A stretch of DNA of 64,000 nucleotides from Xanthomonas sp. F10 (GTDB lineage Bacteria; Pseudomonadota; Gammaproteobacteria; Xanthomonadales; Xanthomonadaceae), in contig NZ_JACHNP010000001.1 of NCBI RefSeq assembly GCF_014206815.1, positions 462,456 through 526,455 of the forward strand, in the 5' to 3' direction. Below, piece by piece: positions 1 to 64,000 of the stretch (positions are counted from its first letter, which is position 1; every line of letters starts with the position of its first letter). A program made the position numbers and the translations under genes. The notes under the pieces are model-generated. The model saw nothing but the letters and a program-made list of their open reading frames with translations. It did not search any database and was not told the DNA's origin.

Positions 1-803
1 GCCGGGACCGCCGGGCCGGTGCGCTGCAGCCGCGCCTGCCGCAGCATGGCGCTGGCCCACGGCGGCAACAACGCCGCGCCGGCGCCCAGGAACAGTTCGC
101 GCGACAGTCCGGGGGCGGGCACCGGCAGGCGCAGGCCGGCCAGCACCGCCAGCACCTCGCGCGACCGCGCATCCACCCGCAACTGCGGCCGCTGCCGGTC
201 GAAATAGGCCAGCACCGCCGCCTCGCTGGCCGGGACTTCGCATGCGCCCAGCGCCTCGGCGACGCGCCGCCCTTCGTCGTAGTAGCGGTCGGCGATCGCG
301 ACGGGGACCGCGCGGCAGTAGCGGCGGTAGCCCTGCAGGAAGCCGTAGGCCTCGGTCACGTGCACCCAGGTCAGCAGCGCCGGATCGTCGGCGGCATAGG
401 CGCGCCCGTCGGGTGTGTGGCCGCGCACGCGGGCATGGATCGCGCGGACCCGGGCGATCTGGCGCTGCGCCGCGTCCGTAGGCGCGTAGCTGGTGGCGGC
501 GACGAACTGGGTGGTGCGGCGCAGGCGCCCGACCAGGTCCTCGCGGAAGTTGGAATGGTCGTAGACCCCGGCCAGCGCCAACGGGTGCAGGGTCTGCAGC
601 AACAACGCGCACAGCCCGCCGGCCAGCATCCCGGGAAACTCGGCATGGATGCGCCAGGTGACGCTGTCCGGGCCGAACAGACCGATGTCGCCGAGCGGCT
701 GGTCGTAATCGATGGCATCGCGCTCGCGCGGGAACGCGCCCAGCACCCAGCGACGGAGCTGGGTGGTGGCCGGAGCGGAGAGGGTGCGCAGCAACGAAGG
801 CAT
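1..803 (-). CDS. MpaB/DUF2236 family oxygenase, 3' end outside window
   Basis: The frame is open from an ATG at 803 to the left edge, so the C-terminus is missing; 267 codons are visible. The protein starts MPSLLRTLSAPATTQ. Motifs match the ER-bound oxygenase MpaB / rubber oxygenase catalytic domain (DUF2236): GPDSVTWRIHAE near residue 45, LLLQTLHPLALAGV near 66, a GRLRRTTQFV segment, RVRAIHARVRG, and DPALLTWVH. In characterised members the conserved Arg/Thr and the His of the IHARV-like motif surround a b-type heme, so a heme-dependent oxidation is likely; the substrate cannot be inferred. There is no signal peptide. The family assignment is fairly sure, the function unknown. Confidence 0.75.
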   Translation of the reverse strand, partial: MPSLLRTLSAPATTQLRRWVLGAFPRERDAIDYDQPLGDIGLFGPDSVTWRIHAEFPGMLAGGLCALLLQTLHPLALAGVYDHSNFREDLVGRLRRTTQFVAATSYAPTDAAQRQIARVRAIHARVRGHTPDGRAYAADDPALLTWVHVTEAYGFLQGYRRYCRAVPVAIADRYYDEGRRVAEALGACEVPASEAAVLAYFDRQRPQLRVDARSREVLAVLAGLRLPVPAPGLSRELFLGAGAALLPPWASAMLRQARLQRTGPAVP

Positions 804-977
804 GCGCCGATGCTAGCGGAGACGGCGCGAGCGCCGTGCGATGGCGTATGGCGCACACCGGCCGCGCCGCATGTGCGACCGCAGCATGCACTTTGCGGCC
901 GCTGTGCTAGAAAGAAGCTGCCTCAAGATCGCCCGCCGACGTTCCGCGTCCGTCACCGCATCTGCAAGGAGCCCGTC

Positions 978-1595
978 ATGTTCGCATTGTTCAAAGGCTT
1001 GGGATTGCTGCTCGAGGACAACGCGCTGCACCAGCGCTCGTTTCCCGAACAGGTCGCGCACTGGCAGCACAAGAGCGAGGCGCAGATCCGCGACGAGGTG
1101 GCATTGCTGGCCAAGGCCAAGCAGCAGTGGCTGGTGGCCTCGATCATCGGCTGGCAGGCGATCTCGCTGATCCTGCTCGGCGTGATCACCGCGCAGCTGT
1201 GGCAACACGACTACCACCTGACCTTCTCGCGCATCGTCATCGTGGTCACCTCGTGGGTGGCGATCCTGTTCGTGATCTGGTTCATCGCCAACATGTTCGA
1301 CCGCACCGCCGGCTTCGAGCGCTGGCTCACCGCGTTCAACAGCCGCGAGCCGCTCTCCGCCGATGCCGACACCGTGGAATGCGTGGCCGACGCGTTGAAC
1401 ATGGCACGCAAGTACCCGGAGATCCTCGCCTACAAGCGCGAGGTGGTGGCCAACCGCGAACTGCGCCACGAGGACATCCGGATCATGCGCGAGATGGGCC
1501 GCATCCGCCTGCATGCCGAACTGGTCGCCTCGCTGATCCAGTTCGAAGGCACCCCGCCCGGCGGCCAGCCCGGCGTGTTCCGCGTCGCCGGCTGA
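978..1595 (+). CDS. small two-helix inner-membrane protein of unknown function
   Basis: The 205-residue protein starts MFALFKGLGLLLEDN. The ATG at 978 is preceded by AAGGA at 966-970, a good ribosome-binding site. Two hydrophobic stretches lie around residues 55-75 (IIGWQAISLILLGVITAQLW) and 86-107 (IVIVVTSWVAILFVIWFIAN), with charged ends on both sides. The C-terminal third is soluble and rich in Arg and Glu (KREVVANRELRHEDIRIMRE), probably helical. No enzymatic motif was recognised. A 9-bp hairpin at 1661-1681 probably ends the transcript, so the gene looks monocistronic. The alternating hydrophobic/charged layout makes it a convincing real gene, but no family is named. Confidence 0.7.
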   Translation: MFALFKGLGLLLEDNALHQRSFPEQVAHWQHKSEAQIRDEVALLAKAKQQWLVASIIGWQAISLILLGVITAQLWQHDYHLTFSRIVIVVTSWVAILFVIWFIANMFDRTAGFERWLTAFNSREPLSADADTVECVADALNMARKYPEILAYKREVVANRELRHEDIRIMREMGRIRLHAELVASLIQFEGTPPGGQPGVFRVAG

Positions 1596-1660
1596 GCCCG
1601 CGCCGCACGCACGCCACGCGCGCCATCTGCTCGATGGCGCGGCGAAGATCTGCGACCAAC

Positions 1661-1681
1661 GCGACCGCATTATGCGGTCGC
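1661..1681 (+). terminator. hairpin after the 978-1595 gene
   Basis: GCGACCGCA at 1661-1669 pairs perfectly with TGCGGTCGC at 1673-1681 around a TTA loop. A second 8-bp hairpin lies at 1619-1641. There is no U-tract, so this is a probable rather than certain terminator. Confidence 0.5.
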
Positions 1682-1900
1682 CGTCGCGCACACGAGTGGC
1701 CAAGCATCTGCGGCGCACGCTGCTGCGCATCCCACTGGCGCCCATGAGCGCCAGGCTGTACTGGCGTGCAGCATCACCGCGATGCCGGCCGCCTGCCGCG
1801 TCTCCATCCCTGACCATCGACCACCGGGTCACCGCGACACGCCCGATGCGGCCGGCGGAGGCCCGAGTTCGCGGCCACGGGCATTCCCAACGATCGCTTC
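1682..1900. other. non-coding upstream region of the receptor gene
   Basis: The stretch between the small membrane protein and the Fur-like box carries no convincing gene and no strong repeat. It is likely upstream DNA of the TonB-dependent receptor. Confidence 0.4.
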
Positions 1901-1919
1901 GCGAAATATAATCATTCTC
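1901..1919 (+). promoter_or_regulatory. Fur-box-like operator overlapping a TATAAT -10 element
   Basis: Aligned to the 19-bp Fur consensus, this site matches at 14 positions, including an exact ATAATCATT core. A perfect TATAAT hexamer at 1907-1912 lies inside it, so bound Fur would block RNA polymerase. It is 28 bp upstream of the siderophore receptor start, the expected place for iron repression. Confidence 0.75.
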
Positions 1920-1946
1920 GATTAGAACTTTCAGCCCCCGGTCTCG

Positions 1947-4064
1947 ATGACACTGCCCCCCCTCTCCTGTGCCTGCCTGCTGGGCATGGCGCTGTCCCTG
2001 CCTGCGCACGCAACCACCGCCGATACCGCCACGGACGCCGACAGCGGCGCCGATGCCGCGCAGGCGACCGCCCTGCCCACGGTGCAGGTGCGCGCCGACG
2101 CGCAGAGCGGTTTCCGCGCCACCGGGCCGGTGCAGGCCGACAAGTCCGATGCGCCGCTGGCGCAGACGCCGTTCTCGATCACCGTGGTGCCGCGCGCCCT
2201 GCTGGACAGCCAGCAGGCGCTGAGCCTGTCCGATGCCTTGCACAACGTCTCCGGGGTGGTCGCCAACACCTACGGCCGGCGCGGCTGGGACGACCTGATC
2301 ATCCGTGGCCAGACCGCCTCCGACGCGTTGTTCGTCGACGGCCTGCGCACGGCCGACAGCAACCGCGTGGCCGAGCAACTGTTCGGCGTGCAGCAGGTGG
2401 AGGTGCTGAAGGGCCCGGCCTCGCTGCTGTACGGGCAGGTGCTGCCGGGCGGCCTGGTCAACCTGATCAGCAAGCGCCCCGGCGCCGAGCCGATGCGGCG
2501 GGTGGACCTGAGCGTAGGCAGCGACGGCCTGCGCCAGGGCAGCGTGGATCTCAACCAGCCGCTGTCGGCCGACGGCAAGGTGGCGCTGCGCCTCAACGGG
2601 CTGGCGATGAACAGCGACGATCCCACCAACCACGTGTATTTCCGCAGCCGCTGGATCGCCCCGTCGCTGTCGCTGGACCTGGGCCCGCGCACCGACTTCG
2701 TGCTGCTGACCAGCTACCAGGAACGCGACTACATCCGCCAGCAGGGCCTGCCCTGGGAAGGCAGCGCCGAGCCCAACCGCAATGGCCGGATCGACCGCGC
2801 GCTGTTCACCGGCGAACCCGGGCAGCGGCCGTACCACAGCCACCAGAGCCGGATCGGCTACGTGCTCGATCACCGTTTCGACAACGGCTGGACCCTGCAC
2901 CACGCCGCACGCTGGCAGCGTTTCGGCTTGAATGGGTTCCTGATCGCCAACAACGGCCTGGCCGCCGATCTGCGCACCCTGCGCCGCACCGCCACGCAGC
3001 AACAGTTCGACGGTCGCACCTGGGTGCAGGACACCTACCTGCAGGGCGGCTTCGCCACCGGCACCTGGCAGCACACGGTCACCGCCGGCCTGGACGCGTT
3101 CAAGACCTGGGAATGGAACGTGCAGTCGACCTGCCGCGTCGGCACGCTCGACGTGTATGCACCCGTCTACGGCAGCGCCGTGGTCTGCCCGGCCCGGCCC
3201 AACCGCGACAACCTCAGCGTGGTGACCTCGGGCGGCCTGTACCTGCGCGACCGCATCCAGCTCGCACCCGATTGGCAATTGCTGCTGGGCCTGCGCCACG
3301 ACCGCAGCCGCAACCGCAGCGAGGACCACCTGGCCGGCACCGACACGCGCAACGACAACAGTGCGACCACGGGCTCTGCAGCGCTGATGTTCGACGCCGG
3401 TGGCGGCCTGCGCCCGTATGTCAGCGTGGCCACCTCGTTCTATCCCAACGTCGGCACCGACGCGCAGGGCGCGCAGTTCGACCCCGAACGCGGGCGCCAG
3501 GTGGAACTGGGCGTCAAGATGGAAGTGAGCAGCAGCACCAGCCTGAGCATGGCGCTATACGACCTGCGCCGGCGCAACGTGCTGCAGACCGATCCGTTCA
3601 ATGACGGCTACAGCATCGCCGTGGGCGAGCAACGCAGCCGCGGGCTGGAGCTCAACGCCGCCGCCGACCTGGGCAACGGGCTGAGCCTGTTCGGCGGCTA
3701 CGCCTACACCGACGCGGTGGTCACCGACGACGGCGGCCAACGCGTGAGCAGCGTCGGCAGCCGCCTGAACAACGTGCCGCGGCACAGCGGTTCGCTCTGG
3801 CTGCAGTACGCCGCCCACGGCGCGGCCGACGGCTGGAGCGTCAGCGGCGGCGTGCGCGCCGAAGGCGAGAAGACCGCCTACGGCCACCGCATCCCGGGTT
3901 ATCTGGTGGTCGATGCCGGCCTCGGCTACCGCCAGGGCCATTGGCGCTACGCGCTGAACCTGAAGAACGCCTTCGACCGCGACTACTACACCGGCGGCCT
4001 GCAACGCGCCGTGGCCCTGGGCGACCCGCGCACGCTGCTGTTCTCGGTGGGCGTGGATTACTGA
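1947..4064 (+). CDS. TonB-dependent siderophore receptor
   Basis: This outer-membrane ferric-siderophore importer is 705 residues, normal for the family. A signal peptide (MTLPPLSCACLLGMALSLPAHA) is followed by a short Asp/Ala-rich stretch and a TonB-box-like LPTVQVRA near residues 49-56. The plug domain (about 75-180) has ITVVPRALL, VSGVVANTYGRRGWDDLIIRG, VEVLKGPASLLYG and PGGLVNLISKRP. The barrel fills the rest and ends in an aromatic residue (SVGVDY). It stands alone, behind a Fur-like box that predicts induction under iron starvation. The ligand is not evident; the plug resembles FhuA/FpvA/FoxA-type receptors. A weak ribosome-binding site leaves the exact start slightly uncertain. Confidence 0.93.
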   Translation: MTLPPLSCACLLGMALSLPAHATTADTATDADSGADAAQATALPTVQVRADAQSGFRATGPVQADKSDAPLAQTPFSITVVPRALLDSQQALSLSDALHNVSGVVANTYGRRGWDDLIIRGQTASDALFVDGLRTADSNRVAEQLFGVQQVEVLKGPASLLYGQVLPGGLVNLISKRPGAEPMRRVDLSVGSDGLRQGSVDLNQPLSADGKVALRLNGLAMNSDDPTNHVYFRSRWIAPSLSLDLGPRTDFVLLTSYQERDYIRQQGLPWEGSAEPNRNGRIDRALFTGEPGQRPYHSHQSRIGYVLDHRFDNGWTLHHAARWQRFGLNGFLIANNGLAADLRTLRRTATQQQFDGRTWVQDTYLQGGFATGTWQHTVTAGLDAFKTWEWNVQSTCRVGTLDVYAPVYGSAVVCPARPNRDNLSVVTSGGLYLRDRIQLAPDWQLLLGLRHDRSRNRSEDHLAGTDTRNDNSATTGSAALMFDAGGGLRPYVSVATSFYPNVGTDAQGAQFDPERGRQVELGVKMEVSSSTSLSMALYDLRRRNVLQTDPFNDGYSIAVGEQRSRGLELNAAADLGNGLSLFGGYAYTDAVVTDDGGQRVSSVGSRLNNVPRHSGSLWLQYAAHGAADGWSVSGGVRAEGEKTAYGHRIPGYLVVDAGLGYRQGHWRYALNLKNAFDRDYYTGGLQRAVALGDPRTLLFSVGVDY

Positions 4065-4137
4065 GTGAGCGCGCGTCGTTGCGCGCGACGCGACACCGGT
4101 CGTACCAATGTGGCGCCGGATCGCGGGACAGCCTCCT

Positions 4138-4602
4138 GTGGGAGCGACCTCAGTCGCGACGCGAGACGCCATCCGGCAGCTCCGTTGCAGAGGCGTCGGG
4201 ACTGAAGTCCCTCCCACAACAGCAGCGATCGGATGGAGACAGTCGCATGTGCGGGCGAATGCGGCGATGCGATGCGGCGCATCGGTCGCCCTCGCAGCCA
4301 GGTCGCGGCTGAAGCCGCTCCTACGATGTCCAGTGCCGGATCGCAGCGAGCCGTTCTGTAGGAGCGGCTTCAGCCGCGACGCGGGACGCCATCCGGCAGC
4401 CCCGTTGCGGAGGCGTCGGGACTGAAGTCCCTCCCACAACAGCGGCGATCGGATCACTGCATCCATGATGCAAGGACTGATTCGGCAACGCGATGCGGTA
4501 CATCGGTTGACATCGGATCAAGGGTCGCGGCTGAAGCCGCTCCTGCGACGCCGCGTGCCGAATCGCAGAAAAGCATCCTGTAGGAGCGGCTTCAGCCGCG
4601 AC
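4138..4602. repeat. palindrome array: about 2.1 tandem copies of a ~221-bp unit
   Basis: Seven short palindromes alternate in orientation: 4138-4160, 4195-4220, 4302-4324, 4358-4380, 4415-4440, 4524-4546 and 4580-4602. The core is GTAGGAGCGGCTTCAGCCGC or its complement, with a variant family built on GTCGGGACTGAAGTCCC. Equivalent elements recur 220-222 bp apart, and the DNA between them is also similar (for example GACGCCATCCGGCAG after the first palindrome of each unit), so a whole composite unit was duplicated in tandem. These are REP-like Xanthomonas intergenic repeats lying behind the receptor gene. Confidence 0.9.
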
Positions 4603-4638
4603 GCATGACGTCATCCGGCAGCTCCGCGGGAATGTCTC

Positions 4639-4912
4639 CTACGCACGCATGTTCTTCAGGCCGATGCCGGTGCCGGTGCCGGTGCCGGTGCCGCTGGACT
4701 GGGTGTTGAAGCCCGGGCCATCGTCGGACACGGTCAGGATGACATCGTGTCCTGCGCCCGCAGTTGCAGGCGCACGCCCATATGGATGCGTAGGCACTGC
4801 AGGCGCCCGGCGATCCGCCAGATCTTGCGCAGGTGGGTGATGCCGGCGATCAGCGCCGACAGCATCGCCGGCAGGCCGAACGGCCAGCCCGGCGGGGACT
4901 CCATGCCCTAGA
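4639..4912 (-). pseudogene. fragment of a sensor histidine kinase C-terminus
   Basis: Read on the minus strand, VILTVSDDGPGFN followed by GIGLKNMRA and a stop matches the ATP-binding N/G1/G2 region of a sensor histidine kinase. Upstream, the frame shifts: a membrane-like segment (PGWPFGLPAMLSALIAGITH) is readable only in another frame. Between the G1 and G2 boxes lie repeated Gly-Thr pairs from a GCCGGT hexamer expansion. No start codon or complete catalytic domain remains. It is most likely a decayed gene remnant beside the palindrome array; the upstream part could come from a different protein. Confidence 0.45.
4666..4695. repeat. GCCGGT hexamer tandem repeat
   Basis: Four perfect copies of GCCGGT plus one imperfect copy, inside the histidine kinase fragment. 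On the minus strand they encode alternating Gly-Thr. Confidence 0.85.
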
Positions 4913-5170
4913 ACAACCAGCCCGGACGAAGGCGGCGCGACCACCGCCCCTGCCCAGCCGCACGACAGGCGAACGAGGAAGAACAGGCGGGCGAGCATGG
5001 CGGCCAGCAACTGTGGGTTCCGGCGAGGAGAGCCGTGGCGTCGCGCAGCGCTTGCGGCGTGCGACGCGACCGCCACTGAGGCGGACGGAACACGGTCTCG
5101 ACAGGACGCAACCGCGGCGCCGCCGCACGCAGTGCGCGACTGCAGCATCCCGGGCGACAGCGCATGGGCC

Positions 5171-5389
5171 CTACAGCCGGCTCACGCTGCGGATGCGGAT
5201 CTCGCTGCTGTCCACGCCGTGGCGTTGCGCCGCCTGCGCGCGCAGGCGGCACAGCAGCCGCTCCGGATCCAGCGACGCCGGCTCGGCCCAGGTGTGCGCC
5301 AGGGTGCCCCAGGCCACGCGCTGGCCGAAGCTGTAGGCCTCGTAGTCGGCCAGGTAGTGGCGCGCGCGCTCAGGTGCCGACGTGGACAT
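5171..5389 (-). CDS. small protein, third gene of the dehydroquinase-like operon
   Basis: The 72-residue protein starts MSTSAPERARHYLADYEAYS. Its start overlaps the end of the preceding gene (5370-5819) by 20 bp, which suggests translational coupling and a shared role. It is soluble, without a signal peptide or Cys motif, and has two predicted helices (HYLADYEAYSFGQRVAWGTLAHTW and PERLLCRLRAQAAQRH). No family was recognised. The overlapped arrangement and ordinary codon use for this genome support a real gene. Confidence 0.6.
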   Translation of the reverse strand: MSTSAPERARHYLADYEAYSFGQRVAWGTLAHTWAEPASLDPERLLCRLRAQAAQRHGVDSSEIRIRSVSRL

Positions 5390-5819
5390 CGCCTTCGTAG
5401 CCGTTGCAACCCAGGTGTTCGAGCGCGATCGACAGCGCCAGCGCGTAGCCCTGCGCGCAGTAGCCGCCGACCTGGCCCAGGCGCTGCCCCGAGGCCGCGC
5501 ACAGGCAGGCTTCGCGGCGGTCGCTGGCGTCGTCGTGCACTTCCACGTAGGGCCGGCGCAGGTGCGCCACCGCGTCGGCGGTGACGGCGCTGTCCGAACA
5601 CGCGCCCGGATCCAGCAGCAGCATTTCCACGCCGGCCTGGTCGGCCTGGGCTAGCGCCTGCAGCAGTTCGCGCTCGCTGGCGCAACCGCGCACGGCCAGG
5701 GTCTTGCCGGCGCGCCCGGCATGGGCGAGCAATTGCCGCATCACCGGCGGGGCGATGCGCGCCGGGCGGCCGCGATGGCCGGCCACGCAGTCCGGGCCAC
5801 GGAGCAACAGGATCGACAT
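5370..5819 (-). CDS. type II dehydroquinase-like protein, probable non-canonical paralogue A
   Basis: The 149-residue protein has the length and motif order of type II 3-dehydroquinate dehydratases (AroQ). It has an N-terminal MSILLLRGPD strand/loop, a central MLLLDPGACSDSAVTADAV matching the family's INPGAYTHTSVALRDAL, then RPYVEVHDD matching PVIEVHLSN, and a C-terminal GQVGGYCAQGYALALSIAL matching GQIAGFGAQGYLLAL. The catalytic His of EVH is kept, but the N-terminal NGPNLNLLG active-site loop with its Arg and Tyr is not, and the substrate-binding Asn and His of the central motif are replaced by Asp. Normal shikimate-pathway activity is therefore unlikely. It lies 10 bp after paralogue B. 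The fold assignment comes from motif reading only. Confidence 0.65.
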   Translation of the reverse strand: MSILLLRGPDCVAGHRGRPARIAPPVMRQLLAHAGRAGKTLAVRGCASERELLQALAQADQAGVEMLLLDPGACSDSAVTADAVAHLRRPYVEVHDDASDRREACLCAASGQRLGQVGGYCAQGYALALSIALEHLGCNGYEGDVHVGT

Positions 5820-5829
5820 GGCGGCGCCC

Positions 5830-6252
5830 TCAGTTGGCCAGCGCCGCGCGCGCGCCGAGCCGGCGCTGCGCCACGCCGAGGGCGATGGCGTAGCTGTCGG
5901 CGAGCGCACCGTTGGCGATCACCGTCAGCAACGGCGCGTGCCGCGGATGCAGCAGCGGTTCCAGCGCCTGCGCGCTGGCGTCGTGCACCTCGATGTACGG
6001 GTGGCCCAGCGCCTCCAGCGCCGCGCACAGCTGCGCGCCGTGGTCGGCCAGCTCGGACGCCGGCAATTCGCCGGAATCCAGCAGCACCAGCTCGGTGTCG
6101 TCGCACGCGCCTTGCCGCAACCGCGCCACGATCTGCGCGGCATCGGCGCAGGCCACCGGCACCACCTGCGCGGCATGGGAAGCGGCCAGACACTGCGCCG
6201 CGGCAATGGCCGACGCATCGCGATGCGGGCCCTGGATCAGCAGAATCGACAT
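5830..6252 (-). CDS. type II dehydroquinase-like protein, paralogue B
   Basis: This 140-residue first gene of the three-gene operon is a diverged sister of 5370-5819. Shared landmarks are MSILLIQGP at the N-terminus, LVLLDSGELPASELADHG in the middle, HPYIEVHDAS with the EVH triplet, and a C-terminal ALADSYAIALGVAQRRLG. Like its sister it lacks the NLNLLG loop and the Asn-Pro-Gly of true AroQ enzymes, and even the Pro-Gly is lost here. ATG at 6252 gives the same MSILL start as the sister, whereas an upstream ATG at 6261 would add three residues. The function is unknown; a binding protein or an altered lyase are both possible. Confidence 0.65.
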   Translation of the reverse strand: MSILLIQGPHRDASAIAAAQCLAASHAAQVVPVACADAAQIVARLRQGACDDTELVLLDSGELPASELADHGAQLCAALEALGHPYIEVHDASAQALEPLLHPRHAPLLTVIANGALADSYAIALGVAQRRLGARAALAN

Positions 6253-6351
6253 GGAACACATCCAACGGAAAGGACGTGGCGCAGTCTGCGCGCGCGCCGC
6301 GTAAGCGCGCCATGGCGGTTCGGGGCTGCGCGCGTAAAGTCTGTGTAAGGC

Positions 6352-6478
6352 GGGGATTCGGGATTCGGGATTGGGGATTGGGGATTCGCAAAAGCGGAGG
6401 GCGGCGCTGCGCTTCCACCAATCCCGAATCCCGAATCCCTGCTTCTAAGCCAATCCCCATTCCCCAATCCCGATTCCC
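6352..6478. repeat. GGGATTC-type inverted repeat cluster
   Basis: The run 6352-6388 consists of GGGATTC/GGGATTG heptamers, and 6419-6478 contains their complements (AATCCC/GAATCCC), so the transcript could fold into one large hairpin. It separates the divergent dehydroquinase-like operon and the permease gene, and is a common style of Xanthomonadaceae intergenic repeat. Confidence 0.85.
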
Positions 6479-6525
6479 GGCTTTATGCGATCATCCCCGG
6501 CTTCCCGCCGCCGCCCGGACTCGCC

Positions 6526-8118
6526 ATGACCCACTCCGCCCTGCGCCGCGATGTCGGCCCGTTCGCCCTGATGCTGACCGGCCTGGGCTCGATCATCGGC
6601 TCCGGCTGGCTGTTCGGCGCCTGGCGCGCCGCCGGGCTGGCCGGCCCCGGTGCGATCTGGGCCTGGGTGCTGGGCGCCGCCATCGTCACCACCATCGCCC
6701 TGGCCTATGCCGAGTTGGGCGCGATGTTCCCCGAGTCCGGCGGCATGGTCCGCTACAGCCACTATTCGCACGGCTCGCTGGTCGGCTTCATCGCCGGCTG
6801 GGCCAACTGGATCGCGATCGTGTCGGTGATCCCGGTGGAGGCCGAGGCCTCGGTGCAGTACATGGCGTCCTGGCCGTGGCAGTGGGCGCAGGATCTGTAC
6901 GTGCAGCAGCCCGGCGGCGCCGGCGAGCTGTCGGTGCCCGGGCTGATCATCGCCGCGGTGCTGGTGCTGGTGTACTTCCTGCTGAACTTCTGGAGCGTGA
7001 AGCTGTTCGCGCGCTCCAACAGCCTGATCACCGTGTTCAAGCTGGTCGTGCCGGCGCTGACCGGCGTGGCACTGATCGCCAGCGGCTTCCACAGCGAGAA
7101 CTTCAGCGTCGGCCTGCACGGCGGCAGCCACACCATCGACTTCGCCGCGGTGCTCACCGCGGTGGCCACCGCCGGCATCGTGTTCAGCTTCAACGGCTTC
7201 CAGAGCCCGGTAAACCTGGCCGGCGAGGCGCGCAACCCGGGGCGCAGCATCCCGTTCGCGGTGCTCGGCTCGATCGCGCTGGCCACGGTGGTCTACGTGC
7301 TGCTGCAGGTCGCCTACCTGGGCGCGGTGCCGCCGGACCTGCTGGCCAAGGCCGGCTGGCACGGCATCGACTTCCGCTCGCCGTTCGCGCAGTTGGCGAT
7401 CATCGTCAACCTGCACTGGCTGGCGATGCTGCTGTACGTGGACGCCTTCGTCAGCCCCAGCGGCACCGGCATCACCTACACCGCCACCACCGCGCGCATG
7501 ATCTACGGCATGGAACGCAACGGCACCATGCCCAAGGTGCTGGGCCGGATCCACCCGACCTGGGGCGTGCCGCGCCCGGCGATGTTCTTCAACCTGCTGG
7601 TGTCCTACCTGTTCCTGTTCTTCTTCCGCGGCTGGGGCACGCTGGCGGCGGTGATCTCGGTGGCCACCATCATTTCCTACCTGACCGGCCCGATCAGCGC
7701 CATGGCGCTGCGCAAGCACGCACCGGAGATGCACCGCCCGCTGCGCATCGCCGGCCTGCCGGTGCTGGCCGCCGCCGCCTTCGTGCTGGCCACCGAACTG
7801 CTGTACTGGGCACGCTGGCCGCTGACCGGCGAGATCATCCTGTTGATGCTGGTGGCCCTGCCGGTGTACGCCTACTACCAGCAGCGCGACGGCTGGAAGG
7901 ATTTCCGCCGGCACCTGCGCGGCGCCAGCTGGCTGATCGCCTATCTGCCGACCATCGCCCTGCTGTCGTGGGCCGGCAGCACCACCTTCGGCGGCCACGG
8001 CTACCTGTCCTACGGGCCGGACCTGGTGGTGGTCGGCGTGGTCGCGCTGGGCTTCTACTTCTGGGGCGTGCGCGCCGGCTGGCGCACCCCGTCGCTGCAA
8101 CAGGCCAGCGCCGGCTGA
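6526..8118 (+). CDS. APC-superfamily amino acid permease
   Basis: This 530-residue inner-membrane transporter has about 12-14 hydrophobic helices. The family signature is at the N-terminus: FALMLTGLGSIIGSGWLFG holds the unwound GSIIGSGW substrate-binding segment of TM1, and VFSFNGFQSPVNLAGEARNPGRSIP is the conserved TM6 region. Such proteins import amino acids, usually with protons. The aspartate- and glutamate-type permeases of the APC family are the nearest by overall look, but the substrate is not proven. The start at 6526 follows the GGGATTC repeat cluster; a 9-bp hairpin at 8121-8143 follows the stop. It is monocistronic and convergent with the next gene. Confidence 0.9.
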   Translation: MTHSALRRDVGPFALMLTGLGSIIGSGWLFGAWRAAGLAGPGAIWAWVLGAAIVTTIALAYAELGAMFPESGGMVRYSHYSHGSLVGFIAGWANWIAIVSVIPVEAEASVQYMASWPWQWAQDLYVQQPGGAGELSVPGLIIAAVLVLVYFLLNFWSVKLFARSNSLITVFKLVVPALTGVALIASGFHSENFSVGLHGGSHTIDFAAVLTAVATAGIVFSFNGFQSPVNLAGEARNPGRSIPFAVLGSIALATVVYVLLQVAYLGAVPPDLLAKAGWHGIDFRSPFAQLAIIVNLHWLAMLLYVDAFVSPSGTGITYTATTARMIYGMERNGTMPKVLGRIHPTWGVPRPAMFFNLLVSYLFLFFFRGWGTLAAVISVATIISYLTGPISAMALRKHAPEMHRPLRIAGLPVLAAAAFVLATELLYWARWPLTGEIILLMLVALPVYAYYQQRDGWKDFRRHLRGASWLIAYLPTIALLSWAGSTTFGGHGYLSYGPDLVVVGVVALGFYFWGVRAGWRTPSLQQASAG

Positions 8119-8120
8119 GC

Positions 8121-8143
8121 CGCGGCGGCGCTCAGCCGCCGCG
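8121..8143. terminator. bidirectional hairpin between convergent genes
   Basis: CGCGGCGGC at 8121-8129 pairs with GCCGCCGCG at 8135-8143 around a 5-nt loop. It begins 2 bp after the permease stop and overlaps the last codons of the opposing gene. Confidence 0.55.
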
Positions 8144-8662
8144 CAGGCATTGCAGCGCGCGCGACAGCAGTGTGGCACCGACGAAGCCGGCCAGGGCGCA
8201 CAGGCCCACCGCGATGACGCTCTCGTAGGACGGGGCGTCGCGTCTGATGAATACGGCCAGCGCCGCGGCGACGCAGACCGCCGAGGTGCCGGCGCCGATC
8301 AGGCCGATGCGCAGATGCGCGCGCCAGCCGCGCAGGCGCGGCCAGGCGCGGGCGGCGAACAGACCGGTCAGCAGCGCCGGCAAGGCGCCGAAGACATAGG
8401 AAAACAGCGCCATCAGCAGGAGCAGCAGCAGCGGAGCGCTGAGGCCGCTGCTCTCTCCGCGGGTCATCGCGATCGCCACCGGCAGCCCGACCACCACGGT
8501 GCCCAGCGGCGGGCCGACGAACAGGAAGGTCGTCACCACGCCAACGCCGACCAGCCAGCGCGGCAGCGGGTCGTTGCCCGCCTCCGCGTCGAGCGGGTCG
8601 ACCTCATCCGCGCGTGCGTCCGGGGCCGCCTGCGACGCAGGCGGCAACGGATCGTGGCTCAC
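8132..8662 (-). CDS. four-helix membrane protein coupled to the M28 peptidase gene
   Basis: This 176-residue protein uses a GTG start at 8662 that overlaps the TGA stop of the upstream peptidase gene (GTGA), a classic coupling arrangement. The first 35 residues are polar and acidic. Four hydrophobic segments follow: LVGVGVVTTFLFVGPPLGTVVVG, LLLLLLMALFSYVFGALPALLTG, LIGAGTSAVCVAAALAVF and VIAVGLCALAGFVGATLL. No named family was recognised. Because it is translated together with an exported peptidase it may act at the same membrane, but nothing in the sequence shows how. Confidence 0.75.
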   Translation of the reverse strand: MSHDPLPPASQAAPDARADEVDPLDAEAGNDPLPRWLVGVGVVTTFLFVGPPLGTVVVGLPVAIAMTRGESSGLSAPLLLLLLMALFSYVFGALPALLTGLFAARAWPRLRGWRAHLRIGLIGAGTSAVCVAAALAVFIRRDAPSYESVIAVGLCALAGFVGATLLSRALQCLRGG

Positions 8663-10335
8663 TGCTTGGCGGGCGCCGCTTGGCGCTGCGCGGCGCTGGC
8701 GTCGCGGGCGGCGCGGAACTCGGAGTCGCGGCTCCAGTTCGGCCACTGCGGCGAATTGGCCAGTTCCTCGCCCAGGGTGTACAGCACCTGCATGTCGCGC
8801 GCGGCGCCGGCGAAGGTCCAGTTCGGCTGCCATTCGTCGCCGGGCTGGTGGTAGCGCTTGGCGGTGTAGTCGTCCGAGGCGGCCTTGCCGGCCGCCACGC
8901 CGCCGTCCACCCAGTCCTGGCCGGCGGCGAAGGACAGCGCCGGCACGCCGCGCTTGGCGAAGGAGAAGTGATCGGAGCGGAAGAAGTAACCGGCTTCCGG
9001 CTTCGGATCAGGCGTGTAGCGCAGGTCCCAGCCCTTGGCCACGCGCTTGAGGTCGTCGAGCAGTTCCAGCTTGGCGGTGCCGTAGATGCCGAAATCACGC
9101 GAGGGCCCGAACGGGCTCATGCCGTCCATGTTGATCACCGCCACCGTGCGCGCCAGCGGATACAGCGGCTTGGAGGCGTAGTACTCCGAGCCGAGCAGGC
9201 CCTTCTCCTCGGCGGTGACCGCCATGAACACCACCGAGCGCTGTGGCGCCGGGCCCTTGGCGAAGGCGCGGGCCAGTTCCAGCAGCGCGGCGACGCCGCT
9301 GGCGTTGTCCAACGCGCCGTTGAAGATGCGGTCGCCCTTGGCGTCGGGCGCGCCCACGCCCAGGTGATCCCAGTGCGCGGTGTAGATGAGGGTGTCGTCC
9401 GGCTGGGTCTTGCCGGGCAGCCGCGCGACCACGTTGTGCGAGGTGATCACCTCCGACTTCACCGCGTAGTCGGCGTACAGGCGCTCGCCCTTCAGCGGCA
9501 CCGGCTTGAAGTCGCGCGATTGCGCCTGCTTCTTCAGCGCATCGAAATCCAGCCCGGCGCGCTTGAACAGCTCCACCGCCAGATCGCGCTGGATCCAGCC
9601 CTCCAGTTCCGGGTGCACCGCCTTGGGATCGTCGCGGACCACGTCGAACATGCTGTTGGTGTTGGAGTTGGCGACGGTGGCCCAGCCGTAGGAGGCCGGT
9701 GCGGTCTCGTGCACGATCAGCACGCCGGCCGCGCCCTGCCGTGCGCCTTCCTCGAACTTGTAGGTCCAGCGGCCGTAGTAGGTCATGCCCTTGCCGTCGA
9801 ACGCACCCTTGCCGGTCTCGAAGTCGGGGTCGTTGATCAGCACCACCGCGATCTTGCCCTTCAGGTCCACGCCCTTGAAGTCGTCCCAGCCGCGCTCGGG
9901 CGCCTTGACCCCATAGCCGACGAACACCAGCGGCGCCCCGTCCAGGGTCACCTGGCTGCTGCCGTCGAGCGCCGCGCGCACGGCGATCTGCTGGCCCTGG
10001 GTCAGAGCCTGGCGCTGGTCGCCGCTGGCGATCGCCAGGCGCGGGGTGCCGACGATGTCGGCGCGGCGCAGCGGCACCGCCTGGGTCCACAGGCGCTTGC
10101 CGTCGCGCAGGTCGCCGCCGGGCTGCAGGCCGGCCGCCTGGAACTGCGCACTCAGATAGGCCACGGTCTTCTCCTCGCCCGCCGAACCCGGGGCGCGGCC
10201 CTCGTAGGCGTCGGAGGCCAGGGTCTTGACGTCGGCGGACAAGCGCTTGGTGTCGAAGGTCGGTGCGGGCGGCGGTGCCGCCAGGCAGGCGCCAGACAGC
10301 GCAAGAGCCAACGCGCTCACGATCGGTCGTTTCAC
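8659..10335 (-). CDS. secreted M28-family zinc aminopeptidase with PA domain
   Basis: The 558-residue exported peptidase starts at GTG 10335, behind a GAGGGGA ribosome-binding site, and opens with a signal peptide (VKRPIVSALALALSGACLA). A PA insertion domain (about 120-270, with ADYAV and GAAGVLIVHE) precedes the M28 catalytic core. The zinc ligands are readable in order: H and D of TAHWDHLG, D of NGALDNASGVAALLE, the EE pair of AVTAEEKGLLGSEYY, D of INMDGMSPFG, and H of RSDHFSFAKRGVP. The family removes N-terminal residues from peptides in the periplasm or outside the cell. The downstream membrane gene overlaps it by 4 bp. The assignment is firm; the peptide specificity is unknown. Confidence 0.92.
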   Translation of the reverse strand: MKRPIVSALALALSGACLAAPPPAPTFDTKRLSADVKTLASDAYEGRAPGSAGEEKTVAYLSAQFQAAGLQPGGDLRDGKRLWTQAVPLRRADIVGTPRLAIASGDQRQALTQGQQIAVRAALDGSSQVTLDGAPLVFVGYGVKAPERGWDDFKGVDLKGKIAVVLINDPDFETGKGAFDGKGMTYYGRWTYKFEEGARQGAAGVLIVHETAPASYGWATVANSNTNSMFDVVRDDPKAVHPELEGWIQRDLAVELFKRAGLDFDALKKQAQSRDFKPVPLKGERLYADYAVKSEVITSHNVVARLPGKTQPDDTLIYTAHWDHLGVGAPDAKGDRIFNGALDNASGVAALLELARAFAKGPAPQRSVVFMAVTAEEKGLLGSEYYASKPLYPLARTVAVINMDGMSPFGPSRDFGIYGTAKLELLDDLKRVAKGWDLRYTPDPKPEAGYFFRSDHFSFAKRGVPALSFAAGQDWVDGGVAAGKAASDDYTAKRYHQPGDEWQPNWTFAGAARDMQVLYTLGEELANSPQWPNWSRDSEFRAARDASAAQRQAAPAKQ

Positions 10336-10641
10336 TCGGTTCCCCTCGGCAGAGACAAAGAAGGTCGAGTGTAGCGGCGCCCTTACCGGGTCGTGATGGG
10401 TCGAACGACCACCATACGTGCGCTGTCGCAAAAATTTATTGTGATTAACCGCTCAAATACGAAGCTGAACATGCTCTAATGCCGCGCTCGCGCACCGCGG
10501 GGCCGCGCCGATCCGGTGGCCCATGCCGATCCGCGCGCCCGCCCTGGCTTCCACCCAAGCCCGGCGTGGAGCCCATCACTCCCCACCCTCGCCTGGGCCG
10601 CTCCGACTGCGGGGCCGGCTCGCTTCCGGAGACCTGCCGAG

Positions 10642-12099
10642 ATGTCGATGTCCCCCCTCCCCCGCATCACCCGCTGCGTGCTGGCCGCCGCGCTGCTGGC
10701 CGCCAGCGGGTCGGCCTGGAGTTACGCGATCAGCAAAGGCACGGTGGTGGACGACCGCGGCAACGCGGTGCAGCTGCGCGGCGTCAACTGGTTCGGCTTC
10801 GAAGGCAGCGCGCACACCGTGCACGGCCTGTGGGCGCGCAACTGGAAGGACATGATCACGCAGATGCAGGGCCTGGGCTTCAACGCCGTGCGCCTGCCGT
10901 TCTGCCCGCAGACCCTGCGCGGCGTCGCGCCGACCAGCATCGACTACGGCCGCAACCCGGACCTGCAGGGCCTGAGCTCGCTGCAGGTGCTGGACAAGGT
11001 GGTCAACGAGTTCAGCAGCCGCGGCATGTACGTGCTGCTGGACCACCACTCGCCCGATTGCCAGGGCATCTCCGAGTTCTGGTACACCGACTCCTACAGC
11101 GAGCAGCAGTGGCTCAGCGACCTGAGCTTCGTGGCCAAGCGCTATGCGTCGGTGCCGGGCGTGATCGGCATCGACCTGAAGAACGAGCCGAACGGTCGCA
11201 ACACCTGGGGCACCGGCAACCTCAAGACCGACTGGAACAAGGCGGTCGAGCGCGCGGCGGCGGCGGTGCTGAAGGTGGCGCCGAAGTGGCTGATCGTGGT
11301 CGAGGGCATCACCGACAACCCGACCTGCTCCAGCAGCAACGGCTACTGGTGGGGCGGCAACCTCGAACCGCTGACCTGCACCAGGCTCAACGTGCCGGCC
11401 AACCGCCTGCTGCTGTCGCCGCACGTGTACGGCCCCGACGTGAACTGGCAGCCCTACTTCGGCGACGGCAGCTTCCCGGCCAACATGCCGGCGATCTGGG
11501 AGCGCCAGTTCGGCCAGCTGACCCAGCGCGGCTACGCCATGATGATCGGCGAGTTCGGCGGCAACGAAGGCCGCAACCAGGCGCAGGATCCGATCCTGCA
11601 GAAGGCGCTGATCGACTACCTGATCAAGAAGAACATCCGCAGCGGCTTCTACTGGGCCTGGAACCCCAACAGCCGCGACACCGGCGGCGTGCTCGACGAC
11701 GACTGGACTACCGTGCGCACCGACAAGATGGCCGGGCTCAAGCGGCTGTGGGGCGACACCAGCGGCACCACGCCGACGCCCACCCCGACGCCGACGCCCA
11801 CCCCCGAGCCGCCCCCGACGCCCACGCCGACCCCGGCACCGGGCAGCGCCAGCTTCAGCACCAAGATCATCGTCGACAGCGACTGGAACGCCGGCTACTG
11901 CGAACGCGTGCAGGTGACCAACAGCGGCAGCGCCACCGGCAACTGGGCGGTCACCCTGTCCATCAGCGGCACCGTCAACAACCTGTGGAACGCCACCTGG
12001 ACGCAGTCCGGCACCACGCTCAGCGCCAGCGGCGTGGACTGGAACAAGACCCTGGCCCCCGGCGCCACCGCCGAGTTCGGGTTCTGCGCCGCCCGCTGA
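10642..12099 (+). CDS. engXCA: secreted GH5 endoglucanase with Pro-Thr linker and CBM2-type domain
   Basis: This extracellular cellulase hydrolyses internal beta-1,4-glucan bonds. Its 485 residues comprise a signal peptide ending ASGSAWS, a GH5 catalytic domain (about 27-375), a linker of repeated Thr-Pro (376-400) and a C-terminal cellulose-binding module of the CBM2 type (about 401-485, with two Cys and NAGYCERVQVTN). The GH5 acid/base Glu is in LKNEPNG and the nucleophile Glu in MIGEFGG. It closely matches the Xanthomonas EngXCA major endoglucanase, secreted by the type II pathway. ATG 10642 has GGAGA 9 bp upstream; a second ATG at 10648 is possible. A paralogue follows directly downstream. 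Confidence 0.93.
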   Translation: MSMSPLPRITRCVLAAALLAASGSAWSYAISKGTVVDDRGNAVQLRGVNWFGFEGSAHTVHGLWARNWKDMITQMQGLGFNAVRLPFCPQTLRGVAPTSIDYGRNPDLQGLSSLQVLDKVVNEFSSRGMYVLLDHHSPDCQGISEFWYTDSYSEQQWLSDLSFVAKRYASVPGVIGIDLKNEPNGRNTWGTGNLKTDWNKAVERAAAAVLKVAPKWLIVVEGITDNPTCSSSNGYWWGGNLEPLTCTRLNVPANRLLLSPHVYGPDVNWQPYFGDGSFPANMPAIWERQFGQLTQRGYAMMIGEFGGNEGRNQAQDPILQKALIDYLIKKNIRSGFYWAWNPNSRDTGGVLDDDWTTVRTDKMAGLKRLWGDTSGTTPTPTPTPTPTPEPPPTPTPTPAPGSASFSTKIIVDSDWNAGYCERVQVTNSGSATGNWAVTLSISGTVNNLWNATWTQSGTTLSASGVDWNKTLAPGATAEFGFCAAR

Positions 12100-12140
12100 A
12101 GGCAGCGCCATCGCCTCGCGCCCCACGTGGGGTAACACGC

Positions 12141-12170
12141 CAACGGCAGCGTCCCTCGACGCTGCCGTTG
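12141..12170 (+). terminator. intrinsic terminator after the first cellulase
   Basis: CAACGGCAGCGTC (12141-12153) pairs perfectly with GACGCTGCCGTTG (12158-12170) around CCTC. It lies 42 bp after the stop and separates the two cellulase transcripts. Confidence 0.75.
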
Positions 12171-12357
12171 ACGTTTGCAGCGGGCAACTGCGCGCCCGTG
12201 GACACCACCACGGCACCTGCGCGCAATCGGTGGACAAGCCCGTCTTCTGCAACGGCAGTCACGGCCGCCATGGCGGACACTGCCGATCATCGCCGCCAAG
12301 CATCCGCCCCCCCCTTGGCTGGCGCACTCCGCACCGGCCGCCATCGGAGCCATCGCG

Positions 12358-13833
12358 ATGAATCGGTCCCTGCACTCCCGTATCACCCGCTGCCTGCTCG
12401 CCGCGGCGCTCGTGGCGGCCAGCGGCTCGGCCTGGAGCTACGCCATCCAGCAAGGCAAGGTGGTGGACGACGCCGGCAACGCCGTGCAGTTGCGCGGCGT
12501 CAACTGGTTCGGTTTCGAGACCTCGCAGCACACCGTGCACGGCCTGTGGGCGCGCAACTGGAAGGACATGATCACGCAGATGCAGGGCCTGGGCTTCAAC
12601 GCCGTGCGCCTGCCGTTCTGCCCGCAGACGCTGCAGGCGGTGTCGCCCGGCAGCATCGACTACAGCCGCAATGCGGACCTGCAGGGCCTGAACTCGCTGC
12701 AGATCCTGGACAAGGTGATCAACGAACTCAGCAGCCGCGGCATGTACGTGCTGCTCGACCACCACACGCCGGACTGCAACGCCATCTCCGAACTCTGGTA
12801 CACCGGCAGCTACAGCGAGCAACAATGGCTGGACGACCTGAGCTTCGTCGCCAAGCGCTACGCATCGGTGCCGGGCGTGATCGGCCTGGACCTGAAGAAC
12901 GAGCCGCACGGCGCCGCCACCTGGGGCAGCGGCAATGCCGCCACCGACTGGAACAAGGCGGCCGAGCGCGCGGCGGCGGCGGTGCTGAAGGCGGCGCCGA
13001 ACTGGCTGATCGTGGTCGAGGGCATCGCCGACACCCCGACCTGTTCGAGCAGCACCGCGCACTTCTGGGGCGAGAACCTGGAACCGCTGGCTTGCACGCC
13101 GCTGTCCATTCCGGCCAACCGCCTGCTGCTCGCCCCGCACGTGTACGGGCCGGACGTGTCCATGCAGTCCTACTTCAACGCCTCCAATTTCCCGGCCAAC
13201 ATGCCGGCGATCTGGGAGCAGCATTTCGGCCGGTTCGTCCAGGCCGGCCACGCGCTGCTGCTGGGCGAGTTCGGCGGCAAGTACGGCCAGGGCAACCCGC
13301 TGGACGTGCAGTGGCAGAACGCGCTGGTCGACTACCTGATCGGCAAGGGCATCCACAGCGGCTTCTACTGGTCGTGGAACCCGAACAGCGGCGACACCGG
13401 CGGCATCCTCAACGACGACTGGAGCACGGTGCGCACCGACAAGGTGAACCTGCTGAAGAAGCTGTGGGACGGCGACGGCGGCAGCAGCGGTGGTGGCGGC
13501 AACGGTGTTGGGGGTGGTGGCAACGGCGGTGGAGGTGGTGGCAACGGCGGTGGCGGAACGCCCACGCCGCCGCCGTCCGGCAGCAGCTTCAGCACCAAGG
13601 TGCTGGTGGACAGCGACTGGAACGCCGGCTACTGCAATCGCGTGCAGGTGACCAACACCGGCGGCAGCAGCGGCGACTGGACCGCCACCCTGTCGATCAG
13701 CGGCACCATCAGCAACCTGTGGAACGCCACCTGGACGCAGTCCGGCACCACGCTCAGCGCCAGCGGCGTGGACTGGAACAAGACCCTGGCCCCGGGCGCG
13801 ACCGCCGAGTTCGGCTTCTGTGCCGCGCGCTGA
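12358..13833 (+). CDS. secreted GH5 endoglucanase paralogue with Gly-rich linker and CBM2-type domain
   Basis: This 491-residue cellulase is a tandem copy of the gene at 10642. It has a signal peptide (LAAALVAASGSAWS), a GH5 domain (about 28-377) with acid/base Glu in LKNEPHG and nucleophile Glu in LLGEFGG, and the same C-terminal cellulose-binding module (NAGYCNRVQVTN). The linker differs: a Gly/Asn/Ser run of about 35 residues replaces Thr-Pro repeats. The catalytic and binding modules are nearly collinear with the neighbour, and the last 40 residues are almost identical, which suggests duplication with gene conversion at the 3' end. ATG 12358 follows a GGAG motif. Each copy has its own terminator. 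Confidence 0.93.
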   Translation: MNRSLHSRITRCLLAAALVAASGSAWSYAIQQGKVVDDAGNAVQLRGVNWFGFETSQHTVHGLWARNWKDMITQMQGLGFNAVRLPFCPQTLQAVSPGSIDYSRNADLQGLNSLQILDKVINELSSRGMYVLLDHHTPDCNAISELWYTGSYSEQQWLDDLSFVAKRYASVPGVIGLDLKNEPHGAATWGSGNAATDWNKAAERAAAAVLKAAPNWLIVVEGIADTPTCSSSTAHFWGENLEPLACTPLSIPANRLLLAPHVYGPDVSMQSYFNASNFPANMPAIWEQHFGRFVQAGHALLLGEFGGKYGQGNPLDVQWQNALVDYLIGKGIHSGFYWSWNPNSGDTGGILNDDWSTVRTDKVNLLKKLWDGDGGSSGGGGNGVGGGGNGGGGGGNGGGGTPTPPPSGSSFSTKVLVDSDWNAGYCNRVQVTNTGGSSGDWTATLSISGTISNLWNATWTQSGTTLSASGVDWNKTLAPGATAEFGFCAAR

Positions 13834-13860
13834 GCGCTGAGCGCTCCACGGCAGGCCTAA

Positions 13861-13908
13861 CGGCATCGCGCACGGCCATTCCCGCGGGGATGGCCGTGCG
13901 CGATGCCG
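13861..13908 (+). terminator. strong hairpin after the second cellulase
   Basis: A 19-bp perfect stem (13861-13879 with 13890-13908) surrounds a GC-rich 10-nt loop, 27 bp after the stop codon. There is no U-tract, but the stem is exceptionally stable. Confidence 0.75.
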
Positions 13909-14006
13909 TCCGCCTGCCCGGCATGCCGCGGTGTGCCATCAGTCACGTTCCCGCGGCCGCCGCCGCCCCTCTATGCTGGCGCATTGTCCACACTCAGGCC
14001 CGGCCC

Positions 14007-16892
14007 ATGCTCCGACCCTTGTCGCTGTTGATCTCCAGCATCCTCACCCTCGGCACCGGCGCCGCCCTGGTGGCCGCGCCGTCGGCCCTGGCCGCGGCCA
14101 CGCCGGGCCAGGCGACCGCGCCGGAGATCGCCTACACCCGCTTCACTCTGCCCAACGGCCTGACCGTGGTCGTGCACGAGGACCACAAGGCGCCGGTGGT
14201 GGCGGTGAGCATCTGGTACCACATCGGCTCGGGCGACGAGCCGGCCGGCAAGACCGGCTTCGCGCACCTGTTCGAGCACCTGATGTTCTCCGGCTCGGAG
14301 AACCACAAGGGCACCTACTTCCAGCCGTTCGAGAAGGTCGGCGCCACCGACATGAACGGCACCACCTGGTTCGACCGCACCAACTACTTCGAGACCGTGC
14401 CGACCACCGCGCTAGACACCGCGCTGTGGATGGAATCGGACCGCATGGGCCACCTGCTTGGCGCGATCGGCCAGAAGGAACTGGACACCCAGCGCGGCGT
14501 GGTCCAGAACGAGAAGCGCCAGGGCCAGAACCGCCCCTACGGCCGCGTCGACGAGAACATCCTGGCCAACATCTTCCCGGCCAACCATCCGTACCAGCAC
14601 GACACCATCGGCTCGATGGCCGACCTCGACGCGGCCTCGCTGGACGACGTCAAACAGTGGTTCCACGACAACTACGGCGCTGCCAACACCACCCTGGTGC
14701 TGGCCGGCGACATCACCGTGGCGCAGGCCAAGGCCAAGGCCGAGCAGTACTTCGGCGACATCCCCGCCGGCCGCCCGGTGCCGCGTCAACAGCCGTGGAT
14801 CACCCCGCTGGCCAAGCAGACCCGCGGCGTGCAGCACGACCACGTCGCGCAGCCGCGCATCTACCGCACCTGGGTGGCGCCGCAGCTGGGCACCGACGAC
14901 GCGGTGCTGCTGGACCTGGCCACCACCGTGCTCGGCGGCGGCAAGACCAGCCGCCTGTACCAGCGCCTGGTCTACCGCGACAAGCTGGCCGACGACGTCT
15001 CCGCCGGCCTGCAGTCGTTCGCGCTGGCCAGCCAGTTGCAGATCACCGCCGACGTGAAGGAAGGCGTGGACCCGGCCAAGGTCGAGGCCGCCATCGCCGA
15101 CGAACTGCAGAAGTTCCTGGCCGAAGGCCCCACCGCCGACGAACTGCAGCGCGCCCAGGTCGGCTACCGCGCCGGCTTCGTGCGCGGCCTGGAGAAGGTC
15201 GGCGGCTTCGGCGGCAAGGCCACCGTGCTGGCCGAGGGCCAGGTCTACCGCAACGATCCGGGCGCCTACAAGAAGGACCTGCAGCGCGCGCAGGACGCCA
15301 CCGTCGCCAGCGTGCGCAAGGCCGCCGACACCTGGTTCGGCAAGGGCGACTACCTGCTGACCGTGCTGCCGGCGCCGGAGGGCTTCGATCCGGCGGCCGA
15401 GGACAAGGCGGTGAAGCCGCTGCCCGCCGCGCCGGGCAAGCCCGCGCCGAAGGTGCCGGCCAAGGGCAACTACAGCGTCGGCAAGACCCAGGTCGACCGC
15501 GCCGCCGGCGTGCCGGACACCACCCAGTTCCCGAGCCTGAGCTTCCCGCAGCTGCAGCGCGGCAAGCTCAAGAACGGCATCGAGGTGGTGCTGGCCGAGC
15601 GCCACACCATCCCGGTCACGCAGATCCAGCTGCTGTTCGATGCCGGCTACGCGACCGACCGCGGCAGCAAGCTCGGCACCGCCAACTTCACCGCGGCGCT
15701 GATGAACGAGAGCACCCGCAACCTGGATTCGGTGGACGTGGCGCAGCGCCGCCAGCGCCTGGGCGCGATGACCAGCGTGTCCTGCGAGCTGGACAGCTGC
15801 GACGCCTCGCTCAACGCGCTCAACGACCAGTTGGCGCCGTCGCTGGAACTGTTCGCCGACATCGTGCGCAACCCGGCGTTCAAGGCCGACGACATCGAGC
15901 GCATCCGCGGCCAGTGGCTGGCCTCGATCGCGCAGGAGAAGACCCAGCCGCAGGGCCTGGCGCTGCGCACCCTGCCGCCGCTGCTGTACGGCCCGACCCA
16001 TCCGTACGGCGTGCCGCTCACCGGCACCGGCACCGAGGCGGCGATCAAGAGCCTGACCGCGGGCGACCTGAGCGCGTTCCAGAACAACTGGCTGCGTCCG
16101 GACAACGTGCGCATCCTGGTCGCCGGCGACACCACCCTGGACAAGATCATCCCGCAGCTGGATGCCGCGTTCGGCGACTGGCAGGCCCCGTCCGGCAAGC
16201 GCCCGACCAAGAGCCTGCCGCAGGTGGCCGCGCAGCCCAAGCCGCGCGTGTTCCTGATCAACCGCGACGACGCCCCGCAGTCGCTGATCCTGGCCGGCCT
16301 GCTGGCGCCCTCGACCAAGGCGCCGAACAACCTGGCGATCGGCGTGGCCAACGGCGCCTTCGGCGGCACCTTCACCTCGCGCCTGAACATGAACCTGCGC
16401 GAGGACAAGCGCTGGGCCTACGGCGCCAACAGCTTCATGATCGACGCGATCGGCCAGCGCCCGTTCCTGTTCTTCGCCCCGGTGCAGACCGACAAGACCG
16501 CCGAATCGGCCGCCGAGATCCTCAAGGAAGCCAAGGCCGTGGTCGGCGACAAGCCGCTGACCGCCGCCGAGATCGCCAAGATCAAGGAACAGCGCGTGCG
16601 CGCCCTGCCGGGCAGCTTCGAGACCACCGGCGCGGTGCTCAGCGCGATGGAAGGCATCGTCCAGTACGGCCGCCCGGACGACTACGTGCAGACGCTGAAG
16701 ACGCGCCTGGAAGCGGTCGACCAGCCGGCGGCGGAAGCGGCGATCAAGGAGATCGTGGCGCCGCAGGCGATGACCTGGGTCATCGTCGGCGACCTCAAGC
16801 AGATCGAAGCGCCGGTGCGCGCGTTGAAGCTGGGCGAGGTGCAGGTGCTGGACAGCGACGGCCAGCCGGTCAAGGCGAAGGCCAAGCCGTAA
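14007..16892 (+). CDS. secreted M16-family zinc peptidase, two-module
   Basis: The 961-residue pitrilysin/insulinase-family protein has a signal peptide (LISSILTLGTGAALVAAPSALAAA) and two tandem M16 halves. The first half (about 45-460) carries the inverted zinc motif HLFEH near residue 90, with the downstream Glu in LDTQRGVVQNEKRQGQ. The second half (about 520-950) lacks HxxEH and has the non-catalytic closing role usual in this family, with a GGTFTSRLNMNLREDKRWAYG segment typical of it. It probably degrades peptides in the periplasm. The ATG at 14007 has only a weak AGG upstream. A 66-bp copy of its 3' end survives at 18062. Confidence 0.93.
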   Translation: MLRPLSLLISSILTLGTGAALVAAPSALAAATPGQATAPEIAYTRFTLPNGLTVVVHEDHKAPVVAVSIWYHIGSGDEPAGKTGFAHLFEHLMFSGSENHKGTYFQPFEKVGATDMNGTTWFDRTNYFETVPTTALDTALWMESDRMGHLLGAIGQKELDTQRGVVQNEKRQGQNRPYGRVDENILANIFPANHPYQHDTIGSMADLDAASLDDVKQWFHDNYGAANTTLVLAGDITVAQAKAKAEQYFGDIPAGRPVPRQQPWITPLAKQTRGVQHDHVAQPRIYRTWVAPQLGTDDAVLLDLATTVLGGGKTSRLYQRLVYRDKLADDVSAGLQSFALASQLQITADVKEGVDPAKVEAAIADELQKFLAEGPTADELQRAQVGYRAGFVRGLEKVGGFGGKATVLAEGQVYRNDPGAYKKDLQRAQDATVASVRKAADTWFGKGDYLLTVLPAPEGFDPAAEDKAVKPLPAAPGKPAPKVPAKGNYSVGKTQVDRAAGVPDTTQFPSLSFPQLQRGKLKNGIEVVLAERHTIPVTQIQLLFDAGYATDRGSKLGTANFTAALMNESTRNLDSVDVAQRRQRLGAMTSVSCELDSCDASLNALNDQLAPSLELFADIVRNPAFKADDIERIRGQWLASIAQEKTQPQGLALRTLPPLLYGPTHPYGVPLTGTGTEAAIKSLTAGDLSAFQNNWLRPDNVRILVAGDTTLDKIIPQLDAAFGDWQAPSGKRPTKSLPQVAAQPKPRVFLINRDDAPQSLILAGLLAPSTKAPNNLAIGVANGAFGGTFTSRLNMNLREDKRWAYGANSFMIDAIGQRPFLFFAPVQTDKTAESAAEILKEAKAVVGDKPLTAAEIAKIKEQRVRALPGSFETTGAVLSAMEGIVQYGRPDDYVQTLKTRLEAVDQPAAEAAIKEIVAPQAMTWVIVGDLKQIEAPVRALKLGEVQVLDSDGQPVKAKAKP

Positions 16893-16901
16893 CGCCGCAC
16901 A

Positions 16902-16928
16902 CGCATGGCGGCGTTGCCCCGCCATGCG
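16902..16928 (+). terminator. hairpin after the M16 peptidase
   Basis: CGCATGGCGG (16902-16911) pairs with CCGCCATGCG (16919-16928) around a 7-nt loop, 10 bp past the stop codon. Confidence 0.6.
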
Positions 16929-17173
16929 CCACGCGCCGACGCCAGCATCGGGCGTCGGCGCCATCGCAACGCAGCGCCATCGCGCGATGCGACATGCGAC
17001 ACGCGACGACAGGGAACGTGCAGGCTGCACTGCGGCGCAGCCTGCAAGCACCGGCCGCCCTGGCTTGCGCGGGTCGCGGATGGGTCGCCAAGGCGGCGCG
17101 CAGCGCCTGTCCTTCACGGCTCCTGGCCGCAGCGCTTGGTATCCGGAAGGCCTGTTCTCGCCCGCTGCCGCCG

Positions 17174-17962
17174 ATGCCGACCGCTTCTCCCCGCCGCGCC
17201 GACGCCGCGCCGAACATCCGCGTCGGCTGCGCCGGCTGGTCGATCGCCAGCACGCAGCGCGCCTTGGTCGGCGACGGCGCCAGCCAGCTGGCGCGCTATG
17301 CCACCCGCTTCGACGCGGTCGAGATCAATTCCACGTTCTACCGCGCCCACCGCGCGAGCACCTACCAGCGCTGGGCCGACAGCGTGCCGGCGGCGTTCCG
17401 CTTCTCGGCCAAGCTGCCACGCACGATTACCCACGACGCGCGGCTGTACCGCGTCGGGCCGCTGCTGCAGACCTTCCTCGGCGAGGTCGGCCATCTCGGC
17501 GACAAGCTCGGCTGCCTGCTGGTGCAACTGCCGCCCAGCCTGGCCTTCGATGCGCGCACCGCCGCCACTTTCTTCGCGATGCTGCGGCGCCGCTGGAACG
17601 GCGGCATCGCCTGCGAACCGCGCCATGCCAGCTGGTTCAGCGCACGCGCCGAGGCGCTGTGGCAGCGCCACCGCATCGCGCGCGTGGCCGCCGACCCTGC
17701 CCTCAACGCTACCGCCGCGCAGCCGGGAGGGGCGGCGGCGCCGGCATACTGGCGCTGGCACGGCGCGCCGCGCATCTACTACAGCGACTACGCCGCCGCC
17801 ACGCTGCGCGGCCTGGCCGAGCGCGTCGTCGCCGCCACGCCGCACCCGGACCCGGGCGACGCCTGGGTGATCTTCGACAACACCGCGCTCGGCCACGCCC
17901 TCGACAACGCCGCCACGCTGCAAACGCAGTTGCGCGCGCTCGGCGTCGGTGCCGCCGGCTGA
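17174..17962 (+). CDS. DUF72 family protein (YecE-like)
   Basis: This 262-residue cytoplasmic protein has the DUF72 TIM-barrel signatures: RVGCAGWSI near residue 16, ARYATRFDAVEINSTFYR near 39, FRFSAKLPRTITHD near 76, GPLLQTFL, LGCLLVQLPPSLAFD, and a C-terminal AWVIFDNTALGHALDNA. The family (YecE in Escherichia coli) is universal but its reaction is unknown; the barrel and conserved EINSTFY and FDN motifs suggest an enzyme. Homologues are often 240-300 residues, so this is full length. The ATG at 17174 has no clear ribosome-binding site, and the frame stays open upstream, so the start could lie a little earlier. Confidence 0.88.
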   Translation: MPTASPRRADAAPNIRVGCAGWSIASTQRALVGDGASQLARYATRFDAVEINSTFYRAHRASTYQRWADSVPAAFRFSAKLPRTITHDARLYRVGPLLQTFLGEVGHLGDKLGCLLVQLPPSLAFDARTAATFFAMLRRRWNGGIACEPRHASWFSARAEALWQRHRIARVAADPALNATAAQPGGAAAPAYWRWHGAPRIYYSDYAAATLRGLAERVVAATPHPDPGDAWVIFDNTALGHALDNAATLQTQLRALGVGAAG

Positions 17963-18061
17963 CCAGCACACCCCGCCGGTGCGCGCGATGTGCGCGGACA
18001 TCCGCGCCCGTACGGCTGCAACCAACCCCTCGTTCGCCGCCCCTGTAAGCGCGGGCCCAGC

Positions 18062-18127
18062 GGCGACCTCAAGCCGATCGAAGCGACGATGCGCGCGCTG
18101 AAGCCGGGCCAGATGCAGGTGCCGGAC
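18062..18127 (+). pseudogene. relic of an M16 peptidase 3' end
   Basis: This 66-bp stretch reads GDLKPIEATMRALKPGQMQ and matches the end of the intact M16 gene at 16789-16853, which reads GDLKQIEAPVRALKLGEVQ, in the same codon register. Only the tail remains, with no body and no stop in the expected place. It indicates that a second M16 gene, or a copied 3' end, once lay here. Confidence 0.65.
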
Positions 18128-18238
18128 CGACGGGCCGCCGGTCTGGCGCTGCTCGGCCACCGCGCATGCCGCGCCAGGAACCGATCGCAGCGCAGTCGTC
18201 GCAGGACCGCATCAGCGCAGCCGCGCGGCGCGCATCGC

Positions 18239-18595
18239 TCAGTGGAAGCTCACCGTGCGCACGTCTTCGCCGTCGCCCCAGCGGGTACAGGCGTCGCTTC
18301 CCTCGATCCAGACCGGCTTCCCCGCCATGTAGGCGGACAGCAGCATCGCCAACTGCGCCTTGCCGGTATCGGACGTTTCGTCCTTGATCATGTAGTACGC
18401 GGTGTTCGCGGCGCACGCCGGGCGCTGCGTCGGCGTGCCATTGAGCACGACGTAGTGCACGCCATCGGTCGCGCGGACCGACAGGTCTTTGATCGTGCCG
18501 GTCACGCTGCTGGCGGACGCCAGGCCGCTCGACAGCGAGAGCGCCAGCACAACAGCGGAAAGCGCGCGGGAACGGCGAGGAGCCGGCAGGGTCAT
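18239..18595 (-). CDS. small secreted protein of unknown function
   Basis: The 118-residue precursor has a signal peptide (MTLPAPRRSRALSAVVLALSLSSGLASA), leaving a mature protein of about 90 residues beginning SSVTGTIKDLSVRATDG. Two Cys (RPACAANTAYY and SDACTRWGDGED) could form a disulfide. The pattern of short beta strands (VHYVVLNG, AYYMIKDE, KPVWIEG) suggests a small beta-barrel. The ATG at 18595 has AAGGAC about 8 bp upstream. Similar short secreted proteins occur in this bacterial family, but no function is known. It diverges from the GAF-protein gene. Confidence 0.78.
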   Translation of the reverse strand: MTLPAPRRSRALSAVVLALSLSSGLASASSVTGTIKDLSVRATDGVHYVVLNGTPTQRPACAANTAYYMIKDETSDTGKAQLAMLLSAYMAGKPVWIEGSDACTRWGDGEDVRTVSFH

Positions 18596-18920
18596 GATGA
18601 TCGTCCTTGCGAAGTGACGGCGCATGCTGGCGCCGAAGCAATGCATCCAGCGCCATCCGGAGGCGGCGGCACGGTCATCGCAGATGCCATTGCGAGCGCG
18701 ACACTCCGGCGTACTGAACAGCCCGGGAAATGCGGATGCTATCACGGTCTATTCACAAATTTGGCGCATCGCCCAGGTCGTCATCATCCGCGACGCCATG
18801 CCGCTTACGCGCAGGGTCTCGCGTGCAGTTCGTCACGCTTGCGCGCTTGTCCACGCGCCGTCTCAACGCCCTGCGGTATCGTGCTGCGCCTCGCGATCCG
18901 CGCCCTATCCGACGCCGCCC
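18596..18920. other. divergent intergenic region, no gene seen
   Basis: This 325-bp region between divergent genes must hold both promoters. An AT-rich patch at about 18737-18760 is the best promoter candidate, but no clear -35/-10 pair could be fixed. Confidence 0.4.
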
Positions 18921-19847
18921 ATGACCGATGAAGCCCAGCGCCAGCGTGTCCTCGACAGCTACCACATCGTCGACAGCCTGCCCGAGGACGCCTACCAGGA
19001 CATCGTGCAGATCGCCGCCGCCCTGTGCGACACGCCGATCGCGCTGCTGTCGCTGGTGGATCGCGACCGGCAATGGTTCAAGGCGCGGATGGGCCTGGAG
19101 GTGCCGCAGACCGAACGCAGCCAGGCGGTGTGCGACCACGCGATCCGTGAGCCCGAGCAACTGCTGGAAGTGCCCGACCTCGCCGACGACCCGCGGTTCG
19201 CCGACATCTCCGTGGTCCGCGGCGACATCGGCGCGCGCTTCTATGCCGGCATGCCGCTGGTGACCGAGGAGGGCGTCGCGCTGGGCACGGTGTGCGTGCT
19301 GGACACCACGCCGCGCGAACTCAAGGACGCCCAGCGCGACGGCCTGCGCGCGCTGGCGCGCACCGCCATGCGCCTGCTCGACGCGCGCCGGGATGCGCTG
19401 CAGCGCCAACGCGAGGCGCTCCTGCAAGCGCACCCGGTTGGCGACAACACGGACGCTGGCAGCGACGGCCGCTACCGGGTGGTGATCCTGGAAGTGCAGG
19501 AACTGGCCGCGCTGGCCGAGCGGCAGAGCGAACGCCTGCTGGGCAGCAGCCTGCAGCAACTCGACCGCACCCTGGCCAGCTACGTGCAGGACGACGCCGC
19601 CGCCGACAGTGTGGACCGGGCGACCGACAGCGCCGAGTTCATCGTCATGCTGCATGGCGCCGATGCCGAGCAGAAGCTGCGCGGCCTGCGCGAGATCGCC
19701 GCGCGGCAGCAGGCGCTCGGGCTGACCGTGCTGGTCGGCGACGCCCAGGCCATGCGGGCGGACGAGCCGATCGGGCAGGTGTTCCTGCGCGCCGAGGCCG
19801 CGCTCAGCGCCGAGAAGGACCGCCAGCGGCCGCAGCAGTCGGCCTGA
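18921..19847 (+). CDS. GAF-domain protein with degenerate GGDEF-like C-terminal half
   Basis: The 308-residue cytoplasmic sensor-type protein begins MTDEAQRQRVLDSYHIVDSL. Residues about 20-150 form a GAF domain of the kind found before GGDEF or kinase modules, with AAALCDTPIALLSLVDRDRQWFKA, the QAVCDHAI segment and FYAGMPLVTEEGVALGTVCVLD. Residues about 175-300 resemble a GGDEF domain in layout (a VVILEVQEL strand, SAEFIVML in the place of GGDEF, LTVLVGDAQ, then FLRAEAALSAEK), but the GGDEF signature itself is replaced by TDSAEF. Cyclic-di-GMP synthesis is therefore unlikely; a regulatory or binding role is more plausible. The start codon is clear, and the gene is monocistronic. Confidence 0.85.
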   Translation: MTDEAQRQRVLDSYHIVDSLPEDAYQDIVQIAAALCDTPIALLSLVDRDRQWFKARMGLEVPQTERSQAVCDHAIREPEQLLEVPDLADDPRFADISVVRGDIGARFYAGMPLVTEEGVALGTVCVLDTTPRELKDAQRDGLRALARTAMRLLDARRDALQRQREALLQAHPVGDNTDAGSDGRYRVVILEVQELAALAERQSERLLGSSLQQLDRTLASYVQDDAAADSVDRATDSAEFIVMLHGADAEQKLRGLREIAARQQALGLTVLVGDAQAMRADEPIGQVFLRAEAALSAEKDRQRPQQSA

Positions 19848-20205
19848 CCGGCGGATCGCCGACCGGCGCGCGTGGCGCGCTGACAGCGCCACCTCCCTGA
19901 TCCGCGCAGCGGGCGAGCGCCTACGCGCACCGGCCTTGGCGGCGCGCTGAGCGCCCAGCCGCCCCGCTCTGGGCGAGCGGCGCCAACCATTCTGCAGATG
20001 ACGTGCCCCGGCTGAGCCGGCGACGGGCAGCCACGAGCGGCCCCGTTCTTGCATCTCCCCGGACGTTGCGGTCCCTCGCCGGTGCGAGCCGGGCGGCGCG
20101 CGGCCGCCAGGGCAGGATCGGCAGCCGCGCCTGCGGAGCCGGCCGCACGCCCCGTCTCCGCTTCGGTCGTTTACCATGCCGCACGCATCCTGCTCTGGAC
20201 CCGAC
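19848..20205. other. intergenic region, no gene seen
   Basis: These 358 bp are GC-rich, with several short inverted repeats (for example near 19860-19885 and 19945-19990) but no convincing gene or terminator with a U-tract. The trehalase promoter should lie in its right part. Confidence 0.35.
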
Positions 20206-21897
20206 ATGAGCCATGCCGCTCCTCCCTGCTGCACCCCGCTGCTGAGCCTGTCGCTCGGCCTGTTGCTGGGCACCGCCGACACCGCCATGGCCGAGGCCGC
20301 GCCCGCGACCACGCTGACCGCCCCGGCACCGCCGCCGCAGACGCCCGACCTGGCCTACCCGGAACTGTTCCAGGCGGTGCAGCAGCAGGAGCTGTTCGAC
20401 GACCAGAAGCACTTCGTCGATGCGCTGCCGCTGCGCGACCCGGCGCTGATCAACGCCGACTATCTGGCGCAGCGCCAGCAACCCGGCTTCGACCTGCGCC
20501 GCTTCGTCGCCGCCAACTTCGAGGAATCCGGCCCGGTGCAGACCGAGGCGATCCGCCAGGACACCGGCCTGCGCGAGCACATCGACGCGCTGTGGCCGCT
20601 GCTGGTGCGCCGCCAGGTCGACGTGCCGCCCTACAGCAGCCTGCTGTCGCTGCCGCACCCCTACGTGGTGCCGGGCGGGCGCTTCCGCGAGGTCTACTAC
20701 TGGGATTCCTACTTCACCATGCTCGGCCTGGTGGAGAGCGGCGAGCACGAACGCAGCCGGCAGATGCTGGACAACTTCGCCTACCTGATCGACACCTACG
20801 GGCACATCCCCAACGGCAACCGCACCTACTACCTGAGCCGTTCGCAGCCGCCGTTCTTCTCGCACATGGTGCAGTTGCAGGCCAAGGTGGAAGGCGATGC
20901 CGCCTACGCGCGCTACCTGCCGCAGTTGCAGAAGGAGTACGCGTACTGGATGGAAGGCGCGCAGAGCCTGGCCCCGGGCAGCGCGCATGCGCACGTGGTG
21001 CGGCTGGCCGACGGCAGCCTGCTCAACCGTTACTGGGACGCCCGCGACACGCCGCGCCCGGAAGCCTGGCTGCACGACGTGCGCACCGCGGCCGAGGCCA
21101 AGGACCGCCCGGCGGCCGAGGTCTACCGCGACCTGCGCGCCGGCGCCGAGAGCGGCTGGGACTATTCCAGCCGCTGGCTGGGCGACCGCAAGACCCTGGC
21201 CAGCATCCGCACCACCGCCATCGTCCCGGTCGACCTCAACAGCCTGCTCTACCACCTGGAGAGCACCCTGGCCCTGGCCTGCGCCAAGAACCCCGGCGCG
21301 GCCGGCTGCGACACCGACTACGCGGCCCTGGCCAGCGCGCGCAAGACCGCGATCGACAAGCACCTGTGGAGCGACGCCGGCTACTACACCGACTACGACT
21401 GGCAGCAGCGCCGGCTGCGCGAGCAGGTCACCGCCGCGGCGCTGTACCCGCTGTTCGTCGGGGTCGCCTCGCCGGCGCGGGCCAAGCGCAGCGCCGACAC
21501 CGTGCAGGCGCAGTTGCTGCGCCCGGGCGGCGTGGCGACCACGCGCCTGCACACCGGCCAGCAGTGGGACGAGCCCAACGGCTGGGCGCCGCTGCAATGG
21601 ATCGCCGTGGACGGCCTGCGCCGCTACGGCCAGGACGCGCTGGCCCAGCGCATCGGCAGCCGTTTCCTGGCGCGGGTGCAGGCGCTGTTCGCACAACAGC
21701 ACAAGCTGGTGGAGAAATACGGGGTGGACGCGCAGGCCGAGGGCGGTGGCGGCGGCGAGTACGCGCTGCAGGACGGCTTCGGCTGGACCAACGGCGTGAC
21801 CCTGTTGCTGCTGGATCTGTACAGCGCCCCCGCCGCGGCGGCACCCACCGCGCCGCAGGCGCGTGCGCAGCCGGAGCCGGAGCCGGCGTTGCCCTGA
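20206..21897 (+). CDS. treA: periplasmic trehalase (GH37)
   Basis: This enzyme hydrolyses trehalose to two glucose molecules in the periplasm. The 563-residue precursor has a signal peptide (LLSLSLGLLLGTADTAMA). Both GH37 trehalase signatures are present: PGGRFREVYYWDSYFTMLGL near residue 161, and QWDEPNGWAPLQW near 448. The general acid Asp is expected in the AESGWDYSSRW segment. The Gly-rich EGGGGGEYALQDGFGWTNGV matches the C-terminal trehalase lid. The length is usual for bacterial TreA. The start could also be ATG 20176, ten codons upstream; neither has a strong ribosome-binding site. It probably supports use of osmolyte trehalose and is monocistronic. Confidence 0.95.
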   Translation: MSHAAPPCCTPLLSLSLGLLLGTADTAMAEAAPATTLTAPAPPPQTPDLAYPELFQAVQQQELFDDQKHFVDALPLRDPALINADYLAQRQQPGFDLRRFVAANFEESGPVQTEAIRQDTGLREHIDALWPLLVRRQVDVPPYSSLLSLPHPYVVPGGRFREVYYWDSYFTMLGLVESGEHERSRQMLDNFAYLIDTYGHIPNGNRTYYLSRSQPPFFSHMVQLQAKVEGDAAYARYLPQLQKEYAYWMEGAQSLAPGSAHAHVVRLADGSLLNRYWDARDTPRPEAWLHDVRTAAEAKDRPAAEVYRDLRAGAESGWDYSSRWLGDRKTLASIRTTAIVPVDLNSLLYHLESTLALACAKNPGAAGCDTDYAALASARKTAIDKHLWSDAGYYTDYDWQQRRLREQVTAAALYPLFVGVASPARAKRSADTVQAQLLRPGGVATTRLHTGQQWDEPNGWAPLQWIAVDGLRRYGQDALAQRIGSRFLARVQALFAQQHKLVEKYGVDAQAEGGGGGEYALQDGFGWTNGVTLLLLDLYSAPAAAAPTAPQARAQPEPEPALP

Positions 21898-21997
21898 GTC
21901 GCCAGCCGTCCAGACGTCGCCCGGCCGGGGCACGCGCCTCGCGCCGAACGCACCGTGGGGTGTGTCGGCCTGCGCAGGGCCGGCAGGAGCGTGAGCG

Positions 21998-23512
21998 ATG
22001 ACCGCGACCGGCGCCTCCGCGGTCGGTGACGTGGCCGACCGGGACATGGCCGCACAGGCCGAGGTGGTGCGCGGCCTGCCGTCGCAGGCCCAGCTGTGGC
22101 AGTGGATCGAACGCCTGAACGGGTTCGGTCCGCGCCTGACCGGCACCCCGGCGCACGCTGCGGCGATCGACTTCCTGGCCGCCGAACTGCAGGCGTTGGG
22201 CCTGCAGGTGCAGCGCGACCACCTGCCGCTACGCCGCTGGACGGCGCATGCCACGCACCTGACCCTGGACGACGGCAGCGTGATCGCGGTCGCGGCGCCC
22301 TTGCCCTATTCCGGCACCACCGCACCCGACGGCCTCGCCGGCGAGCTGGTCTGGTTCGACGGCCGCCCGCGCTCGTTCCGCAAGGCACGCGGCAAGATCG
22401 CGGTGGTGGTCCTGCGCCGCCGCGACCTCGACCGGACCTTGCTGACGCTGGCGTTCAAGCGCAAGGCGCGGCTGCCCGACGGTGACGCCGACTTCGCGGA
22501 GTCGCCCATCACCACCCCGCTACTGACCGGCCTGCAGGCGGTGGCGCTGGACAAGGCGCGACGGCAGGGCGTGCGCGCGGTGATCTGCGTGTTCGAGGGC
22601 GTTTCCGAGGCGCAACTGCAGGGCCAGATCCTCCCGTTCACCACGCCGTACCGCGACCTTCCCGCGGTATGGGTGAGTGCGCGTCACGCCGAGGCGCTGC
22701 GTGCCGCGGCCGCGCAGCGCAGGCAGGCGCGGCTGACCCTGCACGCCACGCTGCAGGACACCACCACCGACACGCTGTATGCCGTGCTGCCGGGCCGTGC
22801 GCAAGACGAGACGATCATCGTCAACACCCATACCGACGGACCGAACGCCTGCGAGGAGAACGGCGCGGCCGGCGTGTTGGCACTGGCCCACGCCTTCGCC
22901 GCGCTGCCGCGCGCGGCGCGTCGCCGCACCCTGGTGTTCGTGCTGGTCACCGGCCATTTCCAATTGCCGCAGATCGGCGTGCGCGGGCGCCAGGCGACCT
23001 CGGCCTGGCTGCAACGGCATCCGCAGCTGTGGGACGGCCATGGCAGCCACGCGCGCGCGGTGGCCGGCATCACCATCGAACACCTCGGCTGCACCGAATG
23101 GCGCGACGACCTGGCGGCCGGCACGCCGGCACCGACCGGCAAGCTGGAACGGGACCTGGTGTACACCGCCACGCCGACGCTGGATGCGCTGTATCGGCAG
23201 GCGTGCGCCGGGCGCAGCAAACTGCGTGCGCTGACCCTGTCGCCGCGCCTGGACGTGGCGATGCTCGGCGAGGGCCAGCCGCTGTACCAGGCCGGCATCC
23301 CGGTCGTGGCCAACTGCCCGATCCCCGACTATCTCTGCCAGGTATTGCCGGACGGCGGCATCGCGCGCCTGGACCCTGGGTATGCGCAGCAACAGGTGGA
23401 GACCTTCGCGCGGCTGCTGGCGCAACTCGACCACCTCGATGCCGCGCAGATCGGACGCATTCCCTTCACGCCGGGCAGGCTGCTGTCCCGCCTGATCGAA
23501 CGCCTGCGCTGA
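21998..23512 (+). CDS. divergent M28-like protein with PA-like domain
   Basis: The 504-residue protein has the layout of an M28 peptidase (SQAQLWQWIERLNGFGPRLTGTPAHAAAIDFL at the front, a PA-like insertion, then the core), but the metal ligands are changed. The core reads NTHTDGPNACEENGAAGVLALA, with His and Asp of the first motif kept and Glu-Glu-Asn where Asp-Asn-Ala is normal; the usual Glu-Glu pair is replaced by VLVTGHFQLP. A later EHLG keeps a Glu-His. There is no signal peptide. It may be a metal-altered hydrolase or a non-peptidase relative. ATG 21998 has AGGAG 8 bp upstream, so the start is sound. Confidence 0.8.
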   Translation: MTATGASAVGDVADRDMAAQAEVVRGLPSQAQLWQWIERLNGFGPRLTGTPAHAAAIDFLAAELQALGLQVQRDHLPLRRWTAHATHLTLDDGSVIAVAAPLPYSGTTAPDGLAGELVWFDGRPRSFRKARGKIAVVVLRRRDLDRTLLTLAFKRKARLPDGDADFAESPITTPLLTGLQAVALDKARRQGVRAVICVFEGVSEAQLQGQILPFTTPYRDLPAVWVSARHAEALRAAAAQRRQARLTLHATLQDTTTDTLYAVLPGRAQDETIIVNTHTDGPNACEENGAAGVLALAHAFAALPRAARRRTLVFVLVTGHFQLPQIGVRGRQATSAWLQRHPQLWDGHGSHARAVAGITIEHLGCTEWRDDLAAGTPAPTGKLERDLVYTATPTLDALYRQACAGRSKLRALTLSPRLDVAMLGEGQPLYQAGIPVVANCPIPDYLCQVLPDGGIARLDPGYAQQQVETFARLLAQLDHLDAAQIGRIPFTPGRLLSRLIERLR

Positions 23513-23521
23513 GCCGCCACG

Positions 23522-24295
23522 CTACTGCGCCGGCGTCTCCACCGCGATGCCCATCGCGGTGCGGTAACGCTGGTACAGCGCCATCACCTTGTCGATGTAC
23601 TCGCGGGTCTCCGCATACGGCGGCACGCCACCGTAGCGCGCCACCGTGCCGATGCCGGCGTTGTAGGCTGCCGCGGCCAGCACCCGGTCGCCGGCGTAGC
23701 GGCGCAACAGCGCGCGCATGTAGCGGGCACCGCCGGCGATAGACTGGTCGGCCGCGAACGGGTCGCGCACGCCATATTCCTTCGCCACCTCCGGCAACAG
23801 CTGCATGACCCCCTGCGCGCCCTTGGGCGAGACCGCGGCGGCGTCGAAGCCGCTCTCGGCATGCGCGATCGCGCGCAGCCACGGCTCGTCCACCCCGGTG
23901 GCACGGGCCGCGGCACGGAACGGCCGGGCGTGCACCCGCAGTTGCGGCGCCCCGAGCTTGCCCAGGCCGGGATGCGCACTCTCGCCGGGCGGGGTCACGG
24001 CGGTGAAGCGCAGGTAGGGCCGCGAGCCCGGCAGGTTGCGCGTGGAGTAGACCAGTTGGCCGTCCTGCTCGCGCTCGTACAATGTGCCGCTGAACACGCC
24101 CAGGTTGCCCCACAGGTTGGGCGTGGCGATCGCGGCATCGTCCAGTTCCTTCGGCGTGCAGCGCGAGCCCGGTTCCGGCGCCGTGGCCAGACTGACCGTG
24201 CCATCGCGCACGCAGCGGTACACGGTGCGCGCAGAAGCGCCGGCGACGACGCCACAGCACAGCAACAGGCACAGCGCGGCACGGGCGAGCGGCAT
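23522..24295 (-). CDS. periplasmic lytic transglycosylase, SLT domain
   Basis: This 257-residue murein-cleaving enzyme makes 1,6-anhydromuropeptides. A signal peptide (ALCLLLCCGVVAGASA) is followed by a DUF4124-like segment, with RTVYRCVRDGTVSLATAPEPGSRC. The SLT domain (about 125-240) has the catalytic Glu in IAHAESGFDAAAVSPKGAQGVMQLLPEVA, then YGVRDPFAADQSIAGGARYMRALLRRY and LAAAAYNAGIGTVARYGGVPPYAET, all typical. It is convergent with the upstream M28-like gene (9 bp apart) and its promoter lies beside a palindrome array. It is probably involved in wall turnover; similar enzymes help build secretion machines. Confidence 0.9.
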   Translation of the reverse strand: MPLARAALCLLLCCGVVAGASARTVYRCVRDGTVSLATAPEPGSRCTPKELDDAAIATPNLWGNLGVFSGTLYEREQDGQLVYSTRNLPGSRPYLRFTAVTPPGESAHPGLGKLGAPQLRVHARPFRAAARATGVDEPWLRAIAHAESGFDAAAVSPKGAQGVMQLLPEVAKEYGVRDPFAADQSIAGGARYMRALLRRYAGDRVLAAAAYNAGIGTVARYGGVPPYAETREYIDKVMALYQRYRTAMGIAVETPAQ

Positions 24296-24394
24296 CGGGC
24301 AACTGATCGGACGGGACGGGCGCGCATCATCGCGCAGCGCGCGTCGAGGCGAGTGATGGCGGGGTTCGGTACGCTGCCCGACAGCGCCTCCCTC

Positions 24395-24708
24395 GTAGGA
24401 GCGGCTTCAGCCGCGACCACGGCTTCCCTGCAATGCCATCGCGGCTGAAGCCGCTCCTACAGGAATCCGTAGCAAGCTGGCGGGTGCACTGTGGGAGGGA
24501 CTTCCGTCCCGACGCTTCCAAGTCGAATACACCGCATCCTCCGCCTGCGCGGCTGAAGGACGCCTCCGACACCCGAGGGGAGCACACCCGTAGGGGCGGC
24601 TTCAGCCGCGACGAGGCCTTCCCTGGAAAGCCATCGCGGCTGAAGCCGCTCCTACAGGAATCCGCAGCAAGCTGGCGGGCGCACTGTGGGAGGGACTTCA
24701 GTCCCGAC
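24395..24708. repeat. palindrome array: two tandem copies of a 195-bp unit
   Basis: Six palindromes occupy 24395-24417, 24438-24460, 24491-24513, 24590-24612, 24633-24655 and 24686-24708. Corresponding members are exactly 195 bp apart, so a three-palindrome unit was duplicated. The same two palindrome families as at 4138-4602 are present, in the order direct, inverted, then the GTGGGAGGGACTT variant. Confidence 0.9.
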
Positions 24709-24730
24709 GCTACCAAGGTCGAATCACCGC

Positions 24731-25771
<1,041 letters not shown>

Positions 25772-26041
25772 GACGGTCGAGGATCCATGGGCAGGCGCGA
25801 GAGCGGATGTGGGGGGATGGACCGGTACAGCGTGCCGCGAGTTCCGTTGCCGGCGCGTGCCGCCGCGCGCGGCGGGCGACGACACGGCGCCACCTGCAGC
25901 CCCTCTGGGCACGCAAAGCCTTGTCCTGCCAGGGATTGCGCCGGCCTGCGCGGAAACCGGCTAAGGTGGCGCGCGCCGGCGCTGCGACAGCCGGCGTACA
26001 GCCAGCGGGCGCCGACGCCCGCCCTGCCGCAGGAGAACCGC

Positions 26042-26827
26042 ATGACCCGACGCCTCGCCGCCGCCCTGCTCGGCGCCATACTCACGCTGCCGGCGCACGC
26101 CGCCCCGTCGCATCTGGACAGCGTCCTGCAACGCGGCGTGCTGCGCGTGTGCACCACCGGCGACTACGCGCCCTACAGCCGCCTGCGCGCCGACGGCGGC
26201 TACGAAGGCATCGACATCGCCCTGGCGCAGTCGCTGGCCGAGAGCCTGGAGGTCAAGCTGCAATGGGTGCCCACGCGCTGGCCGAGCCTGCTGCCGGACC
26301 TGCTTGCCGACCGCTGCGACATCGCCGTCGGCGGCATCTCGGTGTCGCTGCCGCGGCAGCGCCAGGCCTGGTTCAGCGCGGTGCTGGAGGTCGACGGCAA
26401 GATCCCGCTGGTGCGCTGCGCCGACCGCGCACGCTACGGCGACATCGCCCGGATCGACCGCCCCGAGGTGCGGGTGATCGAGCCGCGCGGCGGCACCAAC
26501 GAGGCCTTCGCCCGCCGCGAACTGCCGCATGCGCACCTGATCCTGTCCGACGACAACCCCGCCATCTTCCGCGAGCTGCGCGAGGGCCGCGCCGACGTCA
26601 TGATCACCGACGCCTCCGAGGCGCGCTTCCAGCAGCGCCAGGTGCCGGGCCTGTGCGCGGTGGCGCCGCAGCAGCCGCTGCAGTACAGCGAAAAGGCCTT
26701 CCTGCTGCCGCGCGATGACATGGCCTGGAAGGCCTACGTGGACCAGTGGCTGCACCTGAGCAAGGCCAGCGGTGCCTATGCGCGGGTCGTGGCGGCGTGG
26801 TTGGGCGAGCCGGAGACGAGGCCGTAG
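26042..26827 (+). CDS. pheC: periplasmic cyclohexadienyl dehydratase
   Basis: This exported enzyme converts prephenate or arogenate to phenylpyruvate or phenylalanine. The 261-residue precursor has a signal peptide (LLGAILTLPAHA) and the periplasmic-binding-protein fold that PheC shares. Landmarks match the Pseudomonas enzyme closely: RGVLRVCTTGDYAPYS, GGYEGIDIALAQSLAESL, PTRWPSLLPDLLADRCDIAVGG, EPRGGTNEAFARRELPHA, VMITDASEARFQQRQVPGLCAV, and EKAFLLPRDDMAWKAYVDQWLH. ATG 26042 has AGGAG 6 bp upstream. Why an aromatic-biosynthesis enzyme sits in the periplasm is unresolved in general. An amino-acid binding protein is the alternative, but the motif match favours PheC. Confidence 0.88.
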   Translation: MTRRLAAALLGAILTLPAHAAPSHLDSVLQRGVLRVCTTGDYAPYSRLRADGGYEGIDIALAQSLAESLEVKLQWVPTRWPSLLPDLLADRCDIAVGGISVSLPRQRQAWFSAVLEVDGKIPLVRCADRARYGDIARIDRPEVRVIEPRGGTNEAFARRELPHAHLILSDDNPAIFRELREGRADVMITDASEARFQQRQVPGLCAVAPQQPLQYSEKAFLLPRDDMAWKAYVDQWLHLSKASGAYARVVAAWLGEPETRP

Positions 26828-26916
26828 GCATCCGCCCCCCCCCACCGCGCGCAGCCGCTATGCTGCCGCAGCCGGCGGCGTTCGCCCCGGCATGGGGACC
26901 TCGACAAGGAGAGAGC

Positions 26917-27390
26917 ATGCGACTGCCATGGAGAACGCTCGCGCTGCTGGGCGTGATGTTGCTGGCCACCGGCTGCACGACCAACAGCGTGGTGCACCAG
27001 CGCTACAAGGCGACCACCGCCGAAACCTATTGGTACCAGCTCACCGGCAACGACGACACCGATGCCGAGAGCCTGGCCATGTTCCGCGGCCAGCTCGACG
27101 CGCAACTGGACGCGGCGCACCTGCATGGCACGCAGGGCCAGGCCAACGCGCGCAAGATGACCATCGTCATTGACCACTACTACATGCGCAGCAACGGTGC
27201 GCGCTTCTGGGCCGGCATCATGGCCGGGCGCGACAAGATCAAGAGCCGCGTTGCCATCGCCGATGCCAACGGCAAGACCGCCGCGCAGTTCGATGTGGAG
27301 TCGACCAACAGCACCGCCTGGGGCACCTCCGAAGGCCTGATCGAGCGCCACGCCGAAGAGATCGTCGCGCGGCTCAAGCAACTGCAGTAA
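26917..27390 (+). CDS. DUF4410-like lipoprotein
   Basis: This 157-residue lipoprotein has the lipobox LLATGC at residues 15-20, with Cys as the acylated residue. The mature part has a KATTAETYWYQLTGND opening, alternating strands and helices (KMTIVIDHYYMRSNGARFWAGIM, KIKSRVAIADANGKTAAQFDV), and ends IVARLKQLQ. The GRDKIKSRVAIADANGKTAAQFDV pattern resembles DUF4410 outer-membrane lipoproteins of unknown role. ATG 26917 is preceded by AAGGAGAG, a strong ribosome-binding site. It follows pheC by 89 bp and could be co-transcribed. A long imperfect hairpin at 27396-27434 probably ends the transcript. Confidence 0.8.
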   Translation: MRLPWRTLALLGVMLLATGCTTNSVVHQRYKATTAETYWYQLTGNDDTDAESLAMFRGQLDAQLDAAHLHGTQGQANARKMTIVIDHYYMRSNGARFWAGIMAGRDKIKSRVAIADANGKTAAQFDVESTNSTAWGTSEGLIERHAEEIVARLKQLQ

Positions 27391-27395
27391 CCCGT

Positions 27396-27434
27396 GGCGC
27401 CCTTGCAGGACTGCACCGGTCCTGCACGGGCGCC
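27396..27434 (+). terminator. hairpin after the lipoprotein gene
   Basis: A 15-bp stem with one mismatch joins 27396-27410 and 27420-27434 around a 9-nt loop, starting 6 bp after the stop codon. Confidence 0.6.
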
Positions 27435-27516
27435 GAAGCGCACCAACGCGCTGCCTGCAGCGCACCTCGAATCGCTTGATCCCGCGACACACAAGCCGGA
27501 TGCCGCTCCTCGTCTC

Positions 27517-27582
27517 GTAGGAGCGGCTTCAGCCGCGACGCGCTTTATCGGGAACGCCCGTCGCGGCTGAAGCCGCTCCTAC
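27517..27582. repeat. head-to-head pair of REP-like palindromes
   Basis: GTAGGAGCGGCTTCAGCCGC at 27517-27539 faces its complement at 27560-27582, with a 20-bp spacer, giving one large hairpin. Same element as at 4138-4602 and 24395-24708. Confidence 0.9.
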
Positions 27583-27673
27583 GGGACGCGCCTCGACGTG
27601 ATGGGAGATGTCCTGTCGTCGATCAAGCAGCAGCACGTCAGCTGCGCACGGCGTCCCGCAGTACCAGCACGGC

Positions 27674-28573
27674 TCAACCCGCCAGGCCGAGCTGTTCGGC
27701 CAGGTCGCTGCGCGGCGAACGCCCGTACAGCCGGCTGTATTCGCGGCTGAACTGCGACGGGCTCTGGTAGCCGACGCGGTAGCCGGCCGCGCCCACGTCC
27801 ATGCGTTCGACCACCATCAGCCGCCGCGCCTCGCGCAGGCGCAATTGCTTCTGGTACTGCAGCGGCGTCATCGCCGCCACCGCGCTGAAATGGTGATGCA
27901 GCGAGGACACGCTCATGTTGACCTGGCGCGCCAGGTCCTCGATCCGCAGCGGCTCGGCGTAGTGCTGGCGGAGCCAGGCGATGGCCTTGGCGATGCGGTT
28001 GCTGGGGCTGTCCTCCTGGGCGATGCGCAGCAGGTTCGGCCCGCACGGCCCGACCAGCAGGCGGTACAGGATCTCCTGCTCGATCAGCGGCGCCATCGCG
28101 GCGATGTCGGCCGGGCGTTCCAGCAGCCGCAGCATGCGCAGCGTGGCATCCAGCAGGTCCGGGCAGGCGGTGTTGACCGACACCCCGCGCGGGCGCTCGG
28201 CGCCGACCTGCGGCGGCAAGGGAATGCGCTCGAGCAGTTCGCGCAGCCGGTCCGGCCGGATCGACATGCCCACGCCCAGCAGCGGCTGTTCCGGGCTGGC
28301 CTGGGTGATGCGCGAGACCACCGGCAGATCCAGCGTCACCAGCAGAAAGGTGCCGACCCCGTAGCGGTACTCCTCGTTGCCCAGGGTGAGGCATTTCTCG
28401 CCCTGCAGCACCAGCGCGAAGACCGGCCATTGCGCGGTGTGCGTCTTCGGCGACGGCGCGGAGCGGTAGGAACAGAAGAAGCCTTCGATGGCGCTTTCGT
28501 GGTCGCCATCGGGCGTGGCCAATCGGGCAACCAGGGCGGCCATTTCCTGGTAGCGGTGGGCGAGCGCGGTCAT
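27674..28573 (-). CDS. AraC-family transcription regulator
   Basis: The 299-residue regulator has an N-terminal AraC_N-type ligand domain (about 10-170, with WPVFALVLQGEKCLTLGNEEYRYGVGTFLLVTLDLP) and a C-terminal AraC double helix-turn-helix (about 195-295, with RIEDLARQVNMSVSSLHHHFSAVAAMTPLQYQKQLRLREARRLM and VGYQSPSQFSREYSRLYGRSP). It lies divergent from a small ABM-type protein gene, which it may control. The start at 28573 is the first ATG giving the usual family N-terminus, and an ATG at 28618 would add 15 residues; neither has a strong ribosome-binding site. Such regulators often respond to small aromatic or toxic compounds; the ligand here is unknown. Confidence 0.88.
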   Translation of the reverse strand: MTALAHRYQEMAALVARLATPDGDHESAIEGFFCSYRSAPSPKTHTAQWPVFALVLQGEKCLTLGNEEYRYGVGTFLLVTLDLPVVSRITQASPEQPLLGVGMSIRPDRLRELLERIPLPPQVGAERPRGVSVNTACPDLLDATLRMLRLLERPADIAAMAPLIEQEILYRLLVGPCGPNLLRIAQEDSPSNRIAKAIAWLRQHYAEPLRIEDLARQVNMSVSSLHHHFSAVAAMTPLQYQKQLRLREARRLMVVERMDVGAAGYRVGYQSPSQFSREYSRLYGRSPRSDLAEQLGLAG

Positions 28574-28876
28574 CGGCAAGGGCGCCGTAGCGTGCGGAGG
28601 AGGAAGGCAAGCTTGCACGATGCTGCGCCGGCACGGACCACGGCGCGACGCGGCTTGCAGGATCGTACAAGAATTCCGTTGGATCGCGCTAACGCGCCGG
28701 CGGCGCGGGCCAGCATCCTGTGTCGGCCGGTTCCCCTACCGGCGCCGTCCCGGAACGCCCGCCCCTGCCCGCCTGTTCCGGCCGTTCGGCCCTGTCCCTT
28801 CCCCCATGCCCCGCCGTCGCGCTGCCGCGTCGCCGCCAGCGCGCCGTGCGGGCGATGCAGACCGCAGGAGAGACCG
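28574..28876. other. divergent promoter region of the AraC/ABM pair, no gene seen
   Basis: These 303 bp are GC-rich and non-coding by reading. A probable promoter region for both divergent genes, but no operator repeat could be fixed. Confidence 0.35.
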
Positions 28877-29236
28877 ATGCATCCCCATACCGAAGCCCTG
28901 GAAATCGCCACCTTCCGCCTGCTGGACTGTACCTGGCGCACCTTCCTGCGCGCCAACGCCGAGGTCGATGCGTGGCTGCAGCGCCAGCCCGGCTTCCGCT
29001 CGCGGCGCATCGCCCGCCGCCGCGACGGCAGCGTGGTCGACATGGTGCTGTGGGACAGCGTGGCGCACGGCACCGCCTCGGCGCGGCGACTGATGCGCGA
29101 ACTGCAGGGCGCGGCGATCCACGCCCTGATCGATCCGGACACGGTGTCGTGGGACATCGCCCCGGTGCAGCACGTCAGCGGCGAAGAGCACGACGCGGCG
29201 GACGCCGCAACACAGGCCGACAGCCTCGCGGCGTGA
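28877..29236 (+). CDS. small ABM-like dimeric alpha-beta barrel protein
   Basis: The 119-residue cytoplasmic protein has the layout of antibiotic-biosynthesis-monooxygenase-like proteins: an opening strand and helix (EALEIATFRLLD, TFLRANAEVDAWLQRQPGFRSRRIARR), a second strand (VVDMVLWDSVAH), and a helix ending in RRLMRELQGAAIHALIDP. The motif PGFRSRRIARRRDGSVVDMVLWDS is typical. It has a strong ribosome-binding site (CAGGAGAG, 28865-28872) and a clear ATG. The divergent AraC gene probably controls it. Such proteins handle quinones, heme or reactive small molecules; the exact role is open. Confidence 0.72.
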   Translation: MHPHTEALEIATFRLLDCTWRTFLRANAEVDAWLQRQPGFRSRRIARRRDGSVVDMVLWDSVAHGTASARRLMRELQGAAIHALIDPDTVSWDIAPVQHVSGEEHDAADAATQADSLAA

Positions 29237-29266
29237 TCCTGCGCGGCCGGCGCCGCGCGCAGTGGC

Positions 29267-30187
29267 TCAGACCCAGCCGCGCCGGCGGAACCAGGCCAGC
29301 GGCAACAGCATGCTCAGCGCGATCACGCCCAGCGCCCAGTAGTAGGCGTCGTGCCATTTCAGCTCGGGCATGTGCGCGAAGTTCATGCCCCAGATGCCGA
29401 CCAGCACCGTCGGCGGGATGCCCACCACCGAGGCCACCGCCATCACCTTCATCACGTTGTTCTGGTCGACGTTGATCATGCCCAGCACGCTGTCGAGCAG
29501 GAACTCGATGCGATCGTCCAGGTGCTGCTCGAATTCGATGAGCGTGGACAGATCCTTGTGCAACAGCCCGATGCGCTTGGCCGCGTCCTCGCCGAACCAG
29601 TCCGGCGCGGCGTCGTCCAGGTAGGTGGCCAGGCGCAGCAGGCCGTGGCCGGCGTTGTGCATGCCGCCCAGACGCCGGCCCATGTCGCCGACGTCGTGCA
29701 GCATCCGCTCCAGGTGCCGCGACTTGTGCCGCGCATGCGGCTTGGCGAACGCGGCGCGCGTGGTCTCGGTGATCTGCGCCTCCAGCGCTTCCAGGCGGTC
29801 GGCCAGGCGCCCGACCAGTTCGTCGAGCAGGCGCAGCAGCAGGTCGTCGGTGCTGTGGCAGGGGCTGTGCTGCAACTGTGCAGCCACCGCGTCCAGCGAG
29901 GCCATCGGCTGCTCGCGCTGGGTCACCAGTACCCGCGGCGACACCGCGAAACCGAGTGGCGCGGTCGGGCCGTCCTCGTCCTGGAAGCGCGGCACGTTGA
30001 GGAACAGCACCTCGCCTTCCACCCGCACCCGGCTGCTGAACTCGATCTCGCCGATGGCCGCGCGCGTCGGCACGGCGAAGCCGACCTTGCGGTCGACCTC
30101 GGCCAGGTCCGCCTCGCTCGGCTGGCACAGGTCCACCCAGCACACCGGTGTGTCGGAGGTGCCGCCAAGGCGATGGAGAGTGATCAT
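29267..30187 (-). CDS. CorA-family divalent metal transporter (ZntB-like)
   Basis: The 306-residue inner-membrane protein has a long N-terminal cytoplasmic domain (1-240, helical with many Arg and Glu), then two C-terminal transmembrane helices. The family signature at the end of TM1 is GMNF (VGIWGMNFAHMPEL near residue 272), and TM2 is YYWALGVIALSMLLPLAWF. The acidic loop HMPELKWHDAYYW follows the motif. CorA proteins move Mg2+ and relatives such as ZntB move Zn2+; the GMNFAHMPEL form is common in ZntB-like subgroups. It is monocistronic. Metal specificity cannot be settled from sequence. Confidence 0.88.
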   Translation of the reverse strand: MITLHRLGGTSDTPVCWVDLCQPSEADLAEVDRKVGFAVPTRAAIGEIEFSSRVRVEGEVLFLNVPRFQDEDGPTAPLGFAVSPRVLVTQREQPMASLDAVAAQLQHSPCHSTDDLLLRLLDELVGRLADRLEALEAQITETTRAAFAKPHARHKSRHLERMLHDVGDMGRRLGGMHNAGHGLLRLATYLDDAAPDWFGEDAAKRIGLLHKDLSTLIEFEQHLDDRIEFLLDSVLGMINVDQNNVMKVMAVASVVGIPPTVLVGIWGMNFAHMPELKWHDAYYWALGVIALSMLLPLAWFRRRGWV

Positions 30188-30265
30188 CGGGACGGGCTCG
30201 CGCAGGAAAGGCCGCGAGCATCCGCCAGCGCGCGCGGAGCGTCAACGACCGCCGCGCGCACCGGT

Positions 30266-31636
30266 TCAGGCGCTGCGGCGCTTCAACGCGTAGCCCACGC
30301 CCAGCAGCAGGAACCACACCGGGCTGGCGAACAATGCCTGGCGGGTATCGGCCTGCAGGGTCAGCAGCGCCAGCACGAAGGCGAAGAACGCCAGGCACAC
30401 GTAGCACATGACCACGCCGCCGGGCATCTTAAATGCAGACGCCGCGTGCAGTTGCGGGCGCTTGCGCCGGTAGGCGATGTAGGCGCACAGGATCAGCGAC
30501 CAGACGAACATGAACAGCACCGCGGCCAGCGTGGTGACCAGGGTGAACGCGGTGACCAGGTTCGGGATCAGGTACATCAGCACCGTGCCGCCGAGCAGGC
30601 AGGCGCAGGAAAACAACAGACCGCGCGCCGGCACCGCCGCACGCGAGAGCCGCGCGAAGCCGCGCGGCGCGTGGCGCTCCTCGGCCAGGCCGTAGAGCAT
30701 GCGGCTGGTGGAGAAGATGCCGCTGTTGGCCGAGGACGTGGCCGAGGTCAGCACCACGAAGTTGATCAGGCTGGCCGCGGCCGGCACGCCGGCCAGCACG
30801 AACAGCTCCACGAACGGACTCTTGCCCGGCACCACTTCGCGCCATGGCGTCACCGCCATGATCGCCACCAGCGCCAGCACGTAGAACACCAGGATGCGCA
30901 CCGGGATCGAGTTGATCGCCTTGGGCAGGTTGCGGCGCGGGTCGGCGGTCTCGGCGGCGGTGGTGCCGACCAGCTCGATGCCGACGAAGGCGAACACCGC
31001 GATCTGGAACCCGGCGAAGAACCCGCCCAGCCCCATCGGGAACATGCCGCCGTCGTTCCACAGGTTGGCCAGCGAGGCCACATGCCCGGACGGCGACTGG
31101 AAGCCCCAGGCGACCAGGCCGGCGCCGGTGAGGATCAGCGCGCAGATCGCGATGATCTTGATGAGCGCGAACCAGAATTCCATCTCGCCGAACAGCTTCA
31201 CCGTCACCAGGTTCAGCCCCAGCAGCAACAGCACGCACAGCATCGCCGGGATCCACGGCGCCAGCGTCGGGAACCAGAACTGCGCGTAGGCGGCGATCGC
31301 GATCACGTCGGCGATGGCGGTGATGATCCAGCAGAACCAGTAGGTCCAGCCGCAGAAGAACCCGGCCCAGGGCCCCAGCAGGTCGGTGGAGAAGTCGATG
31401 AACGACTTGTACTCCAGGTTCGACAGCAGCAGCTCGCCCATCGCGCGCATCACGAAGAACAGCATCACGCCGATGATCAGGTACACGAACAGGATCGACG
31501 GCCCGGCCAGGCTGATGGTCTTGCCCGAGCCCATGAACAGGCCGGTGCCGATCGCCCCGCCGATCGCGATCAACTGCAGGTGGCGGTTGGACAGACTGCG
31601 CTGCAGGTGGTCGGGCTGGGCGGACGGATCGGTCAT
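30266..31636 (-). CDS. cycA: D-serine/D-alanine/glycine permease, CycA-type
   Basis: The 456-residue APC-family inner-membrane transporter has 12 hydrophobic helices. The AAT-subfamily opening RSLSNRHLQLIAIGGAIGTGLFMGSGKTISLAGPSI is nearly the canonical sequence, and FAFVGIELVGTTAAETADPRRNLPKAIN marks TM6 and its loop. Close matches to Escherichia coli CycA regions (SFIDFSTDLLGPWAGFFCGWTYWFCW) support import of glycine, D-alanine and D-serine by proton symport. ATG 31636 begins MTDPSAQPDHLQRS. It is monocistronic and lies 140 bp from the divergent-looking small gene upstream. Confidence 0.88.
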   Translation of the reverse strand: MTDPSAQPDHLQRSLSNRHLQLIAIGGAIGTGLFMGSGKTISLAGPSILFVYLIIGVMLFFVMRAMGELLLSNLEYKSFIDFSTDLLGPWAGFFCGWTYWFCWIITAIADVIAIAAYAQFWFPTLAPWIPAMLCVLLLLGLNLVTVKLFGEMEFWFALIKIIAICALILTGAGLVAWGFQSPSGHVASLANLWNDGGMFPMGLGGFFAGFQIAVFAFVGIELVGTTAAETADPRRNLPKAINSIPVRILVFYVLALVAIMAVTPWREVVPGKSPFVELFVLAGVPAAASLINFVVLTSATSSANSGIFSTSRMLYGLAEERHAPRGFARLSRAAVPARGLLFSCACLLGGTVLMYLIPNLVTAFTLVTTLAAVLFMFVWSLILCAYIAYRRKRPQLHAASAFKMPGGVVMCYVCLAFFAFVLALLTLQADTRQALFASPVWFLLLGVGYALKRRSA

Positions 31637-31775
31637 GAGCGCAGGCCATCGCGAGGGATTAGCCTGCAAACATAGAAGATGGCGGCAGCGCGCGCCAGCC
31701 GCGCGTGCGCCGGGTGGCCCCCGCAGCGGCGCGGGCGGCGCCGCATGCCGCCCGGCACGCCGCGGGGGCCGTCGC

Positions 31776-32132
31776 TCAGGCCAGCGCGCCGCCCTGCCCG
31801 ATCGCCACGAAGCTGAAATCGCGGTCGGACTGGTTGCCGCCGCCATCGCCGGTCTTCAGCAGGACCTGGCCCGCATCCAGGCGGATGATCACCGCGTTGT
31901 CGCAGGTGTTGCCGTCGCCGGGATAGATCTGGGTCACCGACACCCCGTCCAGCGCCTGGAACGGCGGCTGGAAGCTCACCAGGTAATGCCCGGTGCTGAC
32001 ATGCGCCACCGTGTACCCCGCGCCGTTGCGGACCGCACCGTCCGCGCTGACCACGCCTGCCACCACCCGCACGCCGGCCGCGCCCGCATGGGCCGCGGCG
32101 TCGAGCAACTGCCCCATCGCATTGTTCGTCAT
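31776..32132 (-). CDS. small soluble protein of unknown function
   Basis: The 118-residue protein starts MTNNAMGQLLDAAAHAGAAG. Its second half reads HYLVSFQPPFQALDGVSVTQIYPGDGN, then DNAVIIRLDAGQVLLKTGDGGGNQSDRDFSFVAIGQ, a beta-rich pattern resembling small jelly-roll or phage-fibre-like carbohydrate-binding modules. There is no signal peptide. No confident family match can be claimed. It lies alone between cycA and an EamA gene, on the same strand as both. The start at 32132 is the first ATG with no strong competitor downstream. Confidence 0.6.
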   Translation of the reverse strand: MTNNAMGQLLDAAAHAGAAGVRVVAGVVSADGAVRNGAGYTVAHVSTGHYLVSFQPPFQALDGVSVTQIYPGDGNTCDNAVIIRLDAGQVLLKTGDGGGNQSDRDFSFVAIGQGGALA

Positions 32133-32317
32133 GCCGTTCTCCGATCTTGATAAGGAAAGTCCGATGACGCGACGACCGCAGCGATCCCTCGCAGCCACGC
32201 GCCGCTGCCCTGCCTCGTCCGTGAGTCGGCAGCATCGCCGCGCTGCGCGCGCGGCCGTATCGGCGATTTCCTGATCGGCGCCGGTGTGGCGACCGAGATC
32301 GGCTCAGGCGGCGACAC

Positions 32318-33196
32318 TCACACCAATTTGGTGCGCCGCCACCACCGCGTGACCTTCTCCTCGCGCACCAGGGTGAACAGCCCGGCGCCCAGGATCAGCG
32401 CGATGCCCACCGCCATCGGCCAGTCCAGGTGGTCGTGGAACAGCCAGTAGCCGAAGCCGATGGCCCACAGCATCTGGCTGTACTGGGTCGGCGCCACCGC
32501 ACTGATCGGCGCCGCCCGCGAGGCGTACATCATGAAGATCGCGGCCAGGCCGGCGAGCAGGCCGTAGCCGGCCAGCAGGATCCACTGCTGCCAGCTCGGC
32601 CAGACGAAGGTCGGCAGCATCAGCAGCCCGCCCATCAGCAGTGGGCCGATCACGCCGGCGCCGTACAGGGTCAGGCGCTTCTCGCCAGGTCCGGCCATGC
32701 GCAGGCTGATCACCGACACCGCCCCCACCAGGCCGCAGACGATCGCCGCGACATGGCCCTGGCCCAGGTGCCGGAATCCCGGCCGCAGCACCACCAGCAC
32801 CCCGATGAAGCCGACGATCACCGCCAGCCAGCGCCGCCAGCGCACCTCTTCCTTGAGCAGCAGCACCGACAGCACGGTGACGAAGATCGGCATCAGGAAG
32901 ATCAGCGCGAACGCCTCGGCCATCGGCAACAGGGTGAACGCGGTGACCGCGGACAGATTGCCGGCCGCACCGGTGAACGCGCGCAGCAGCCAGATGCTGG
33001 GCCGCTGCGCCACCACCACCTCGCGCCAGCGATCGCCCGGCTTCTTCAGGAACGGCAGCGCCGACAGCATCAGCAGCGCCCCGAAGAACACCACCTCGTA
33101 GGCCGGCAACGACCCCTCCAGCCCCTTCACGAAGGCATCGCTGATCGAGTAGGCGGCATAACAGGCGAAACCGAGCAGCACACCCTTGAGCATCAT
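32318..33196 (-). CDS. EamA-family (DMT) exporter
   Basis: The 292-residue inner-membrane protein has ten hydrophobic helices in two homologous five-helix halves, the EamA duplication. Landmarks are YEVVFFGALLMLSALPFL and GRNLS-type AAGNLSAVTAFTLLPMAEAFALIFLMPIFVTVLSVLLLKEEVRWRRWLAVIVGFIGVLVVLRP in the first half, and FGYWLFHDHLDWPMAVGIALILGAGLF in the second. Family members export amino acids and related metabolites, but the substrate is unknown here. The start at 33196 has two consecutive ATGs (MML), so the exact one is uncertain by one codon. Confidence 0.85.
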   Translation of the reverse strand: MMLKGVLLGFACYAAYSISDAFVKGLEGSLPAYEVVFFGALLMLSALPFLKKPGDRWREVVVAQRPSIWLLRAFTGAAGNLSAVTAFTLLPMAEAFALIFLMPIFVTVLSVLLLKEEVRWRRWLAVIVGFIGVLVVLRPGFRHLGQGHVAAIVCGLVGAVSVISLRMAGPGEKRLTLYGAGVIGPLLMGGLLMLPTFVWPSWQQWILLAGYGLLAGLAAIFMMYASRAAPISAVAPTQYSQMLWAIGFGYWLFHDHLDWPMAVGIALILGAGLFTLVREEKVTRWWRRTKLV

Positions 33197-33485
33197 GAGC
33201 CTCTTGCGATCGAACGGCGCCCCATACCGGGCACACGGGGACTAGCGCCCATTATGCGGGGGGAACGGAAGCAGCGACCGCGCGAACCGTCCAAGACACA
33301 ACAAATTCTTAAGCAATGCGTTGCTATAAGCCTCAGCGCAACCAAGGGTGCGCCCGCGGTTGCATCCAGGGAGCGGGAGTTGCCTCCGTGTCAGGACGAC
33401 GCGAACCCAAGACCGCCTCGTCGGCCTCCCTGCTGCCTTGAACCCAATCGCAACGCGTCCGTTGCATGCAGCCAGAGACCATCCG

Positions 33486-34184
33486 ATGCCATCACTGCCT
33501 CGTTGTCTGCCTTTCCTCCTTGCGGCAAGCCTGATCGGCTGCCAGCCGTCCGCGCAAACCACACCGGCCGACCACGCCGCCAACGGCGGCACGGACTCGC
33601 CCTCCCCTGCTCCAACGACCGACAAGGCGCCCGCCTCGCCGGCGGCGTCGCTTTCAGGGGAGGCATCCCTGCAACCCTTGCTCAAGCCGGGAGACCAGAT
33701 CCTCGCCTTCAAACAGCACGACCTGACCGGCAACGGCGGGACCGATGCCGTCGCCATCGTCCGCCACGCCAATGCCGATGCATCAGGCAATACCTGCGAG
33801 CTGCTGGTCCTGCAACAGGCGAATGCGGCGTGGAGCGTGGCCGACCGTAGCCCGCAAGCGGTCGACTGCCTCTACAACGATGTGGCGCGCAACGCGAAGC
33901 GCCTGGACGACAACCTGAGCCTGAAGACGCAGGAAATCGTCTACGTCAACCAGCAGACCCGCAGCAATGTCACCTACACGCTGAAGTACGACTCGGCCAA
34001 GAAAGCCTGGTATCTGGCGGAAGCGAGCAGCACGGCACCTGCAGAGAATCCGCAGAGCGGCGCGATGGAGGTCTTCCGCGGAACCGCCAGGTATCCGGCG
34101 GACTTCGCATGGACCCCGATTTCGCAGATCGACCCAGAAAAACTGCAGGACGCCATGGACAAGCACCGCGCCGTCGTCCAGTAA
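33486..34184 (+). CDS. lipoprotein, probable immunity protein for the GH19 effector
   Basis: The 232-residue precursor has a lipobox SLIGC near residue 19, a Ser/Thr/Pro-rich spacer (about 25-55), then a soluble domain with FKQHDLTGNGGTDAVAIVRH, SVADRSPQAVDCLYNDVARN and WYLAEASS. The stop lies 21 bp before an XVIPCD effector gene on the same strand, and the effector has its own strong ribosome-binding site. In the Xanthomonas killing system, effectors are encoded next to periplasmic lipoproteins that protect the producer, so an immunity role is inferred. No sequence motif proves it. GC content is slightly below the neighbours. Confidence 0.72.
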   Translation: MPSLPRCLPFLLAASLIGCQPSAQTTPADHAANGGTDSPSPAPTTDKAPASPAASLSGEASLQPLLKPGDQILAFKQHDLTGNGGTDAVAIVRHANADASGNTCELLVLQQANAAWSVADRSPQAVDCLYNDVARNAKRLDDNLSLKTQEIVYVNQQTRSNVTYTLKYDSAKKAWYLAEASSTAPAENPQSGAMEVFRGTARYPADFAWTPISQIDPEKLQDAMDKHRAVVQ

Positions 34185-34205
34185 TCCGATTCCAAGGAGA
34201 GAACC

Positions 34206-35402
34206 ATGCCCCGTTTCAACGAAAGCTCGGCATTGCTGCTCAAGACTGCCGTCGATTCCGGCATCACCTCGCCGACGGAACTGGCCAACCTGATGGGAAA
34301 CGCCGCCGTCGAGACCGGCCACTTTCGCCGCATGCACGAGAACCTGGGCTATACCTCGGCCGACAGCGTGATCGCCGCGGTCTCCTCGGCCGATGACCGC
34401 TTCACCCGCAAACAGGTGGAGGACGCCGTCGCCAGCCGCGACCCGCAGCGCATTGCCACCGTGATGTACGAAAACCGCGCCGATCTCGGCAATACCGAAC
34501 CCGGCGACGGCTGGCGGTTTCATGGCCGCGGCTATCTGCAGTACACCGGCCGCGACAACTACGAGCGCTACGGCCAGCGCTTCAATGTGGATCTCGCCAA
34601 CAACCCGGACCTGGCGGCCGAGCCGCAAACGGCAGCCAATCTCGCGGTGGCCTACTGGCGGGATCGCGTACCGGAGAACCTGCGCGACAACGCCCGTGCA
34701 GCGGGCCGTATCATCAATGGTGGCGACAACGGTGCCAACGAACGCGTGCAGGCTGCGAACCAATGGGCCCAGACCATCACGCCCGAGCTGGTCGCCGACA
34801 TCCGGAGCGGCAAGGTCTCGCTGCAGCAGTTGGCCAGCATGGGTGGAGATGAGCGCAACCAGCAAACCCGAGCCCTGCAGGAACAGTTGGCTGAACTTGG
34901 CTACCGTGGCGCCGACGGCAAGCCGTTGAAGCCGGATGGCGACTTCGGACGCAATACGCGCCATGCCCTGAAAGAGTTCCAGCGCGCGCATGGCCTGGAT
35001 GATGATGCCGTCGTCGGACGTGACACACGGGCAGCTTTGGCCGAGGCCAAGCGCTCGCCCCTGCTCTCGGAAGCCACGCATGCCGACCATCCGTTCTTCA
35101 ACGCGTTGCGCGAACGCATGCCCGGCGCCACCGACGCGCAAGTCGCGCACACCCTGCAAGCGGCCAAGGCCGAGGGTATCCAGGGCTCGCAGCAACTGCA
35201 GGCGGTCACGGTGCAGGACAAGGTTGCGTTCGTCGCCGGCACCACACCAGGGTTTCGTGCGCGTGTCGATCTGGACCAGGCGCCGACGCTGCAGGAAAGC
35301 ACCCGCCAGGTGGATGCGCAGAATCAACAGCGCGATCAAGCATTGCAGCAGCCGGCCCCGCAACAGGAACCTGCCCAGGCACGCGGTGGCATGGCGCATT
35401 GA
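34206..35402 (+). CDS. GH19-type murein hydrolase effector with XVIPCD secretion domain
   Basis: This 398-residue protein is a probable type IV-secreted antibacterial toxin. The GH19/endolysin-like domain (about 1-200) has the catalytic Glu in NAAVETGHFRRMHENLGY and the conserved DGWRFHGRGYLQYTGRDNYERYG. A peptidoglycan-binding domain (about 215-285) reads GDERNQQTRALQEQLAELGY and RHALKEFQRAHGLDD. The C-terminus (about 297-398) is XVIPCD-like: HPFFNALRERM, DAQVAHTLQAAKAEGI, a Phe-Val-Ala-Gly core, then a Gln-rich tail. XVIPCD binds the VirD4 coupling protein for delivery. It would cut rival cell walls. AAGGAGAG lies just before ATG 34206. Confidence 0.9.
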   Translation: MPRFNESSALLLKTAVDSGITSPTELANLMGNAAVETGHFRRMHENLGYTSADSVIAAVSSADDRFTRKQVEDAVASRDPQRIATVMYENRADLGNTEPGDGWRFHGRGYLQYTGRDNYERYGQRFNVDLANNPDLAAEPQTAANLAVAYWRDRVPENLRDNARAAGRIINGGDNGANERVQAANQWAQTITPELVADIRSGKVSLQQLASMGGDERNQQTRALQEQLAELGYRGADGKPLKPDGDFGRNTRHALKEFQRAHGLDDDAVVGRDTRAALAEAKRSPLLSEATHADHPFFNALRERMPGATDAQVAHTLQAAKAEGIQGSQQLQAVTVQDKVAFVAGTTPGFRARVDLDQAPTLQESTRQVDAQNQQRDQALQQPAPQQEPAQARGGMAH

Positions 35403-35641
35403 ACGAAGCTGCCGCACTGCTCGCGCAGGGCGCGGTGCCTGGGTCCCGGTGAGATGTGCACCAGAGAGCAAAGCGCCTCTACCGGATAGCGCTTTGGTCC
35501 GGTGCCGCCGATGCGTTTCGCACGTAGCGACGGCAAATGCGGCGCTCGCCCGTTGCAATCATCCCCTCTCGGCACCGCGTCGGTTACGATGCGCTCCCGC
35601 ACCCGAGCCCCGTGCCGCGCCCTGGCGCCGGCAGATCCCAC

Positions 35642-36478
35642 GTGACCCGTTATTCCGGCCCCCTGCTCACCCGTCCGCTCGCCGCCGCGCTGCTCGCCGC
35701 GCGCGATGCCGGCGCCGCCACCTGGTCCGGCTCGCTCGATCTGGAACGCAGCCAGGGTCAGGCACTGCTTGGCGCTGAAAGCTGGCAGTGGCAGGAGCGC
35801 GACTACCCGTATCCGGGCAAGCTCAAGGACCGCACGCTCTACTACTGGGATGGCGAGGATTTCGAAGCGGTGTCGCGCTTCGGCGGCGCGCTGATCAAGC
35901 TGGTGCCCACCGAGTGGGGCGCGCCCACCTTCGAAATCGACGGCATCAAGATGCTGCCCAGCGCGCAGCTGTCGCCGTTCGAGGACGCGCGGCGCAAGGT
36001 GGCGCTGGTGGAACCGCGCGGCAAGCAGGTGCTCGATACCTGCGGCGGCCTCGGCTATTTCGCCGCCTGCGCGCTGGAGGCCGGCGTGGCGCGACTGCAC
36101 TCGTTCGAGAAGAATGCCGACGTGCTGTGGCTGCGCACGCTCAATCCCTGGTCGCCGGATCCGGCCGCCAGCGATGGCCGCCTGCAGCTGACCCAGGGCG
36201 ATGTCGGCGCCGCCATCGGCGGCATCGCCGATGCGTCGATGGACGCGATCCTGCACGACCCGCCGCGCTTCGGCATTGCCGGCGAGCTCTACGCGCAAAC
36301 CTTCTACGACCAACTTGCGCGTGTCCTGCGCCGCGGGGGCCGGCTGTTCCACTACACCGGCAGTCCGAACAAGCTCACCAGCGGCCGCGACGTGCCGCGC
36401 GAGGTGGCCAAGCGCCTGGAGAAGGCCGGCTTCGCCGCGCAGCTGGCGCTGGACGGCGTGCTGGCCACGCGCCGCTGA
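35642..36478 (+). CDS. class I SAM-dependent methyltransferase
   Basis: The 278-residue cytoplasmic protein has a Rossmann SAM-binding motif, [29 protein letters not shown] near residue 130, followed by a spermine-synthase/RlmI-like [43 protein letters not shown] layout. The DPPRF motif is like the NPPY/DPPR of RNA or small-molecule methyltransferases, and the N-terminal half has no transit sequence. A GTG start at 35642 is chosen because it gives the normal [10 protein letters not shown] N-terminus and an upstream extension would add low-quality sequence. The substrate is unknown; a spermidine synthase-like role is less likely because family residues for that are not obvious. Confidence 0.78.
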   Translation: [278 protein letters not shown]

Positions 36479-36502
36479 AGCGGTCGCGCACCCAACGCGG
36501 CA

Positions 36503-37411
36503 TCAGATCGACGCGAGGAGGTGCTCGCGCAACCAGCGATGCGCCGGATCGCGGTGCACGCGCTCGTGCCAGAGCATGGCCATTTCGTAGCCCGGCAGTT
36601 CCAGCGGTGGCGCGCACACCTGCAGGCCGGGCTGGTTGCGCACCAGGCGCTCGGGGAGCATCGCCACCAGGTCGCTGCGCTGGAGCGCCGCGACGACGAA
36701 CAGGAAGTGCGGCACCGACAGCACCACGCGACGCTGCAGGCCGCGCGCACGCAATGCCGCATCGGTCACGCCGCTGAAGCCGCCGCCGTCGGGCGACACG
36801 ATGACGTGTTCGAGCGTGCAGAACTGCGCCAGGCTCGGCCGCCGGCGTAACCGCGGATGGCCGGCACGGCCCACCAACACATAGCGCTCGGCGAACAGCG
36901 TGCGGCGGTGCAGGCCGGGCGGCGCGTCGGCGACGGTATGCAGGGCCAGGTCGATCTGGCCCTGTTCGGCCTGCTGCGTGATCGACGGCGGCGCCAGTTG
37001 CAGTACCGCCAGTCGGGTACCCGGCGCCACCCGCCGCAAGCCGGCGATCGCCGGCAGCAGCACGGTGGAAGCGCCGTAGTCGGTAGCCGCCACCTGCCAC
37101 AGCGTCTGCGCCCGCGCTGGATCGAACGGCGCTTCCGGCGCCACCGCCTGCCGCAGCGCCTGCAAGGCCTCGCGCAGTGGGGCACGCAGCGCCTCGGCGC
37201 GGGCGGTGGGGCGCATGCCACGTGGTCCGGGCAGCAGCAGCGGATCGCCCAGCGCCTCGCGCAGCCTGGCCAGGTGCACGCTGACCGACGGCTGCGACAG
37301 ATGCAGGCGCGCCGCCGCGCGGGTCACGTTGTGCGTGTCGAGCAACGTGTCCAGCGTCAGCAGCAAGTTGAGATCCAGGCGCCGCAGATCAACCATCGTA
37401 ATAACGGGCAT
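36503..37411 (-). CDS. LysR-family transcription regulator
   Basis: The 302-residue regulator has an N-terminal winged HTH (about 6-65: LDLNLLLTLDTLLDTHNVTRAAARLHLSQPSVSVHLARLREAL), then a LysR substrate-binding domain. It is divergent from a quinone oxidoreductase gene with a 69-bp gap, so it probably controls that gene in response to a quinone or redox signal. The gap contains a TTC-N14-GAA palindrome at 37420-37439. The start at 37411 (MPVITMVD) is preferred, with an ATG at 37396 as alternative. Confidence 0.88.
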   Translation of the reverse strand: MPVITMVDLRRLDLNLLLTLDTLLDTHNVTRAAARLHLSQPSVSVHLARLREALGDPLLLPGPRGMRPTARAEALRAPLREALQALRQAVAPEAPFDPARAQTLWQVAATDYGASTVLLPAIAGLRRVAPGTRLAVLQLAPPSITQQAEQGQIDLALHTVADAPPGLHRRTLFAERYVLVGRAGHPRLRRRPSLAQFCTLEHVIVSPDGGGFSGVTDAALRARGLQRRVVLSVPHFLFVVAALQRSDLVAMLPERLVRNQPGLQVCAPPLELPGYEMAMLWHERVHRDPAHRWLREHLLASI

Positions 37412-37419
37412 TAAAGCAA

Positions 37420-37439
37420 TTCATTTCCACTATAGCGAA
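37420..37439. promoter_or_regulatory. candidate LysR operator between divergent genes
   Basis: TTC-N14-GAA palindrome in the 69-bp gap between the LysR gene and its divergent quinone reductase. Position fits a LysR binding site; sequence support is weak. Confidence 0.35.
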
Positions 37440-37480
37440 CGGCGGACTAGCGTGGCGGCATTCCCTCATGGAGCACGCGC

Positions 37481-38308
37481 ATGAACGTGTTGCTGGTCTA
37501 CGCCCACCCCGAACCCGCCTCGCTCAATGGCGCCCTCAAGCAGGTGGCCGTGCAGCGCCTGCAGGACGCCGGCCACCATGTCCAGGTCTCGGATCTGTAC
37601 GCCATGGACTGGAAGACCACGGTCGATGCGCAGGACAGCCTGGACGGCGCCGCAGAGGCGCGCTTCGATCCTTCGCGTGACTCGCAGCGGGCCTTCGCCA
37701 GCGGCCGCCAGCGCGCCGATATCGCTGCCGAGCAGGACAAGCTGCGCTGGGCCGATGCGCTGCTGCTGCAGTTCCCGCTGTGGTGGTTCTCGATGCCGGC
37801 CATCCTCAAGGGCTGGGTGGATCGCGTGTATGCCTGCGGCTTCGCCTACGGCGTCGGCGAACATTCCGACACGCACTGGGGCGATCGCTATGGCGAAGGC
37901 GCGCTGGCCGGCAAGCGCGCGATGCTGATCGTCACCGCCGGCGGCTGGGAATCGCACTACGCACCGCGCGGCATCAACGGGCCGATCGACGACCTGCTGT
38001 TCCCGATCCAGCACGGCATCCTGCATTACCCCGGGTTCGATGTGCTGCCGCCGTTCGTGGTGTACCGCAGCGGACGCATGGAGGCGGCGCGTTTCGCGCA
38101 GACCAGCGCGGCGCTGGGCGAGCGCCTGGATACGCTGTTCAGCGCCGCACCGATCGCCTTTCGCAAGCAGAATGGCGGCGACTACACGATTCCGGCACTG
38201 ACGCTGCGGGACGATCTTGCACCCGGCCGCAGTGGCGTCGGCATCCATGTGGCGGACGCGCACGCGGCAGCGACTTCCGAGCGCACCGCGGCGACGCCGG
38301 CACCCTAG
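37481..38308 (+). CDS. NAD(P)H quinone oxidoreductase, flavodoxin-like
   Basis: The 275-residue flavoprotein reduces quinones by two electrons using NAD(P)H. Landmarks are MNVLLVYAHPEPASLNGALKQ, the LYAMDWKTTVDAQD turn, LLLQFPLWWFSMPAILKGWVDRVYACGFAYG (the FMN/FAD-site motif FPLWWFSMPAILKGWVDRV), and LIVTAGGWESHYAPRGINGPIDDLLFPIQHGILHYPGFDVLPPFVVY. It is longer than the ~240-residue average because of a 30-residue low-complexity tail. A LysR gene lies divergently upstream, with a TTC-N14-GAA palindrome between. It protects against quinone redox cycling. Confidence 0.9.
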   Translation: MNVLLVYAHPEPASLNGALKQVAVQRLQDAGHHVQVSDLYAMDWKTTVDAQDSLDGAAEARFDPSRDSQRAFASGRQRADIAAEQDKLRWADALLLQFPLWWFSMPAILKGWVDRVYACGFAYGVGEHSDTHWGDRYGEGALAGKRAMLIVTAGGWESHYAPRGINGPIDDLLFPIQHGILHYPGFDVLPPFVVYRSGRMEAARFAQTSAALGERLDTLFSAAPIAFRKQNGGDYTIPALTLRDDLAPGRSGVGIHVADAHAAATSERTAATPAP

Positions 38309-38372
38309 CGCGGTACCGACGCCGCGCCTGTAGGATGCAGACGATCGCCATCCCGCAGGAACCGCCCCGCCG

Positions 38373-39464
38373 ATGCCCACCGCCGTCTTCGCCCGCCTGC
38401 TCGCCGTGTGCAGCGCCGCCCTGCTCGGCGCCTGCGCCACGCAGGCGCCACGCATGCCCGAACGCACGCCCAGCGAGGTCAAGGCCGACATCGCCCGGCG
38501 CATCCCAGCCACGGTGCCCGACCGCCGCGGCTGGGCCGACGACGTCTACGTGGCCCTGGCCTCGCAGAACCTGGGCACCAGCGCCGAGAATATCTGCGCG
38601 GTCCTGGCGGTGATCGAACAGGAATCGACCTACCAGACCAATCCCTCGGTGCCGGGGCTAGGCAAGATCGCACGGGCGGAACTGCAAAAGCGCGCGACCG
38701 CACTGCATGTGCCGGCGTTCGCACTGGATGCGGCGCTGCAGCTACGCGGGCCGGATGGCCGCAGCTATGCCGAGCGCTTGGCCGCTGCGCGCACCGAGCA
38801 GGATCTGAGCGCCCTCTTCGAGGACATCGCCGGCAGCGTGCCACTGGGCCAACGTTTGTTCGGCGATCTCAACCCGGTCCACACCGCCGGGCCGATGCAG
38901 GTGAGCATCGCCTTTTCCGAAGCGCATATGGACGGCTACCCGTACCCGCTGAGCGACAGCGTGCGCCACGCGGTGTTCAGCCGCCGCGGCGGTATCTGGT
39001 TCGGTACCCGCCACCTGCTCGGTTATCCCAACGAGGCGGCGATGCTGTACCGCTTCGCCGACTTCAACGCTGGCTGGTACGCCAGCCGCAATGCCGCCTT
39101 CCAGGCTGCGCTGGCGCGTGCCAGCGGCATCTCGCTCGCCCTCGATGGTGATCTGCTGACGCCCGGCGCGGACCTCGACGCCCCCGGTGCCACCGAGCGC
39201 GCCGCACGCAGCCTGGGCACGCAATTGGGCATGGACGCGCGCACGATCCGCCGCGAGCTGCAGCGCGGCGGCGAGGCGGATTTCGCCGACAGCGCGCTGT
39301 ATCGCCAGGTGTTCGCGCTGGCCGACCGCGATGCCGGCAAGCCACTGCCGCGTGCGGCGCTGCCGGGCATCGCCCTGGAAAGCCCGAAGATCACCCGCAA
39401 GCTCACCACCGCCTGGTTCGCGCAGCGCGTGGCCGAGCGCTGGCAGCGCTGCCTGGCCAAGTGA
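38373..39464 (+). CDS. DUF1615 lipoprotein
   Basis: The 363-residue precursor has the lipobox LLGAC near residue 20. The soluble part opens with PSEVKADIARRIPATVPDRRGWADDVYVAL, then VLAVIEQESTYQTNPSVPGLGKIA, HTAGPMQVSIAFSEAHMDGYPYP and RGGIWFGTRHLLGYPNEAAMLYRFADFNAGWYASRNAAFQAAL. The DUF1615 family is widespread in Proteobacteria, mostly lipoproteins of unknown role; the E-S-T-Y-Q and Q-V-S-I motifs resemble lysozyme-like folds, so wall binding or cleavage is possible. The gene stands alone. A real gene without a known reaction. Confidence 0.85.
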   Translation: MPTAVFARLLAVCSAALLGACATQAPRMPERTPSEVKADIARRIPATVPDRRGWADDVYVALASQNLGTSAENICAVLAVIEQESTYQTNPSVPGLGKIARAELQKRATALHVPAFALDAALQLRGPDGRSYAERLAAARTEQDLSALFEDIAGSVPLGQRLFGDLNPVHTAGPMQVSIAFSEAHMDGYPYPLSDSVRHAVFSRRGGIWFGTRHLLGYPNEAAMLYRFADFNAGWYASRNAAFQAALARASGISLALDGDLLTPGADLDAPGATERAARSLGTQLGMDARTIRRELQRGGEADFADSALYRQVFALADRDAGKPLPRAALPGIALESPKITRKLTTAWFAQRVAERWQRCLAK

Positions 39465-39491
39465 TGGCCGTGGCGCTCCGGCGGCCGCGTA

Positions 39492-39824
39492 CTACTTCGG
39501 CTTGCGCAGTGCCATCAGCGACCAGCCAAGGGCGACGGCCAGCGCCAGCAGCACGAGGCTGAGCACGCCGTCCCACGCGATCGAGACCCAATAGTGGCCA
39601 GGATCGGTCTGCAGCAGGTAGACCCGTGCCGGGCCGATTCTCGATGCGCCAATGTACACGCCGCTCGACAACGCCTTCGCCAGCAGGTACAGCTTCGCCA
39701 CGGCGCTCGCGCCGATGGCCGCGGCCATCAGCAGCAACACCGGCCGTTGCACACGCGCGACCAGCCGCTGCAGGCGGGTGGGTACCGGCATTGGTGGGGG
39801 CGGTCGTCGTTGGCGTTTGCCCAT
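39492..39824 (-). CDS. small two-helix membrane protein
   Basis: The 110-residue protein has an N-terminal basic stretch (MGKRQRRPPPPMPVPTRLQRLVARVQRP), then two hydrophobic segments: VLLLMAAAIGASAVAKLYLLA and GVLSLVLLALAVALGWSLMAL. A short periplasmic loop between them reads GVYIGASRIGPARVYLLQTDPGHYWVSIAWD. ATG 39824 has a strong GAGGAGG 5 bp upstream, which decides the start over an ATG 24 bp before it. No family was recognised. It is convergent with the DUF1615 gene. Confidence 0.7.
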   Translation of the reverse strand: MGKRQRRPPPPMPVPTRLQRLVARVQRPVLLLMAAAIGASAVAKLYLLAKALSSGVYIGASRIGPARVYLLQTDPGHYWVSIAWDGVLSLVLLALAVALGWSLMALRKPK

Positions 39825-39935
39825 GGCCTCCTCGCCTGCGCTAGGCACTGCAGTCTAGAGCGATGCTGGAGAACGTCGGCACAACGCGCCGCAGCGCATA
39901 CCGCGACGCGCCTCGCCTGCGCCGAAGCGCCAGCA

Positions 39936-40286
39936 TTAGCCCGCCGCGCGCTGGCGGGGCGCGCCGAGCAGGCCGATCCGGCGGAACCACAGTTCCAGCG
40001 GCACCGTGACCAGCGGCGGCAACGCCGCCAACAGGCTCAGCACCCACGCCCACCACGGCCAGCGCAAGCGCAGCGCCGCGACCAGACTGGCGACCACGTA
40101 CAGCAGGAACGCCACGCCATGCAGGCGGCCGAACAGCCACACGCCCAATTCGGTGGTCTGGGTGCCGTACTTGAGCAACATACCGAACAACAGGCCGGCC
40201 CAGGTCAGGCCTTCGAACACGGCGGTAGCGGCGAACAGCCGGCCCACCGGCGACAACGGAGCAGAAGCAGAAGAAGACAAGGACAC
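39936..40286 (-). CDS. DUF3817 family small membrane protein
   Basis: The 116-residue protein has about three hydrophobic segments (LFAATAVFEGLTWAGLLFGMLLKYG, GVAFLLYVVASLVAALRL, WVLSLLAALPPLVTVPLELWF) and the DUF3817 signature LFGRLHGVAFLLY. The family is of unknown function and widely spread. GTG at 40286 is preferred because TGGAG precedes it and the normal N-terminal length fits. Reads as complete and monocistronic. Confidence 0.78.
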   Translation of the reverse strand: MSLSSSASAPLSPVGRLFAATAVFEGLTWAGLLFGMLLKYGTQTTELGVWLFGRLHGVAFLLYVVASLVAALRLRWPWWAWVLSLLAALPPLVTVPLELWFRRIGLLGAPRQRAAG

Positions 40287-40462
40287 ACGCGACTCCAGTG
40301 AGGGAACGAGGCCGCGACGCGATGGCGGCGGCGACGCCCGCTGGCAGTGGCATTGTAGAGCGTGCCGTCGTGCTTGGCGCATCGGTGCGGACCGGGCGCA
40401 CCAAGTTGCACCGATCCGTCACCTGTTAGCCGGCAGTGCGCCGCAGCGCACCGCGGCAGCGC

Positions 40463-42550
40463 TCAGCGACGCTGTTCCAGCACCGCCACGTCGTCGGGCG
40501 CCAGTTGCACCGTATCGCCGCTCGGCGCCGGCCCCAGCAGCGACCGCATCGCTGCCGGCAGCCGCACGGCGTGCGCGGCGGTGCCGTGGTTGATCAGCAC
40601 CACGATACGGCGCGCGCCGTCGCTGCGCACGCCCACTTCCACGTCGTCCGGCACGTCGGCCACGGGCGCCTGCACCCCGGCGTCGCGCAGCCAGTCGCCG
40701 GTGAGGCGATCCAGCGTCGCGTCGTCGAACCAGCCGCCGACATAGCTGATGCGGCCCTTGCCGACGCGCCGGGTCAGCAACGCCGGCGCGCCATCCAGCC
40801 AGCCGTTGGCCGTGCCGTAGTGCAGTGGCGCGGTGGTGTCGGCGGCAGTGGCCTGCAACTGTTCGGCCCAGATCCTGGCGCTGCCGTCGGCGCCCGCACC
40901 GACCAGCGGGATCGGCTTGTCCAGCGCGTAGAACTGCTCCACGCGCCCACCAAGCAAGGCCGCCAGCGGGCCGGGCTGGCGCTGCGGATGCAGGCCGTTG
41001 TCGATGTTCTTCATGCCGCTGCGCGGCCCCAGCACCAGGTGACCGCCGTGTTCGACGTACGCCTTCAACCGCTGCGCCTGCGCCTCGGTCAGCACGTTCA
41101 GCGCTGGCGCCACCACCAGCTTGTAGCGCTCCAGCGGCGCCATCGCCGAGACCACGTCGACCACCTGCGCCTGCTGCCGCAGCGGACGGTAGAAGCTCTT
41201 CATCTGCACGACCGGATCGAAGTCGGCCGCGTGCTTCTGGAAGCCGATCGCCCAGCGGCTGTCGAAGTCGTTGATCAGCGCCACCTGCGCCTGCGGCGTG
41301 GTGCCAGCCAGCGCCGGCCCGGCCTTGGCGAACTCCGCGCCGACCTGCTGGATCTCCGCATACACCGTCACCGGCTCGCCATCGGCGCCGACCAGCGTGC
41401 CGTGGTATTCCTCCTGCCCATTGGGCGCGGCGCGCCACTGCCAATACGACACCGCATCGGCGCCATGCGCCACCGCCTGCCAGGCCATCGCCCGCACCTG
41501 GCCCTTGCGCAGCGCCACGTTGGTCGCACGCCAGTTGACGAAGCCCGGCTGGGTCTCCATCACCCAATAGTTGCGCTGCTTGTAGCCGCGGGTGAGATCG
41601 TGGCGGGCGGCGTTGTCGACCCAGTCATAGCGCTCGCCGGCGACGTAGTCGTCCCAGGCGGCGATGTCGAGCACGTCGTGCACGGTGTAGGCGTCGAAGC
41701 CGGCGAACCAGCCCATGGTGTTGGTGGTGATGAACTGGCGCGGATCGGCATGCGGGCGGATCGCATCGATCTGGTTGCGCGAATAATCGGCCCAGGTGTC
41801 GCTGACGAAGCGCTTCCACTCCAGCAGCAGCGCCGGATTTTCCTCGTCCTCGCGCACCGGGATCTGCGCGAAGTCGTTATAGGTCTGGCTCCAGTAGGCG
41901 GTGGCCCAGCGCTGGTTGAGCGCCTCGATGCTGCCGTACTTGCGCTGCAGCCAGGCGTGGAACTGCGCCTTGGCCTCCGGATCGAACGAAGACTGCGCGT
42001 ACTCGTTGTCCAGTTGCCAGCCGACCACGTGCGGGTTGTGCCCGTAGCGCTGCGCCATCTGTTCGGCGATGGCATGCGCGAAGCGCCGGTAGCGGGCGCT
42101 GGCGAACGAGAACTGCTGGCGGTTGCCATGCTCGTCGCGCACCCCGTCCTGGCTGACCCGCAAGGTGTCCGGATAGGCCTGGGTCAACCAGGCCGGCGGC
42201 GCCGCGGTCGGCGTGCCCAGCACCACCACCATGCCGTGGCGCGCGGCGGCGGCGATGGCGCGGTCCATCCAGGCGAAGTCGTACTGCCCCTCGCGCGGCT
42301 CCATCCGGCTCCAGGCGAATTCGCCGATCCGCACCACGCGCACGTGCGCCGCCTGCATCAGGGCCAGATCGTGCTCCCATTGCGCTTCCGGCCACTGCTC
42401 CGGATACCAGGCCACGCCGAGCAAGAGCGGCGCAGCGTCGCGATAGCGGGTGGCCTGCGCCTGCGCCAACGGCGGCAGGCAGAGCGCGATCGACAACAGC
42501 ACGGCGAACAGCGCAACGCCGCAGCGTTGCGGAAAGCGGAACAGTGGCAT
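40463..42550 (-). CDS. GH42 beta-galactosidase, exported
   Basis: The 695-residue enzyme removes terminal beta-galactose from oligosaccharides, probably in the periplasm. A signal peptide (ALFAVLLSIALCLPPLAQAQA) precedes the GH42 barrel, with PLLLGVAWYPEQWPEAQWEHDLALMQAAHVRVVRIGEFAWSRMEP, the acid/base Glu in VVGWQLDNEYAQSS, and the nucleophile Glu in VMETQPGFVNW. The trimerisation and C-terminal beta domains follow. The start at 42550 has an AAGGA motif upstream and gives the cleanest signal peptide. It is divergent from the xylanase gene, with inverted repeats between, so both may be under shared control in hemicellulose use. Confidence 0.93.
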   Translation of the reverse strand: MPLFRFPQRCGVALFAVLLSIALCLPPLAQAQATRYRDAAPLLLGVAWYPEQWPEAQWEHDLALMQAAHVRVVRIGEFAWSRMEPREGQYDFAWMDRAIAAAARHGMVVVLGTPTAAPPAWLTQAYPDTLRVSQDGVRDEHGNRQQFSFASARYRRFAHAIAEQMAQRYGHNPHVVGWQLDNEYAQSSFDPEAKAQFHAWLQRKYGSIEALNQRWATAYWSQTYNDFAQIPVREDEENPALLLEWKRFVSDTWADYSRNQIDAIRPHADPRQFITTNTMGWFAGFDAYTVHDVLDIAAWDDYVAGERYDWVDNAARHDLTRGYKQRNYWVMETQPGFVNWRATNVALRKGQVRAMAWQAVAHGADAVSYWQWRAAPNGQEEYHGTLVGADGEPVTVYAEIQQVGAEFAKAGPALAGTTPQAQVALINDFDSRWAIGFQKHAADFDPVVQMKSFYRPLRQQAQVVDVVSAMAPLERYKLVVAPALNVLTEAQAQRLKAYVEHGGHLVLGPRSGMKNIDNGLHPQRQPGPLAALLGGRVEQFYALDKPIPLVGAGADGSARIWAEQLQATAADTTAPLHYGTANGWLDGAPALLTRRVGKGRISYVGGWFDDATLDRLTGDWLRDAGVQAPVADVPDDVEVGVRSDGARRIVVLINHGTAAHAVRLPAAMRSLLGPAPSGDTVQLAPDDVAVLEQRR

Positions 42551-42609
42551 GCGCAACATCCTTCGCAACAGGAAACGCCGGCACACCCCCTGCGTGCTGA
42601 CGGCGTGTG

Positions 42610-42681
42610 CATTGTGCGCAGCTTTGTCCTGTGCGCACTTGTGCATCTTGCGGCGTTTGCGCGCGCAACTGCGCACAATGC
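42610..42681. promoter_or_regulatory. paired TGTGCGCA half-sites between divergent glycosidase genes
   Basis: GCATTGTGCGCAG (42609-42621) and its exact complement CTGCGCACAATGC (42669-42681) form a 13-bp inverted repeat 47 bp apart, and a third copy of TGTGCGCA lies between at 42629-42637. Position between divergent beta-galactosidase and xylanase genes fits an operator. Confidence 0.6.
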
Positions 42682-42884
42682 CCACCTCGCACCTCACCGC
42701 GTAATGGAGGATGCGCCAACGCTGCACCGCGCCATCCCGCGCGACCCGCGCCGCCGTGTGACTGAGGACGCCGTTGCGCTCGCGTTGCGCCACCGGTCTC
42801 ACTTGAACGCTTTGGACGATCGCGACATTGAAATGGTCATCTGCGCTGGCTAGCGTCACGCCTCCCCCAACCCCTGGAACCATC

Positions 42885-44102
42885 ATGAAGACCCCTCGTT
42901 TGCTCGGCACCTTGCTCGCCGCGGCCGCCACGCTGTTCTCGGCCGGTGGCGCCTCGGCGCAGAACGTCACCGTCAATCCGTCCGAAGTCCACCAGACCAT
43001 CCAGGGCTTCGGCGGCATGAACGGCGCCGGCTGGATCGCCGACCTCACCCCGGCCCAGGTCGATCTGGCGTTCGGCAGCGACACGGGGCAGATCGGCCTG
43101 TCGATCATGCGCATGCGCATCGATCCGTCCAGCTCCGGCTGGAGCCAGCAGGTGCCCTCGGCGGTGCGGGCACGCGCGCACGGCGCAGTGCTGCTGGCCA
43201 CGCCGTGGTCGGCACCGGCCTACATGAAGTCCAACAACAGCCTCAACAACGGCGGCAAGCTGTTGTCGCAGTACTACGATGCCTACGCCAAGCACCTGCT
43301 GGACTTCACCGCCTACATGGACAGCAAGGGCGCGCCGATCTACGCTCTGTCGCTGCAGAACGAGCCGGACTGGCACCCAGACTACGAGTCGGGCGACTGG
43401 AACGGCACCGACTTCCTCAACTTCATCAGCGCACAGGGCGCGAAGTTCGGCAAGTTCAAGCTGCTCGCCGCCGAGTCGCTGGGCTTCAACCCGGCATTGA
43501 CCGACCCGGTGCTCAACAGCAGCGCCGCCCAATACCTGGCGATCATCGGCGGGCACCTGTATGGCGTGCAGCCCAAGGACTACCCGCTGGCGCGCAGCAA
43601 GGGCAAGCAACTGTGGATGACCGAGCACTACACCGACAACACCGACGGTAACGCCTGGCCGTCGGCGCTCGGCGTGGCCAGCGAACTGCACAACAGCATG
43701 CTCGCCAACTACAGCGGCTACATCTGGTGGTACATCCGCCGCAGCTACGGGCTGATCGCCGAGAACGGCACGGTGAGCAAGCGCGGCTATGTGATGTCGC
43801 AGTACGCGCGCTTCGTGCGTCCCGGTTCGGTGCGCATCGGCGCCACTGCCGCGCCGTACAACGATGTCGCCGTCAGCGCCTACAAGACCCCCAACGGCAA
43901 GCTGGCCCTGGTCGTGGTCAACACCGGCACCCAGCATCGGCAGATCACCGTGCGCGTTCCCGCCGGCAGCGCCTCCGCGTTCACCAAGTACAGTACCTCG
44001 TCCACCCTCAACGTCGGCTACGGCGGCAAGTACAGCGTGGCCTCGGGCCAGACCGTGGTCTATGTCGACCCGCAGAGCGTGGCGACGCTGGTCGGCGAGT
44101 GA
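42885..44102 (+). CDS. secreted GH30 glucuronoxylanase
   Basis: This 405-residue secreted enzyme cleaves glucuronoxylan in plant cell walls. A signal peptide (LLGTLLAAAATLFSAGGASA) precedes the GH30 subfamily-8-like domain. Landmarks are VHQTIQGFGGMNGAGWIADL, TPWSAPAYMKSNNSL, the acid/base Glu in LQNEPDWHPDYES and the nucleophile Glu in WMTEHYTD, and the C-terminal beta structure with VVVNTGTQHRQ. It is divergent from the beta-galactosidase. A terminator follows at 44133. Its products would be galacturonic or xylo-oligosaccharides for uptake. Confidence 0.92.
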   Translation: MKTPRLLGTLLAAAATLFSAGGASAQNVTVNPSEVHQTIQGFGGMNGAGWIADLTPAQVDLAFGSDTGQIGLSIMRMRIDPSSSGWSQQVPSAVRARAHGAVLLATPWSAPAYMKSNNSLNNGGKLLSQYYDAYAKHLLDFTAYMDSKGAPIYALSLQNEPDWHPDYESGDWNGTDFLNFISAQGAKFGKFKLLAAESLGFNPALTDPVLNSSAAQYLAIIGGHLYGVQPKDYPLARSKGKQLWMTEHYTDNTDGNAWPSALGVASELHNSMLANYSGYIWWYIRRSYGLIAENGTVSKRGYVMSQYARFVRPGSVRIGATAAPYNDVAVSAYKTPNGKLALVVVNTGTQHRQITVRVPAGSASAFTKYSTSSTLNVGYGGKYSVASGQTVVYVDPQSVATLVGE

Positions 44103-44132
44103 CCGGCGCGATGGCTTGAGTGGGTTCGATCG

Positions 44133-44161
44133 ACCCGCGGCAGCTGAGCGCTGCCGCGGGT
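44133..44161 (+). terminator. terminator after the xylanase
   Basis: ACCCGCGGCAG (44133-44143) pairs with CTGCCGCGGGT (44151-44161) around a 7-nt loop, 30 bp past the stop. Confidence 0.65.
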
Positions 44162-44237
44162 TGGGTGCTACCTGCTGCCTAGTTGCGTCGTCGCGGCGCC
44201 ACGCCTTGCGCGTCGGTACCGCGATACGCGTTAGCAA

Positions 44238-45062
44238 TCACCCCAGCTTGGCCAGGAAACCCAGCAGCGCCTGATTGAATTCCTCGGCATGGCTGGTGTT
44301 GCAGCCGTGCGGCGCATCCTTCAGCAGCACCACGTCGCTGCCGGCGATGACGCGGTGGGTACGCTGGCCCGAACCCTCGTACGGCACGGTCGCGTCGGAG
44401 TCGCCGTGCAACACCAGGGTCGGCACGTCGACCTTCTTGAGATCCTCGCGGAAATCGGTGGTACCGAACGCCTGCATGCAGCCGAGCGCCGCGGTCTGGT
44501 CGCTCTGCAGGCACAGCGCGATCGCTTCCTGGCGCTGCGCCTCGCTGACCTTCAGCGTGCCGTGCGCGCTGAAGAAGCCGCGGGTGAAGTCGTCGAAGAA
44601 GGTCTCGCGCGAGGCCTTCAGCCCCTGCTCCATCTCCTGCGCCTGCTCCTTGCTCAGCGGCCCTTCCGGGTTGTCCTCGGTCTTGAGCATGTACGGCGGC
44701 ACCGCGGAAGCGAACACCACGCCGGCCAGCTTGTCGGTGCCGTGGCGCGCCACGTAGCGCGCCACTTCGCCACCGCCCATCGAGAACCCGACCAGCACCG
44801 CGTCGCGCAGTTGCTTGTCTTCGATGATGCCCGCCAGGTCGTCGGCCAGGGTGTCGTATTCGTAGCCATCGGCCGGCTTCTCGGAGCGTCCGAAGCCGCG
44901 GCGGTCGTAGGCGATGACCCGGTAGCCGCCCTGCTGCAGCGGTCCGACCTGGTCCTTCCAGGCCTCGGCCGACAGTGGCCAGCCGTGGATCAGGATCACC
45001 GGACGACCGGCACCGCCGGTATCTTCGACATGCAGACGGACGCGCGCGTTGGTTGCAGCCAT
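44238..45062 (-). CDS. alpha/beta hydrolase, haloperoxidase-like
   Basis: The 274-residue enzyme has the alpha/beta-hydrolase fold of cofactor-free haloperoxidases and esterases: PVILIHGWPLSAEAWKDQV (oxyanion loop), YDRRGFGRSEKP, the nucleophile Ser in LVGFSMGGGEVARYVA, the acid Asp in LVLHGDSDATVPYE, and the His in DAPHGCNTSHAEEFNQALLGFLAKL. Such enzymes cleave esters or amides and can halogenate with peroxide in vitro. The start at 45062 has GAGG 8 bp upstream; the reading frame also has a TTG at 45068. It is monocistronic and cytoplasmic. Confidence 0.88.
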   Translation of the reverse strand: MAATNARVRLHVEDTGGAGRPVILIHGWPLSAEAWKDQVGPLQQGGYRVIAYDRRGFGRSEKPADGYEYDTLADDLAGIIEDKQLRDAVLVGFSMGGGEVARYVARHGTDKLAGVVFASAVPPYMLKTEDNPEGPLSKEQAQEMEQGLKASRETFFDDFTRGFFSAHGTLKVSEAQRQEAIALCLQSDQTAALGCMQAFGTTDFREDLKKVDVPTLVLHGDSDATVPYEGSGQRTHRVIAGSDVVLLKDAPHGCNTSHAEEFNQALLGFLAKLG

Positions 45063-45163
45063 GGGCAAGACCTCGTGGTGGGGAGTCGCGGCAGCTTCTC
45101 CCGCCCCACGTCCTGCCCGCGTGAGCGCCGTGTGTCGGGTCGTTTAACGCGATGCGAAAGCGC

Positions 45164-46540
45164 TCAACCGATCCGCGGCAGGGCGCGCGTCACCTGCGCC
45201 AGCGCGTCCCGCGCAATGCTGTGGAAGGCCGCGGACACGTGCACGTCCTCGATGACACGCTCCCAGAACTGCACCGCCATGCCCGCCGCTGCACGCCAGT
45301 CGTCGCGCTGGTCTGGGGTCGGCAACGGCACCACATAGGCGCGCTCCACCACCTCGCCGCTCGCCGCAGGCCGGAACGCCATCGGCAACATGTCGTAGAT
45401 CGGTGCCAAGGCCAGCGGCAAGGCATCGTCCAGCATCAGGCCAGCGTTGCCCAGATGCATGTCGTTGTTGCCGATCAAGGCGCCGAACCAACCGCACACG
45501 CGCAGGCGCTGCGCATCTGCGTCGCTCAGCCAGCCGTCGCGCTGCAGTTGCGGTGCGAACGACCACCAGTCGATCCGCCCATGGCCGAAGTAGGCCGCAT
45601 CCACCGCGGCCAGCGAGACGAAGCCGCGCCGTCCCAGCACAGGCGTGCGGTCGAACCGCGTGGACTGCAGGAACACGCGACCGTCGCTCTCGAGCAGTTC
45701 GCTCTCGGCGGCGGCGATGCCGTGCGCACGCAGGATGTCGCTGGCCAGGTGCTCACACCGCAGCAGGTCGCTCCAACGCTGCGCGGCCGGCGTGCCGGCA
45801 CGCTCGCTGAACTTGACGATCACCGGCGTGTAGCCGCCTTCCGTGTGCAGTATTGCGGTGAACTTCGGTTGTTCGCCTCCTGCCGACGAGCCCACCGCCT
45901 CGCCACGCAAGACGGCGTCGGCGCGCTGCGGATAATGCTGGGATCGCTGCGCCTTCTCCAGCGCATCAGCCGGCTGCAGGGCGGCCTGTTGCGCACGCTG
46001 CAAAGCGAACTCGCCCAGGACCAGATCGCCGGGCTGATCGTCGCCATGCCGCAGCAACGACAGGACGACATCGTCAGGGCGCCAGCGCTGCAGATCCTGC
46101 GGCGCGCCGATGTCTTCAGCGACGCGCCGTGCGAAGGCACGGCCGAGGAAGCCTTGCGGACGCTGATCGTCCAGGAACCACGGCAGCCCCGGGAACACGC
46201 CATCGGCGAATTCACCATGCACCAGGACCGGTCGCGCGTTCTGCGGAACGAACAGAAATCCATCGCCGTGCATGGCGTGGAGATCGCCAAGCGTCTCGGC
46301 GCGCCCGTCAGGACGCAGACGGAACAGCGGCCAGTGCCGACCCGCCCGGCCCAGCGCACGGCTGAGCGCATAGCGCGTGGCGCGCGCCTTGCCGATCCGC
46401 AGCACCTGATCGCCGGCGGCGGTCAGCAGACGCGAGACCGTCGGCTGGCTGACGCCGAGCGCCGCTGCAATACGAGGCGCCGTCGCCGCTCCCTCATGGC
46501 GCAGAAGGGCAATCAGATCGCGTAGCCGGGCCTCGCTCAT
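45164..46540 (-). CDS. yjjJ: YjjJ-type HipA-family kinase with N-terminal HTH
   Basis: This 458-residue protein fuses an N-terminal helix-turn-helix (RIAAALGVSQPTVSRLLTAAG, about 22-42) to a HipA-like serine/threonine kinase. Kinase landmarks are SSAGGEQPKFTAILHT (Gly-rich loop), NNDMHLGNAGLML (catalytic Asp-Met-His-x-x-Asn) and IYDMLPMAF (the DFG-like metal motif). In the HipA family such kinases phosphorylate a tRNA synthetase and stop growth, and the antitoxin is a separate DNA-binding protein; here the DNA-binding part is fused, as in YjjJ. No separate antitoxin gene is adjacent. The AT-rich upstream repeats at 46548-46657 may be its own operator. Confidence 0.85.
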   Translation of the reverse strand: MSEARLRDLIALLRHEGAATAPRIAAALGVSQPTVSRLLTAAGDQVLRIGKARATRYALSRALGRAGRHWPLFRLRPDGRAETLGDLHAMHGDGFLFVPQNARPVLVHGEFADGVFPGLPWFLDDQRPQGFLGRAFARRVAEDIGAPQDLQRWRPDDVVLSLLRHGDDQPGDLVLGEFALQRAQQAALQPADALEKAQRSQHYPQRADAVLRGEAVGSSAGGEQPKFTAILHTEGGYTPVIVKFSERAGTPAAQRWSDLLRCEHLASDILRAHGIAAAESELLESDGRVFLQSTRFDRTPVLGRRGFVSLAAVDAAYFGHGRIDWWSFAPQLQRDGWLSDADAQRLRVCGWFGALIGNNDMHLGNAGLMLDDALPLALAPIYDMLPMAFRPAASGEVVERAYVVPLPTPDQRDDWRAAAGMAVQFWERVIEDVHVSAAFHSIARDALAQVTRALPRIG

Positions 46541-46547
46541 TCCCGGA

Positions 46548-46657
46548 TTGAATAGATTTATGAATAGATAGTCAAGAGAACTAGACTTGTAAGCAGCTGT
46601 ATTAATTGACCATTACCTCGACACAGGTCTGCTGGCGACTGCTTTTTTGAATAGATA
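46548..46657. promoter_or_regulatory. three TTGAATAGAT repeats upstream of yjjJ
   Basis: Three near-identical motifs (TTGAATAGAT at 46548, ATGAATAGAT at 46560, TTGAATAGATA at 46647) lie in the AT-rich region right before the yjjJ start at 46540. First two are 12 bp apart, the third 87 bp further on. Such spacing suggests operator sites for the N-terminal HTH of YjjJ itself. Confidence 0.55.
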
Positions 46658-46749
46658 CCTGAAGCGATGGATGGTCGGCCTTCCGAACCTAAGACGAGCG
46701 CCCTGCAGGCGCTCGCCTGGCCGATCCGGCAGAAGTGCAAGCGACAAGG

Positions 46750-47391
46750 CTACGTCCAGTTGTCGTTGCCGAAGTCGCCGTCGTCCTGGAAGTCCTGGCC
46801 CATGTCCTGCTGCGGCGTGTCGTCGTAATAGTTGTTGTTGGTGATGTTCTCGACCACCGTCTCCTGCGGCGCGCCGCCGCCGAACAGGCCACCGCCGTGG
46901 TGGCCGCCCAGCAGGCTTTCCACGCCCTCGAACAGGAACATGCCGCCGGCCACGCCGGCCGCGGTGGTGGCCGCGCTGCTGAGGAAGCTGGGGCCACGCG
47001 CGGCGGCCGGGGCCGGCGTCGGCTCCGCGGCCGCGGCACTGCCACCGAACCAGCGCTCGCGCCAGCCGGGCGCGCCGGCACCCGCGACGCCTGCGGCGGC
47101 GGGCGCCGGGGGCAACGGCGGCGGCGCCGCATTGAAGCCCTGGCCCAAGAAGCTGGTCGCCGGCGGCGGCGGCGGCGTGGCCATCTGCTGCAACTGCGCG
47201 ATCTGCGCCTTGGCGGCCTCCAGCGCGTGCTCCAGCAGCAAAGTGCGCTGGACCAGCAGATACATGGCATCGGGTTGATCGGCCAGGCGCGCGTGGATCA
47301 GCGCGTCGGCCTGCGGATCTTTGGCCACCCCGCCGGCGCTGCGCAGGCGCGCCAGGAAGTCTTCGAGAAGCTGCTGTTCTTGCGGAGTCAT
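46750..47391 (-). CDS. DUF2076 domain protein
   Basis: The 213-residue protein opens with MTPQEQQLLEDFLARLRSAGGVAKDPQADALIHARLADQPDAMYLLVQRTLLLEHALEAAKAQIAQLQQ, the DUF2076 N-terminal helical domain. A Pro/Ala-rich linker follows, then a Gly-rich hydrophobic segment (SFLSSAATTAAGVAGGMFLFEGVESLLGG) and an Asn/Asp-rich tail ending DDGDFGNDNW. The role is unknown; the layout resembles small periplasmic ligand-binding or chaperone-like proteins of the family. The start at 47391 is the family N-terminus. It is monocistronic. Confidence 0.82.
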   Translation of the reverse strand: MTPQEQQLLEDFLARLRSAGGVAKDPQADALIHARLADQPDAMYLLVQRTLLLEHALEAAKAQIAQLQQMATPPPPPATSFLGQGFNAAPPPLPPAPAAAGVAGAGAPGWRERWFGGSAAAAEPTPAPAAARGPSFLSSAATTAAGVAGGMFLFEGVESLLGGHHGGGLFGGGAPQETVVENITNNNYYDDTPQQDMGQDFQDDGDFGNDNWT

Positions 47392-47604
47392 ACCCGTACC
47401 TGGATGCGATGACCGGCCCAGTGCCGGCACGGCACGGTATGGGCATCGCCCGGCGCAGGCCAAGGGTGCGTCCGAGCTCCGGTGTATCGGCATTCATCAA
47501 TCACGCGCGCCAGGAGAACCGGACCGGCGGCCGCGATGGCGAACTCCGACATTCTTCCGACAACGCGTGCCAGGTACGCCCCAATCCAAGCGCAGACGCC
47601 CTGA

Positions 47605-47817
47605 TTATTCCGCGTCGATGTCCGAACTGGAGGAGGAGGTCGCATGCGGCAGCCGCGCCGCCCACATGTTGTCGATCAGGTTCGGATACGGACGGCCGTT
47701 CTCATCAGCGCGCTGTCGTGCGGCCGCCTTCTGCGAAGGCGACAACGGCTGGCTGCGCTGACCGCGCGGATTCGGCTTCTTCCACGGGGGCGTCTTGGAC
47801 GGGGGCATGGGCGTCAT
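47605..47817 (-). CDS. small basic protein conserved in style among xanthomonads
   Basis: The 70-residue soluble protein starts MTPMPPSKTPPWKKPNPRGQ and has a middle SPSQKAAARQRADENGRPYPNLIDNMWAARL. High Pro, Lys and Arg content and a KAAARQRADENGRPYPNLIDN motif suggest a small nucleic-acid- or protein-binding protein, but no family was recognised with certainty. The start is the first ATG after a stop; the next ATG is 9 bp downstream. It lies alone between two minus-strand genes. Confidence 0.6.
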   Translation of the reverse strand: MTPMPPSKTPPWKKPNPRGQRSQPLSPSQKAAARQRADENGRPYPNLIDNMWAARLPHATSSSSSDIDAE

Positions 47818-47906
47818 AGTGAGCGGAGAGGCGTCATCGTGATCCCGCCATGGGTGCGTGGATGGTGAAGGCCTACCGGGACTTGCCGGCAGCTGCACGC
47901 TCTGTG

Positions 47907-48875
47907 CTACTCCGACTCCACCCCAGCCAACGCAAACACCCAACGCGGCACCACCGGTTCGCCGGCATAGAAGTCTTTCGGCTTGTCCTCGGCCATCGCC
48001 CAGCGGTGCAGCCAGCTGATGCCGCCGGGGCCGGTGTAGCCCTCGGCGTGGGTGTAGGCGGGATCGCGCAATGCCTCGTCCAGGCCGATGAAGGCATAGC
48101 CGCGGCGGCGCGTGGCCGCGACCAGGTCTGGGAAGGCGGCGGCGTTGAGCGCATTGGCATGCATCAGCCACACTTGCGGGATGCGGCGGCCGAACAGGGC
48201 CTGGGATTCGCGCTCGAAATAATCCAGCTTGTTGAGCATGTACGGCACGTAGCCCTTGCGCAGCCGCAACAGCATCGCGTCGCGCGCCGGGCTTGGCGGC
48301 TCGTCCAGCACATGCGCGTAGGCGAACGCCCACACCCACTCGCCACTGTCCACGGTGACTGGCGCAATACGGTATCCGTGCGCGGCCAGGAAGGCGTTGA
48401 CCGCCTCGCGGTTCGCGACGCTACGCCCGGTTGCCAGATACGGATGACGGAACCACTTCAGCGACTGACCACGTTCGGCCAGCAACGGTTGCAAGGTGCG
48501 CTCGCCACGCACGATCGCATCCTCGTATGCCGGCACGCCGACCTGGTGCAGGTTGACGTGACCATAGGTGTGGTTGCCCAGCGCATAGCCAGCGTCCAGC
48601 CAGTCGCGCAGCATCGCCACCCGTTGCGGCTGCATTTGGCCGTCCTGCTCCAGCTTGTCCTCGTTGACGAAGCCGACGATGGGCACCTGCGCCTGCCGCA
48701 GCGAGGCCATCAACTGCGCATGCAGCGCCGGCAACTGCGCTGGCGGCGTCTGCTCGAGGCGCTGCCACGGCAGGTCGTCGATGGTCACCGCGATGCGACG
48801 CGTGTCGTCCTGGGCCTGGGCGAGTGCGGCGACGCACAGCAGGGCTGGCAGCAGCAGGAGGCGAAGCAGTCTCAT
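47907..48875 (-). CDS. exported polysaccharide deacetylase (NodB family)
   Basis: The 322-residue precursor has a signal peptide (LLRLLLLPALLCVAALAQA). The NodB-homology core starts IAVTIDDLPW (the metal-binding Asp pair) near residue 30 and has GNHTYGHVNLHQVG (the His-x3-His motif), then WFRHPYLATGRS and RRRGYAFIGLDEAL. Family enzymes remove acetyl groups from chitin-like, peptidoglycan or exopolysaccharide substrates; the target here is unknown. ATG 48875 has CAGGAGCG 6 bp upstream. It is on the minus strand, alone. Confidence 0.88.
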   Translation of the reverse strand: MRLLRLLLLPALLCVAALAQAQDDTRRIAVTIDDLPWQRLEQTPPAQLPALHAQLMASLRQAQVPIVGFVNEDKLEQDGQMQPQRVAMLRDWLDAGYALGNHTYGHVNLHQVGVPAYEDAIVRGERTLQPLLAERGQSLKWFRHPYLATGRSVANREAVNAFLAAHGYRIAPVTVDSGEWVWAFAYAHVLDEPPSPARDAMLLRLRKGYVPYMLNKLDYFERESQALFGRRIPQVWLMHANALNAAAFPDLVAATRRRGYAFIGLDEALRDPAYTHAEGYTGPGGISWLHRWAMAEDKPKDFYAGEPVVPRWVFALAGVESE

Positions 48876-49110
48876 CGGGCGCTCCTGGTCGTGGAAGCGG
48901 CAGTCTATCCGGATGGCACCATGGTCGACGTGGCCCTGTGCGCAAGTCGCCAGCGACGCGAACGCACGAGCAGCACCACACCGGCCACAAGGCACACCGG
49001 TCACGCCATTGAATACCACCGAATCGCTGTTCATTTTCGAGCCAGCCACTGTGCCGGCATCCGCGTAACCTTGCCCGCCTCACACGCTCGTTTCGTGCCA
49101 GGCGCCTTCG

Positions 49111-50967
49111 ATGTCTCCTGCTTCGCCTTCGCATACGCCGCTGTCGCCGGCGCCTTCGCTAGCGCCCGCGCTGGACGCCGCGCACATGCCGCGACGGTTC
49201 GTGCCGATGGATCGGCGAGTGCTGCGCGTTTGCGCGTTGGCGCTGCTGGTGGGCACGCTGGTGGCAGTGGCCGCCCATGTGCTGATCGCATTGATCGCGC
49301 TCGCCACCAACCTCGCCTACTACGGACGCTGGAGTATCGAAACCGTCAGTCCCGCCGGTCACCACCTCGGCGCGTGGGCCATCGGGCTGCCGGTGGTCGG
49401 TGGCCTGATCGTTGGCGCGATGGCGCGTTGGGGCTCGCGCGCGATTCGCGGCCATGGCATTCCGGAAGCGATGGAGCAGGTGCTGCGCAACGAAAGCCGC
49501 ATCCCGCCGCGGATGATCTGGCTGAAGCCAGTGTCCTCGGCGGTGGCCATCGGCACCGGCGGGCCGTTCGGCGCCGAAGGGCCGATCATCGCCACCGGTG
49601 GCGCGCTGGGCTCGATGTTCGGGCAGTTGCTGCGCGTCACTGCCGACGAACGCAAGGTCTTGCTCGCCGCAGGTGCCGCCGCCGGCACCGCGGCGGTGTT
49701 CGCCACGCCGATCTCCGCCGTGCTGCTGGCGATCGAACTGCTGCTGTTCGAGTGGCGCGCGCGCTCGCTGATTCCGGTGGCGCTGGCCGCGGCGATCGGC
49801 GCCGGCGCGCATCTGGCCCTGGAAGGCAGCGCACCGATGTTCGCAGTGCCCGCGCTGGCCGCAGCGGATGCGCTGGCGTTGGTGGCGTATGTGATGCTCG
49901 GCCTGCTCTGCGGCCTCGCCGGTGTCGGCATCACCAAGCTCACCTATGCCATCGAGGACGGTTTCGAGCGCTTGCCCATCCACTGGATGTGGTGGCCGGC
50001 GCTCGGTGGCATTGCGGTCGGGCTGATCGGCTGGTGGATGCCGCTCACCCTGGGCGTCGGCTACGCCAATATCGCCGGTGCCATCGCCGGCCACCTGGCG
50101 GTCTCGACCCTGCTGGCGCTGTGCGTGGCCAAGCTGCTGTCGTGGTCGATCGCGCTGGGCAGCGGCACCTCCGGCGGTACGCTGGCCCCGCTGTTCACCA
50201 TCGGCAGCGCGCTGGGCGGTGTGCTCGGCGCGGTGCTGGCGACGCAGGCGCCCTGGCTGCACGTCGACCCGCACATGGCCGCACTGGTGTGCATGGCCGC
50301 GGTGTTTGCCGGCGCCTCGCGCGCTTTCCTGACCTCGGTGCTGTTCGCCTTCGAGACCACCCAGCAGCCGCATGCGCTGCTGCCGTTGCTCGGCGCCTGC
50401 GCCGCGGCGTATCTGGTGTCGGGCCTGAGCATGCGCCATACCATCATGACCGAGAAGATCGCGCGCCGCGGCGTGCGCGTGCCCAGCGACTACGCTGCCG
50501 ATTTCCTCGACCAGATCGCCGCCGGCGACGCCTGCAGCCGCAATGTGGTGGCGCTACGCGGTGAAGACTCCCTGGGCGAGGTGCGCGCACGTATCGCCTC
50601 TGGCGACGCCGCCTTCAGGCATCAGGGCTTCCCGGTGCTGGATGCCGAGGGGTGCCCGATCGGCATGCTCACCCGCCGCGACCTGCTCGATCCGCAGCAG
50701 CACGACGAGCTGCATCTGGCCGCCTTGCTCCGCCGCCCGCTGCTTGCCGTGCGCGAGGATCATTCCTTACGTGAGGCTGCCGACCACATGGTGGAAGCCG
50801 AGGTCGGCCGACTCGTCGTGCTCGGCCGCAACGCACCGCATGGCATGGTCGGCATCCTCACCCGCGGTGATTTGTTGGCCGCACATGCGCAGCGGCTGCG
50901 CCAGGCGCGGGAATCGCCACAGCCACACCTACCATTGCGTGGTACGCCGTTCGTACAGGACGCCTGA
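49111..50967 (+). CDS. ClC-family chloride channel or antiporter with CBS pair
   Basis: The 618-residue membrane protein has the ClC core (about 40-450): SSAVAIGTGGPFGAEGPIIATGGALGS holds the GxFGxEGP anion selectivity motif, and SWSIALGSGTSGGTLAPLFTIGSALGGVLG holds the second. Residues about 475-600 form a CBS domain pair (FPVLDAEGCPIGMLTRRDLL, RLVVLGRNAPHGMVGILTRGDLLA). ClC proteins move chloride or exchange it for protons, and the CBS pair usually binds nucleotides for regulation. The Glu of GAEGP is the external gate; the internal proton Glu is not obvious, so channel or exchanger is undecided. Confidence 0.9.
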   Translation: MSPASPSHTPLSPAPSLAPALDAAHMPRRFVPMDRRVLRVCALALLVGTLVAVAAHVLIALIALATNLAYYGRWSIETVSPAGHHLGAWAIGLPVVGGLIVGAMARWGSRAIRGHGIPEAMEQVLRNESRIPPRMIWLKPVSSAVAIGTGGPFGAEGPIIATGGALGSMFGQLLRVTADERKVLLAAGAAAGTAAVFATPISAVLLAIELLLFEWRARSLIPVALAAAIGAGAHLALEGSAPMFAVPALAAADALALVAYVMLGLLCGLAGVGITKLTYAIEDGFERLPIHWMWWPALGGIAVGLIGWWMPLTLGVGYANIAGAIAGHLAVSTLLALCVAKLLSWSIALGSGTSGGTLAPLFTIGSALGGVLGAVLATQAPWLHVDPHMAALVCMAAVFAGASRAFLTSVLFAFETTQQPHALLPLLGACAAAYLVSGLSMRHTIMTEKIARRGVRVPSDYAADFLDQIAAGDACSRNVVALRGEDSLGEVRARIASGDAAFRHQGFPVLDAEGCPIGMLTRRDLLDPQQHDELHLAALLRRPLLAVREDHSLREAADHMVEAEVGRLVVLGRNAPHGMVGILTRGDLLAAHAQRLRQARESPQPHLPLRGTPFVQDA

Positions 50968-50988
50968 ACGCACCGCGCACAGGCCCAC

Positions 50989-51909
50989 CTAATACTTGAG
51001 CGCCTCCGCCGTCGGCGCCAATGGTGCGAAGCGCGCGCCGCTGAAGTCGTGCAGCAACTGGAAGGCCTGCGCGCCCCGCTGCGCCACTTCGCGGAAGTCG
51101 CTCTTGCGAAGGCGATACAGCCCGCCCTCACGCGCGAACACCAGGTCGCCGCCATCCCAGTCGGCCCAGTTGCTGCCCGGCAGATCGACCAGCACGGTGC
51201 CGTCGCGGTCCAGCACCCGGTGATCCAGGCCGTACCACGCATGATTGTCCTGGCCGACCGCATGCAGCAGCGACTGCAGGCGGCGGCCATTGGCGCCGAG
51301 CTTCTCGCGCACGCGCGGGCGGCTGAAGCGGAACAGCGCGTCGCCGCGCAGCCCGCCACGTTCGCCCTCACCAGCATCGCGTAGCTGCCAGCCATCGCGC
51401 TCGCGCAACACGCCGTCGATCGGCTCGTCCTCGCCGCTCCCCGAATCCGCACCGAACGGGCGCACCTGCAGATCGTGCGGCAACTGGAAGCCGGTTGGCA
51501 TCGGGAAAGGATCGTGTCCGTCGCGCGGCTGATGGTTCAACAACAAGGTTCGCTCGTCCTCGAACATCCCGCCACCGCCCCAGCTGTCGCCCTTCGGCCA
51601 CAGCGCCAGCGCGGTGAAGAACGGCGGCCGCGACAGCGCGGTCCAGGTGCCGAAAGGGCCGCGTTGCGTGGAGGCGAAATACACCAGCAGCCGCCCCGAC
51701 GGCGACAGATCGCAGCGCCGCTCGTAGATGCGGCCCTTGAACCACTGCCCGTGCACGAAGCTGTCCTCGCGCAGATCCCAGTGGATCAGTTGCACCTGCT
51801 TGCTCGGCCCGCGGCGGAAGATCACCCCGGTGCGGGCATCGCGCGCCAGCAGGGCGAACAGGCGGGTCGCCGGCGGGCGCTGCGACATCGAGGATTGTGC
51901 GGGTTCCAT
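50989..51909 (-). CDS. uncharacterised soluble protein with repeated beta motifs
   Basis: The 306-residue protein begins MEPAQSSMSQRPPATRLFALLARDARTG and has many short strands: FRRGPSKQVQLIHWDLREDSFVHGQWFKGRIYERRCDLSPSGRLLVYFASTQRGPFGTWTALSRPPFFTALALWPKGDSWGGGGMFEDERTLLLNHQ. The repeated SGRLLVYF and DGTVLVDLPGSNWADWDGGDLVFAREGGLYRL patterns suggest a beta-propeller. No family was recognised. There is no signal peptide. ATG 51909 has GAGGGGA 7 bp upstream. Monocistronic, convergent with the ClC gene. Confidence 0.72.
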   Translation of the reverse strand: MEPAQSSMSQRPPATRLFALLARDARTGVIFRRGPSKQVQLIHWDLREDSFVHGQWFKGRIYERRCDLSPSGRLLVYFASTQRGPFGTWTALSRPPFFTALALWPKGDSWGGGGMFEDERTLLLNHQPRDGHDPFPMPTGFQLPHDLQVRPFGADSGSGEDEPIDGVLRERDGWQLRDAGEGERGGLRGDALFRFSRPRVREKLGANGRRLQSLLHAVGQDNHAWYGLDHRVLDRDGTVLVDLPGSNWADWDGGDLVFAREGGLYRLRKSDFREVAQRGAQAFQLLHDFSGARFAPLAPTAEALKY

Positions 51910-52023
51910 CTGCGGATCCCCTCGCAGGACAGGGCTGTCACAGTGGCAGACCCGCGGCATCGCGACAACCGCCGCCGGCGCGCCGCATTCGCGACGCGCA
52001 TGCCACCACCGATGTCCGCAAAC

Positions 52024-52044
52024 GGCGGGCCACCCGGGCCCGCC
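52024..52044 (-). terminator. hairpin after the SPFH lipoprotein gene
   Basis: GGCGGGCC (52024-52031) pairs with GGCCCGCC (52037-52044) around a 5-nt loop, downstream of the gene that ends at 52059. Confidence 0.5.
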
Positions 52045-52058
52045 TCTACCGCGTCGCG

Positions 52059-52850
52059 CTACTTGGCGATCACCGACGTTCCCGACGGCACCATGTAGCA
52101 GGCCTGCGCCTTGGCACAGGCCTCGGCATTGATCTCGGCGATCTGGCTGGCCAGGTACTGCTCCGGGGTCAGGCCCATGCGGTTGCGGTAGGCGTTGTCC
52201 GCATCGGCCTTGGCCACCTGCTCCTGTTCACGCTGACGCTCGGCGGTGGTGGCTTCCACCAGGGTCTTGACCCGCTGCTGCTGCGCCGCGGTCAGGTTCA
52301 TTTGCTGCAACACATCAGGATTGGGACGGGCGCGGCCGAGGGTGATGTTCTGGATCTGGATCGGCAGGCCCTGCTCCTTGACCAGGGCACGCACGTTCTC
52401 GGTGACCGAATCGTCGATCTTCCGCGCCGTGTCCGGGTCGCTCATCATCCGCGTCATGTCATAGCGCTTGACCTGGTCGCGCACGATCGCCGCGTACTGG
52501 CTGGCGACGTTGTTCTTGAACCAGTCCTGGCCGAAGCCGGACAGCAGCCGCGCCGGCGCGGTGATCCGGTATTGGATCTGCGTGGAGAAGTCCAACAGGA
52601 TGTTGTCGCTGGACGAGAAGTCGTCGAAGGCCACCTGCACCGTCTGCGGCGTGGTGTCCACGTACACCGCCGACGTCGTCATCCACGTGTAGGTGCGGCC
52701 GGGATCGCGCACGTCGTCCAGACGGATGCCGCCCTTGCCGAACAGCAGCGGCTTGTCCACCAGCACCGCCTGCTGCCCCGGATCGGGCGAAACCACGGTA
52801 CAGCCGCACAGCAAGGCCGCCACGGCGGCGGCCAGCATGGAATGTTTCAT
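52059..52850 (-). CDS. SPFH/Band 7-like lipoprotein
   Basis: The 263-residue precursor has the lipobox LLCGC near residue 16. The mature part matches the SPFH/Band 7 (prohibitin) layout: GQQAVLVDKPLLFGKGGIRLDDVRDPGRTYTWMTTSAVYVDTTPQTVQVAFDDFSSSDNILLDFSTQIQYRI, followed by helical RVKTLVEATTAERQREQEQVAKADADNAYRNRMGLTPEQYLASQIAEINAEACA. Such proteins form membrane scaffolds; a lipid anchor replaces the usual transmembrane helix. The start at 52850 has AGGGGGA upstream. Role unknown, function inferred only from fold. Confidence 0.82.
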   Translation of the reverse strand: MKHSMLAAAVAALLCGCTVVSPDPGQQAVLVDKPLLFGKGGIRLDDVRDPGRTYTWMTTSAVYVDTTPQTVQVAFDDFSSSDNILLDFSTQIQYRITAPARLLSGFGQDWFKNNVASQYAAIVRDQVKRYDMTRMMSDPDTARKIDDSVTENVRALVKEQGLPIQIQNITLGRARPNPDVLQQMNLTAAQQQRVKTLVEATTAERQREQEQVAKADADNAYRNRMGLTPEQYLASQIAEINAEACAKAQACYMVPSGTSVIAK

Positions 52851-53024
52851 CGATGTCCCCCTGAAGGACGGCGCCGCGCGCCGTCGTGTGCGGGGGATGC
52901 TAGCGCATCGTCGGGGTGCAAGGCATCTGCTTGTCTGCTGGCGCCAGCCAGGCACCGCTCCTCTCGCGCCGCGTCCTGCGCCCAAGGCTGACGCCGGCGT
53001 GCTGAAGCCCAGAAGACGTCAGGC

Positions 53025-53831
53025 TCAGTGCTTCGAACTGGCAGGCGCCATCGCGCGGCACTGTGCGAGCAGCGCCTCACCGGCGGGGCTTTCCCTCGTC
53101 ATAGGAAGATCGCCGAAGGCCTGGAGCACCTCAGTGCGCACACGCTCGGCGCTCTCGGATGAATCGACAAGATGCGGGTCGTCCGACGCCACGCCGAAGC
53201 CCGGCAGCGCCGAAGGCTCCAGATGTCCCAATGCCACCAGTTGCCCGCACAGCCCGTAGTGGTAGGCGGCGTATTCGTTCCCAGCCAGCGACACGTCGCC
53301 AGCAGCGAACATGCCCACGTGGAAGCCCTCATGTGCCACCAGATCGGCGACGTTGGCTAGCGTCGCCTCTTCGCTCTGCAGCACCGGGACGATGAGGACC
53401 AGCTTTGGCCCTCTGCCCACCCTGTAGAAGGTGGCTTGGTAGTTCACCAGGCTGGGCACTACCAGCAATGTGATGGCGATGTTCTGCACGTGCGACTGGG
53501 CGCTGACCAACGCGAGTGCCTCGGAGGCGACGCGGCAGATCCGCTCAGGCGCGCGCTCCAGTCCCTTGGCAAAGGCCACCTTGATGCGGCGATCGCTGCA
53601 GACGATGCGCTTCTGGAGGTGGATCGATTTCGCGGCGCCCTGCGTCGCCACCTGAGAGCGCGTCAGGAACAACCCCATACCCGTGGCGACGCTGTGCTTG
53701 TTCATGCCCTCGACGGAGACGCGTGGTGCGTCTGACGCCAGCACTTGCGTGCAGATGAGTGCCATCCAGAGGCATTGGAAGGCCAGCAGACGCATCCAAC
53801 TGCACCGGCGCAACTTGCGCTGCAACCTCAT
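53025..53831 (-). CDS. exported HExxH metalloprotease-like protein A of the effector cassette
   Basis: This 268-residue protein has an N-terminal signal peptide (LLAFQCLWMALICTQVLA). The C-terminal half has DLVAHEGFHVGMFAAGD, then 20 residues later NEYAAYHYGLCGQLVALG, a gluzincin-like arrangement of HExxH and a distant Glu. A sister protein at 54581 has TTAHETFHLLRG and ERLAYTMGACAQLQALGW in the same order. It lies in a minus-strand row with an XVIPCD effector, so it may be an associated immunity or accessory protein, but an enzyme is equally possible. The N-terminal start is chosen for the best signal peptide; an ATG at 53795 is an alternative. Confidence 0.65.
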   Translation of the reverse strand: MRLQRKLRRCSWMRLLAFQCLWMALICTQVLASDAPRVSVEGMNKHSVATGMGLFLTRSQVATQGAAKSIHLQKRIVCSDRRIKVAFAKGLERAPERICRVASEALALVSAQSHVQNIAITLLVVPSLVNYQATFYRVGRGPKLVLIVPVLQSEEATLANVADLVAHEGFHVGMFAAGDVSLAGNEYAAYHYGLCGQLVALGHLEPSALPGFGVASDDPHLVDSSESAERVRTEVLQAFGDLPMTRESPAGEALLAQCRAMAPASSKH

Positions 53832-53965
53832 GGCCGTGTCATCGCGTACCAAAGTCCGGCCCCTGAGTTTCCTGGTCAAGCGGCAACTGATGCCCAGCGC
53901 GCTGTCGCCTCGATGATCCAGCGGAAAGGATGAGCATAGGCAACCCGTCGATTCAGGCAGGATAT

Positions 53966-54451
53966 CTACATAAGGTTCGAGTAATCGCCGATGTGATTGC
54001 AGATCTCAACGGGTGGCTCGGCCAACTCCACCAATCGGCGCTTGCGTGCCGCTATGTCGTTCTTCGGCGACACGATGCGATACAGCAGATACAGGCGGCC
54101 CTGCACCTGCCAAAGACCAAACGTGGAGAGCTCGGAGAACCAGTACGCCTTGCCGTCCAGCCGATGTACAGTGAAGTTGCATTCGGCGTAGCTGCCCGAC
54201 CCACAACTGGCATCGAGCGACCGCAAGCCGCCCGTTCCTCGCAGGTCGAAATGATAGGTAAGCCCCACATCACTCTCTATGACCGTTGGCGCGATCTGCT
54301 GCGCAGACAACGATCCACGACGATCCCAATCGGCGGCTTGCTTACAGATTGCGTCTCCAGAGCCTGCTGCCGCGGCTTCGCTGGTAGAGACGTTGGCGCA
54401 TCCGACCACGGAAAATGCGATCAATCCCAGCCAACAGCGTAGTTTCGCCAT
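53966..54451 (-). CDS. small lipoprotein of the effector cassette
   Basis: The 161-residue precursor has the lipobox SVVGC at residues about 14-18. The mature part is beta-rich with four Cys (DAICKQAADWDRRG, LDASCGSGSYAECNFTVHRL, PVEICNHIG), which suggests disulfides in the periplasm. ATG 54451 lies after GGAGGGAGTG, and a GTG three bases upstream is an alternative. It is between two HExxH proteins and on the same strand as the XVIPCD effector. Immunity or accessory role is inferred from position only. Confidence 0.65.
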   Translation of the reverse strand: MAKLRCWLGLIAFSVVGCANVSTSEAAAAGSGDAICKQAADWDRRGSLSAQQIAPTVIESDVGLTYHFDLRGTGGLRSLDASCGSGSYAECNFTVHRLDGKAYWFSELSTFGLWQVQGRLYLLYRIVSPKNDIAARKRRLVELAEPPVEICNHIGDYSNLM

Positions 54452-54580
54452 CACTCCCTCCGCGCCTCCCCGGCGCCCATCAAATGGCAGGTCTGGTTGA
54501 CCTACCACCAAAACGTAGCCGAGCGCGTGGCGCACCGTCCATCTCCATCAGATTGACTGGCCTACCAAGGGCCGATTTTT

Positions 54581-55402
54581 TCACTCAAGGGCCGTCTGGC
54601 AAAAGCGCGCCATCGCCAGCCCCTCGGGTGCGTCTTTGGTCACCACCCCATCCCGCATGAATGGCATGAGATCTTTGGTCACAGAAATTCCCGCAGCGTT
54701 GGACGCGTTGACGCTTCCAGAAACGCCTTCGGCGTGTTTTGGAAGCGCAATGGATGGCAGATCCTTGCTCCTCACCCATCCCAATGCCTGCAGTTGCGCG
54801 CATGCGCCCATCGTGTAAGCCAGGCGTTCTTCCTCTTGCATCTCGGTCGTCGTGCGGCTGAGGCCGCGCAGCAAGTGGAATGTTTCGTGTGCCGTGGTGG
54901 AGACGATATTCGCGGCGGCCATGTCGCTTTCCTTGTCTAGCGCGAATGCATAGCGCGCGCTGGCGCCGGCCGCCGTCGCCAGCGAAGACGTGCGAGCAAT
55001 GAGCTGCCGGCCGGGACTGATCAGATCAACCGTCAGCTCCAGCCCCACGTCAGGCAACGTCGACGCGTCGACGGCGTACCGCAGCGCCGCCAGCACTGCA
55101 GCGCAGGCGGGCGTAGCGTAGGTCTCCGCACCCTTTTGTTGTTGCAAGGCGACGTGCAGCTTTCCGCTGCGACACTCCTCGATGACAGTGAACTTCTCGG
55201 CCGCGCGTGAGGTGCCAGGTAGCACGCTCACCGTTCTAACCAAGAAGACCGGCCCAATCTTGGTCACAGCCGTGGCGTGTGCGCCCTCGTTGGCGAGCAA
55301 GCTAGCGGGTGGCACCCGGATGGAGGCACAGGCGGCCAGTAGGATAAGGCCCATCGCCAGAGCAATCTCACGGCCTCGCTGACAGCGGATGTGCCGCGGC
55401 AT
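54581..55402 (-). CDS. HExxH metalloprotease-like lipoprotein B of the effector cassette
   Basis: The 273-residue lipoprotein has the lipobox ILLAAC near residues 20-25. The C-terminal half has STTAHETFHLLRGLSRTTTEMQEEERLAYTMGACAQLQALGW, a HExxH motif with a second Glu in the ERLAY stretch. It is a paralogue of 53025-53831. The gene starts 11 bp after the XVIPCD effector's stop, so it is probably in the same transcript; such lipoproteins are often immunity proteins. A zinc-peptidase active site in an immunity protein would be unusual, so another function is possible. Confidence 0.68.
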   Translation of the reverse strand: MPRHIRCQRGREIALAMGLILLAACASIRVPPASLLANEGAHATAVTKIGPVFLVRTVSVLPGTSRAAEKFTVIEECRSGKLHVALQQQKGAETYATPACAAVLAALRYAVDASTLPDVGLELTVDLISPGRQLIARTSSLATAAGASARYAFALDKESDMAAANIVSTTAHETFHLLRGLSRTTTEMQEEERLAYTMGACAQLQALGWVRSKDLPSIALPKHAEGVSGSVNASNAAGISVTKDLMPFMRDGVVTKDAPEGLAMARFCQTALE

Positions 55403-55413
55403 GGTACTGGCCG

Positions 55414-56406
55414 TCAGATTTGATGCGGCTTGGATTGAGCCTGAGAAAGCTGGTCCACGCCCTGCGCCTGGCTTAAGCGTTGCGCCTCGTTCAACGACTG
55501 CAGCTGCGCCAGCGTCTCTTCCACCGGCTTGCGCAACGCATCCTCCGTCCGCATGTGCGCACGCAGGTGTGCGGGGTCGTTCAGCGCTCCCTGGACAACG
55601 AACAGGTTCTCGCCTGCCCGCACATTGCGCGAGTCCTGGCTGAGTACCACATGGTCGATATGGGAGAGGCCGCTTTCTTTTGCAAGGTATGCGGCACTTG
55701 CCGCCAGCTTGGCACTGTTGCCGTCGTAATCCCGCCCCAAGCCTTGCTCCAGCTTCACCACCGCGGACTCCGCCTGCTGCAGCAATGGGTCGCGTGGTAA
55801 CTCAGGCCCTGCACCGGCGAGCCTCACGGACACGCGCTGCTCGCCTTGCGTCCCATTCTCGGTGATGGCCTTCTGCAGGATGGTCTGCTTCGGCATCGGA
55901 TTGTGATGCTCTTTGTTGAGTTCGCTTCCCGGCTTGGGCGCGGGGATGCTTTGAACGTCGTCCTTGTTGCTCAGTGGCTTGAGGTCGCCTTCGAACTTTT
56001 CATCGATGGCGCCATGGCGGTCTCGACGGTGCAGCCCGGCGTAGTTGAGCGCGCCCCAGGTGAAGTCGATGCAACTGTTCGTCGTACCGCTGTACTTCAT
56101 ATCGAAGCCGTGCTTTTGCGGTGCGTCGCCAAAGGCGCGCAGCCGGTCGTACTGCTCCCGGCTGATTTCCATGGTGCGGCTGTAGTAGGGATCCTTGTAA
56201 TCCCGCAGATCCCTGTCGTACACCTTCCCCTGACCGCTGGAGCTTCCATGTTCGACAGGCGCAAAGCCGTAGCTATCGACCTGCTTTCCATCGGAAAGCG
56301 TGTAATACATGTGCCCCGCCGCAGACGTTCCGCCGGATAACGTCAACGGTGTGCCGGGGGCAGCCAGATAGACAGTGACCGTGTACCGTGGTGTGGGCTC
56401 GCTCAT
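55414..56406 (-). CDS. XVIPCD effector with papain-like N-terminal domain
   Basis: This 330-residue protein is a probable type IV-secreted antibacterial effector. The C-terminus (about 205-330) matches XVIPCD: DPLLQQAESAVVKLEQGLGRDYDGN, AASAAYLAKESGLSHIDHVVLSQD, GENLFVVQGALNDPAH, then a Gln-rich tail. The N-terminal domain (about 1-125) has AAGHMYYTLSDGKQVDSYGFAPVEHG and, later, GTTNSCIDFTWGALNYAGL, a His-before-Cys order typical of permuted NlpC/P60 or amidase-like cysteine proteins. This suggests a wall peptide or lipid-acting toxin. ATG 56406 has GGGAGG 8 bp upstream. Downstream lipoproteins are candidate immunity genes. The N-terminal family is an inference. Confidence 0.82.
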   Translation of the reverse strand: MSEPTPRYTVTVYLAAPGTPLTLSGGTSAAGHMYYTLSDGKQVDSYGFAPVEHGSSSGQGKVYDRDLRDYKDPYYSRTMEISREQYDRLRAFGDAPQKHGFDMKYSGTTNSCIDFTWGALNYAGLHRRDRHGAIDEKFEGDLKPLSNKDDVQSIPAPKPGSELNKEHHNPMPKQTILQKAITENGTQGEQRVSVRLAGAGPELPRDPLLQQAESAVVKLEQGLGRDYDGNSAKLAASAAYLAKESGLSHIDHVVLSQDSRNVRAGENLFVVQGALNDPAHLRAHMRTEDALRKPVEETLAQLQSLNEAQRLSQAQGVDQLSQAQSKPHQI

Positions 56407-56420
56407 GGTGCTACGCCTCC

Positions 56421-57074
56421 CTATTGCGCCTTGGCGGTGAAGGCAACCAGCAGTTCCGGGTGTGTCTCTTCCAAGGCACGAACATTGCCCCCGAAGCGGA
56501 CGGATACCCGGTAGCGACCAGGCGGTGTATCGCGAACAAAGGCCAGATCCATTTCACGATAAGCAGCACCTGGCGCGATCAATCCAGCGGCGCGCATCGT
56601 CGGTTCATCTGCATTCGCCTTAAGGAGACCTGGCACATACCCGTCGCGGTCCAATGCCACCGTCTGGTACTCGGTGCGCCCAACCAGTTCGCTCCGCTGC
56701 AATACCACGGGCTCCTCGCCTGCCGCCGTCAACCGAGAGAGATGGACCTGCGCGGTGACGCCGGCGTCGCGTAAGCGGTCCACTTTGGACAGCGCAACCT
56801 CGGCATTCTGGGCCGTTACCCTCACCCCAATGAAGATAGGCGGTTCCGGATCATCGGCCTGGGCGGGAACATCGAAATCCAGCGTGATGGCATCAGCCAA
56901 CACGTGCGAGCTCAGTGGCCTGACCAACGGCACGGTCGTTCTCATTGCAGATTCCTCCTTGGCATGCGGCGCACGGTCCGGCGCTGGGGGCTGAGCCGAA
57001 TCAGCCTGGCATCCCGTCAATTGCAGCGTCGCGGCAATAAAGAGGATGCCGATCAGGTGCTTCGCTGTCACCAT
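56421..57074 (-). CDS. lipoprotein upstream of the XVIPCD effector, probable immunity protein
   Basis: The 217-residue precursor has the lipobox LQLTGC near residues 17-22. The mature part is beta-rich: PLVRPLSSHVLADAITLDFDVPAQADDPEPPIFIGVRVTAQNAEVALSKVDRLRD, and ends with GAAYREMDLAFVRDTPPGRYRVSVRFGGN. It ends 15 bp before the effector start, so both are in one transcript. In this secretion system such an upstream lipoprotein is often the immunity protein; that role is inferred here. The start at 57074 is preferred, with a GTG just before it. Confidence 0.7.
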   Translation of the reverse strand: MVTAKHLIGILFIAATLQLTGCQADSAQPPAPDRAPHAKEESAMRTTVPLVRPLSSHVLADAITLDFDVPAQADDPEPPIFIGVRVTAQNAEVALSKVDRLRDAGVTAQVHLSRLTAAGEEPVVLQRSELVGRTEYQTVALDRDGYVPGLLKANADEPTMRAAGLIAPGAAYREMDLAFVRDTPPGRYRVSVRFGGNVRALEETHPELLVAFTAKAQ

Positions 57075-57233
57075 GACACGCTCGCTTCGATTCTCTTGCA
57101 CTAGAGAGTAGTCCGGCCGGCCAATCGGCGCGAGTATGCCGTCGCCCACGTGGACGCTCGCTGCAGCCCTGTTCGGCCCAACAGCGTCGGGCCGGCCTTG
57201 TCTTACAAAGCGCCCGCGCCAACGTAGCCAGCA

Positions 57234-57833
57234 TCAATGTAGCCACCCGCCTCCCGCAGGCGGCGCCTCGGATTCCAGCGCATAGACTGCCCGCGCCTCG
57301 CGCACGCGGTTCGACGGTGGTCCGGGCAACGGCTGGTGTGCGATCTGTAGCAGCAGTTCACGCACGTCGTTGGCTGCGGCACAGAGCGTGCTGCCCACTT
57401 CCGGCAGCGTCTGGCCGGCACGCTCGGCTGCATCGCCGGCCGCCACTATCCGGGCATTGGCAGAGACGGCCTCGGCCAGCTGAGTGAGCCTGTCGATTTG
57501 CTGCTGCGTCACGCGGAACGTGCCGCTGCCGGCGTCCGTTGCTCCCTGGACAGTGGCATCGGGCCAAGCGCCGCGCGTCGTATCGGTCCACTGGGCGGGA
57601 TAGGACAGCGCGTCCAGCACCAGGTCCAACTGGTCAGCCAACAGTTCCAGACAGAGCGCCAGTTCGCCCATGCGCACCCTGGGTTCGGCGGCGCGCTCCT
57701 CGGCCTGTGTGCGCGGCTGCGCCAGCCGGACCAGGAAGCGCACGTGATCGCGCAGCTTCGCCAGCCGGAACTGGCTGTCCTCCGGCAGGAAATAGCCGGG
57801 CATGTCGTCGTCGTCCAAACGGTCGTGCGCCAT
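57234..57833 (-). CDS. XAC0095-family-like protein
   Basis: The 199-residue cytoplasmic protein opens with MAHDRLDDDDMPGYFLPEDSQFRLAKLRDHVRFLVRLAQPRTQAEERAAEPRVRMGELALCLELLADQLDLVLDAL, a layout matching small Xanthomonas XAC0095-type proteins; the second half (about 115-180) is also helical. It is the first gene of the minus-strand effector cassette, with a strong GAGGAGG ribosome-binding site and a structured leader upstream. Function unknown. A regulatory or chaperone-like role near secreted effectors is possible but not shown. Confidence 0.7.
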   Translation of the reverse strand: MAHDRLDDDDMPGYFLPEDSQFRLAKLRDHVRFLVRLAQPRTQAEERAAEPRVRMGELALCLELLADQLDLVLDALSYPAQWTDTTRGAWPDATVQGATDAGSGTFRVTQQQIDRLTQLAEAVSANARIVAAGDAAERAGQTLPEVGSTLCAAANDVRELLLQIAHQPLPGPPSNRVREARAVYALESEAPPAGGGWLH

Positions 57834-57861
57834 CGGTGCCTCCTCGTTCCATGAAGGGGTC

Positions 57862-58097
57862 CGTCCGCCACGCATGGCGGACGGGAAGTCGGGAGGTTCG
57901 AAACCGCACACAGCCGGCGGGCGTATTTCCCCGAAGGGTGTTGTATTAGCCGCCCTCCCGACGCAGGCATTGCGTCGGCTTGCGCCCGAGCATCGGGCAC
58001 AAAAAACCCACCGGTTTGTCGGAGGTGGGTACCGCTGTGTGGGGAGTTTCGACGCTCCTTAGTTCGAGACATTGCTACTGTTCACAGTGTATGTCAA
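57862..58097 (-). ncRNA. candidate structured leader upstream of the XAC0095-type gene
   Basis: On the minus strand, a TTGACA hexamer at 58092-58097 precedes an intrinsic terminator-like hairpin (ACCCACC at 58030-58024 paired with GGTGGGT at 58013-58007, then six U). Three more perfect hairpins follow: GCCCGA/TCGGGC at 57984-57998, CCGACGCA/TGCGTCGG at 57958-57978, and a 9-bp stem at 57862-57883, then the ribosome-binding site. This order suggests an attenuator-type leader. It could instead be the end of a lost upstream gene. Confidence 0.5.
58001..58030 (-). terminator. U-tract terminator upstream of the XAC0095-type gene
   Basis: ACCCACC and GGTGGGT pair on the minus strand and are followed by six U residues. 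It is the only hairpin in the window with a proper U-tract, and no minus-strand gene lies upstream to be terminated. Confidence 0.75.
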
Positions 58098-58239
58098 CAG
58101 GCGCGAAGCAAAAAATTTCTTACTCCAGATCAGGCCCAGTAGCGGCGATTGTATTGCTCCTTATGTCTACCAACTACGGACGCGGCGCAGCTAATATCAG
58201 CGTGGATTTGAACAGCCCATTAGCATTCAGGGGGATGCC

Positions 58240-59859
58240 TTGGAGACTAATCCTCGTAAAGAAAAGCTATCTATCTACCTGCTAAGAGATGGCATCAATT
58301 CGATTGAAGCTTGCCTCAAGGAGGAGATGATAAGTAGTAGTTACGTCTTTCCGCTTGTGGATGGCGATGCCACTCTACTTTTGAAACGCGCCCCGCCAGA
58401 GAGACCTCCCATCTGGACTAGAATGTTCACTGAGCATCCCAACGCACCGGATGTGGATTTCGGATCCAGTAAGAGCGTCGGGGCAGTTTTACATATAGCT
58501 GTAGACCATAGAAAATTTTTAATTTCATTTGGGACCGGATTTCACCTTATAAGAGGTGAAGCATTAGAGAGAGACTTTGGTCTTCGCGTCACGTTAAATT
58601 CGGTTGATCCAGATAAACTTAGAAGCCTCGACAAAGCTAGCTACGACGACAATCCGCTTAGCTCGCGAACACAGAGCACACTTCAAGCGGATATTTTTGA
58701 CCTGCAAGTCAATTCCGAACTAGATTTAGTCTATGCAATAACCGGCGCCTGCAAGTTCCCGCTTCTTGGAACTCATGTCACTGGCCGAGATGCGCTAACC
58801 TTGATGGTTGAAACAAAGCTGAGCGGAATAAAGCCTATCCTAGCAAAAGCGCTTGAGCTATTTGGGCAGAAGCTACCTCCGACTTATGCTTGGATCGACA
58901 ACGTTGCCAGAATCAGGGATGCCGAGACTATTGAGTTACTGGACATGCTTCTCGATGATTTGATAAAGAGCGGCAGCACAGAAATATGGCTAGGAGAGCC
59001 GGAAATTATTGACTGGGAGTCAAACTCTGGTTATTCGTTTGATATGCATCCCAACACCCCCAGGCACCAGGTCCTGACAATCTGTGATCTCAACAGTCAT
59101 ATCCTATCAAAGGGGCTGCTCTTTAATTTAGATTCAATTAAATTAATCCACATACACATCAACGATCAAAACTATAATTCCATCAAAGAATGGCAAGCTT
59201 ACAGATGCATATACGCCGAAGTTACAGATGGCGACAATAAATATGTGCTTCGAAATGGATCTTGGTTAAAGATAGAATCCAGCTTTATTAATCAGATTGA
59301 TCGGCAGCTAGCCAATATCGAAGTAGAAACATGTGCACTTCCACCGTATTCATTCGCCAATGAAGGCGAATACAATAAAACCGTTTGTGCCCTCAACAAA
59401 AACCTACATTTGATGGACAAGGACAACATTAGAACTGGCGGACCTTATGACAAAATTGAGTTCTGCGATCTAATAGAGGGACAGAGCAAATTTATTCACG
59501 TGAAGTATTACAGATCATCCGCCACACTAAGCCACCTTTTTGCACAAGGCGCTGTAGCTGCTGAAACATTTTTAAAAGACGAAGAATTTCGCAAGAGACT
59601 AAATTCCAAGCTCCCGACCAATCTAGCGCTTAGTGACACTAGACTAAGACCCGATGCAGGAAAATACAAAATCACTTACGCCATAGCGACCAATAAATCC
59701 ATACCATCGGAACTTCCTTTTTTTTCAAAAATCTCACTCAAGAATGCAGCTTCGCAATTAGGCGCCCTCGGATACAACGTGTCATTGACTGCAATTCCAG
59801 TCGATCCAGCACTTTTGATTACGAAAAAATTTAAGCCAAGGCCGATAAGAAATAGATAG
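58240..59859 (+). CDS. TIGR04141/DUF6119-like sporadically distributed protein
   Basis: This 539-residue soluble protein starts at a TTG with a GGGGGA ribosome-binding site and opens with KEKLSIYLLRDGINSIEACLKEE, the typical TIGR04141/DUF6119 N-terminus. Other landmarks are SVGAVLHIAVDHRKFLISFGTGFHLI and KFIHVKYYRSSATLSHLFAQGAVAAETFLKDEEFRKRL, the second resembling the conserved DUF6119 block. The family is scattered among bacteria, often in defence islands, and its activity is unknown. GC content is about 43 percent, far below the surrounding genome, a sign of recent transfer. The start could be earlier by an ATT codon, but TTG gives the family length. Confidence 0.72.
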   Translation: METNPRKEKLSIYLLRDGINSIEACLKEEMISSSYVFPLVDGDATLLLKRAPPERPPIWTRMFTEHPNAPDVDFGSSKSVGAVLHIAVDHRKFLISFGTGFHLIRGEALERDFGLRVTLNSVDPDKLRSLDKASYDDNPLSSRTQSTLQADIFDLQVNSELDLVYAITGACKFPLLGTHVTGRDALTLMVETKLSGIKPILAKALELFGQKLPPTYAWIDNVARIRDAETIELLDMLLDDLIKSGSTEIWLGEPEIIDWESNSGYSFDMHPNTPRHQVLTICDLNSHILSKGLLFNLDSIKLIHIHINDQNYNSIKEWQAYRCIYAEVTDGDNKYVLRNGSWLKIESSFINQIDRQLANIEVETCALPPYSFANEGEYNKTVCALNKNLHLMDKDNIRTGGPYDKIEFCDLIEGQSKFIHVKYYRSSATLSHLFAQGAVAAETFLKDEEFRKRLNSKLPTNLALSDTRLRPDAGKYKITYAIATNKSIPSELPFFSKISLKNAASQLGALGYNVSLTAIPVDPALLITKKFKPRPIRNR

Positions 59860-59875
59860 ATGCAAAGGAAACAGA

Positions 59876-59917
59876 GTCAGGTTTTTCATATTCACTTACA
59901 GCAGAAGTGAACCTGAC
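59876..59917. repeat. GTCAGG/CCTGAC inverted repeat after the DUF6119 gene
   Basis: GTCAGG (59876-59881) and CCTGAC (59912-59917) flank TTCACTT (59891-59897) and AAGTGAA (59905-59911), forming a hairpin. A related CAACCTGACCCC stretch recurs at 60504-60516, and CCCTGACCCC at 62245-62254, so it is a dispersed element of this island. Confidence 0.7.
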
Positions 59918-59993
59918 CCCGTTATTAGAGTTAGGCTACAGGCGATAAAAATGTACCTTCCTATTTCTCCCTTGGCTGCTATGGCCCCACATT

Positions 59994-60407
59994 ATGAACA
60001 AGATCTTTAGCATTTTTAGCGAAAGTAACCTTGACCATCTTATAAAACTAATTGAACGCTGGGCACTAGGAACAGGCATCATCGCAGCGGGAGGCGCCCT
60101 TGCTTATCTGCCTGTAATCGGAAAAGCAAAATTTCTGGGCACATGGCTTGTCACGCCAGTATTAGTCGTCGGACTAACCCTCTTCATTATTTCCACAGTG
60201 CAGTTTTTGCGGCCACTAGTACAAAATTCTCGTGGATTTTGGAGATGGATTGGCGCATGTATTATCGTGGCAGTTCTTGGATGTAGTGCATACGTTGCAG
60301 CCATTACCGCGGCAGAATGGGCCGACAATCAGCAACGGATATCACTTTGCAGTACCGATAAGTACAGGGCCGAACCTGTTTGTAACGCAGTCAAGGCACG
60401 GAAGTAA
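59994..60407 (+). CDS. small three-helix membrane protein
   Basis: The 137-residue protein starts MNKIFSIFSESNLDHLIK. Three hydrophobic segments follow: GTGIIAAGGALAYLPVIG, FLGTWLVTPVLVVGLTLFIISTV and WIGACIIVAVLGCSAYVAAITAA. The C-terminal tail is polar with two Cys. No family was recognised. It is AT-rich, like the DUF6119 gene upstream, and lies between two CCTGACCCC-type repeats, so it looks like cargo of the same island. The start is the first ATG in the frame. Confidence 0.6.
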   Translation: MNKIFSIFSESNLDHLIKLIERWALGTGIIAAGGALAYLPVIGKAKFLGTWLVTPVLVVGLTLFIISTVQFLRPLVQNSRGFWRWIGACIIVAVLGCSAYVAAITAAEWADNQQRISLCSTDKYRAEPVCNAVKARK

Positions 60408-60512
60408 GAGCTAAATCAATAAACAGCAATCCAAGGCATAGCGCTATTTGCGAGCTCACTCTTGCCATGACCAAGAACGTGGTCAATACGACCATCAAGT
60501 AAGTCAACCTGA

Positions 60513-61007
60513 CCCCGTCACTTTGTAGGAATTATCATCAACCTCATTGGCTCTGCAGTAGTCGCCGTTTTGCAGATCAAACGTGAGCTACCGGGCGTTA
60601 GACAACCCTACGCCACACATACGGAGCAGATGGAGCAGGAGTTCTTTCAGTACCAAGACATCGTCACCGCACTACGCGTATTTCCGCTTGAACAGCGCCG
60701 CCAACGCGAGACCTTCATCCGTGACCGCCGGACGAACATGCATGAACGCCTGGGCCTGTTCACCGGCGGAATGGAGAAGCTCGGCATCATGCCGGCGCTG
60801 CTCGCCCTCTATCTGCAGTTCAAGGACTGGCATTAGGGTGACTGGAGCGTCCTGAGCAAGATCACGATCATGCAGAGCGTTCTCGCGTTCTTGCTGCTGT
60901 TCGCTTACGCGCTTTCCTGGCACCTGATCCGATTGCGCGTTCGCGTGCAGACATACGAGCAACAGCTTGCTGAAGCGAACCGGCAAGACAATACCGTAAG
61001 TGGTTGA
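60513..61007 (+). pseudogene. truncated membrane-protein gene with in-frame amber stop
   Basis: The frame opens directly after the TGA of a CCTGACCCC repeat and reads HFVGIIINLIGSAVVAVLQI, a transmembrane start lacking its own initiation codon. It continues through VFPLEQRRQRETFIRDRRTN and ALLALYLQFKDWH to a TAG at 60834-60836, then in the same frame through ITIMQSVLAFLLLFAYALSWHLI to a TGA at 61005. The 5' end is cut by the repeat and the middle is broken by an amber codon, so it is probably dead. Two short intact proteins are the alternative. Confidence 0.65.
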
Positions 61008-61014
61008 GCATGCC

Positions 61015-61524
61015 TCATCGCGTAAAAAACCACTCCATGAACTCCTCGGCGACATCGGGCGTGAGTTCGAGGACGGCCTCCGCGACCGCGTGCTGCCCCT
61101 TAGCCGCGGCGACGGCGGCTAGAGCGCAGGCAAGAAAGTCCGGGTCCCAGGCGCGAGAGGACGCAGCCGCGACCAAGGAGGGAAGTTGAGCCAGGGCATG
61201 CAGGTAAGCGGCCCGAAGATCCTCGGGGATCTCGGTCTGGCTTTTCGCGCGACAGATCTCGACCCAGGCGGGGAACTGGAAGTACCCGTGGTCCGCCTTG
61301 TCGGGTGACCGTGCCAGTGCATGGACGACATGCGGGACGGCCGCGAAGGACGCCGAATAGACGTCGCCCTGATGTGCAAGGGCGCTCCACAACGTGAACC
61401 ACGGCTCCGATCCAGCCGTGGATGAGGGCACCGTTTGTAGCTGCCTCAACAACGCGGGTATGTCGCCGGCTGCACCATATGCGTGTTGCAGTTCGGACCA
61501 GCGCGGACTTTCAAGACTAAGCAC
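61015..61524 (-). CDS. HEAT-like protein, possible orphan immunity protein
   Basis: The 169-residue protein starts MLSLESPRWSELQHAYGAAGDIPALLRQL. It is helical with repeated pairs (PWFTLWSALAHQGDVYSASFAAVPHVVHAL, DLRAAYLHALAQLPSLVAAA, LACALAAVAAAKGQHAVAEAVLEL), a HEAT-like pattern. Such short HEAT-like proteins often act as immunity proteins in polymorphic toxin loci. No toxin gene is beside it: the neighbours are a broken membrane gene and another membrane protein. GC content is higher than its neighbours in the island. Role inferred. Confidence 0.6.
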   Translation of the reverse strand: MLSLESPRWSELQHAYGAAGDIPALLRQLQTVPSSTAGSEPWFTLWSALAHQGDVYSASFAAVPHVVHALARSPDKADHGYFQFPAWVEICRAKSQTEIPEDLRAAYLHALAQLPSLVAAASSRAWDPDFLACALAAVAAAKGQHAVAEAVLELTPDVAEEFMEWFFTR

Positions 61525-61643
61525 GGTGCTTACTCAGGAAACTGATTGAGCTTTGAAGCTGACATAACGGTAGAGGACAGTGCACACTGATGCCTGTTCC
61601 TGGAGGAAAGTGCAATCTGACCTCTGCTCCTGCTTTCACAACG

Positions 61644-62153
61644 TCAATCCATGTCTATAATCGAGCCAGATTCTGACTTGGTTGGCTCGTTAACCTTTTG
61701 CTCCAGAAGCCTAACACGTCGCTTCTTCCCAAAACGATCAGCTATGCCCGCCATTAGCAGACCGATGACTCCACATAGGGTAAATACGGGCACACTCCAA
61801 AGATATCTATGCAGATCTTTTCCAGCAAGGAGCAAACAAAAAAGATGAACAAAGATAGAAACTACGCTACTAGCAACAAGAGCGCCCGGTACAGATTTTT
61901 TTAGGTCCAACTTCTTAAATGGCTCTCCAATCACATCTGATGCAAGAAAAGACGCCGTTAGTACCAATAAAACTGGCGCCCCTAGAGCACCAACGATAAA
62001 AATTATTTTCGTCAGCGCCAAGTTGACGAACAGCTCTGGACGAATAATGACAAGCGCTGCTGCGGGCCCAGAAAGAATCCCGCAGGCCACCGCTAGATAG
62101 GCAATCCCCCTTAGCCCCTCAAATCTTCTCAAAAGAGCGATATTGATTTCCAA
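61644..62153 (-). CDS. four-helix membrane protein of the island
   Basis: The 169-residue protein starts MEINIALLRRFEGLRGIAYLAVACGIL. Four hydrophobic segments are visible: IAYLAVACGILSGPAAALVII, IIFIVGALGAPVLLVLTASFL, ALVASSVVSIFVHLFCLLLA and SVPVFTLCGVIGLLMAGIA. A basic tail follows. No family was recognised. It is AT-rich and on the minus strand. A possible membrane effector of a defence or competition locus, but nothing confirms it. Confidence 0.62.
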   Translation of the reverse strand: MEINIALLRRFEGLRGIAYLAVACGILSGPAAALVIIRPELFVNLALTKIIFIVGALGAPVLLVLTASFLASDVIGEPFKKLDLKKSVPGALVASSVVSIFVHLFCLLLAGKDLHRYLWSVPVFTLCGVIGLLMAGIADRFGKKRRVRLLEQKVNEPTKSESGSIIDMD

Positions 62154-62624
62154 CTGCGTTCCCCTCAGATACGTTTGGCACTCAAGCTCACGGCCGGCTA
62201 TGAAAATCTTCTTTATTCAGGGGATCATAAATCATCAAAGTGCGCCCTGACCCCTATTTCACTATAATCTAGCTACTCATCCAATCTAGGTCAGCGGAGA
62301 CACTCGGCACTGACGCCTCATCCTTATTGGCTCGCTCTGGGTAATGACTCAGCGGAGCGGTCCAGCGCTTGTCGCACATTGTTTGATGAAGTCCTGGCGA
62401 CGAACTACTCGCCTTCATCCGCGTTCACCCCCAGCACCAGCGGGTTCCAAGGCCGCGATGCGTTTCGCGGTGTGGTCGAGGGCCAAGACCCGCCCTTTCG
62501 CTGGTGTGAGGCAAGCCCATCGGCTATGCAAACACAGCACGGCCCGCCGTTAGATGTTGCAGGGCGTCCAGGTATCCTCCGGCTATAGAAAGCTAACCCC
62601 GACCATTCTTTTCCAGCTTCTGAA
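62154..62624. other. intergenic region in the island, no gene seen
   Basis: These 471 bp hold a CCCTGACCCC repeat piece at 62245-62254 and no convincing coding frame. The right half (62340-62580) is GC-richer than the left, so a junction between DNA of different origins may lie near 62340. Confidence 0.4.
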
Positions 62625-63299
62625 TTAGAGGAGAAGCGCTCCCTGCCTATCCAGACTAGTCAGTCCGTGGATCCTAGACATGCCCTCACGGAACTCGGAA
62701 ACTCCCCCATAACTCGGATGTCGCACTTGGTCAACATCAACACCCAGCTTGGAGGCGTAGATTGCCGCGTCCTGCCCGATGGCGACAATTCGCTCAATTC
62801 TTAGAAGCCTAATCAACTGAAGATTTATCTCGCTCGCAACCGAAAACTCATGCGCAGTGAATTTTCTATTTGAAAGTTCATCCCCATCCAAATACGGATG
62901 AAATGGAAACACATTCCAAAGCATCGGCGGTGCGCTTATCTGACGCAAAACCGACCATATCTCTGTAGCAGTACGCTCAACCACCACTGGTCCCACCGTT
63001 GATCGCTGCGGCTGCTCAAATCCATACAACGTGCCCAGTTCTGACAAGTGTGCTTCATCAGTCAGCGCGACGCCTGTCCGTCGCCCTCCACGGTAGCCGA
63101 GATCCCGGCCCATCCACATGACCCGGGAATCAATTCCCCTGACCGCATTTAGATAGCTGAGAAGGAGTGCTCTTCGAATAAGGGGACTCTCAACAGACTT
63201 ATCATGCCTTGCGCACACGTCTTTGTAGGGATTGAACACTCTTGGCAGGCTTACGCCCGCGAGTCGTTCTACGAACTTCTTTGTGCTCGGTAAGCTCAT
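62625..63299 (-). CDS. uracil-DNA-glycosylase superfamily protein
   Basis: The 224-residue protein has UDG-superfamily landmarks: MWMGRDLGYRGGRRTGVALTDE (the first motif, with Gly-Arg-Asp in place of the usual Gly-Glu-Ala), WNVFPFHPY (the NVFPFHP motif), and RHPSYGG near the end (the HPS-type motif), with IVAIGQDAA between. These shape the uracil pocket. It probably removes uracil or another altered base from DNA. The start overlaps the end of the upstream MazG-like gene by 98 bp, so the two are translated together. A later start would shorten the overlap. No close characterised relative is named. Confidence 0.78.
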   Translation of the reverse strand: MSLPSTKKFVERLAGVSLPRVFNPYKDVCARHDKSVESPLIRRALLLSYLNAVRGIDSRVMWMGRDLGYRGGRRTGVALTDEAHLSELGTLYGFEQPQRSTVGPVVVERTATEIWSVLRQISAPPMLWNVFPFHPYLDGDELSNRKFTAHEFSVASEINLQLIRLLRIERIVAIGQDAAIYASKLGVDVDQVRHPSYGGVSEFREGMSRIHGLTSLDRQGALLL

Positions 63300-64000
63300 C
63301 TACTTCTTGAAGCCCTTTGTACGTGATGTTCCGCGCGTTGAGATCGGCAACTACATAACCGCCTCGCTCTCGCTTCAGAATTCTAAAGATCTCGAACCCC
63401 TTAAGGATAGCATTTGCCCACTCCCAGGGCTGGCACGCCGCGACCTCATACCCCTTAACAAGCGACTGGACCTGCTTCAGAACAGAGTAAGGGAATTTCT
63501 CCAAGCGCACTCCTTCGAATAGATGCTCGCGGCCGATGTTGAACATCCAGGTCGAAATTGCCTCCTCGATTATTATCGCGCGCGCGCCGTCCTCATTTTC
63601 ATCAAGAGTTGGGGATGACTTTCTCTTCCGCTTAAGAAGGGCGCGGAGCACTGGCGACCAACCCAGGCAAGCGGCGTAAGCCAAGTGAAACACGTCATGA
63701 AACCGGTAATCGTCCGCTTCGTGGCTGTTGTCGGTCAAGCGATCTCCGACATTAACGCCATTTACCGAAATGAACGCGTACGGGACTGAGCCGACCTTTC
63801 GCTCTTCAAACCGCACCCAAAGTGTGCGTGGGAGCTGTTCGGTCTCATCTGATTTTGAGTCGAAGAGCTGCGATGGCAAAGGACATGCGCCCGGCCACCG
63901 TCCACGAACCTTATCGACATTCTCTATCGCGATTTGCTCTAAGTCTAGGCTCAAGGAATGCGTCAAGAGCGCAAGGTCCGCTAGCAATCCTGCCAACGCG
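63202..64000 (-). CDS. MazG-like nucleoside triphosphate pyrophosphohydrolase, 5' end outside window
   Basis: The frame reaches the right edge, so the N-terminus is missing; 265 codons are visible. The first part, LALLTHSLSLDLEQIAIENVDKVRGRWPG, is the end of a MazG-type domain. The rest has YRFHDVFHLAYAACLGWSPVLRALLKRKRKS and EDGARAIIIEEAISTWMFNIGREH, a conserved layout known from MazG-like phosphohydrolases of this type, with His-Asp and Glu residues that could bind metal. MazG enzymes turn dNTPs into dNMPs plus pyrophosphate. It overlaps the UDG gene by 98 bp, suggesting a joint role in handling altered nucleotides. Confidence 0.7.
   Translation of the reverse strand, partial: ALAGLLADLALLTHSLSLDLEQIAIENVDKVRGRWPGACPLPSQLFDSKSDETEQLPRTLWVRFEERKVGSVPYAFISVNGVNVGDRLTDNSHEADDYRFHDVFHLAYAACLGWSPVLRALLKRKRKSSPTLDENEDGARAIIIEEAISTWMFNIGREHLFEGVRLEKFPYSVLKQVQSLVKGYEVAACQPWEWANAILKGFEIFRILKRERGGYVVADLNARNITYKGLQEVDELTEHKEVRRTTRGRKPAKSVQSLQRRVRKA

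Follow-up and report, generated by a model that had tools for sequence, protein, structure and literature searches.

The SLATT-TIR-Nmad2-MazG/MazG_C-UDG-like operon of Xanthomonas sp. F10 is interpreted here as a base-excision conflict operon, most likely directed against phages. We put this explanation as a whole at an even chance; that the operon has a conflict or anti-phage role is rather probable.

Layout and setting of the operon

The operon consists of five minus-strand genes in the order SLATT, TIR, Nmad2, MazG/MazG_C and UDG-like, with spacings or overlaps of no more than about 100 bp. The window, i.e. the whole stretch of 64,000 nucleotides that was analysed (G000:C1:462456-526455), cuts the MazG-like ORF at its edge at 64000, and the remainder was taken from the host genome; the other three genes lie upstream of MazG and wholly beyond the window. 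Window positions equal the positions in the extracted locus L002 plus 52544, and the SLATT and TIR coordinates count from an ATG inside longer ORFs with a TTG start.

62625-63299 (L002:10081-10755), minus strand: UDG-like gene, 224 aa, ATG start, last in the operon; from the ORF with profile and fold comparison
63202-63299, minus strand: MazG/UDG overlap, 98 bp, from a C-terminal extension of MazG past the part shared with homologues
63202 to about 64488 (L002:10658-11944), minus strand: MazG and MazG_C gene, 428 aa in full; PF03819, PF18722
64470-65087, outside the window (L002:11926-12543), minus strand: Nmad2 gene; PF18753
65078-65545, outside the window (L002:12534-13001), minus strand: ThsB-like TIR gene; PF08937, PADLOC ThsB
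65562-66425, outside the window (L002:13018-13881), minus strand: SLATT_3 and SLATT_1 gene; PF18184, PF18181

The preliminary description had reported an overlapping pair of a MazG-like pyrophosphatase and a uracil-DNA glycosylase (UDG). Both ORFs and their 98-bp overlap are confirmed, but the pair represents only the last two of five operon genes. The MazG-like gene, first seen incomplete, extends beyond the window edge to 428 aa with both PF03819 and PF18722. In agreement with the proposed low-GC, horizontally acquired island, the GC content is about 50-55% across the operon versus 61-74% in the flank on the aceE side. Further upstream, aceE has the same orientation and does not belong to the operon. 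Between aceE and the SLATT gene, outside the window, visual inspection showed a hairpin with 11 perfectly paired bp and a loop of 4 nt (L002:13903-13928), possibly the aceE terminator; a pattern scan for promoters and terminators gave fewer sites than in shuffles, this stem not among them. Near the operon, a 41-47% GC stretch encodes a DUF6119 protein (window 58240-59859; PF19614, E 4.6e-129), which looks like a second gene of foreign origin.

The operon proteins

The UDG-like protein scored above cut-off in no Pfam, NCBIfam or PADLOC model, and its best PHROG match had an E-value of 0.27. A Pfam match to PGM1_C (E 0.013, below cut-off) and a likeness to 7uk6 (E 0.014) were taken as chance. 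Its assignment as a putative UDG comes from profile and fold comparison: a PDB search with the profile of its family retrieves uracil-DNA glycosylases (E 0.006-0.02), and the predicted model has the alpha/beta fold of UDGs, is SMUG1-like, and contains a base pocket with conserved residues, the feature on which the preliminary description had staked its assignment. Differences from SMUG1 are the identity of 16-21% to SMUG1 structures in the fold comparison, the location of the gene in a mobile operon, and an Asp in place of the catalytic Asn.

The first motif, GRDLGYRGGRRTG, had been considered unusual. It is the signature of the family rather than a local oddity, with D66 present in 97 and G68 and G71 in all of 101 aligned proteins (ours included); H194 and N129 are likewise found in 101 of 101. 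By motif alignment, D66, H194 and N129 would correspond to N85, H239 and N163 of hSMUG1, where N85 and H239 are described as catalytic and N163 as uracil-binding (PMC13230825). With roles taken from this alignment, the protein has the second motif of the UDG superfamily with its His and an Asn of the uracil-binding type, while the Asn of the SMUG1 first motif is replaced by D66. Family-1 UDGs carry an Asp at the first-motif position. In family-4 UDGs four Cys bind an Fe-S cluster; this set is absent here, C29 being the sole Cys in invariant or nearly invariant columns. The UDG-like protein is probably an active glycosylase. An ordinary housekeeping UDG was rejected, since the host genome has four other UDG-family matches above the Pfam cut-off (G000:C1:440785, C1:597156, C2:219717 and C1:408139) and the Pfam UDG model misses the UDG-like protein.

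The upstream protein matches PF03819 with 26.5 bits (cut-off 22) and PF18722 (MazG_C) with 246 bits. MazG pyrophosphohydrolases have four metal-binding acids, ExxE...ExxD. E47, E74 and D77 occur in 82 of 82 aligned proteins, and E50 is present here and varies in the family. The MazG frame extends about 35 codons past its homologues (tblastn matches end at residues 389-396). Because MazG and UDG overlap by 4 nt (NTGA) in 63 of the 77 loci where they adjoin, our locus included, the 98-bp overlap was rejected as a conserved coupling device. A phage origin of the pair found no support, the seven phage records that match MazG by tblastn covering its N-terminal part only. MazG_C-like proteins do occur in phages, because the match to the phage MazG-like PHROG family phrog_229 spans residues 42-389. 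A UDG relative is carried by five IMG/VR loci.

The Nmad2 protein (PF18753, 230.9 bits) gave a predicted model with a pLDDT of 94.4 and weak structural matches of the ASCH/EVE/YTH type, possibly pointing to a PUA-like fold such as readers of modified bases have. The TIR protein matches PF08937 (ThsB_TIR) with 69.4 bits and, alone among the five operon proteins, is recognised by PADLOC (ThsB, PDLC00418, E 9.5e-61, span 3-155 of 155); its TIR Glu (E111 in the numbering of the TTG-start ORF) is conserved in 24 of 26. The TIR gene adjoins the SLATT gene (PF18184, 133 bits; PF18181, 119 bits) with a gap of 16 nt. Because phmmer with our SLATT protein finds no relative in the other UDG-fetched loci (the best 80 of at least 248, see below), SLATT looks like a local effector here.

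Recurrence and exchange of the partners

A scan of genome contigs gave at least 248 relatives of the UDG-like gene, the best 80 of which form the UDG-fetched set. In 73 of these 80 loci a gene of the MazG family is found no more than about 8 kb away, and in 66 it immediately precedes the UDG in the same orientation, a pairing rate among the closest relatives that is no population estimate; with UDGs at least 90% identical removed, the counts are 61 and 54 of 68. In locus L125 (3971-6292), the UDG-like gene is split into two parts separated by about 1.4 kb, with the MazG and protease-cassette families all alongside.

Genomes drawn evenly across the class contain the UDG-like gene in 8 of 274 cases (ours included) and in neither of two same-family relatives drawn. 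MazG_C was found in 2 of the 274, each time next to the UDG gene; in G107 a NUDIX gene lies upstream of the UDG, and the other five of the eight have no scanned partner family, HMUDK_hel or NUDIX within about 5-8 kb per side (one short, at a contig end). The phylum draw gave the UDG in 6 of 349 genomes, namely G000 and G578 with MazG_C, G107 with NUDIX, G571 and G495, where no partner was recognised, and G530, whose match is weak and partial. Of 28 plasmids whose UDG reaches at least 40% identity, 23 also have MazG_C on the record, in 22 cases no further than 4 kb away and in one on the other side of the origin of a circular record. The remaining five are two Hydrogenophaga records with an identical match position, NUDIX being present in the one that was read, two with a DCD/dUTPase-like gene, and one with a UDG that aligns as two fragments and seems to be broken. 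Plasmids with more distant UDGs have MazG_C in 0 of 17. The recurrence in 66 of the best 80 loci (of at least 248) and on 23 plasmids bears out the co-occurrence of the two families on which the preliminary description had made the pair depend, but a strictly obligate pair is rejected by the pairing in 2 of 8 of the class draw.

Seen from the MazG_C side, a second partner appears. MazG_C occurs in 4 of the 349 genomes of the phylum draw, with an adjacent UDG in two (G000; G578, UDG in two pieces) and an adjacent HMUDK_hel in two (G351, G548). Among 34 plasmids with MazG_C, 23 have the UDG, nine have HMUDK_hel within 5 kb (9 of the 11 lacking the UDG), none has both and two have neither. The Pfam E-values for HMUDK_hel range from 3.5e-83 to 2e-115 in four proteins checked, of which three belong to the nine plasmids. 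Conversely, 9 of 21 plasmids with HMUDK_hel carry MazG_C, and no ORF matched the HMUDK_hel profile in the UDG-fetched loci (best 80 of at least 248). The name is that given by Pfam, the helical domain of 5-hmdU DNA kinase, and is putative for these proteins; the annotation of one copy on a plasmid reads 'putative DNA base hypermodification protein'. From these co-occurrences we read the UDG and HMUDK_hel as candidate alternative base-acting enzymes beside one partner, MazG_C, and this exchange is the main pointer to 5-hydroxymethyluracil chemistry. Further neighbours across loci that concern dU/T nucleotides are DCD/dUTPase-like, NUDIX and thymidylate kinase genes, and a thymidylate synthase beside one plasmid locus. 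On a Parabacteroides plasmid (L145:5505-8595), TIR, Nmad2 and HMUDK_hel are followed by a radical SAM gene.

Two alternative output cassettes accompany the UDG-like gene. Nmad2 is present in 27 of the best 80 loci (of at least 248), in 26 of them with a TIR-cluster protein, not all of which are recognisable as TIR by Pfam (L052), or with the small Nuc_deoxyrib_tr-like protein F90. In L028, L031, L032, L033 and L100, F90 (Pfam E 0.0038, below cut-off) takes the place of TIR adjoining Nmad2; L014, L060 and L084 have two TIR-Nmad2 pairs each, one away from MazG-UDG. A convergent cassette in 48 of the 80 loci (best of at least 248) encodes an HTH protein, an ImmA/IrrE peptidase, a C1 peptidase of the papain type and a protein about 260 aa long. 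Both cassettes occur together in one locus (L033), and six loci, four of them truncated at a contig end, lack both; the mutual avoidance of Nmad2 and the protease cassette in these best 80 of at least 248 has a Fisher p of 2.8e-14, which ignores relatedness, and of 6.3e-12 after dereplication. In L059:8672-11117 and the like, the IrrE-like metallopeptidase, which bears an inhibitor domain of the chagasin type (24.4 bits, short of the cut-off of 27.2), adjoins the papain-like protease, an arrangement that looks like a protease with a built-in brake. The protein of about 260 aa has a Cys invariant in eight aligned sequences and is possibly thymidylate-synthase-like, though weakly so: PF00303 matches one member with E 0.0036, below cut-off, hhalign against thymidylate synthase gives E 0.0029 at a probability of 10.6, and a PDB search with this protein found no thymidylate synthase. 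Among 181 scanned neighbours of the Nmad2 loci, the families listed (the first 25 in each half of the scan) include TIR_2 (17 ORFs), SLOG cluster 2 (10), patatin (5), SLOG cluster 3 (4) and also SIR2, as well as four phage integrases, these in the second half of the scan only.

Proposed mechanism, alternatives and known systems

From the gene order, the SMUG1-like fold and pocket residues, the linkage of MazG_C and UDG, the two cassettes and the presence of HMUDK_hel where the UDG is missing, we infer the following steps. In phage DNA, the UDG-like enzyme would flip out and excise a uracil substituted at position 5, either 5-hydroxymethyluracil or an intermediate on the way to hypermodified thymidine, and the abasic sites left behind would stall replication. 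MazG/MazG_C would remove the matching nucleotide, which may starve the phage of modified dNTP or keep the base out of host DNA, confining the cutting to the invader. Nmad2 would bind modified or abasic DNA and switch on the TIR protein, whose NAD-derived signal would open the SLATT membrane protein; for signalling from TIR to SLATT we see equal chances for and against. That the substrate is a uracil substituted at position 5, and not uracil itself, falls slightly short of an even chance in our estimate, and is proposed because SMUG1 excises 5-hydroxymethyluracil (PMC13230825), HMUDK_hel is found beside MazG_C in places where the UDG is lacking, and the neighbours handle dU/T nucleotides. The target first given, modified or uracil-containing phage DNA, is narrowed in this direction, and the pair would be only part of the system acting on it. 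Phages with DNA derived from 5-hydroxymethyluracil exist, and their modification counters restriction (PMC6449724).

The preliminary description had offered a sanitation pair or an antiphage system. As a sanitation or repair pair with no immune role, MazG would clear non-canonical dNTPs and the glycosylase would remove those reaching DNA; this has a direct enzymatic logic, and NUDIX or dUTPase-like genes are present where MazG is missing. The sporadic occurrence of the UDG-like gene (8 of 274 class genomes, ours included; 0 of 2 same-family relatives), its location on plasmids or islands with linked TIR or protease cassettes, and the four UDG-family genes that the host already has make this reading improbable. 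The anti-phage reading is favoured because of the company of TIR, SLATT, SLOG, SIR2 and patatin, the plasmid or island setting and the sporadic distribution. The Pfam description of HMUDK_hel and the plasmid copy annotated as a base hypermodification protein would also suit loci that mark plasmid or host DNA with hypermodified thymine, with the UDG-like or HMUDK_hel protein as eraser or writer. Such self-modification seems just as improbable, since TIR and SLATT are not modification enzymes and the five genes of the operon include no further one; the lack of an HMUDK_hel match in the own genome is a weak point, as control genomes gave none either.

Two other explanations are unlikely, if a little less so. 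In a nucleotide poison/antidote scheme, a modified dUTP, from the phage or from the thymidylate-synthase-like cassette gene, would enter phage DNA, which excision by the UDG-like protein would destroy, MazG being the antidote that cleans the pool of healthy cells. The possibly thymidylate-synthase-like protein in a cassette linked to MazG-UDG and the DCD/dUTPase-like genes adjoining UDGs without MazG in some loci would fit, but the locus of the window has no such synthase-like gene, the cassette is absent from 26 of the 27 Nmad2 loci (best 80 of at least 248), and the assignment itself is weak, with no such PDB match. Alternatively, the UDG-like protein could be a non-catalytic sensor of a modified base or nucleotide that signals via the TIR or protease cassette, MazG_C supplying or removing the ligand. 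D66 in place of the catalytic Asn of SMUG1 and the signalling type of the partners agree with this, yet D66 is conserved nearly as well as the other pocket residues (97 of 101), and family-1 UDGs have Asp at the same place.

The proposed anti-phage excision has a precedent, by description, in Brig1, which has a UDG-like fold, and Brig3, glycosylases that cut modified bases from phage DNA and thereby block replication (PMC11078745; PMC13160076); the best structural matches of Brig1 are uracil-DNA glycosylases (PMC11078745). They differ in their targets, which are hydroxymethylcytosine derivatives, and in their neighbours: those named for Brig1 homologues are an ADP-ribosyl glycohydrolase and a SIR2 protein, and Brig3 is accompanied by BapA (PMC11078745; PMC13160076). 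The term MazG is absent from the Brig1 paper (PMC11078745). No Brig protein is named among the fold matches of the UDG-like protein, an absence that carries no weight. The match of the TIR protein to the PADLOC ThsB model over its whole length recalls Thoeris, but none of the five operon proteins matches a ThsA model, and SLATT, Nmad2, MazG_C and UDG are found instead. In TIR-SLATT systems, as in this operon, TIR adjoins a 2TM SLATT protein; a TIR with SLATT neighbourhood is reported in phages of Firmicutes, and SLATT is predicted to respond to ADP-ribose derivatives (PMC9503650). What the operon has in addition is an enzyme for base excision and a putative reader of bases.

The preliminary description had known of no published system consisting of exactly these two genes. 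DefensePredictor, however, names MazG, MazG-C, dUTPase and the nucleotide modification associated domain (NMAD) in its highlighted predicted systems and UDG in the legend of its Fig. 6F; according to its text, which refers to Burroughs 2015, none of these domains is experimentally validated (PMC13092281). Judged by domain names, the likeness consists of a common domain vocabulary (MazG, MazG-C, NMAD, UDG) and predicted defence (PMC13092281). Related predicted systems are already known in this sense. Our literature searches turned up no earlier mention of the SMUG1-like assignment, the exchange of the UDG with HMUDK_hel, the two-cassette architecture or the substrate prediction; Burroughs 2015 and Iyer 2013 may cover parts of this network. 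Burroughs et al. 2015 reportedly treats TIR-SLATT and nucleotide-centric conflict systems and may describe more of this operon.

A bolder and rather unlikely extension is an immunity triggered by base excision, in which a SMUG1-like glycosylase for 5-substituted uracil, exchangeable for HMUDK_hel, would feed the Nmad2 reader and, through it, the TIR-to-membrane cassette or, elsewhere, the papain-protease cassette with its inhibitor-like domain, with MazG_C providing self-protection. We know of no earlier immune pathway where the removal of a modified base is itself the signal. If true, a modular uracil-type glycosylase joined to TIR signalling would be the thymidine-side counterpart of the cytosine-side Brig glycosylases, and functions would be proposed at once for three poorly understood domains, MazG_C, Nmad2 and HMUDK_hel. 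That the glycosylase and HMUDK_hel exclude each other gives a concrete substrate prediction.
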